Shown one piece after another: positions 1 through 32,390 of a stretch of DNA of 32,390 nt. The notes beneath the pieces were generated by a model, which was given only the letters and a program-made list of their open reading frames with translations, had not been told where the DNA came from and searched no databases. A program made the position numbers and the translations under genes. Source of the DNA: Vicinamibacteria bacterium (lineage in GTDB: Bacteria > Acidobacteriota > Vicinamibacteria > Fen-336); the NCBI GenBank assembly GCA_023701125.1, contig JAMPXO010000003.1, forward strand, positions 1 through 32,390. The letters run 5' to 3'. Numbering within the stretch: the stretch's first letter is position 1; each line of letters opens with the position of its first letter.

Positions 1-2
1 CG

Positions 3-77
3 GGTCGCGGTCGCAACCGACCGCTGGAGATCGACGCCGACCTCCGGGCCGTGGCCCGGCTCGTTCGTCGCTCCTAG
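3..77 (+). CDS. C-terminal tail of an unidentified protein (partial, 5' end outside window)
   Basis: Reading from base 3, one frame is open to a TAG at 75-77 and gives a 24-residue tail ending LEIDADLRAVARLVRRS. Its amphipathic, Arg-rich character looks like a real C-terminus. The other two forward frames read as low-complexity Arg/Pro/Ser sequence and do not stop here. Nothing in the fragment identifies a family. It is followed by 143 bp of noncoding sequence with an AT-rich promoter-like patch before the next gene. In such GC-rich DNA a short open frame is weak evidence. Confidence 0.4.
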   Translation, partial: GRGRNRPLEIDADLRAVARLVRRS

Positions 78-110
78 CGCCTCCTGGCGACCCGACCCGC
101 GCCTCCCCCT

Positions 111-139
111 TTGGCTCCGTAGTGCCGATAAGATATGTT
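111..139 (+). promoter_or_regulatory. Probable promoter of the M55/M28 peptidase operon
   Basis: TTGGCT (111-116) and TATGTT (134-139) are separated by 17 bp and resemble sigma70 -35 and -10 boxes. They lie in the most AT-rich patch of the window (about 127-156). A TGTTA (136-140) / TAACA (148-152) inverted repeat overlaps the -10 region and could be an operator. The first gene starts at 221, leaving a leader of about 75 nt. Confidence 0.4.
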
Positions 140-220
140 ATGTACGCTAACAATGGCGTGAGGCGGCTTGGGACTGACGTTGGCCCTCTAGAATGACGGC
201 CTCTCTCCGGAGGTGCTGCC

Positions 221-1126
221 TTGACCCTGTTCCGCGCCGCGGCCCTTGCCGCGTCCGTCCTGCTCACGTCGCCACTGGCCGCCGCGCCGCCGGCCGCCAA
301 GCTCAAGGTGTTCATCTCCGTCGACATGGAGGGCGTGGCCGGGACCGTCACCGGCGACCAGCTCGGGCCGTCCGGCTTCGAGTACGCGCGGTTTCGGGAG
401 TTCATGACGAAGGAGGCGCTCGCTGCCGTCCAGGCGGCGAAGGACTCGGGCGCGACCGAGATCGTCGTCGCGGACGCCCACGGCAATGGCGAGAACCTGC
501 TGATCGAGCAGTTCCCTGACGACGTCCGCATCGTGCGCTCCTGGCCCCGGCCGCTCGGCATGATGGGCGGCCTCGACCAGACCTTCGACGCCGCGATCCT
601 GGTCGGCTACCACGCCTCGACCGACAACCCGCGGGGCGTGCGCGCCCACACGTTTTCGAGCGCGCGGCTGCACTCGGTCCAGCTCAACGGCCAGGTCGCG
701 TCCGAGGGCGCCTTCAACGCGGCGATCGCCGGCCACTTCGGAGTGCCGGTGATCTTCGTCTCCGGCGACGACGCGGCCGTGGCCGAGGTCCGGCAGCAGG
801 TCGGCGCCGTCGAGACCGTCGAGACCAAGCGACACCTGGGCTTCCACGCGGCCGAGACGCTGACGCCCGCCGCCGCCGCACAGCGCATCGGGGCCGGGGT
901 TCGCAAGGCGCTGGCGCGGCGCGGGGACTTCAAGCCGTACCGGCTGACGGCGCCGATCACGCTCGACATCACCTTCAAGAACTATCGGCCCGCCGAGGTC
1001 GCTGCGTACCTGAAGGGCATCGAGCGCATGGACTCGCACACGATCCGCTTCCGCGGCGCCGACATGGTGGAGATCTCGAACTTCCAGGTGTTCCTCAGCA
1101 ATTTTTCGCTCGAGCTGGAGCCGTAG
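221..1126 (+). CDS. M55-family D-aminopeptidase (DppA-like), exported
   Basis: The product is a zinc aminopeptidase of the DppA family, which removes N-terminal D-amino acids from short peptides. The metal ligands of Bacillus DppA are recognisable with nearly the same spacing: Asp35 and Glu37 (SVDMEG), His87 (ADAHGNGE), His131 (VGYHAS) and Glu162 (ASEGAFN). Unlike cytosolic DppA it begins with a signal-peptide-like segment (residues 1-22, ending LAAA), so it probably acts in the periplasm. The start is TTG at 221, chosen because CGGAGG lies 7 nt upstream and the signal peptide follows at once. The stop is 2 nt before the M28 peptidase gene, so the two are surely one operon. Likely role: turnover of D-residue-containing peptides such as peptidoglycan fragments (inference). 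Confidence 0.88.
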   Translation: MTLFRAAALAASVLLTSPLAAAPPAAKLKVFISVDMEGVAGTVTGDQLGPSGFEYARFREFMTKEALAAVQAAKDSGATEIVVADAHGNGENLLIEQFPDDVRIVRSWPRPLGMMGGLDQTFDAAILVGYHASTDNPRGVRAHTFSSARLHSVQLNGQVASEGAFNAAIAGHFGVPVIFVSGDDAAVAEVRQQVGAVETVETKRHLGFHAAETLTPAAAAQRIGAGVRKALARRGDFKPYRLTAPITLDITFKNYRPAEVAAYLKGIERMDSHTIRFRGADMVEISNFQVFLSNFSLELEP

Positions 1127-1128
1127 GC

Positions 1129-3180
1129 ATGCGCCTCCGGAAGGTCAGTCCCGGCGTCCTCGCGCTGGCTCTCGCGGTCCCGGCGGCCTGGGGCGAGGCT
1201 CCCCCGCTGCTCCCCCGCGCCTCCGCGGACGCGCTCGCTCGCGAGATCTCCGGCGAGCAGGCGAAACGCGAGCTCGAGTTCCTGACCCGACTCCACCGCA
1301 TGCGCGCGTCGCGCGAGTTCGAGGCCGCCTCGAGGCACATCCTCGGGCAACTGAACGGCGCGGGCCTCGAGGAGGTGCGGCTGGAGGACCTGCCGGCCGA
1401 CGGCACGATCTTCTACGGGACCCAGCGCTCGCGGCCCGCGTGGAACGTCGGTTTTGCGGAGCTGTGGGAGCTGGGAGCCGCCGGGGCCGACGGCAGTCGT
1501 GATCGCGCGGAGCGGATCGCGTCCTGGGACGCGCAACCGCTGACGCTGGCCCAGGACTCGTGGTCCGGCGAGGCGCGCGCGGAGCTGGTCGACGTCGGCG
1601 CCGGCTCGAGCGAAGCCGACTACGCGGGCAAGGACGTCCGCGGCAAGCTGGTGCTGGTCTCCGGCCAGCCCGAGGCCGCGGCCGCGCTGGCCGTGGCCCG
1701 CTTGGGAGCCGCCGGTATCGTGAGCTGGGCCCAGAACCAGCGCACCGCCTGGTGGGGCGAAGACGCATCGCTCGTGCGCTGGGGCCACCTCGACACCTTC
1801 GCACCCGAGGCCGCGCGCACGTTCGCGTTCATGGTGTCGCCGCAGCGGGCGAAGGCGTGGCAGGCCCGCCTCGCGCGCGGCGAGGCCGTCTGGCTCGACG
1901 CCCGGGTCAAGGCCGGCCAGGAGCCGGGCAACTACGCCATCGCCAGCGCGGCCGTGCTCGGCGCCGACCCGAAGTTGCGCGGCGAGGAGATCGTCTTCTC
2001 GTGTCACCTCGACCACCCGCGGCCCGGGGCCAACGACAACGCCAGCGGCTGTGCTTCGATCCTGGAGGCGGCGCGCTCGCTCGCGCGCCTCGTCGCCGAC
2101 GGCGCGATCCCGCGGCCGGCGCGCACGCTGCGCTTCGTGTTCCCGCCAGAGATCGAGGGCACGCTGGCGCTGCTCGAGGGCCGGCGCGAGTGGGCTGCGC
2201 GGATCAAGGCCGCAATCCACCTCGACATGGTCGGTGGTGGAGCGGAGACGAAGGCCGTCTTCCACGTGACGCGCGGGCCGAAGAGCCTGCCGTCGTTCGT
2301 GCACGACGTCGCCGAGGAGCTGGCGCGGTTCGTCAACGCCGAGACCGCGAGCTACGCGTCGACGGGCGCCGCCGACTACCCGCTCGTTGCCCCGGAGGGC
2401 GGCAAGGAGCCGCTACAGGCGGATCTCGCGGCGTTCACGATGGGCAGCGACCACCAGGTCTACGCCGAGGGCTCGTGGCGCATTCCGTCGCTGTACTTCA
2501 ACGACTGGCCCGACCGCTACATCCACACCACGGGCGATCGCGCCGCGAACGTCGACCCGACCAAGCTCAAGCGCGCGGCCTTCCTCGCCGCGGCCTCGGC
2601 GCTGGTGCTGGCCGACTTCGACGCGGCCGACGTGCCCGCGATGCAGGTGCGGCTCGAGAGCCAGGCGCTGCGCCGCGCCGCCGCGACGCTCGAGCAGCGC
2701 GCCCGGCTCGTCGACCCGGCGGAGGCGGCGAACCTGACTCGCTTCGCCCTGACCTTCGAGCGCGCCGTGTTCGAGTCGATGACCCGCTTCGCGCCCCTGG
2801 ACGCGGTGGCTCGCGCGCGCGGCGAGCGCTTCTTCACGCAGCTCGCGGTCCTGCTCGGCGGTGCGCCCCCGGCTCTTCCGCCGACGACTCCGGGGGACAA
2901 GCGGATCTATGCCCGCAACCCCGAGGTCCGCGGGCCGATGGCCGCCTTCGGTTACGAGTACCTGCCCGACAAGCTCGGCGCCGAGGCCTTCGCGGCGCTG
3001 CGTCTTCCCCGCTTTGGCCACGGCGGATACGACTTCGAGGCGCTCAACCTCGTCGACGGGCGTCGCACCGTGAGCGAGATCCGCGACGCGCTGTCCGCGA
3101 TCCACGGCCCCGTGCCTGTCGAGCTGGTGGCCGAGTACCTGGCCGCCCTGCACGGCGTGGGCGTCTTGCGAACGCCTTGA
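1129..3180 (+). CDS. M28-family (DUF4910-like) zinc aminopeptidase, secreted, with extra C-terminal domain
   Basis: A 683-residue secreted metallopeptidase. Residues 1-22 form a signal peptide. About 150-260 look like a PA-type insert. The M28 catalytic core then shows His293 and Asp303 (CHLDHPRPGANDNASG), Glu341 (PPEIEG), Asp366 (HLDMVGG) and His466 (DRYIHTTGD). The usual Glu-Glu pair is Glu-Ile here, resembling the PETIGS-type motif of the DUF4910 branch, so the zinc site may be altered. The last 70 residues or so (GYDFEALNLVDGRRTVSEI onward) resemble a small PqqD-like or winged domain. It follows the M55 gene by 2 nt and converges with the WYL regulator, separated by 103 bp. The pair suggests peptide salvage outside the cytoplasm. 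The family is confident; the substrate is unknown. Confidence 0.88.
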   Translation: MRLRKVSPGVLALALAVPAAWGEAPPLLPRASADALAREISGEQAKRELEFLTRLHRMRASREFEAASRHILGQLNGAGLEEVRLEDLPADGTIFYGTQRSRPAWNVGFAELWELGAAGADGSRDRAERIASWDAQPLTLAQDSWSGEARAELVDVGAGSSEADYAGKDVRGKLVLVSGQPEAAAALAVARLGAAGIVSWAQNQRTAWWGEDASLVRWGHLDTFAPEAARTFAFMVSPQRAKAWQARLARGEAVWLDARVKAGQEPGNYAIASAAVLGADPKLRGEEIVFSCHLDHPRPGANDNASGCASILEAARSLARLVADGAIPRPARTLRFVFPPEIEGTLALLEGRREWAARIKAAIHLDMVGGGAETKAVFHVTRGPKSLPSFVHDVAEELARFVNAETASYASTGAADYPLVAPEGGKEPLQADLAAFTMGSDHQVYAEGSWRIPSLYFNDWPDRYIHTTGDRAANVDPTKLKRAAFLAAASALVLADFDAADVPAMQVRLESQALRRAAATLEQRARLVDPAEAANLTRFALTFERAVFESMTRFAPLDAVARARGERFFTQLAVLLGGAPPALPPTTPGDKRIYARNPEVRGPMAAFGYEYLPDKLGAEAFAALRLPRFGHGGYDFEALNLVDGRRTVSEIRDALSAIHGPVPVELVAEYLAALHGVGVLRTP

Positions 3181-3283
3181 CGCTCAGCGCGACGCGCGAG
3201 CGTCGACGCGCCGAGGGCCTATCCCGACCGCCATCGTCCTGTTCGTCGCGCGCTCCGCGCGGCGCTGATCCGGGGCCGCCGCT

Positions 3284-4357
3284 CTAGGCCTCGAACGGAG
3301 GCAGGCCGCCGGCGTTGCGGGGGCGGGCCAGTTCGTCGCCGCGGCGAGCCGGGCGGTACTGCGCGAGCGCGCGGGACAGGTCGCGCGCCACTTCCCTGCG
3401 CAGGTCCTCCGGCTCGAGCACCTCGGCCTCGGAGCCGAACTGCATCAGCCAGCGCCGCACGCCGCTGGTCTCGGCGACCCTCATGCGCAGGATCACGTCG
3501 CCGTCGGCCTGCACCTCGACCCGCGCCGTGCGGTGCCACTTGCGCTCGCGAATCCAGCGGCCCTGGCGCGCCGCGAAGCGGATCGCCACCTCGCGCGGCG
3601 CGCCGCCTCGCATCATCCCGAAGGCGCCCGACATGAAGCGCTCGTAGCTGAAGTCGCCCGGGACCTCGTACGCCTCGTCGGTCAGCTCGGCGCTCAGGCA
3701 GCGGTGCAGGGCGAACAGGCGCACGTCCTCGTGGTTCGGGTCGTGGGCCGCGACGTACCAGTCGCCGCGGTGGTTGGCGACGTGGTAAGGCGCCAGGTTG
3801 CGCGAGGCGGTGCGGTTTGCGTTCAGGCTGCGGTAGCGGACGCGCACCCGCCGCCGCTGTTGCCAGGCCCGCAACAGCGTCCGGAACACGTCGGCGTCGG
3901 GCGTGTGCAGCGCGCCGGCGTCGAAGCTGAGGTAGTCCTGGACCAGCTCGGGCGAGACCGGGACCAGGTGCGGGAGCAGCTCCTGGATCTTGCGGAACGC
4001 GCTCTCGAGGTCGGGCTCGAACGGCGTGCCGCGGTACTGGGCGAGGACCTTCTCGGCGAAGTAGAGGGCGATCAGCTCGCCCTCGCTGAGGGTCACGGTC
4101 GGCAGCGCGCCGATCGGCCCGGTCAGGGCGTAGGTGCGCTCGCGCGGGTCGAAGTCGACCGGCACCCGCCACTCGTCGCGCAGGAAGTCGAGGTCGCGGT
4201 AGGCCGTGCGGACGCTGACCTCGAACTTGCGGGCCAGCGCCGTCGCGGTCAGCGGCCGCGATGCGCGCAGTTCCTCGATCGCCCACAGCAGTCGCCGCAG
4301 CGCGGGACGCGTCACCTGGACGGCTCGTCGTGAGGAGCGTCGTGTCTCTCGTGCCAT
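3284..4357 (-). CDS. WYL-domain transcriptional regulator (YafY-like)
   Basis: A 357-residue DNA-binding regulator. Residues about 17-75 form a winged helix-turn-helix (LTATALARKFEVSVRTAYRD, then a DFLRDE turn). The central WYL domain includes NLAPYHVANHRGDWYVAAHD with a WYV core (about 190-203). A WCX-like C-terminal segment runs from about 255 to 335. WYL domains sense nucleic acids or small ligands. PafBC and DriD, which share this architecture, respond to DNA damage by binding single-stranded DNA (established knowledge). A strong palindrome lies 50 bp upstream of the ATG, and similar ones precede two other genes in this window, so autoregulation and a small regulon are likely (inference). 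The 18 residues before the HTH are basic and poorly conserved-looking. Confidence 0.88.
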   Translation of the reverse strand: MARETRRSSRRAVQVTRPALRRLLWAIEELRASRPLTATALARKFEVSVRTAYRDLDFLRDEWRVPVDFDPRERTYALTGPIGALPTVTLSEGELIALYFAEKVLAQYRGTPFEPDLESAFRKIQELLPHLVPVSPELVQDYLSFDAGALHTPDADVFRTLLRAWQQRRRVRVRYRSLNANRTASRNLAPYHVANHRGDWYVAAHDPNHEDVRLFALHRCLSAELTDEAYEVPGDFSYERFMSGAFGMMRGGAPREVAIRFAARQGRWIRERKWHRTARVEVQADGDVILRMRVAETSGVRRWLMQFGSEAEVLEPEDLRREVARDLSRALAQYRPARRGDELARPRNAGGLPPFEA

Positions 4358-4400
4358 GCCGGGGGCATTGTCACCTACTCGATGGGGTCGGCCGTGGCCC

Positions 4401-4434
4401 GCAGCACCCTGACATCCGTTGTCAGGGGTGCTGC
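4401..4434. promoter_or_regulatory. 34-bp hairpin/palindrome containing WYL-type operator site A
   Basis: Left arm GCAGCACCCTGACA (4401-4414), spacer TCCGT, right arm TGTCAGGGGTGCTGC (4420-4434). The arms are complementary over 14 bp with one extra G. The inner core CTGACATCCGTTGTCAG (4409-4425) matches two other sites in the window. It lies 16 bp beyond the lipoprotein stop and about 50 bp upstream of the WYL regulator start. It could be an operator, a terminator-like hairpin (there is no T tract in either direction), or both. Confidence 0.65.
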
Positions 4435-4450
4435 GGTAAAGGAACGGCGC

Positions 4451-5014
4451 TCAGTCGGTCGCGGGGCCCGGCGCCACGACCAGTCGGAACCCGGCCCCGT
4501 CCGGCACCATCGCCAGCAGGCCCGGGAAGACCTGCACGTCGGTGAGCCGCGAGATCTCGGCGCTGTGGGCGTTGCCGCGATCGTCGGTGAAGCTGAACGT
4601 CATGCGGAAGAAGTCGAATGTGGTGGAGTTGAAGTCGAAGTTGGCGCTGAAGCTGGTCGTCTGCGAGGCGCGAATCACGTTGCTGCCCAGGCCCTGCTCG
4701 ATCTGCACGGCCCCGAGTTCCGCGCGCTCGATCTCCGACGCGCCGCGGTAGAGCTGGAGGCGCACGAAGTTCATCCGCGCGCCGAGCCCGGCGCTCTCGA
4801 CGACGCGGAACGGGACCCGCAACCGGAAGACGTGGAGCGGCGAGGGCGAGATGCCGAGCAGCGCGGTGCCGTTCTGGCTGACCGTGAGGCTCGAACGTGC
4901 GGGCAGCGTCGGCGTGGGCGTGGAGGGCGCCGACGGGCTGCCTCCCCCGCCGCAGGCCGCAGCCAGGATGCCGGAGATGAGCAGGATCGCGCGGTTGAGG
5001 CCGAGTCGTCGCAC
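4451..5014 (-). CDS. Small surface lipoprotein of unknown function
   Basis: A 187-residue predicted lipoprotein. A short basic N-terminus (VRRLGLNR) and a hydrophobic stretch lead to the lipobox LAAAC. A flexible Gly/Ser/Pro/Thr linker (SPSAPSTPTPTLPA) follows. The rest is a beta-rich domain (SSLTVSQNGTALLGI, then VPFRVVESAGLGARM, NFVRLQLYRG and FRMTFSFTDDRG) that looks immunoglobulin-like. I recognise no family. The GTG start at 5014 is chosen because AAGGAGG precedes it by 5 nt and the signal peptide then has normal length. An upstream in-frame start at 5053 would add 13 residues and lacks this support. A palindromic site (5071-5091) lies 57 bp upstream, matching the one before the WYL gene, so the lipoprotein is probably a target of that regulator. 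Confidence 0.75.
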   Translation of the reverse strand: MRRLGLNRAILLISGILAAACGGGGSPSAPSTPTPTLPARSSLTVSQNGTALLGISPSPLHVFRLRVPFRVVESAGLGARMNFVRLQLYRGASEIERAELGAVQIEQGLGSNVIRASQTTSFSANFDFNSTTFDFFRMTFSFTDDRGNAHSAEISRLTDVQVFPGLLAMVPDGAGFRLVVAPGPATD

Positions 5015-5070
5015 AGTGTCCTCCTTGAGGGTTCGCAAGGTGCGAACTGCCACGGAGGATGAGCGGCGGC

Positions 5071-5091
5071 CCCTGACAACCGGCGTCAGGG
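5071..5091. promoter_or_regulatory. WYL-type operator site B, upstream of the lipoprotein gene
   Basis: The core CTGACAACCGGCGTCAG (5073-5089) is a palindrome with GTCAGGG/CCCTGAC arms (perfect over 7 bp) and a 7-nt centre. On the minus strand it reads TTGTCAGGG, then 9 nt, then CATCCT (5061-5056), a -10-like hexamer. The gene starts at 5014. It is close in sequence and position to sites A and C. Confidence 0.6.
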
Positions 5092-5119
5092 AGTCGCGGG
5101 TTTCTGCGAACGATGACGG

Positions 5120-6970
5120 CTATGACGCGGGCGCGGGCGGGAGCGAGGCCGTGAGGTGGCGCTTCCCTCCCGTGGCCGGCAGGTCGAACGGCGCGATGCT
5201 CCTGGCCCCTGCGTCCCAGGCGTACCAGAGGAGTTCGGGAGACTCGAGCGGCAAGGCGAATCGGAACAGCACGCGCAGCGGGCGTCCGTCGGGAGTCACG
5301 GTGGCCACGGTGATCAGGACGCCATCGAGCGACACCGCGTCGCCCGGCGATCGACGGCTGCCGTCCTGGAACACCCCGTCCAGGAAAGAAAGCAGATAGG
5401 CCGTGTGAACCGCGGGCGGCTCGGCGAGGCCCTGGGGGGCCACGGCCCCCGCCGGGGCCACGAAGCCGCCCTGCACCTCGACCGCGAGCGTGTGTCCGTC
5501 GAGCCGCTCCAGTTCCGTCGTACCGATGCTCGACGACAGCACGAGCATCCGGTCCGGGATCGGGCGTCCCTCGAAGCGGCCGGCGATCAACATGCCCTGG
5601 ATCGACTGAAACGCCGACGGCGTGTTGACGAGCAGCAGCCACTGCCCGGGCCGTTCGGGTCCCGACGGTAGCGCGCCGGCGATCCGGTGCGAGAGAGCCG
5701 CGAAGTCCTGCACGCCCTGCGTCGCGCCCAGCCGCTGCACCGGCGCCAGCACGAGGTGGAAGAAGACCGCGGCGATCGTGGCGAAGCGCGCCGCGCGTCG
5801 CCAGGCGGCCGAGGCCGGAACCCACTCGGCCCGCGCCCGCCAGCCGCTCAGGAACTGCGCGAGCAGGCCCGCCGCGCCGAAGCCCGCGAGCGTCAGCAGG
5901 CGGTTGTTGGGCAGCGTGCCCGTGGCGGGCACGAGGCACAACACCATGCCGAGCGCGAAGAACCGCGCCAGCGCATCGCGGCGCAGGAGCGGCCAGATCA
6001 TGAAGCCGACGAAGCCGGCGGCCGCGAGCGCCACTCCCCACAGCCCGCGGGCTGCCGCGGGAGCGAACACGCCGTGGATCTCGGCGGGCAAGGCGACCAG
6101 GCCCATCACCAACAGCGGCACGCGCTCGACCAGGGCTCGCGCGAAATCGGCGCCGGACCCCGGGTCCGTGTACAGGATCGAACCGTGTGCGCCGTGCCCG
6201 CCCGCGCGGTACACCAGCGCCCAGGCCAGCCCGATCAGCGCGCAGGGCAGGAGGCCGCGGAGCCGTGGCCGCCAGGGACCGCGCTCGAGGAACAGCGCGT
6301 GGGCCAGCAGGTAGCCGCCAGCGCCGGCGGCCATCTCGCCCGCGAGCAGGCCGAGCAGCAGGAACAGCGGCGCCAGCCAGGCCCCCGGTGCCCAGCCGCG
6401 TCGGCGCCACGCGTCGTGGGCCGCGACGGTCGCGATCGCGAAGAGGGTGGCGATCAGCGCGTTGCGGTTCGCGATCCACGACGCCGGCATGGCCCACGCG
6501 TCGTCGACCGCGAACAGCAGGCCGGCCAGCGCCGCGGCTCCGGCCCCCAGGGGCAGGGCGCGGAAGGTCCGGGCGGCGATGGCGACGCACGCGGCCAGCC
6601 ACAGCAGCGAGTGGGCGTGCATCAGCCAGGGGTGATCGGGCCACAGCCGGAAGTCGAGCGCGTGGGTCAGGCTGGAGAGAGGACGGAAGAACGCCAGCTT
6701 GAGATCGGGCGACGCCCACCACGGCAGCGCCCCCTGCTCCATTGCCCGCCGGTTGAACGCGGGGTCTCCGGTGAAGAACCCGAAGACGTCGGTGGGCGCG
6801 CGCTCCCACATCGGGTCGATCGCCGGCCGCATCAGGGCCAGGCGCATGAAGTAGTCGTCGAGCTGGAACCCGAGGCCGAGCGCCGGCAGCGATATCGCCA
6901 CCGCGAGCAGCGCCAGGCCCAGCGGCAGCCGGGGGTTTCGGGCGAGGCCCGAGAGCGCGTTCAAGTTCAT
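5120..6970 (-). CDS. Polytopic membrane protein, GT-C glycosyltransferase-like
   Basis: A 616-residue integral membrane protein with about ten to twelve hydrophobic segments in the first 430 residues and a soluble C-terminal domain of about 170 residues. After TM1 (LPLGLALLAVAISLPALGL) comes an acidic pair in an extracytoplasmic loop (FQLDDYF), then FFRPLSSLTHALDFRLW and a long hydrophobic run. This is the layout of GT-C enzymes (PMT/ArnT-like), which use polyprenyl-phosphate sugars; the acidic pair would be the catalytic site. The assignment is by architecture, not a clear family motif. The ATG at 6970 opens with MNLNALSGL. An in-frame ATG at 7006, preceded by GGGTGG, would add 12 residues and is a real alternative. 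It is divergent from the methyltransferase gene. Confidence 0.7.
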   Translation of the reverse strand: MNLNALSGLARNPRLPLGLALLAVAISLPALGLGFQLDDYFMRLALMRPAIDPMWERAPTDVFGFFTGDPAFNRRAMEQGALPWWASPDLKLAFFRPLSSLTHALDFRLWPDHPWLMHAHSLLWLAACVAIAARTFRALPLGAGAAALAGLLFAVDDAWAMPASWIANRNALIATLFAIATVAAHDAWRRRGWAPGAWLAPLFLLLGLLAGEMAAGAGGYLLAHALFLERGPWRPRLRGLLPCALIGLAWALVYRAGGHGAHGSILYTDPGSGADFARALVERVPLLVMGLVALPAEIHGVFAPAAARGLWGVALAAAGFVGFMIWPLLRRDALARFFALGMVLCLVPATGTLPNNRLLTLAGFGAAGLLAQFLSGWRARAEWVPASAAWRRAARFATIAAVFFHLVLAPVQRLGATQGVQDFAALSHRIAGALPSGPERPGQWLLLVNTPSAFQSIQGMLIAGRFEGRPIPDRMLVLSSSIGTTELERLDGHTLAVEVQGGFVAPAGAVAPQGLAEPPAVHTAYLLSFLDGVFQDGSRRSPGDAVSLDGVLITVATVTPDGRPLRVLFRFALPLESPELLWYAWDAGARSIAPFDLPATGGKRHLTASLPPAPAS

Positions 6971-7068
6971 GGGGGATGCCGCAGCATGCGACAGCCGCCC
7001 GCCCATCGTCCACCCGCCGGGGGCTTGGGGGCGGAGGAGCGTCCGTTCGCGACGTAGCCCCCATGGGA

Positions 7069-7095
7069 CCGGTGACGGGCTTTGCCCGGCACCGG
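7069..7095 (+). promoter_or_regulatory. Hairpin in the divergent regulatory region
   Basis: CCGGTGACGGGC (7069-7080), loop TTT, GCCCGGCACCGG (7084-7095): a 12-bp stem with one mismatch. It sits between the membrane-protein start (6970 or 7006) and the methyltransferase start (7116). There is no T tract after it, so a terminator is unlikely. It could be an operator or leader structure of the methyltransferase gene. Confidence 0.35.
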
Positions 7096-7115
7096 AACCC
7101 GATAGACCCGGTACC

Positions 7116-7739
7116 ATGCGGTCCGTGATGAACCTGGTCGAGGAGTTCGGCGCGATCGACATCTACCTGTTCGACCAGGCGCTCAAGGGCCGCTTCGCGC
7201 CCGGGATGCGGCTGCTCGACGCGGGCTGCGGGTCGGGCCGCAACATCGTGTTCTTCCTGCGCCAGGGCTTCGACGTGTGCGGCGTCGACGTGTGGCCCGA
7301 CGCGGTGGCCCAGAGCCGGGCGCTCGCGGCGCGCCTGGCGCCGTCGCTGCCGGCCTCGAACTTCCGGGTGGAGTCGATCGAAGCGTCGAGCTTCCCCGAG
7401 GCCGCGTTCGACGTCGTGATCTGCAGCGCCGTGCTGCACTTCGCGGAGAGCCCCGGGCACTTCCGGCGGATGGTCGACGGGGCCTGGCGCGTGCTGAAGC
7501 CGGGCGGCTTCTTCTTCGCACGGCTGGCGTCCTCGATCGGGCTCGAAGACCGCGTGCGGCCGATCGGCGACGGGCGTTTCCGCCTTCCCGACGGCACCGA
7601 CCGCTACCTGGTCGACGAGGCGGCCCTGGTGTCGTTGACCGCGGAGCTGGGCGGCCGGCTCGCGGAGCCGCTGAAGACGACGAACGTCCAGGGTCAGCGC
7701 GCGATGACCACCTGGTGCGTGACGAAGGGAATGAACTGA
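7116..7739 (+). CDS. Class I SAM-dependent methyltransferase
   Basis: A 207-residue methyltransferase. Motif I LLDAGCGSGRN (33-43) binds S-adenosylmethionine. Acidic motif II follows as GVDVW (56-60). The FDVVICSAVLHF segment (98-109) is motif IV, and RVLKPGGFFFARL (125-137) is the typical post-IV strand of the Methyltransf_11/25 group. The acceptor cannot be told from sequence. The start is ATG at 7116; a second ATG at 7128 (MNLVEEFG) is equally possible, since neither has a clear ribosome site. The stop overlaps the next ATG (TGATG), so translation is coupled to the DinB-like protein. Confidence 0.85.
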   Translation: MRSVMNLVEEFGAIDIYLFDQALKGRFAPGMRLLDAGCGSGRNIVFFLRQGFDVCGVDVWPDAVAQSRALAARLAPSLPASNFRVESIEASSFPEAAFDVVICSAVLHFAESPGHFRRMVDGAWRVLKPGGFFFARLASSIGLEDRVRPIGDGRFRLPDGTDRYLVDEAALVSLTAELGGRLAEPLKTTNVQGQRAMTTWCVTKGMN

Positions 7740-8272
7740 TGGCCGACGTCGATCGCATCCTGGCACTGCTGGCGCGGACGCGGCCGGCGCTGATCGCGGA
7801 AGCGCGCAGCCTCGCCGCTGAGGACTTCGGCCGCTCCCCCGCCCCGGGCCGCTGGAGCGCGGCTCACGTGCTCGACCACCTCGCAATCATGGAGGGCCGG
7901 CTGGCGCCCCACTTCCGAGCCATGGTCGAGGGCACGAAGCCGGGCACCGTGGGACTGTGGGATCGCGTGCGCTGCCTGCCGCCGAGCCTGGTGCTGTGGC
8001 GAGGCATCCGCATCCCCCACCCGAAGATCGTCGACCCGGCGAAGGAGCCCGGCTCGTGTGACGAGCTGGTCGCGAAGCTGACGTCGTCGCGCACCCAGCT
8101 CGTCACCCTGATCGAAGAAACACGCGGCCGCGACCTGGGCCAGCTGCGGCTCGTCCACGGCTTCCTGGGCGGCCTGAACCTCTACGGCTGGTGGGAGCTG
8201 ATCGCGCACCACGAGGAGCGCCACCGCCACCAGTTGATCGAGATCCGCCAGGCGCTCACCACCGCGCCCTGA
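7739..8272 (+). CDS. DinB-fold (DinB_2) protein
   Basis: A 177-residue four-helix-bundle protein of the DinB/YfiT superfamily, which contains metal-dependent thiol transferases and many uncharacterised members. Signatures are the N-terminal RWSAAHVLDHLAIME with His47, and the C-terminal IAHHEERHRHQLIEI with His158 and His162. Together these give the usual three-His metal site. Its ATG overlaps the methyltransferase stop by 1 nt, so the two form a translationally coupled pair. The closely related pairing of a methyltransferase with a detoxification-type DinB protein suggests small-molecule modification or stress (inference). It converges with the next gene, with 18 bp between the stops. Confidence 0.85.
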   Translation: MADVDRILALLARTRPALIAEARSLAAEDFGRSPAPGRWSAAHVLDHLAIMEGRLAPHFRAMVEGTKPGTVGLWDRVRCLPPSLVLWRGIRIPHPKIVDPAKEPGSCDELVAKLTSSRTQLVTLIEETRGRDLGQLRLVHGFLGGLNLYGWWELIAHHEERHRHQLIEIRQALTTAP

Positions 8273-8290
8273 GCCGACGAGTCGACGCGC

Positions 8291-8590
8291 TCAGCGCGAG
8301 CGCTTGGCGGGCTTCCGGGGCATGCGCTTCGCCGGCTCGCGGGTGATGCGGACGTCGTCCTCGGGCTCGCTGGTGTGGACCTGGAGCACCTCCTCGACGA
8401 CCGTCTTCGTCACCTTCGGGCGGCGGAGCATGAAGCTGTCCGCGACCGACTGCCCGACCATCACGGACACCGCTTCCAGAAACGTCATCACGCGCTTCCG
8501 GGCGGCCGCCGGCGACTCGGCGATCACCACGAACGGCAGGCTCACTTCGACTCGCACCGCCACGGCCACGGTCTGTCCCTTTTCGAACAC
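8291..8590 (-). CDS. Small hypothetical protein with basic C-terminal tail
   Basis: A 99-residue protein not assignable to a family. It has a beta-alpha start (VAVAVRVEVSLPFVVIAE), a helical middle (AAARKRVMTFLEAVSVMVGQ) and a very basic tail (PAKRMPRKPAKRSR) that may bind nucleic acid. The start is GTG at 8590, supported by GAGGAGG with a 4-nt spacer. It lies 68 bp downstream of addA on the same strand and could be the last gene of that operon. Codon choice looks like that of the neighbours. I regard it as real because of the ribosome site and its well-formed protein composition. Confidence 0.65.
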   Translation of the reverse strand: MFEKGQTVAVAVRVEVSLPFVVIAESPAAARKRVMTFLEAVSVMVGQSVADSFMLRRPKVTKTVVEEVLQVHTSEPEDDVRITREPAKRMPRKPAKRSR

Positions 8591-8658
8591 GGGCCCTCCT
8601 CGGGAATGCACGATTGTCGCGCCCAGCAGGGCCGCGCGGGGTCCGTTCGAGGCCCGCG

Positions 8659-11600
8659 TCAGGGCGCGATCGGGACCAGGCGGCCGCTCGCCAGCAGGCA
8701 CAGGCTGGCGCTCACGGGCTCGCCGGTGAGCGCCGCGAGCGCCCGGGCATAGATGCGGAGCTGCGGCCCGTGCACCTCGCGGGCGCGCGTCTCGTCGCTG
8801 AAGGCCGCCGTCTTGAAGTCGACCACTTTCCACGCGCCATCGCGACGCCAGGCGAGGTCGATCCGCCCGGTGACCAGCTGGCCGTCCAGCGGCACGGCGA
8901 ACGGCACCTCGCGGAACACGCGATCGGCGGCGCCGGCCTCCACGATCTCGGGCAGGTCGTGGGCCCGGGCGGCCAGCGTCGCGGCCGCCAGCACGCCTTC
9001 GTCGCCCGCAGCGAACCCGTACTCGGGGGCGAGGGCGCGAGCCATCGCGGCGAGGTCGGCGTCCCGCGGCAGCAGCAGGAGCGCGTGAGTCAGGCGCCCG
9101 AACTCGCCGCCGGTTCGTGCGGGCGCCTTCGGCACGTGCGCGTCGAGCAGCTCGACGCTCCGCTCGTCCACGACCTCCGTGGTCGCCGGGCGGACATCCT
9201 CCGCCGACGTCGGCGGTGCGCCGGCCGCTGTCGCCGCGAGCGCGGGCCGCCTCGGTTGGCGCGCCTTCCGGCGCCGCTCCCGCCGCTCTCGAGTCCACGC
9301 CTCTTCCGCGATCAGGCCCGCCCACGCCTCGACCTCGCTGCCCTCGATGGACGCGAGCCGAGGTGCCGCGCCTTCCACTCCGGTGGCGGGAGCGAGCGCG
9401 CGCGAATCGAACCACGTGATCTCGGCCTGGCCCGGCGTGCCGTCGTTGCGCCACGCCGCACTGCGCCCGCCCCATGGCGGCTGCTTCCCCTCCACGACGA
9501 AGCCCGCGAGCGCCTGATCCAGCCAGCCGTCCTCGCGATGGCCCGCGTAGCACGGGAGCACCAGGTGGTCGCGGGCGCGCGTCAGCGCGACGTAGAGCAG
9601 CCGCCGCTCCTGGGCCGCCTCCTGCTCCAGCTCCGCCGCCCGCGCCTCTTCCCAGCCCGCAGGCTTCAGGCTGCCGACCTTGAACCACGCCTCCCCCGTC
9701 GCGTGGCGGACGACGGCGTCGACGCGGTGGCTCTGCTTGTAGGTGAGGTCGGCGGCGATCACGATCGGGTACTCGAGGCCCTTGGCCTTGTGGACGGTGA
9801 CCACCTCGAGCTGGCGGCCGGCCTCCTGGCCCACGGGCGAGTCGCCCTCTTCGCTGCCGCCCTCGCGCTGGGTCTCCAGGAAGCGCACGACGGATCGCAG
9901 CGTCGCGGGGCCCGAGGCCTCGTAGGCTCGCGCGAGGTCCAGCACCTTCCACAGGTTGGCGACAGCCTGCGCGCCGCCGTGGCGGAGGCGGAACGCGGGC
10001 AGCGCGCGCGAGCGCTCGAACAGCATCGCGATCAGCTCGCTCGGTGCCACCATCCGCCGCTGGCGGTAGAGCGCCTGCAGCAGGCCCATCGCGGGCCCGA
10101 CCCGCTCGGCGCGGCCGGCGCCGTCGGGCACCGGGGCCAGCGGGTTCAACACACCGCCGCTGCCGACGTAGCGGAACAGGTCGTCGTCCGACAGCGCGAA
10201 GAACGGCGAGCGCAGCGCCGCGAACACGGCCAGGCGGTCGGCGGGGTTGTCGATCGCGCGCAGCACGGAGGTCAGCGCCTGGACCTCGTCGCGGGCGAAG
10301 TACTCCTTGCCGCCGACCAGCCGGTACGGGATCCCGCGCTCCGCGAACGCCTCCTCGAACGGGCCGATGAACTCCGGCGTCATCCGCCGCACGAGCAGGC
10401 CGATGTCGCCCGGCTGCGCGGGGCGCACCCCGTTGGCGCGATCGCGCAGGCTCCACGGCCGCACGCGGGTGATCTCGTCCACGAAGCCCGCGATCGTCGC
10501 GGCCAGCCGCGGCAGCACGTCGCCCACTCTCGGCTTGCCCTCGATCCCCTCGAGGCTGACGGGCAGCGCGATCGTGCGTGCGCCGTCGCGCGCGACCTCG
10601 TCGCGGAAGGGCATCAGCGGCCGCGGCTCCGGATCGCCCTCGTTCGAGAGGATATCCGTGAACTGCTCGTTCACGAACGCGACGATCGAGGGCACCGTGC
10701 GGAAGTTGGCGTCCAGGGCGAGCCTCAAGCCGCCGCAGGCCTCGATCCGTCGCCGCGCCTGCTCGTAGACCGCGATGTCGGCGCGGCGGAAGCGGTAGAT
10801 GCTCTGCTTGGGGTCGCCGACCACGAACAGCTTGCCCGGCGCGAGCCGCACCTGGCTCCAGTCGGACGCCGGCGGCGCCTCGGGGTCCTCGGCCAGGAAG
10901 AACGCGATCTGCGCCTGCAGCGGGTCCGTGTCCTGGAACTCGTCGATCAGGACGTAGTCGAAGCGGCGCTGGAAGTAGCGGCGCACGGGCAGCGACTGCG
11001 CGAGCACGTCGCGGGTGAGCAGCAGCAGGTCGGTGAAGTCGGCGACGGCGTGCTCGTGGCGGGCCTGGTCGAAGGTGGCGAGGAAGCCGCGCAGGCTCTC
11101 GCGTAGCGCCCAGGCGAGGTCGGCGTCCGACGCCGCGCGCCAGGTCTCGTGGGCCTCCTTCACCGCCTTCAGCTCGACCTTGACCTGGCCGCACGTCTCC
11201 TTCGGCTTCCAGTTCCCCTGCTGGCCCAGGTGGCCAATGACCTGCAGGCCGCGCAGCCACAACTCGAGACCGACGCCCTCCGACCGCGCCGCTCGCTCGT
11301 GGAACGCCTCCAGCCGCTCCAGGCTCTCGTAGGCCTTGTCCGCCGTGTCCAGGCAGCGCGACTTCAGTGGCCGCAGCACCTGGAGCGCCTGTGCGATGCG
11401 CTCGCGCAGGCTCTCGATCGCGAACGGAGCGCGCGGCTCGGGCCGAGCGGCGATGTCGCGCTCGGCCACCATACGCCAGGCGGCGGCGCGGACGCCCTCG
11501 AGGCCGACGTCGAATGCCAGCGTCCGCACGAACGTGGGATCTCCCGCGGTCATCCGCGCTTCCAGCCACCGCTCCCACACGTCCTCGCGCAGCCGTTCGC

Positions 11601-12003
11601 CCGCGATCTCCGCGGCCACCTGGAATTGCGGGTCGAGGCCGGCCTCGAACGGCCGCTCGCGCAGCAGTGCCGAGGCGAACGCGTGGATCGTGGAGATCGG
11701 CGCTCGCTCGAGGTCCGCCGCGGCCGCGGCGAGCCGCGTGCGTTCGCGCTCGTCGTGAGCCGACGCGACGGCCTCGTCGAGTCCCTCGCGCAGGCGAGTC
11801 TTCAGCTCGGCTGCGGCCTTCTCGGTGAACGTGATCGCGACGATCCGATCGATCGGCGCGCGGCCGGCCCGCACCAGCGCCAGGATGCGGCCGACGAGCA
11901 CGGTCGTCTTGCCCGTGCCTGCGCCGGCCTCGAGCAGGAACGTCGTGTCGAAGTCGTTCAGGATGCGGTCGCGGACGTCCTGGTCCGACGGCGGGCGGCT
12001 CAC
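8659..12003 (-). CDS. addA: AddA-type helicase-nuclease subunit
   Basis: A 1114-residue UvrD-family helicase with a C-terminal PD-(D/E)XK nuclease: the motor subunit of an AddAB complex that processes double-strand breaks for RecA. Helicase motifs in order are GAGTGKTT (about 28-35), ITFTEKAAAELKTR (Ia), LIDEFQDTDPLQ (II, about 350), VVGDPKQSIYRFRRADI (III), LDANFRT (IV), VTVHKAKGLEYPIVIA (V) and LLYVALTRARDHLVLP (VI). The nuclease shows GRIDLAW (about 1045) and VVDFKT (about 1060). The start is GTG at 12003 inside the addB stop (GTGA overlap), so the subunits are translationally coupled. The length is slightly below that of Bacillus AddA (about 1230). Family and role are confident. Confidence 0.93.
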   Translation of the reverse strand: MSRPPSDQDVRDRILNDFDTTFLLEAGAGTGKTTVLVGRILALVRAGRAPIDRIVAITFTEKAAAELKTRLREGLDEAVASAHDERERTRLAAAAADLERAPISTIHAFASALLRERPFEAGLDPQFQVAAEIAGERLREDVWERWLEARMTAGDPTFVRTLAFDVGLEGVRAAAWRMVAERDIAARPEPRAPFAIESLRERIAQALQVLRPLKSRCLDTADKAYESLERLEAFHERAARSEGVGLELWLRGLQVIGHLGQQGNWKPKETCGQVKVELKAVKEAHETWRAASDADLAWALRESLRGFLATFDQARHEHAVADFTDLLLLTRDVLAQSLPVRRYFQRRFDYVLIDEFQDTDPLQAQIAFFLAEDPEAPPASDWSQVRLAPGKLFVVGDPKQSIYRFRRADIAVYEQARRRIEACGGLRLALDANFRTVPSIVAFVNEQFTDILSNEGDPEPRPLMPFRDEVARDGARTIALPVSLEGIEGKPRVGDVLPRLAATIAGFVDEITRVRPWSLRDRANGVRPAQPGDIGLLVRRMTPEFIGPFEEAFAERGIPYRLVGGKEYFARDEVQALTSVLRAIDNPADRLAVFAALRSPFFALSDDDLFRYVGSGGVLNPLAPVPDGAGRAERVGPAMGLLQALYRQRRMVAPSELIAMLFERSRALPAFRLRHGGAQAVANLWKVLDLARAYEASGPATLRSVVRFLETQREGGSEEGDSPVGQEAGRQLEVVTVHKAKGLEYPIVIAADLTYKQSHRVDAVVRHATGEAWFKVGSLKPAGWEEARAAELEQEAAQERRLLYVALTRARDHLVLPCYAGHREDGWLDQALAGFVVEGKQPPWGGRSAAWRNDGTPGQAEITWFDSRALAPATGVEGAAPRLASIEGSEVEAWAGLIAEEAWTRERRERRRKARQPRRPALAATAAGAPPTSAEDVRPATTEVVDERSVELLDAHVPKAPARTGGEFGRLTHALLLLPRDADLAAMARALAPEYGFAAGDEGVLAAATLAARAHDLPEIVEAGAADRVFREVPFAVPLDGQLVTGRIDLAWRRDGAWKVVDFKTAAFSDETRAREVHGPQLRIYARALAALTGEPVSASLCLLASGRLVPIAP

Positions 12004-15000
12004 GGGATCTCCCGCAGCTTCAGGAAGGCCGCGACCCGCGGGTCATTGACCTTGCGCGCGGCGCGAGCCTCACGCCCCTCGCCGCAGACGAGCTGGAAGT
12101 CGCAGTACGTGCAGTTGTCGGCAACCGCCGGGAACACTCCCGACGCGGCCTGCGCGTCGAGGGTCGACAGCACCCACTGCAGCGTGTCGTCCTGCTCGGG
12201 CTCGGCGGGCAGCCCCTTGCGCTTGTAGCCGCCCTTCTCGGTCGAGTAGTAGTAGATCGCCTCGGCGACCGGACGGCCCGGGGCCAGTGCTCGCGCCGCG
12301 GCGTTGTAGACCGCGAGCTGCAGCTCGGTGCCGCCCTTCCACTGCTCGTCCTTCTTCCAGAAGTGGCCGCCCGTCTTGTAGTCCACGACCCGCACGCCGC
12401 GCCCCTTCTTCGCGGTGTCGAGGCGGTCGATCCTGCCGTGGAAGCGCACCGCGGCGCCGTCGCCGAGCGGGATCTCGACGCCCTCGAACTCGCGCTCGAA
12501 CTCGGCGGGCACGAACCCGTCCTCGGCGAGCGCCCGGGCCTCGTCGCGCAGCAGGCCCTCGACGTCGGCGCGCAGCCGCAGCCGCGCGGGGTCGAGCAGC
12601 GCCGGGTTGCGCACGCCGTTCTCCGCCGCGTATTGCGCCAGCTCTTCGTCGACCAGTTCCGCCACGCGCGAGGCCAGCCGCGGCACGTCGGCCGGTCGCG
12701 GCGGCAGCGCGCCCTTCTCGGCCAGGCCGGCGAACAGGCGGTGCACGATCTCGTGGAAGACCGAGCCGTAGTCGACCGGGAGCATCCGGTACTCGCGCGC
12801 GGGCTCCTCCCAGCGCCGGAGCCGCAGACCGGTCGCCAGGAAGTGCCGGTAGGGACACGCGGCGAGCGCCTGCACGCGCGTCGCCGAGGTGTCCTGATCC
12901 GCGAGGCGTAGTCGGGCGAGGGCCTCGGGCGTCGGCGCGTCGAGCGCGCCTTCCCACACCGTCCAGCGCGGTTCCCACGCCGCGGCTGCCTGCTCGAGCG
13001 CGCGCGAGACGAGCGTGTCCACGCCCGCGAGATGGCGGGCGGCGGCTCGCGCGCCGGCGCTGACCAGGGCGAGGTCGCGCTCGACGCGATCGATCGCGGT
13101 GGCCGGGCCGGAAGGATGCGGACGGCCCAGCTCGGTCTCGCCGGGGCGAGCGAAGGCCGCGAGCTGGGCTGCCGTGACCCGGCGCCCGAGCGCGGCCTCG
13201 ATCGCGTGCAACAGGAAGGAGGAGGGGATGCGCTCGCGACCGCCGGCGGTGTCGAAGCGCGGATAGGACAGGACCAGCCGCTCGCCCGCGCAGCGCACGG
13301 CAGCGAGGAAGAGCAGGCGCTCGGCTTCCATCCCGTCGCGCGTCGTACGCAGGTCGGGCGACAGTCGCTCGCGCTCGTCGTCGAGCAGCAGCGGATCGGG
13401 CCGCACCGGTGTCGGGAACGCGCGCTCGACGAGCCCGGGCACGAACACGGCGCGGAAGCGCATGCCACGGGCGGCGCTGATCGAGCCGACGAAGACGCGG
13501 CCCTCGCCGAACTCGCCCTCGCGGTACACCTGAGTGGCGAGCACCTCCTGCACGCGGGCAAGGAAGGCTGCCCGGCTCGCGTTCAGTGACGGCGCGTGGT
13601 CCGCCATCGGCCCCAGCACGCGCAGCAGGCGATCCCGCGTCAGCTCGCCGTCGACGATCCAGGTCTCGAGCAGGTCGAGGGTGACGGCCAGCATCTCGCG
13701 CCACGTGCCCAGCGAGGGCAGCCGCGCGAGATCGGAGGCCAGCCGCTCGATCAGGCGGCCGAGGCTCTCGTAGAGCTTCAGGTCCCGGTCCTCGGTGTAC
13801 TCGCGTTCGGCCCGCCGCTGGCTCGCCTGCCCGAGCCGCCGCCGCCAGTTGTCGAGGCCCGCGACGATCCCCGCCTCGGCCGACAGGCGGTCCCAGCGCG
13901 ACGGGCTGATCTCCGTCCCGGGCGCCAGCACGTTGTCGAAGTGCAGGCGAGCGCCGGTGACGAACTCCATCACCCGCGCCCGGTCGAGATCTGCGTCGAC
14001 GAGCCCGAGCAGCAGCGACAGCCCGCGCGCGGCGGGGTCGAGCCGCGGGCCGCCTTCGAGGAAGTACGCGTCGATTCCGCCGCGGTCGAACGCGGCCGCG
14101 AGCACGGGGCCGTACGCGGACGGCTGCCGCAGCAGCACCGCGATCTCGTCGAAAGCCACGCCTTCGACGGCCAGGGCCTGGATGGCCCGCGCGATCTCGA
14201 CCGCCTCCATGGACTCCCCGGCCGCCGCGAGCACCGTCAGGCTGGCGTCGAGTTCCCCGCCGCCGCTCGGAACGGTCCCCGGCGCGTCGGCGAACAGCCG
14301 CTCCTGGAGCCGCGCCAGCGCGGAACAAGCGTCTCCACCCTCGCCGGACGCGGCCACGGCCGGCGCGGTGAGTGCGTTCAGGAACGCACGCCGGGCGGCG
14401 TGGCGCGGCGCTCCCGCTGGCGGCAGGGGCGGCGCGATGCAGGCGAAGGGCTGGTGCCGGCTCAGCGCCTCGAAGAAGCGGCGCTCGGCGGCCGAAGGGT
14501 CCGCCAGGGCGCACAACACGACGCCACCGACGGTGGGCGCAGGCAGCGCCGCGGCTGCCGCCTGGAGCAGGTCCGCGCGATCGACGAGCCCGGCTTTATC
14601 CAGTCGAGCCGCATACCCGCGCGCCAGGCGGCCGAGCAAGCGCAGTCGCCCGGGATCGGCAGCCTCCGCCGCGGCGCCCTCCAGGGCGTCGGGCGTCACG
14701 CCCGCCCCAGCCAGATCCACGAGCGTCCGCAACACGGCCGGCGCGAACCCGGACGTCTCGGCCGCGTCGCGGAGGTACGAAGGCGTCCCACCGACCGCGA
14801 TCGCCCCGGGGATCGTCTCCAGCAGCAACGCCAGGTCGGCGTTCTCGGGCACCCGGGCCCGGCCGCCAGCGAGCAACGCGGGCATCGCGATCCGCCACGC
14901 CAACTCGTGCACCGCGACGAAGTCGATCCCCACGTGCCCGCGTTCGGCGAACACCTCGCGCGCGAGCCAGGTCCCGAGCAGCGGGCTCGGCACGACCACG

Positions 15001-15071
15001 CTCACGGGCCAGAGCCCATCCCCGGCCCGCACCTGGAGCACAGCGACTTCGACGGCCTCGCGGAGCTTCAT
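12000..15071 (-). CDS. addB: AddB-type nuclease subunit with [4Fe-4S] staple
   Basis: A 1023-residue partner of AddA. The N-terminal half has the UvrD-like fold but begins SVVVPSPLLGTWLAREV with no GxxGxGKT Walker A, so this subunit is probably not a motor. The C-terminal nuclease has GRIDRLD (about 880) and VVDYKTGG (about 897). The AddB-specific iron-sulfur cysteines are visible: one in LAACPYRHFLATG (about 737) and three in NCTYCDFQLVCG (about 985-995). The ATG at 15071 follows the stop of the secreted-protein gene by 28 bp, and its end overlaps addA by 4 nt. The likely transcript is therefore secreted protein-addB-addA, placing the repair genes under the palindrome at 15867-15887 (inference). 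Confidence 0.9.
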   Translation of the reverse strand: MKLREAVEVAVLQVRAGDGLWPVSVVVPSPLLGTWLAREVFAERGHVGIDFVAVHELAWRIAMPALLAGGRARVPENADLALLLETIPGAIAVGGTPSYLRDAAETSGFAPAVLRTLVDLAGAGVTPDALEGAAAEAADPGRLRLLGRLARGYAARLDKAGLVDRADLLQAAAAALPAPTVGGVVLCALADPSAAERRFFEALSRHQPFACIAPPLPPAGAPRHAARRAFLNALTAPAVAASGEGGDACSALARLQERLFADAPGTVPSGGGELDASLTVLAAAGESMEAVEIARAIQALAVEGVAFDEIAVLLRQPSAYGPVLAAAFDRGGIDAYFLEGGPRLDPAARGLSLLLGLVDADLDRARVMEFVTGARLHFDNVLAPGTEISPSRWDRLSAEAGIVAGLDNWRRRLGQASQRRAEREYTEDRDLKLYESLGRLIERLASDLARLPSLGTWREMLAVTLDLLETWIVDGELTRDRLLRVLGPMADHAPSLNASRAAFLARVQEVLATQVYREGEFGEGRVFVGSISAARGMRFRAVFVPGLVERAFPTPVRPDPLLLDDERERLSPDLRTTRDGMEAERLLFLAAVRCAGERLVLSYPRFDTAGGRERIPSSFLLHAIEAALGRRVTAAQLAAFARPGETELGRPHPSGPATAIDRVERDLALVSAGARAAARHLAGVDTLVSRALEQAAAAWEPRWTVWEGALDAPTPEALARLRLADQDTSATRVQALAACPYRHFLATGLRLRRWEEPAREYRMLPVDYGSVFHEIVHRLFAGLAEKGALPPRPADVPRLASRVAELVDEELAQYAAENGVRNPALLDPARLRLRADVEGLLRDEARALAEDGFVPAEFEREFEGVEIPLGDGAAVRFHGRIDRLDTAKKGRGVRVVDYKTGGHFWKKDEQWKGGTELQLAVYNAAARALAPGRPVAEAIYYYSTEKGGYKRKGLPAEPEQDDTLQWVLSTLDAQAASGVFPAVADNCTYCDFQLVCGEGREARAARKVNDPRVAAFLKLREIP

Positions 15072-15099
15072 CGCCTGCCGACTCTAACAGCGCCCCTGG

Positions 15100-15816
15100 T
15101 CAGCGCAGGCCCGGCAGGTCCTTGAAACGCTTGTTCTTGATCTTGAAGTCCTTCTCCTTGCTGCCCTCGCCGACGACCGTGACGAAGAACTCGTCGAGCC
15201 CCGGCGTCGCGATCAGGGCCTTCACCTGGTCGAGGTCGAAAGTCGCCATCAGGCCGTTGTAGTGGAGCTGCGCGCCGCCCGACGTCTGCGTCGACTCGGC
15301 GAAGGGCTCCATCGACAGCGGCTGCACGACCTGGCGCTTGGCCTCGTCGCGCACGACCACGTGCTCCACGGAGGAGGTCTGCGACTGATTCCGGAAGTCC
15401 GTGGCCTTGTCGGGATAGACCACGATGCGGAGGATCGGCCGCAGCATGTCGTCCGTGACGTCCTCGGGCCGGAACGGCTTGTAGACCTTGGCGGCGTCGC
15501 TGGCCTGCTGCTGCACCCACGTCAGCGGCGTGTACATCGCGAGCCGGAACCCGGTGCCCGCGGTCACGGCGGCAGGGCCGTTCAGGGAGGCCATCGCGTT
15601 CATGAACCCCCGCCCGGCATCGCTGATGCTGAGCGCCGCCGATCGTCCCTTGGCGATCCGCCCCTTCTCGATCGCGGCCGACACCTCCGCCTCGGAGTAC
15701 GAGATCCGCCGGATGTCGGACGGCACCGCCGACTCCCCGAGAACTGCGGGCGCCTCCTGCGCGATGCCCACGAACGCCCCGAGACCGAACACGACGCCGA
15801 ACCAGATCCCCTTCAT
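15100..15816 (-). CDS. Secreted protein of unknown function, first gene before addB-addA
   Basis: A 238-residue protein with a signal peptide (MKGIWFGVVFGLGAFVGIAQ). The mature part is soluble, with no recognised domain. Visible features are ISYSEAEVSAAIEKGRIAKG, an AMYTPLTWVQQQASDAAK segment, a beta-strand segment ILRIVVYPDKATDF, and a lysine-rich end (KEKDFKIKNKRFKD). The start at 15816 is chosen because GGGAGG precedes the ATG by 6-7 nt; an in-frame ATG 24 nt upstream lacks this and would weaken the signal peptide. A palindrome at 15867-15887, 51 bp upstream, matches those before the WYL regulator and the lipoprotein. The gene is thus a likely WYL target, and addB follows after 28 bp. Confidence 0.75.
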   Translation of the reverse strand: MKGIWFGVVFGLGAFVGIAQEAPAVLGESAVPSDIRRISYSEAEVSAAIEKGRIAKGRSAALSISDAGRGFMNAMASLNGPAAVTAGTGFRLAMYTPLTWVQQQASDAAKVYKPFRPEDVTDDMLRPILRIVVYPDKATDFRNQSQTSSVEHVVVRDEAKRQVVQPLSMEPFAESTQTSGGAQLHYNGLMATFDLDQVKALIATPGLDEFFVTVVGEGSKEKDFKIKNKRFKDLPGLR

Positions 15817-15866
15817 GCCGTTCCTCCCATGCCGATGCACGAACCACAGGCACGGTAGAACCCCAC

Positions 15867-15887
15867 CCCTGCCAACGAGTGTCAGGC
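15867..15887. promoter_or_regulatory. WYL-type operator site C, upstream of the secreted protein-addBA transcript
   Basis: CTGCCAACGAGTGTCAG (15869-15885) matches sites A and B at most arm positions, with one mismatch between arms. On the minus strand it reads TTGGCAGGG, then 9 nt, then TACCGT (15857-15852), a -10-like hexamer about 36 bp before the ATG at 15816. Position and sequence parallel site B. Confidence 0.5.
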
Positions 15888-15932
15888 TCGGCGCGGGTCA
15901 TCCGGACGCGGGAGTGTCGGACCCTGGCGGGG

Positions 15933-16316
15933 TCACGTGTCGAGGGTCGAGTGCCAGTGCTCGACGACGTCCAGCCAGCCCTTGAGTTCCGCGGCCGTCG
16001 GGGGGAGTTCGTAGACGTGGTGGTGGCACGCGCGGGAGAGGGCGCTCCAGGCCGACGAGACGGCCGCTGCGCTTTCGGGTTCCGCGTACTCCGCGAGACA
16101 GATGAACTGGGCGCGCGCGCTGCACTGGTCGAGCGCAAGGCCGCGACTCTGCCAGTACTGGTCGAGCGACTCTTCCAGGGCCTGCCGGATCAGCAGCGCT
16201 GCGGCACGCGGCCAGGCCCCGGCTTCCGCCCCTCTTGCGGGGCGCGACATCAACTGCCGGGCTGCCGCGAGCAGGTCCGCGGGGCCCTGCTGCGCGCGAT
16301 CTTGCTCCCCGCTCAC
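15933..16316 (-). CDS. Small HEPN-like protein, partner of the zinc-hook ATPase
   Basis: A 127-residue, mostly helical protein. Helices include AAALLIRQALEESLDQYW (38-55) and ARAQFICLAEYA (68-79). They are followed by WSALSRACHHHVYELPPTAAEL (split here as 90-98 and 99-111), which contains Arg95-x4-His100, an RX4H motif of the kind used by HEPN ribonucleases. A C-terminal helix ends WLDVVEHWH. The GTG start at 16316 overlaps the ATPase stop (GTGA), so it is translated with it. HEPN assignment is by motif and helix layout only; it may instead be a non-catalytic DNA- or ATPase-binding partner. An internal ATG at 16250 (MSRPARG) would give a shorter form that keeps the motif. Confidence 0.68.
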   Translation of the reverse strand: MSGEQDRAQQGPADLLAAARQLMSRPARGAEAGAWPRAAALLIRQALEESLDQYWQSRGLALDQCSARAQFICLAEYAEPESAAAVSSAWSALSRACHHHVYELPPTAAELKGWLDVVEHWHSTLDT

Positions 16317-18850
16317 GCCTGCCCCGCGAGCCACTTCGCCAGCTTCTGCGAGGAGCCGATGCGATCCATCAGGTCGCCGCCCACCTCTTCGTGGGCGCCG
16401 CTGTTGCACCACTTGAAGACGTCCGCGAAGTCGCGCGAGGCCCGGTTGAGGTGCGGCAGGACCTCGCCCGCCTTCTCGGCGTCGTCGAAGAGCGCCAGCG
16501 CCACCAGCTTGCTCAACTTCGAGTTCGACTCCAGGAGAACCTGCACGTCGTCGTGGCGATCGCCGCGGCCGATGCGGCGCGCGCGCACCGCCTTCTGGCA
16601 GGCCGCTTCGAGCGCGTGGCGACACAGGCCCGGGACCACCCGCCGCGACGCCGCGGGCGGCAGGCCCTCCGTGCGGGCCAGCGCGCGCGCATCCGCGATC
16701 ACGCGGTCGATGGGGTCGGGGTTGGGCTGGACCTCGATCCGGGAGTTCTCCTGCCGGGTCACCGCGTAGATCGAGGCGTCGAGGTTGAGCCGGCGGACCG
16801 ACTCGGCCAGGCGGTCGTCGTGGGTGAAGACGATCACCTGCCGGTCGCGCGCCGTCTCGGCGAGGACGCGGGCGAGGCCGTCGACGCGGGCCGGGTCCAT
16901 CGACTGCACCGGGTCGTCGATGACCAGGAAGCGGAACGGGCTCTCCGGTTGCGTCGCCCGCGGCAGGAACAGGCTGAGGGCCAGGGCGTGGATCTCGCCC
17001 TGGCTCATCACGCCGAGGGCGACCGAGTCGGCGCCGTCGACCGCGACCTTGAGCTCGACCCGGCGCTTGGTCGCGCTGCCCTCGAGCACGACGTCCTTCA
17101 GCTCCACGTTGCTCTGCAGCCGCAACTGCGCCCAGATCGCGATCGCCCGCTGCGCGATCGGCGCGAAGCGCTCGCTGCGCAGCGCCTTGCCCTGCTCGCC
17201 GAGCCAGCCCTCCGCCGTCTCGATCGAAGCCAGCGGCGCGGCCGTCTCGCGGGCGCGGCGCGCCACGGGCAGCCACTCGAAGAGGCGCTGGGCCATCGGC
17301 CGCCAGGCATCCTCGGCCTGACTCAGGTGCGCGCTCGCGGCGGAGGACAGCGCCAGGAAGGCCTCACGCAACGGGCCTGCCGCCGACTCCAGCGCCTGCG
17401 CACAGGTCGAGAGCTGTCCGAGAGGGTCCGCACTCGCGCCCGGCTCCCCGAGCGCGAGCGCAGCGTTCCACTCCTCGAAGCGGGCCATCAGCGGCGCGAC
17501 GTCCAGGCCGAACTGCGACGCGCTGGCGAACGCCGCGACCGGCAGGCCGGCCAGCAGGCCCCGCGCGGTCGCCAGCGCTCGCCGGCCGGCATCCCGCGCC
17601 TCGGAGGCGCCCCGCGCGGCCTCGCGGAGGCCCGCCGCTTCCACGGCCTTCGCCCGATGCCACTCGGCGTCCAACGCGCCGTCGCGGCCACAGACCGGGC
17701 ACGGCCCGTCGCCCTGCGTTTCGTGGAAACGGAGCGCGCCGTCGAGCAACTCGGCGAGCGCCAGAGAGCGCGCCGCGAGAGTGCCTGCCGCGTTGCGCAG
17801 GCGCTCATCCGCGTCGCACAGCCCCGCCACGGCCGCGGCCACCGCTTCCGCCGAGGGCCCGCGAACCGCGGCCAGTTGGTGGAGAGCGGAGAGATCCGTC
17901 TGCAGTCGTGAGGCTGCGCTGCCCAGCAGGCTCTCGATTTCCTCGAGCCCCCAGCTCTCCCCTTCCAGCTCCACGCGCACGCGCGTCGCGCGCAGGTCGG
18001 GATGCCCCGCCAGCGCTTCCAGCAGCGCCTTGCGGCCCCGCTCGGCCTCGTCGAGCGCCTTGCGTCGGGCGAGGCGCTCCGTGGCCAACAGCTTCTGCGC
18101 TTCCGCCAACTCCTCCAGGCCGAGGATCTGGGCCAGACGGTCGTGCAGCTCCGAGGGGGCATCGAAGGTGGAGCCGAGTTCCGAGTAGGAGAGGAAGGGA
18201 CGCCAGGCCGCAAGGGCCGAACTCCAGCCGAGTTCCTCGAACGATTGGGCCTGCCGTCCGGGGCGCGTCACGCGCGTCTCGCCCTCGTCGGTCAGCCGCG
18301 CGCTGTCGGGGAAGGCGCGGCTCACCGTGAGGCCGGCCGCTTCGCCTTCGACCGCGAAGTCGGCGGCGATGCAGGCGCCCGTCCCCTGGTGCAGGTTGCG
18401 CCAGCCCTCACGCCAGACCGCGGTGCGCTGGACCCAGCGGAACGTGTTGCCCGTGAGCAGCAACTCGAGCGCCTCGGCGAAGCTGGACTTGCCGGAGCCG
18501 TTGCGGCCGACGATCAGCGTCAGGCCCGGGCCCGGGTTGAGGTCGAGCCGGGCCTCGGGCCCGATGCCACGAAAGCCGCGCACCCGGATCTGGCGAGCGA
18601 AGATGCCCGGCACCTCCGGCGGCTCGGGCGGAGGCGGCAGCGGCGCGCGCCCGCTGCCCGCTGCCGGCGTCTCGAGCATCTTCGCCAGTGTTTCCTTGCC
18701 CTCGAGCGCAGCGAGGACCAGGTAGTCCCATCCGCTCGGGCGCGGCGTCGCCGGGCGACCCTTCTTCCTGGGCGCGGCTGCGGCTTCGGCCGCGGCCTTC
18801 TCCTCGGCCTCGAGCTTCTCGATCACGATCCGCTGGAGCGCAGGGTCCAA
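16313..18850 (-). CDS. SMC/Rad50-like AAA ATPase with CxxC zinc hook
   Basis: An 845-residue ATPase of the RecF/Rad50 class. N-terminal features are an Ala/Glu-rich and Pro-rich leader, an IRVRGFRGIGPEARLDL strand and Walker A GRNGSGKSS (about 115). Long coiled-coil arms flank CPVCG (about 382), a Rad50-type zinc hook. The C-terminal half has the signature VMSQGEIHALALSLF (about 614), Walker B FLVIDDPVQSMD (about 640) and H-loop IVFTHDD (about 675). A helical tail from about 720 includes CRHALEAACQKAV and ends near KWCNSGAHEEV. The TTG start at 18850 has GAGGAGG 4 nt upstream; an ATG at 18871 adds 7 residues and has no ribosome site. It is translationally coupled to the HEPN-like gene. Candidate roles are phage defence or DNA-end surveillance (inference). 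Confidence 0.85.
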   Translation of the reverse strand: MDPALQRIVIEKLEAEEKAAAEAAAAPRKKGRPATPRPSGWDYLVLAALEGKETLAKMLETPAAGSGRAPLPPPPEPPEVPGIFARQIRVRGFRGIGPEARLDLNPGPGLTLIVGRNGSGKSSFAEALELLLTGNTFRWVQRTAVWREGWRNLHQGTGACIAADFAVEGEAAGLTVSRAFPDSARLTDEGETRVTRPGRQAQSFEELGWSSALAAWRPFLSYSELGSTFDAPSELHDRLAQILGLEELAEAQKLLATERLARRKALDEAERGRKALLEALAGHPDLRATRVRVELEGESWGLEEIESLLGSAASRLQTDLSALHQLAAVRGPSAEAVAAAVAGLCDADERLRNAAGTLAARSLALAELLDGALRFHETQGDGPCPVCGRDGALDAEWHRAKAVEAAGLREAARGASEARDAGRRALATARGLLAGLPVAAFASASQFGLDVAPLMARFEEWNAALALGEPGASADPLGQLSTCAQALESAAGPLREAFLALSSAASAHLSQAEDAWRPMAQRLFEWLPVARRARETAAPLASIETAEGWLGEQGKALRSERFAPIAQRAIAIWAQLRLQSNVELKDVVLEGSATKRRVELKVAVDGADSVALGVMSQGEIHALALSLFLPRATQPESPFRFLVIDDPVQSMDPARVDGLARVLAETARDRQVIVFTHDDRLAESVRRLNLDASIYAVTRQENSRIEVQPNPDPIDRVIADARALARTEGLPPAASRRVVPGLCRHALEAACQKAVRARRIGRGDRHDDVQVLLESNSKLSKLVALALFDDAEKAGEVLPHLNRASRDFADVFKWCNSGAHEEVGGDLMDRIGSSQKLAKWLAGQA

Positions 18851-18929
18851 GAGTCCTCCTCGGGTCGACATCAATTGGGCGACCGGCCGGATGGCCCGTT
18901 TCTACACCATCCCGCCACGTCGGGTCCGC

Positions 18930-18958
18930 TTGCCCGCGGTCGTGTGCCGGCCTAATCT
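18930..18958 (+). promoter_or_regulatory. Probable promoter of the HEAT-repeat gene
   Basis: TTGCCC (18930-18935) and TAATCT (18953-18958) are separated by 17 bp in the divergent region between the ATPase gene and the HEAT-repeat gene. A transcript would start near 18965, about 36 nt before the ATG at 19001. Confidence 0.35.
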
Positions 18959-19000
18959 CTTCACGACGCCGGTCCCTCCTCTCCCCCCGGCCCCGGGGCC

Positions 19001-19987
19001 ATGGCTTTCTCAGACCTCTTCCGACCGAAATGGCGCCACTCGGACTGGCAGGTGCGCCTGGCCGCCGTCGGCGACGTGCCCGACGCCGCGACCCTCGCGG
19101 AGCTCGCCCGGGAAGATGCGAACGAGCAGGTGCGCGTGGCCGCCGTCGCCCGCCTCGACGCTCCGGGGCTGCTGGTCGAGATCGCTCTCGGCGACTCCGA
19201 CGCGGCTGTGCGCGAGGCGGCTGTCGCCCACCTCTCCGATCGGCCGTCGTTGCTGAAGCTGGCCTGTGTCGAGTTCCCGCCTGACGTCGCCCTCGCCGCC
19301 GGCGCGCGCCTCGTCGATCCCGCCTCCCTCGCCGAGTTGATGCGCTCCGCGGCGCTCGCGCGGGTCCGGCGGGGCGCGCTCCAGCGCGTCGTCGATCTGG
19401 CGCTCGTCGAGCGCGTGGCGCTCGCGGACCCCGAGCCCGACCTGCGCGCGGCCGCCCTGTGCCGCGCCAGCGCTGCCGTCGTCGCGACCGCCGCACGCGC
19501 GGACAAGGACGAAGGCGTGAGACTGATCGCGGTCTCGCTGCTCGAGGACGGGCCCGCGCTGCACCAGGCCGCGCTGGAGGACCCCAGCCCCCACGTGCGG
19601 GAGACCGCGGTCCCGCGCCTGGTCGACCAGCGGGTGATCAGCCGCGTCGCCCTGTCCGACGCGGCCGAGGCGGTGCGGCTGGCGGCCGTCGAACGGCTGA
19701 CCGACCTGCCGGCGCTGGCCGAGGTCGTCCGCACCGAACCGGTGAAGGCGATCCGCTGCCTCGCCCTGCCGCGGATCGAAGACGCGGCCCTGCTCGCGCT
19801 GATGGCGCGCACGGCGAGCGACGAAGACGAACAGTTGATCGCGCTGATGGCCCTGCGCGACCCGGATGCCCTGGCGGAACTCGCGGTGCCCGAGAGCGGC
19901 GCCCCGGAGCGGGTACGGGCGGCGGCGCTTGCCCGGCTGACCGACCTCGCCGACGGCGCCGACGGCGCGCTCCCGTTCGTCGACTAG
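19001..19987 (+). CDS. HEAT-repeat protein
   Basis: A 328-residue cytosolic protein made almost entirely of degenerate helical repeats of about 25-30 residues. Examples are VRVAAVARLDAPGLLVEIAL, VREAAVAHLSDRPSLLKLA, VRETAVPRLVDQRVISRVAL and VRLAAVERLTDLPALAEVV. Each carries the HEAT-type pattern V-R-x-A-A-V-x-x-L. There is no signal peptide and no catalytic domain. Such solenoids mediate protein-protein contacts; the partner is unknown. The start ATG at 19001 is only weakly supported (GGCCCCGGGGCC precedes it). It is divergent from the zinc-hook ATPase and converges with the ABC permease, 19 bp apart. I see no catalytic clue to a function. Confidence 0.8.
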   Translation: MAFSDLFRPKWRHSDWQVRLAAVGDVPDAATLAELAREDANEQVRVAAVARLDAPGLLVEIALGDSDAAVREAAVAHLSDRPSLLKLACVEFPPDVALAAGARLVDPASLAELMRSAALARVRRGALQRVVDLALVERVALADPEPDLRAAALCRASAAVVATAARADKDEGVRLIAVSLLEDGPALHQAALEDPSPHVRETAVPRLVDQRVISRVALSDAAEAVRLAAVERLTDLPALAEVVRTEPVKAIRCLALPRIEDAALLALMARTASDEDEQLIALMALRDPDALAELAVPESGAPERVRAAALARLTDLADGADGALPFVD

Positions 19988-20006
19988 GAGACGCGCTGGC
20001 GGCGCG

Positions 20007-21050
20007 CTACTGCCAGCGGAAGTACTTCAGGGCCAGCCCGAAGCTGACCGCGCCCCAGGCCGCGAGGATCGCCAGCTCCGGAGACAGCGCGGCGAACGAG
20101 GCGCCTTCCAGCATCACCCCGCGCAGGGCGTCGTTGAGGGCCGTCAGCGGCAGGGCCTGGACGAACGGCTGCAGCGCGTCCGGGAAGCGTTCGGTCGAGA
20201 AGAAGATGCCGGAGAAGATCCACATCGGGACCATCACCAGGTTCATCACGCCGCCGACGCCCTCGATCGTGCGCGGGCGCGCGGCCGTGAGCAGGCCGAT
20301 CCCGGCAAAGGAGATCGCGCCGAGCAGGGACACCGCCGCCAGCAGCCCGAACGAGCCGCGCAGGGGCACGTCCATCACCAGCGCGGCGAACAGCAGCAGT
20401 ACGCCGGCCTCGGGCACGAGGAAGATCAACCGCGACAGCACCTGTGCGCCGAGCAGGTGGCTCTTGCGCGCCGGCGCCGCGACCAGCCGCTTGAGCAGGT
20501 TGCCGTTGCGGGCCACCACCAGCGAGAAGGCGATGCCCCACATGCCGGTGCCCATCAGGTTCATGCCGAGCAGGCCCGGCACGAGGAAGTCCACGTAGCG
20601 GGTGCCGGGCTCGGTCGACTCGCGACGCTCGGCCGTGAAGGCGTCCGCGCGACCTGCCGCCCGTTGCAGCGCGGCGTCGACGGCGAGTCGCGCCGCCCGG
20701 CTCTCGGGCTGGGTCGGGTCGTAGGCGTAGGTCGGCGGCTCCCCCGCCTCGACCACCAGCACGACCCGTCCGCGTCGCAGCGCCTGGCGGGCCGCCTCGG
20801 CGCCCATCTGGCGAGGCGCCAGGTCCGGCTCCGCCACCAGGGCTGCGAGCCGGGTCCTGGCCTGGGCGCCTTCGACGACCGCCACCGGCAGCGGTTCCGG
20901 CGGCCGGCTGCGGAAGGCGATGCCGAGCACGCCGACCATCAGCACCGGGAACAGGAAGACCCAGAACACGGCCTCCGGCTCGCGGAGCAGCTCGCGCACG
21001 CGGGCCAGCGTCAGCTCGACGAGCGGGTGGTGCACGCGGTTTTCAGGCAT
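20007..21050 (-). CDS. ABC-2 type exporter permease
   Basis: A 347-residue membrane subunit. TM1 (AVFWVFLFPVLMVGVLGIAF) is followed by an extracytoplasmic domain of about 150 residues (PPEPLPVAVVEGAQ through GTRYVDFLVPG). Five more membrane helices follow, with typical ABC-2 sequences such as YVDFLVPGLLGMNLMGTGMW, IEGVGGVMNLVMVPMWIFSG and LQPFVQALPLTALNDALRG. This is the ABC2_membrane_3 architecture (YhgE/drug-exporter-like). The ATG at 21050 overlaps the ATPase gene end by 8 nt, so the pair is coupled. The substrate cannot be inferred. Confidence 0.88.
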   Translation of the reverse strand: MPENRVHHPLVELTLARVRELLREPEAVFWVFLFPVLMVGVLGIAFRSRPPEPLPVAVVEGAQARTRLAALVAEPDLAPRQMGAEAARQALRRGRVVLVVEAGEPPTYAYDPTQPESRAARLAVDAALQRAAGRADAFTAERRESTEPGTRYVDFLVPGLLGMNLMGTGMWGIAFSLVVARNGNLLKRLVAAPARKSHLLGAQVLSRLIFLVPEAGVLLLFAALVMDVPLRGSFGLLAAVSLLGAISFAGIGLLTAARPRTIEGVGGVMNLVMVPMWIFSGIFFSTERFPDALQPFVQALPLTALNDALRGVMLEGASFAALSPELAILAAWGAVSFGLALKYFRWQ

Positions 21051-21999
21051 CGCGCAGCGTCCTGCCGGTGAGGTGGACGAACACGTCCTCGAGCGTCGCG
21101 CTGTGCACGTTGAGCTGGCTCGGCTCGTGGCCGTGCTCGGCCAGCGCCGCCAACAGCGCGGGCACCGCGCGGTGCACCTCGCGCACGCTGAGCCGCCACG
21201 CGCCGTCCTCGCGGGCCACGCCGAGCACGCTCGGCAAGGCGGCGAGCGCGCCGTCCTCCGGCGCCCAGTCCGTGGCGTCCACCGCGAACTCGACCACGTG
21301 CTCCGCACCGAGCGACGCGATCAGCTCACGCGGCGACCCGATGGCGATCACCTTGCCGCGGTCGACGATCGCGACCCGGTCGCACAGCCGCGCGGCCTCT
21401 TCCATGTAATGGGTGGTGAGCAGGATCGTGCGGCCGCGGCGCTTGAGGTCCTCCACGATCTCCCAGGCCTGGCGGCGGGACTGGGGATCGAGGCCGGTCG
21501 TGGGCTCGTCGAGGAACACGAGCTCCGGGTCGCCGACCAGCGCGCACGCCAGCGACAGGCGCTGGCGCTGCCCGCCGGAGAGGTTGCGCACGTACGCCCC
21601 CGCTTTCTCCTGCAGCGCGACGATCGCGAGCGCCTCGTCGACGCTCAGGCCGCGCGGGTAGAAGCTCCGGAACAGGGCCAGGGTCTCGCCCACCTTGAGC
21701 TTCTCCGGGTACTTGGTCTCCTGGAGCTGGATGCCGAGCCGCGCCCGCAGCGCGAGCCCGTCGCCCAGCCACTGCTCGCCCAGCACCAGCACCTCGCCCG
21801 CATCCGGCGCGTTCAGTCCCTCCAGGATCTCGATCGTGGTCGTCTTGCCCGCGCCGTTGGGCCCGAGCATGCCGAAGCACTCGCCCAGGTGGACCTCGAG
21901 GTCGAGCCCGTCGACGGCAACCACGCTGCCGTAGCGCTTGACCAGGCCGCGGCAGCGCACGGCCGGAGAGGCGGCGACGTTCGCGGGCGAAGCGCTCAC
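21043..21999 (-). CDS. ABC exporter ATP-binding subunit
   Basis: A 318-residue ATPase. Walker A GPNGAGKTT begins at about residue 46, signature LSGGQRQRLSLA at about 141, Walker B LVFLDEPTTGLD at about 160, and H-loop LLTTHYMEEA follows. A C-terminal regulatory extension of about 90 residues (AEHVVEFAVDATDW onward) matches the CcmA/DrrA-type exporters paired with ABC-2 permeases. The start is GTG at 21999 overlapping the stop of the RarD-like gene (GTGA); the first 12 residues are a variable leader. Expression is coupled with the permease next to it. Confidence 0.9.
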   Translation of the reverse strand: MSASPANVAASPAVRCRGLVKRYGSVVAVDGLDLEVHLGECFGMLGPNGAGKTTTIEILEGLNAPDAGEVLVLGEQWLGDGLALRARLGIQLQETKYPEKLKVGETLALFRSFYPRGLSVDEALAIVALQEKAGAYVRNLSGGQRQRLSLACALVGDPELVFLDEPTTGLDPQSRRQAWEIVEDLKRRGRTILLTTHYMEEAARLCDRVAIVDRGKVIAIGSPRELIASLGAEHVVEFAVDATDWAPEDGALAALPSVLGVAREDGAWRLSVREVHRAVPALLAALAEHGHEPSQLNVHSATLEDVFVHLTGRTLRDA

Positions 22000-22934
22000 G
22001 CCGACCGCCGGTGCGCCTTGCGCAGGCTGTAGGCGACGAACACCGCGAGCCCGGACCAGATGAAGCCGAAGCCGACGATGCGCCACAGCGGGAACGGCTC
22101 GCCGTAGATGAAGACGCCGAGCAGCAACTGCAGCGAAGGCGCGATGTACTGGAGGAAGCCCAGCGTCGACAGCGGCAGCCGACGGGCGGCGCCGGTGAAG
22201 AACAGGAGCGGGATCGCGGTGATCGGACCCGCGGCCACCAGCAGCAGCATCTGCCCCGTTCCGCCGCTCGTGAAGGCCAGGCGGCCCGCGTCGTGCATGA
22301 ACAGAACGTAGCCGAGCGCGAGCGGGGTCAGCAACAGGGTTTCGACCGCGAGACCCGTGACGGCGCCGACCGGGGCGGTCTTGCGCAACAGGCCGTACAG
22401 CGCGAACGAGAACGCCAGCGCCAGGGCGATCCACGGCGGCTGCCCAGCGGCGACGGTCAGCCACACCACGCCGCAGCCGGCCAGGCCGATGGCGATCACC
22501 AGCGCGCGCGGCAGCCGCTCGCGCAGCACCAGCACGCCGAGCGCGACGTTGACCAGCGGGTTGATGAAGTAGCCGAGGCTGCCCTCGAGGATGCGGCCGC
22601 TGACGATCGCCCAGATGTAGAGGCCCCAGTTGACGGCGATCAGGGCGGTCGACGAGGTGAGCAGCAGCAGCGTGCGCGGGGTGCGCAGGGCTTCGCGCAC
22701 CTGGCCGAGCGCCTTCTGCTGTCGCGCCAGCAGCAGCAACAGGCCCATCGCCCAGATCACGCGATGGGACAACATCTCCAGCGGCGGCACCGCCGAGAGC
22801 ACCTTGAAGTAGATCGGCATCACGCCCCACCAGCCGTAGGCGGAGAGGCCGTAGATCAGGCCGGATCGGTGTTCGGCAGCCGCGGCGGCGGGCGCGGGAG
22901 AGGTGGGGGCGGACAAGCTCGGCCAGTATCGCAC
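21996..22934 (-). CDS. rarD: RarD-type EamA-family transporter
   Basis: A 312-residue protein with ten predicted membrane helices of the drug/metabolite transporter superfamily. RarD features are clear: GLIYGLSAYGWWGVMPIYFK at the start, then LEMLSHRVIWAM, NWGLYIWAIVSGRILEGSLG, GYFINPLVNVALGVLVLRER, and PLSTLGFLQYIAPSLQLLLG near the end. The natural substrate of this family is not settled. The start is GTG at 22934, about 23 residues before the conserved region; a later start is possible. Its stop overlaps the ABC ATPase GTG by 4 nt, so it is the first gene of a three-gene operon with an apparently unrelated exporter. Confidence 0.88.
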   Translation of the reverse strand: MRYWPSLSAPTSPAPAAAAAEHRSGLIYGLSAYGWWGVMPIYFKVLSAVPPLEMLSHRVIWAMGLLLLLARQQKALGQVREALRTPRTLLLLTSSTALIAVNWGLYIWAIVSGRILEGSLGYFINPLVNVALGVLVLRERLPRALVIAIGLAGCGVVWLTVAAGQPPWIALALAFSFALYGLLRKTAPVGAVTGLAVETLLLTPLALGYVLFMHDAGRLAFTSGGTGQMLLLVAAGPITAIPLLFFTGAARRLPLSTLGFLQYIAPSLQLLLGVFIYGEPFPLWRIVGFGFIWSGLAVFVAYSLRKAHRRSA

Positions 22935-22986
22935 GCGAGGCCCGTCGCCTCCGCGCTATCCTGCCCGCTCTCGACGGGAGGTCACC

Positions 22987-24222
22987 ATGCCGCGCACCGG
23001 ACTCGCCTTCGTCCTCGTTGCCGCAACCGCCCTGGGTGCTGCGGGCCAGCCTGCGCCGAAGCCGCGCGCCCGGGAACTGGGCATCGCCGCGTTGCTCGGC
23101 GGGACGCCTGGCGCGCTGGATGCGATCACCGACGTGCCGGGCGTCGAGGTCGGGCACGCGACCGTGATCCACGGCAGCGGCGCCCGTGAGCGTGGAGTCG
23201 GCCCGGCGCGCACCGGTGTCACGGTCGTCCATCCACGCGGGAGGCAGGCCATCGACCCGGTGTTCGCGGCGTGGTTCACGCTCAACGGCAACGGCGAGCT
23301 GACCGGCACGACCTGGGTGCAGGAGAGCGGGTTCCTCGAGGGCCCGATCGCGATCACCAACACCAACAGCGTCGGCGTCGTGCGCGACGCGATCGTCGAG
23401 TGGCAGGTGACGCGGCCCGGGCTGCAGCCGTGGGGGCTGCCCGTCGTCGGCGAAACCTGGGACGGCACGCTGAACGACATCGACGGCTTCCACGTCAAGA
23501 CCGCACACGCGCTGGCGGCGCTCGACGGCGCCACGGCGGGGCCCGTGGCCGAAGGCAACGTCGGCGGCGGCACCGGCATGGTCTGCCACCGCTTCAAGGG
23601 CGGCATCGGCACCGCGTCGCGGGTGGTCGAGGTCGCCGGCGCGCGCTACACGCTGGGCGTGCTGGTGCAGTGCAACTACGGCCGCCGCCCCGACTTCCGG
23701 GTCGCGGGCGTGCCCGTCGGCGAGGCGATTCCCGACCTGCTGCCGTGTACGGTCGGGGGCGCGAAGTCGAGCGGGATGCCCGAAGCCGTCGCGTGCGACA
23801 CGCCACCCGTGCCAACCGCGCCTTCGTCCTCACCCGCCGGCGAGGACACAGGCTCGATCATCGCGGTGGTGGCCACCGACGCGCCGCTGCTGCCCCACCA
23901 GCTCAAGCGGATTGCGACCCGCGTGTCGCTCGGCATCGGCCGCATGGGCGGCATGGGCGCCAACAGCTCGGGCGACATCTTCGTGGCGTTCTCGACGGCG
24001 AACCCGGGGGCCGCGCTCGCCGACAAGGCGACGGCCGTGCAGATGGTCCCCAACGGCGAGATCAACCCGCTCTTCCACGCGACGGTGCAGGCCACCGAGG
24101 AGGCGATCCTCAACGCGCTGCTGGCGGCCGAGACGATGGAGGGCGCGGACGGAGTGCGGGTCCACGCGCTGCCCCACGACCGCCTGCTCGCCGCGCTGAG
24201 AGCCGCGGGCCGCCTGAGGTAG
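22987..24222 (+). CDS. P1-family (DmpA-like) autoprocessing aminopeptidase, exported
   Basis: A 411-residue N-terminal-nucleophile hydrolase related to DmpA and BapA, which cleave D- or beta-amino acid peptides after self-splitting into alpha and beta chains. Residues 1-21 form a signal peptide. Family motifs are ITDVPGVEVGHAT (47-59), GPIAITNTNSVGVVRDA (119-135), GNVGGGTGMVCHRFKGGIGT (190-209) and CNYGRR (229-234). The probable cleavage site is Gly289-Ser290 (TGSIIAVVATDAPLLPHQL), with Ser290 the nucleophile. GANSSGD (324-330) is the second active-site loop. ATG at 22987 has GGGAGG 6 nt upstream. It is the third secreted peptidase in the window suited to non-standard peptides. It converges with the desaturase gene, with a single base between the two stops. 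Confidence 0.88.
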   Translation: MPRTGLAFVLVAATALGAAGQPAPKPRARELGIAALLGGTPGALDAITDVPGVEVGHATVIHGSGARERGVGPARTGVTVVHPRGRQAIDPVFAAWFTLNGNGELTGTTWVQESGFLEGPIAITNTNSVGVVRDAIVEWQVTRPGLQPWGLPVVGETWDGTLNDIDGFHVKTAHALAALDGATAGPVAEGNVGGGTGMVCHRFKGGIGTASRVVEVAGARYTLGVLVQCNYGRRPDFRVAGVPVGEAIPDLLPCTVGGAKSSGMPEAVACDTPPVPTAPSSSPAGEDTGSIIAVVATDAPLLPHQLKRIATRVSLGIGRMGGMGANSSGDIFVAFSTANPGAALADKATAVQMVPNGEINPLFHATVQATEEAILNALLAAETMEGADGVRVHALPHDRLLAALRAAGRLR

Positions 24223-24223
24223 G

Positions 24224-25351
24224 TCAGCGCCGCCGGAACGGCTGCGCGAGCTGGCCGAGGTACGTCGCCGCGACGGGCTCCCCCGCCACCCCGTAGCTCG
24301 CCGGCCACTGGCCGGGCGGCAGGTTGCGGGTGCCGAACAGCGCGTCGATCCACGGCAGGTGAACCGCGAAGTTGTGATCGTGGGCCTCGAGGGCGTCGGA
24401 GTGGTGCCAGTGGTGGAAGCGCGGACTGACCAGCACCCGCTCCAGCCGCCCGAAGTCCCAGCGCAGGTTGGAGTGGATCAGCACCGCGTGCAGCGAGACG
24501 AAGGCGAGATAGCCCTCGATCGCGCGCTGCTCGAAGCCCGCCGACAGCAGCGCGGCCAGCACCAGCGAACGCGTCGCCAGCACGTCGACGAGGTGCAGCC
24601 GCGAGCCCGCCAGCCAGTCGAGCGCCCGACTCGAGTGGTGGATGGCGTGGAAGCGCCAGAGCAGCGGCACGACGTGGAAGGCGCGGTGGACGGCGTACTG
24701 GGCGAGGTCCGCCACGAGCACGGCCAGCGCCCACTGCGCCCAGAGCGGCAGTTCCTGCACGATCGGCACGACAGCTCCGTCGGGGACGGCGCGAGCCAGC
24801 CGCGTCGCCGGCCACAGGATCAGGAAGCTCAGCGCCTGGACCAGCACGTGGCTGACGAAGAAGTGAAGGCCGTCGGTGGTCCAGCCGTCGCGAAACGGGC
24901 CCTGCGCGGCCCGCAGCGGCCACAGCCGCTCCAGCGGTGCGAAGACGAGGGCCAGCAGGAACAGGTTGAGCAGGAACCAGTCGAGCCCGAGGCCCAGCGC
25001 CGGAGCGCCATGCGCGGCGGCTTCGCCACCGCCCAGCACGGAGGCCAGCACCGCGAGGGCGCAGCCGGTCAGCCCCAGCACCTTGCGCCGCCGCAGCAGC
25101 AGGCTGAGCACGCCCAGCCCGAAGCCGAGGACGACCAGGCCCTCGATCGCCGCGCGCACCAGGGGCATCGGGTAGAGCTCGCGGAACAGCGGCGCCGAGA
25201 GCGCGTCGGGGAAACGCAGCACCAGCGCCGCCAGCGCCACGACGGCGCCGACGAACACGGACACGGTGCCGGAGATCCAGCCCGTGCCCGCGTGCGCCGG
25301 CGCGTCGTCGTCGAACGCCCGCTGGAACCAGGCGTCGAGGCCCGTGCGCAC
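24224..25351 (-). CDS. Sterol desaturase / fatty-acid hydroxylase family membrane protein
   Basis: A 375-residue di-iron membrane oxidoreductase. About five to six hydrophobic helices fill the N-terminal 200 residues. Iron-binding histidine boxes follow: HRAFH (about 220), FHAIHHSS (about 232-239), and FHHWHHSD (about 315). The end (LPWIDALFGTRNLP) is typical of the family. Members hydroxylate or desaturate lipids; the substrate is unknown. The start is GTG at 25351, 3 bp after the stop of the propeller-esterase gene, so the two are co-transcribed. The N-terminal half has extra helices beyond the core domain, as in longer bacterial members. Confidence 0.87.
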   Translation of the reverse strand: MRTGLDAWFQRAFDDDAPAHAGTGWISGTVSVFVGAVVALAALVLRFPDALSAPLFRELYPMPLVRAAIEGLVVLGFGLGVLSLLLRRRKVLGLTGCALAVLASVLGGGEAAAHGAPALGLGLDWFLLNLFLLALVFAPLERLWPLRAAQGPFRDGWTTDGLHFFVSHVLVQALSFLILWPATRLARAVPDGAVVPIVQELPLWAQWALAVLVADLAQYAVHRAFHVVPLLWRFHAIHHSSRALDWLAGSRLHLVDVLATRSLVLAALLSAGFEQRAIEGYLAFVSLHAVLIHSNLRWDFGRLERVLVSPRFHHWHHSDALEAHDHNFAVHLPWIDALFGTRNLPPGQWPASYGVAGEPVAATYLGQLAQPFRRR

Positions 25352-25354
25352 GGC

Positions 25355-27760
25355 TCAGGTCAGGTCGGCGAAGAGCTCCCCGAACACGAGGTCCGCGCGG
25401 TTGCGCCACGAGCCCCAGGAGTGGCCCTCCACGACCTCGCGGGTGGTCGGCTTGACCCCGCGCTTGCCCAGCTCTTCGACGACGGCCTTGCTGTTGTCGG
25501 CCATGTTCCAGCCCTCGTGCACGGCGCGCAGGTCGTACTGGCTCCACTCGAGCGAGGCGACGACCGGCAACGGGTCCGCCTTGCGCAGCTTCTCGAGCAG
25601 CGCATCGAGGTGGACCGTGATGCCCATGATCGACTGCGTCGACAGGCGACCGAACACGTCGCCACGCTTGAACGTCGCGTAGGCCGCGGCATACGCGCCG
25701 CCGCCGCCGCCGACGTTCGCGCGAGCGGACCGCTCGGCCCGCGTGCGATACGTGGCGTCGACGACGCGCACGACGTCCTCCGCCACGCTGTCGGCGTAGG
25801 CGTCCTTCTTGTCGCCCAGCAGTTCGGCTCCCGCCTGCTGCGGCGTGCCCTGGGTGGTGACGAAGACGGCGATCAGCGGCTTCACGCGCCCGGCCGCGAC
25901 CAGATTGTCGAGCGCGCGCACGAGCTGCCCCTGCTCCAGCGCATCGGCGCCGCCGTGCACGTAGGCGACAGGGTATCGAGAGGACGAGGCGTCGTAACCC
26001 GCCGGCAGGTACACGTCGACGACGCGCTTGCCCTCCGTCTTCGCGCCCTCGACTTCGTGGCGCACCAGGCGTCCCCGCTGCGGCTCCACGACATCCGCGA
26101 AGTGCGACGGCTCGCGCCAGCCGGGCATCGCGAACCACGACATCTCCGCCGCCGCGGCGCCCTCGCGGCGCGGGTTCTTCGGGTCGGGCAGGTTCTCGTC
26201 GAAGTCCTTCACGAAGCGGTAGGTCAGCCGCGCCTGCGGCAGCACCCGCGCCGACCAGTAGAAGAGGTCGGTGCCCGCGACCTGGGCCATCGCCCGCTGC
26301 TGGCGGGCGCCGATCATCTCGCCCGTGATGCCGAGGTCCTTGCCGGGGCCCCGGTACAGGAAGTGCACGATGTCGCCCTCGATCAGCGGGTAGCTCGTCA
26401 CGGCCGCCAGGAAGGAGTCGACCGCGAGGCCCTTGTCCGTTGCCTTGTCGATCGCCGCCAGCGCAGCCGCGACCCGTGGGCCCATCGGCAACTCGTCGAC
26501 CGCGACCGACGCGGTGCGCGGAGCGGAGGTCGCCGCCACTCCGACCTTGACCAGCCGGCTCATGCCGCGCGCGTACAGGTGGCCGCCGGCATAGGCGGCC
26601 GCCGTCCAGGAGTGGTCGGGCATCGCCTGCAGGTGGGCGATCTCCTCGTAGCCGGTGGCGCTCACGGCGCCCACGTGCAGCGCACCGAGCTTGGTCTGGA
26701 CCACCAGCTTGCCGCCGACGACCGTGAGGAAGCCGTCCCCGGGGGCCCGGGAGCGCCAGAGCGGCTCGCCGTCGCTCGCCCGCACGCAGGCGAGCAGCGC
26801 GCCGGCGTAGCCGCAGAACTGGCCGTCGACGTACACGGGCCGGTTGTAGCTGCCGCGCAGGCCCTTGGTCACCCACACCTGGCTGGCGCTCCAGGTCTCG
26901 CCCTCGCGCTGGACCTGGTAGAGCGCCGAGGAGTCGCCGCGGTGGGTCAGCAGCACGCGGTCGCCCTCGACCGGCAGCGGCACGGCTGAGGCCGCGCCGA
27001 CTCCGCTCTGGTCGGCGTCGAAGGTCACCTCCCACAACACGCGCCCCTCCTGCGGCGCGAGGCCGTAGAGGGTCTTGGCGTCCGCAGCGACGACCTGCTC
27101 GACGCCCTGGAAGCGGGTGAGCACAGGGGACTGGTATCCGACCTCGTTGCGCCCGGCCGTCCACCGCACCTGGCCCGTGGCCCGCTCGAAGCAACTGATC
27201 GACTGCTTCTCCTTGACCCCGACGTGGAGCACCACGCACTCGCCCACGAGCAGCGGAGAACTGCCGTGGCCGTACAGCGGCTTCTCGGTCCCGGGCAGGG
27301 TCGCCAGGTCAACCCGCCACAGCGCCGCGCCGTCCTTCGCGGCGAACGCCGCCAGGATGCCGCGCGGGCTGAGCGCGTAGACCGCCCGGGCATCCGCCGC
27401 CGGCGTGGCGATCGGCCCGTCGTGCGATCCGTCGTGCCCCTTGTAGGTGGCGTCCAGCGGCTGGCGCCAGAGCTCCTTGCCGTTGCGATCGTCGAAGGCC
27501 GCGACCACGTCCTGCCCCGAGCCGGCGGCGAAGGCCGTGAAGACGCGGCCGTCCAGCACGGTCGCCCCCGAGTAGCCGGAGCCGATCGGCGCGCTCCAGG
27601 CCTCGACCAGCGCCGGCTTGACGGAGCCCGAGAAGTGTTTCGCGGCCTCGGCGCTCGCGGCGCGGTCCGGGCCGCGGAAGCCCGCCCAGTCCTCGGCCTG
27701 CGAGGCCGTGCCCGACAACACGATCAGGGCGCCGAGCGCCACCCGACAGACGACCTGCAT
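25355..27760 (-). CDS. Secreted PQQ-type beta-propeller fused to an esterase-like domain lacking its serine
   Basis: An 801-residue exported protein. Residues 1-22 are a signal peptide. About 25-420 form a PQQ-repeat beta-propeller (DWAGFRGPDR start, repeated blades such as GKELWRQPL, GAALWRVDL and GRVLWEVTF). About 430-570 resemble an enterochelin-esterase N-terminal domain (RLTYRFVKDFDENLPDPKNP). About 590-801 resemble a Fes/esterase-D alpha/beta hydrolase (VVDVYLPAGYD, YPVAYVHGGAD, EGHSWGSWR with His780). The nucleophile elbow, normally G-x-S-x-G-G, reads GGGGGA at 684-689, so glycine replaces the serine. Hydrolysis is therefore doubtful and a binding role is possible. GGGAG lies upstream of the ATG. 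The desaturase gene follows after 3 bp. Confidence 0.85.
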   Translation of the reverse strand: MQVVCRVALGALIVLSGTASQAEDWAGFRGPDRAASAEAAKHFSGSVKPALVEAWSAPIGSGYSGATVLDGRVFTAFAAGSGQDVVAAFDDRNGKELWRQPLDATYKGHDGSHDGPIATPAADARAVYALSPRGILAAFAAKDGAALWRVDLATLPGTEKPLYGHGSSPLLVGECVVLHVGVKEKQSISCFERATGQVRWTAGRNEVGYQSPVLTRFQGVEQVVAADAKTLYGLAPQEGRVLWEVTFDADQSGVGAASAVPLPVEGDRVLLTHRGDSSALYQVQREGETWSASQVWVTKGLRGSYNRPVYVDGQFCGYAGALLACVRASDGEPLWRSRAPGDGFLTVVGGKLVVQTKLGALHVGAVSATGYEEIAHLQAMPDHSWTAAAYAGGHLYARGMSRLVKVGVAATSAPRTASVAVDELPMGPRVAAALAAIDKATDKGLAVDSFLAAVTSYPLIEGDIVHFLYRGPGKDLGITGEMIGARQQRAMAQVAGTDLFYWSARVLPQARLTYRFVKDFDENLPDPKNPRREGAAAAEMSWFAMPGWREPSHFADVVEPQRGRLVRHEVEGAKTEGKRVVDVYLPAGYDASSSRYPVAYVHGGADALEQGQLVRALDNLVAAGRVKPLIAVFVTTQGTPQQAGAELLGDKKDAYADSVAEDVVRVVDATYRTRAERSARANVGGGGGAYAAAYATFKRGDVFGRLSTQSIMGITVHLDALLEKLRKADPLPVVASLEWSQYDLRAVHEGWNMADNSKAVVEELGKRGVKPTTREVVEGHSWGSWRNRADLVFGELFADLT

Positions 27761-27863
27761 GCAGGTCTCCCTTCTGTTTTCTGCAACGGGGGGATTGCGG
27801 CCGGCAGTCTACAGGGAAGCGCGTAGACGCAGGAGCCGGACCTTCAACAGGCTGGGCGCGGAC

Positions 27864-28517
27864 TCAGCCCTTCTCGATGTAGAGTTCGACCTTGCGCTGG
27901 GCCCACGGCTCGAGGTCGAAGAACTCGCAGCCGAACTGGTTGGGGCCCGCGAAGCGGACCACCCGGGCCTGCCCCTCGACGACGTCGTCGAAGCCGAAGT
28001 GCAGCTTGAAGCCGAAGCGCTCGCCGATCTGGGCGTCGGCGTGGCACTCGATCAGCATCCCGGTGCGACTCACGTTCAGGGTCCGCCCCGTCATCTCGCT
28101 GTCCCCGAACAGGCCCTGGAACGTCAGGTCGGCCTTGATCCGCAACTGCTTGCGGACCGGGACGCTCAACAACCGCTCGAGCCGCTGCTCCCACTCGGCG
28201 TCGGGCGGGAAGCGCAGCACGGCATTGGCGCCCTGCTCGAGCAACTCGATCTCCGTCGGGTCGAAGTCGCTGCCGGCGACCACGACGATCGAGGCCAGCA
28301 CCGTGGGCGGGGTGGTCCGCAACTGGCGGATCAGGCCCGACACGCCGGACAGATCGCGGTCGATCAGCACCAGTCGGGGTGCGATCTTCGGCGCCGCGGC
28401 CATGGCTGCGGCTGGCGTCTCGGCGCGGTGCCGCTGGATGTCCTCGCGGCCGAGCGGGGTGCGGCTCAGCGCGTCGGCCAGCGGGCCCTTGCCGCAGATG
28501 AGGACGGTGATGGGCAT
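27864..28517 (-). CDS. REC-like plus PilZ domain protein (c-di-GMP effector)
   Basis: A 217-residue two-domain protein. Residues 1-115 have a response-regulator-like fold: ITVLICGK, then RLVLIDRDLSGVSGLIRQL with Asp53/Asp55, then IVVVAGSDFD and GANAVLRFPPD. The conserved lysine near residue 102 is Arg, so phosphorylation is uncertain. Residues 120-215 form a PilZ domain with RKQLR (122-126) and NVSRTG (148-153), the two motifs that bind cyclic di-GMP. The ATG at 28517 is chosen because the REC fold begins there; no ribosome site is evident. It is divergent from the CNB-domain gene, with 149 bp between the starts, and is probably a single-gene transcript. Confidence 0.82.
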   Translation of the reverse strand: MPITVLICGKGPLADALSRTPLGREDIQRHRAETPAAAMAAAPKIAPRLVLIDRDLSGVSGLIRQLRTTPPTVLASIVVVAGSDFDPTEIELLEQGANAVLRFPPDAEWEQRLERLLSVPVRKQLRIKADLTFQGLFGDSEMTGRTLNVSRTGMLIECHADAQIGERFGFKLHFGFDDVVEGQARVVRFAGPNQFGCEFFDLEPWAQRKVELYIEKG

Positions 28518-28666
28518 GAACGGCCGCGAATGTAACACGGGCCGCCCCAGCGGTGCGCGTCACTGGACAGGCCCCCAGCGCCGCCGCCCCTCCCCGTCAC
28601 CGTCCAAAGCCGCGAGATTGGGAGCCTCGCCGGGCGGTGCGTTTCGGGAGTAATCTCCTGCCGGCG

Positions 28667-29098
28667 ATGACCATCACCGACCCGGCGACCGCGCAACTGG
28701 CCGAACAGCTGGCCAGGACCGACCTGTTTAGGGAGCTGCCCGAGCGGATCCGGGTCCGCGTGGCCGAAGTTCTCGGCCGACGCACCCTCCTCGCCGGCGA
28801 GCGGCTGTTCTCCCAGGGTGACCCGGGCGATGCCCTGTACGTGGTCGTGCGCGGGCGGCTGCGCGTCTCCGTGCGCCGCGGACGCGAGTCCTCCACGATC
28901 GGCTCGATCGGCCCGGGAGAGACCGTCGGCGAGATGGCCGTGATGAAAGGCGGCGAGCGCAGCGCCGACGTGCACGCGGACGAGGACTCGGAGTTGCTGA
29001 CCCTCGCGGCCGCCGACTACACGCGGCTGCTGGCGCACGAGCCGGGGCTGGCGCTGGCCCTCGCCCAACTCGTCACCGCCCGCCTGCGCGCCCGCTGA
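28667..29098 (+). CDS. Cyclic nucleotide-binding (CNB) domain protein
   Basis: A 143-residue protein that is a single CNB domain with no DNA-binding domain. Visible features are the leading helix [20 protein letters not shown], strands [21 protein letters not shown], and a phosphate-binding cassette [18 protein letters not shown] with Gly88-Glu89 and Arg98. The Arg in the cassette means cAMP or cGMP binding is plausible. A -10-like TAATCT lies 16 nt before the ATG. The stop is 11 bp before the LolD-like ATPase gene, so it is likely part of that operon and may act as its cytosolic sensor (inference). Confidence 0.82.
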
Positions 29099-29109
29099 TC
29101 CCGCTTGCC

Positions 29110-29790
<681 letters not shown>

Positions 29791-29803
29791 CGACCTGAGC
29801 CGC

Positions 29804-32335
29804 GTGCTCCCCCGCACCCTGCTGGCGACCGGGCTGCGCGACCTGCTGCGGCGCCCGCTGCACACCGCGCTGCTGGTGCTGGGGGTCGCGCTCGGCGTCG
29901 CGGTGGTCGTCGCCATCGACCTGGCCGGGGACAGCGCGCGGCGGGCTTTCGTGCGCTCCACCGATGCCGTCATCGGCCGCGCGACACACGCGGTCCACGG
30001 TGGGCCGTCGGGAGTGCCCGTCGCCGTCTATCGCGACCTGCGCCGCCGCCCCGAGGTGTCGGCCGCGGCGCCGGTCGTCGAAGCCACCGCGTTCTCCGAG
30101 AGCCTGGGCCGTACCTCGGTGCGCGTGCTCGGGATCGACCCGATCGCCGAGAGCCCCTTCCGCGACCACCTCGGCGGCGGCTCTCTGCGTGCGCCCGGCT
30201 TCTCGCGGCTGTTCACGGAGCCGGCGGGCTGTGTGATCTCCGCAGCGGCCGCCCGCCGCCATGGCCTCGCCCTCGGCGGCCCACTACGGTTGCGGGTCGA
30301 CGACCGCGCGCTCGAGCTGCGGGTGCTGGGCCTGATCGAGGCGTCGCCCGACCGCGCGGCGGCGCTGGAAGCGCTGGTCCTGCTGGATGTCGGCGTCGCC
30401 CAGTCGCTGCTGGGACTCGGCGATCGCCTGACCCGCGTCGACCTGATCCTGGCCTCCGATGCCGACCCGAGCGGGCTGGCGGCGACCCTGCCGCCCGGGC
30501 TGCGGCTGGCCCCGGCGAGCGAGCAGGCGCAGACGGCGGTGCAACTCACCGAGGCCTTCCACCTGAACCTGGGCGCCCTGTCGCTGCTGGCGCTCGTGGT
30601 CGGGATGTTCCTGATCTACAACACGATCACGTTCAGCGTCGTGCAGCGGCGGACGGTGTTCGGCACGCTGCGGCTGCTGGGCGCCACCCCGGGCCAGGTC
30701 TTCGGCCTGATCCTGGCCGAAGCCGCGCTGGCCTCGGCGGTCGGCACGCTCGCCGGCGAGGTCCTGGGCTACGCGCTCGGTCAGGGCGCGGTTCGTCTGG
30801 TGACGCGCACGATCAACGACCTCTACTTCGTGCTCGCCGTCGGCGACGTGCCGATGACCGCCGCGGTCGCGCTGCGCGGGGCCCTGCTCGGCATGGGCGC
30901 GGGACTGCTGGCCGCGCTGCCGCCCGCGCTCGAGGCGTCGCGGGTGGAGCCCGTCGCCGCACTGCGGCCCTCGACCTACGAGGGCCGCGCTCGAGTGCTG
31001 CTGCCGCGGATCGCGACCGTCGGCCTGGCGCTCGCTCTCTGCGGCGCGGCGGGCCTCGGGGTCAGCGATGGCGTCACCGCCGCGTTCGCATCGTTGTTCG
31101 CGATCGTGCTCGGCACAGCGCTCGCCGTGCCGCTGCTGACCGCCACGCTCTCGGGCTGGGCGGCCGCCCCGCTGGGACGGGTCGCGGGATCGCTCGGCCG
31201 CATCGCCGCCCGCACGGTCGAGCGCTCCGTCAGCCGCACCGGCGTCGCGGTCGCGGCGCTGATGACGGCCGTGTCGGTGACCGTCGGCGTCAGCCTGATG
31301 ATCGCGAGCTTCCGCGCGACCGTCGTCAACTGGCTCGAGCTCACGATCCGCGCGGACCTGTACGTCGGGGCGCCGTCGGGTGGCGGCGTGCGCGCCACGC
31401 CCGCGATCGATCCCGCGTTGCCCGCGCGGCTGCGCGCGCTGCCTGGCGTCGCCGACCTGGAGACGATCCGCCGCGTCCGGGTCGCGTCCGGCGTCGGCGA
31501 GATCGCGCTGGGCGCCTCGGAGCTGGGCGCCACGGGCGGCGGGCTGTACCGCTTCGCGCCCGGCTCGGAGCCGGACCCGTGGGCGCGGGTGCAGGCGGGT
31601 TCGATCATCGTCAGCGAGCCGTTCGCCCACCGTCACCGGCTCGCCGCCGGGGCGCGCCTCGAGATCCACACCGACCGCGGCCCCGTCGTCTTCCCCGTGG
31701 CCGGCGTCTTCTACGACTACTCGACGGAGGAGGGCCAGGTGCTGATGGCGCGCGCGGTGTACGAGCGCCATTTCGACGATCGCGCGGTGTCCTCGATCGC
31801 CGTCCACGCCGCGTCCGGCACCGACCTCGCCGGACTCGCGGCGCGGGTCCGCGAGGCGGCCGCCGGGCGGGCGCTGTTCGTGACCGACAACCGCAGCCTC
31901 AAGCGCGAGGCGCTGCGCATCTTCGACCGCACGTTCGCGGTCACCGACGCGCTGCGGCTGCTGGCGGTCGCGGTGGCATTCGTGGGCGTGTGGAGCGCGT
32001 TGATGGCGCTGCACGCAGAACGCACCCGCGAGCTGGCGACGCTGCAGGCGCTCGGCCTCACGCCCGGACTGTTGCGCAAGCTGGGGCTGCTGGAGAGCGG
32101 TCTGATGGGCGCCCTCGCCGGCCTGCTGTCCCTGCCGCTGGGCGCGCTGCTCGCCTGGATCCTCGTCGACGTGATCAACGTGCGCTCGTTCGGCTGGACC
32201 ATGGAACTCCACTACGAGCCGTGGCTGTTCGTGCAGGCCCTGGCGCTCTCGCTGGCCGCGTCGCTGCTCGCCACGGTCTACCCACTGTGGCGGCTGGGTC
32301 GCCGCGAGATCGCCGCCGCGCTGAGGCACGAATGA
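29804..32335 (+). CDS. FtsX-type ABC permease, two-core long form
   Basis: An 843-residue type VII permease. The N-terminal helix ([22 protein letters not shown]) leads to a first MacB-type extracytoplasmic core (about 45-250). Three FtsX helices follow (about 260-380), then two further helices (about 400-460). A second core ([13 protein letters not shown] onward, about 510-690) leads to the last three helices ([20 protein letters not shown] to LLATVYPLW). This looks like two LolC/E-type subunits joined in one chain, as in AttF/AttG-like systems. The start is GTG at 29804. The stop overlaps the next ATG (ATGA). It likely forms a mechanotransmission exporter or lipoprotein-handling complex with the upstream ATPase. 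Confidence 0.9.
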
Positions 32336-32390
32336 AGCGGACCCTGGTCGCCGCTGCGATGCTGGCGCTCACCCTTGCGGCCGTGCGGCC
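32332..32390 (+). CDS. Start of a secreted or lipoprotein gene (partial), end of the ABC operon
   Basis: The ATG at 32332 overlaps the permease stop by 4 nt. The 19 residues available ([19 protein letters not shown]) form a classical signal-peptide start. The gene runs out of the window. In operons with a LolD-like ATPase and a long FtsX permease, the third gene is often an AttH-like (CrtC-type lipocalin) protein. That is prediction from context, not sequence. Confidence 0.7.
   Translation, partial: MKRTLVAAAMLALTLAAVR

Follow-up and report, generated by a model that had tools for sequence, protein, structure and literature searches.

Transcription factors with a WYL domain are, to our knowledge, among the commonest uncharacterised bacterial regulators, and we know of few with a known operator. 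The system closest to the one described here is DriD of Caulobacter crescentus, a WYL activator of an SOS-independent DNA damage response with nuclease and repair genes among its targets, which binds ATACGAC-N7-GTCGTAT over the -35 element at a constant distance to the -10 element (PMC12340889). In mycobacteria, sigma adaptation by PafBC involves contact with a -26 motif in place of -35 recognition (PMC11804915), with a heterodimer acting on the non-palindromic RecA-NDp site (PMC6789036), and SiwR of Mycobacterium smegmatis switches on neighbouring genes from an imperfect palindrome located between the -35 and -10 elements and depends on the -26 region (PMC10693628). The WYL family also includes the phage-defence repressors BrxR and CapW; BrxR recognises inverted repeats ahead of the gene that encodes it, 11-bp repeats with a 5-bp spacer (PMC9122601). 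In the literature on Acidobacteriota, we found no described WYL regulon. Here we describe a palindrome shared by a WYL regulator gene and its surroundings in a member of this phylum, and compare it with these systems.

Results

A rare palindrome upstream of three genes

The DNA that we analysed (the window) is a 32,390-nt stretch, positions 1 to 32,390 of the forward strand of contig JAMPXO010000003.1, from the 5.4-Mb genome of a soil-type acidobacterium, a Vicinamibacteria bacterium (GCA_023701125.1); named relatives of its WYL gene point to the same class. Three palindromes of the form CTGACA-N5-TGTCAG had been predicted in it, and all three were found where they had been placed: site A (CTGACATCCGTTGTCAG, 4409-4425), site B (CTGACGCCGGTTGTCAG on the minus strand, 5073-5089) and site C (CTGACACTCGTTGGCAG on the minus strand, 15869-15885), in which one half-site is mismatched (TGGCAG). 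All three precede minus-strand genes: A that of a WYL regulator (3284-4357), B that of a 187-aa putative lipoprotein (4451-5014; lipobox-like LAAAC in the translation) and C that of a secreted protein (15100-15816). The sites lie 51, 58 and 52 bp before the respective start codons, in each case one more than the 50, 57 and 51 bp given originally.

With at most one mismatch allowed, the window contains CTGACA-N5-TGTCAG 3 times, whereas dinucleotide shuffles, our null for the window, gave 0.07 ± 0.26 (0 of 100 reach 3). Loosened to three mismatches, the same motif falls to chance level (8 against 7.8 expected), so only the tight form is informative, and the claim rests there. Our genome scans, which were pattern-based, found the tight form in five places in the 5.4 Mb, three of them in the window, spanning 11.5 kb; the expectation that there would be no further intergenic copy was borne out, as the window scan finds none beyond A, B and C. 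Outside the window, the match on C154 is an AT-rich CTGACAATTTTTGTCAC. The match at C213, CTGTCATCCGTTGTCAG, was set aside: it lies between divergent genes of unknown function, and the -10-like hexamer described below is absent in both directions.

From these sequences and those of relatives, the predicted operator is better written as CTGAC-N7-GTCAG(GG), with the GAC-N7-GTC core of Caulobacter DriD. The core is shared by A, B and the sites of relatives, and C has one half-site base changed; the outer half-site differs, being CCCTGAC here and ATACGAC in DriD, as do the phylum and the target genes.

Conservation of the sites and co-occurrence with WYL genes

Comparison of orthologous upstream regions, called for in the original prediction, showed that the sites are kept upstream of the orthologues of the WYL, lipoprotein and secreted-protein genes. 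Sites A and B are retained before the WYL and lipoprotein genes in two congeners, and the order site-lipoprotein-WYL recurs in six genomes, including G094 and G095. The genes for the secreted protein and two nuclease subunits that follow site C (secreted-addB-addA, see below) are absent beside the WYL locus in congeners. In one of these, G012, a homologous operon lies on another contig and site C is kept, with the same changed half-site. Retention of the site although the operon is no longer beside the regulator argues strongly that the two are linked in trans.

In two genomes whose WYL protein is 57-58% identical, we found CTGAC-N7-GTCAG in front of the genes for the lipoprotein, WYL, ARPP-1 and a type II secretion ATPase, and of a small Cys-rich ORF; one of these sites has a single mismatch. 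Directly after the site-bearing Cys-rich ORF of G011 comes an AddB fragment, which suggests that addB was formerly linked to WYL there. This N-terminal fragment (L033:3739-3990) carries in-frame stops and adjoins the WYL cluster; a near-complete AddB is encoded on contig C178, and no convincing site was found within the 14 kb read around that intact copy.

Across the class, the exact element (palindrome plus hexamer) is present in 6 of 193 genomes and a WYL orthologue in 8 of 193, with an overlap of 4 (p = 1.8e-5). A fifth genome, G132, carries the element near a truncated WYL gene (L141:5690-6238, matching query residues 201-339 only), where -10-like hexamers accompany the site in both directions. 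A perfect palindrome is located within ~1 kb of WYL at all eight orthologue loci, and in a distant family WYL loci can be recovered by searching with nothing but the motif. Upstream of WYL paralogues of 28-36% identity, a GAC-N7-GTC palindrome is mostly missing. G004 (contig C25, L085:4338-4354) is the exception: there, a perfect CCTGAC-N7-GTCAGG separates a distant WYL paralogue of 28% identity from a divergent gene, and TACGAT occupies the fixed offset on the strand of that gene. Many WYL activators may share this palindrome.

One further family of sites was considered and rejected as part of the regulon. Site D, before a small XRE-type HTH gene, is kept in three congeners (L093:1401-1417, L086:4471-4487 and L087:4832-4848); it overlaps the -10/+1 region of a TTGTCA-N16-GATACY promoter recognised by eye, lacks the hexamer, and may be the XRE-type protein's own operator.

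A fixed distance between palindrome and -10-like hexamer

When the sites were aligned on the strand set by the direction of the target gene, all 13 gene-oriented sites, from 8 gene families and 6 genomes, had NANNNT at one and the same offset, with the hexamer starting 20 bp downstream of the palindrome centre (A at position 2, T at position 6); other offsets never occurred more than once. The G004 site lies between divergent genes and was oriented by its hexamer. When a 12-site set was shuffled 20,000 times, no offset was shared by more than 5 of 12. Positions 2 and 6 hold the most conserved bases of the sigma-70 -10 element, and their conservation here centres the palindrome at about -32, on the -35 element.

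For sites B and C, the hexamers are CATCCT (5056-5061, minus strand; GATCCT in congeners) and TACCGT (15852-15857, minus strand; identical in G012), so that the predicted succession of palindrome and -10-like hexamer at a fixed distance on the minus strand held at both. A site in G095 that was found through its WYL gene obeys the rule as well, with GACGCT. The rule fails at site A (in three genomes and in either direction), at the upstream-most G010 site before WYL (L032:711, hexamer absent), at the G092 palindrome and at the XRE-gene sites. Site B is the only exact copy of palindrome plus hexamer in the genome; with at most one mismatch allowed, the whole-genome scan recovers A and C (one mismatch each) and no others, and reversed-pattern controls gave no matches genome-wide.

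The original prediction had stressed equal placement of the three sites relative to their genes. At B and C, what stays constant is instead the distance to the hexamer, not that to the start codon, and A lacks this feature; because A breaks the rule in both directions and forms a hairpin just after the lipoprotein stop codon, the similar spacing to start codons is partly coincidence. The -10-like hexamers at the sites are weak, and a search of 4200-5300, covering A and B, recognised no sigma-70-type promoter. From their layout and the co-occurrence with WYL genes, B and C are probably WYL-activated promoters. An operator on the -35 element at constant spacing from a weak -10 element is the arrangement of DriD, a likeness that concerns the constancy rather than the base-exact distance and that excludes site A.

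The WYL regulator

The product of 3284-4357 (357 aa) is a wHTH-WYL-WCX factor, with HTH_11 (5.2e-8), WYL (1.2e-17) and WCX (5.4e-19) all above Pfam cut-offs. It shares this architecture with DriD, and the nearest structural matches of its model, which is weak (pLDDT 63), were DriD and then PafBC. Arginines R50 and R54 of the recognition helix are invariant in an alignment of eight orthologues, and are spaced like R44/R48 of PafB (PMC6789036) and R38/R42 of SiwR (PMC10693628). In the aligned WYL loop, RxFALHR here stands against WRLDR in DriD (chains 7tzv/7u02).

PafB residues that matter for ssDNA binding were mapped by reading them from alignments. R181, Y196, R208 and R214 have retained counterparts, the R204 position is occupied by His or varies, and the counterpart of R211 is Ala216 in all eight orthologues. 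PafB loses ssDNA binding when R211 and its partner residue are both mutated, and the replacement of R211 makes ssDNA uncertain as an inducer. The locus holds one WYL gene, with neither a PafB-PafC pair nor a fusion, and the genome's only other match is on another contig.

The operon downstream of site C

The secreted-protein gene at 15816 is where it had been predicted, but it is not a lone gene: it is the first of an operon with addB-like (12000-15071) and addA-like (8659-12003, overlapping the addB stop) genes, both on the minus strand. This AddAB-like operon, which the original prediction had missed, is the most informative target. The secreted protein (238 aa) had no match in Pfam or NCBIfam. 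AddA combines a UvrD helicase (4e-54) with a PD-(D/E)XK nuclease domain (PDDEXK_1, 4e-11), and AddB carries a PD-(D/E)XK domain (PDDEXK_1, 8e-39), the composition expected of AddAB. Matches to the NCBIfam equivalogs addA_Gpos (5.7e-83) and addB_Gpos (1.2e-21) stay below the curated cut-offs, indicating a divergent set. The genome has a separate AddB-type gene on contig C82, a core paralogue such as most of the family carries, and by comparison the set in the window looks accessory.

An SMC/RecN-like ATPase gene (window 16313-18874, minus strand) stays near the WYL locus in a congener and partly matches broad defence ATPase models. We identified no defence system at the WYL locus, although broad helicase/ATPase matches were obtained for both AddA and the SMC-like protein.

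Site A and its hairpin

Site A is the most perfect copy of the palindrome in the genome, and forms the core of a long hairpin (4399-4435, minus strand; fold z = -5.2) that begins ~16 nt past the lipoprotein stop codon. In two congeners its 14-bp arms are perfect; there is one compensatory change, and no T tract follows the hairpin. A -10-like GACAAT/GAAAAT is conserved just before the WYL start, and the centre of A is ~45 bp upstream of this hexamer, which would put it near -57. A conserved GTGACAAT/GTGAAAAT (window ~4358-4373, minus strand) lies ~15 nt before the WYL ATG, which suggests that the WYL transcript is near-leaderless.

Judged by its position and fold, site A probably terminates or attenuates transcription between the lipoprotein gene and WYL, serves in autoregulation, or does both. 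The narrower proposal that A is no more than the lipoprotein gene's intrinsic terminator, containing the WYL-site sequence by coincidence, has a chance somewhat below even and would be compatible with activation at B and C. The fold, the conserved arms with their compensatory change and the lack of a -10 element at the rule's offset all speak for it; the missing T tract does not, nor does the CTGACA/TGTCAG core, which is the operator sequence itself and is kept in three genomes.

Discussion

The idea of a WYL regulon is strongly supported by the conserved sites, their co-occurrence with WYL genes and the retrieval of WYL loci by the motif, with the reservation that site A, one of its three proposed members, is unlike an activated promoter. 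These features, together with the fixed geometry, are properties of the sequences themselves, and on that footing we take the sites to mark a genuine WYL regulon, small and with a promoter code that can be read. We consider it quite likely that the WYL protein encoded next to them activates B and C as class-II-type promoters, in the manner of DriD and PafBC. In this model, for which we infer binding, activation and the inducer, a WYL dimer would bind CTGAC-N7-GTCAG through R50/R54 of the recognition helix, with the palindrome centred at ~-32 over the -35 region and a weak -10 element (NANNNT) starting 20 bp downstream of that centre. As a consensus -35 element is absent, sigma-70 RNA polymerase would fire only together with the activated WYL dimer. 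The targets would be the lipoprotein gene directly upstream of WYL (site B), and the operon of the secreted protein and a second AddAB-like nuclease (site C), to which relatives would add the ARPP-1 and type II secretion ATPase genes and the small Cys-rich ORF. The hairpin at A would be a separate element that may limit read-through into WYL or mediate autoregulation. The inducer would most likely be a nucleic acid, ssDNA from DNA damage, and DNA damage is a plausible signal.

Activation at B and C is the best reading given the comparison with DriD, PafBC and SiwR, the arginine pair and the structural matches. With DriD, the regulon further shares nuclease/repair genes among its targets. PafBC is likewise a WYL activator of DNA-repair genes, acting from a site at ~-26 at promoters with no usable -35 element; it differs in being a heterodimer on a non-palindromic site, whereas here there is one gene and a palindrome, and Ala replaces R211. 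SiwR differs in its site sequence, with GGA at -26, and in being reported to regulate adjacent dinB-like genes, whereas the regulon here also takes in an operon that is unlinked in a congener.

The same geometry could be put to other use. An operator over the -35 element fits repression too, and the WYL protein might block B and C until released by a ligand, much as BrxR represses via inverted repeats near its own promoter (PMC9122601); site A before the regulator's gene would then suggest autoregulation. We regard this as improbable, since a repressor does not need the constant single-base spacing to the -10 element that is nevertheless fixed in 13 of 13 sites, the activator DriD has been reported with the same geometry, and the -10-like hexamers are weak, with no sigma-70-type promoter recognised between 4200 and 5300. 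It is very improbable indeed that the palindrome belongs to LexA or another factor, with WYL a mere neighbour. Site C would control a DNA-repair operon, as a LexA box might, and similar palindromes are found near an XRE-type gene in three genomes, but an SOS box should precede many DNA-repair genes, including the gene of its own regulator and recA. We rejected it for an element that this genome has only at A, B and C. Across the 193 genomes, moreover, the exact element hardly occurs away from WYL loci and WYL-bearing genomes, and the WYL protein DriD has the same GAC-N7-GTC core.

A further objection to activation by the nearby WYL protein is that the unrelated G004 paralogue has the same palindrome, so a paralogue could be acting here. 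We also give a small chance to a variant in which an Acidobacteriota WYL family with DriD geometry, its R211 position fixed as Ala, responds to a ligand other than ssDNA, couples envelope lipoproteins to an accessory AddAB-like nuclease and uses its operator as a terminator-like hairpin, placed between the lipoprotein and regulator genes, to set the level of feedback.

With B and C as activated promoters, the regulon joins the DriD/PafBC/SiwR kind, and a GAC-N7-GTC palindrome on the -35 element is already known from DriD. Our data indicate that in Acidobacteriota a small regulon, with its operator and promoter geometry, is readable from sequence, and link an accessory AddAB-like nuclease to WYL control. 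The GAC-N7-GTC core on the -35 element, common to DriD and the distant G004 paralogue, suggests a general rule by which the operators and targets of WYL activators could be predicted.
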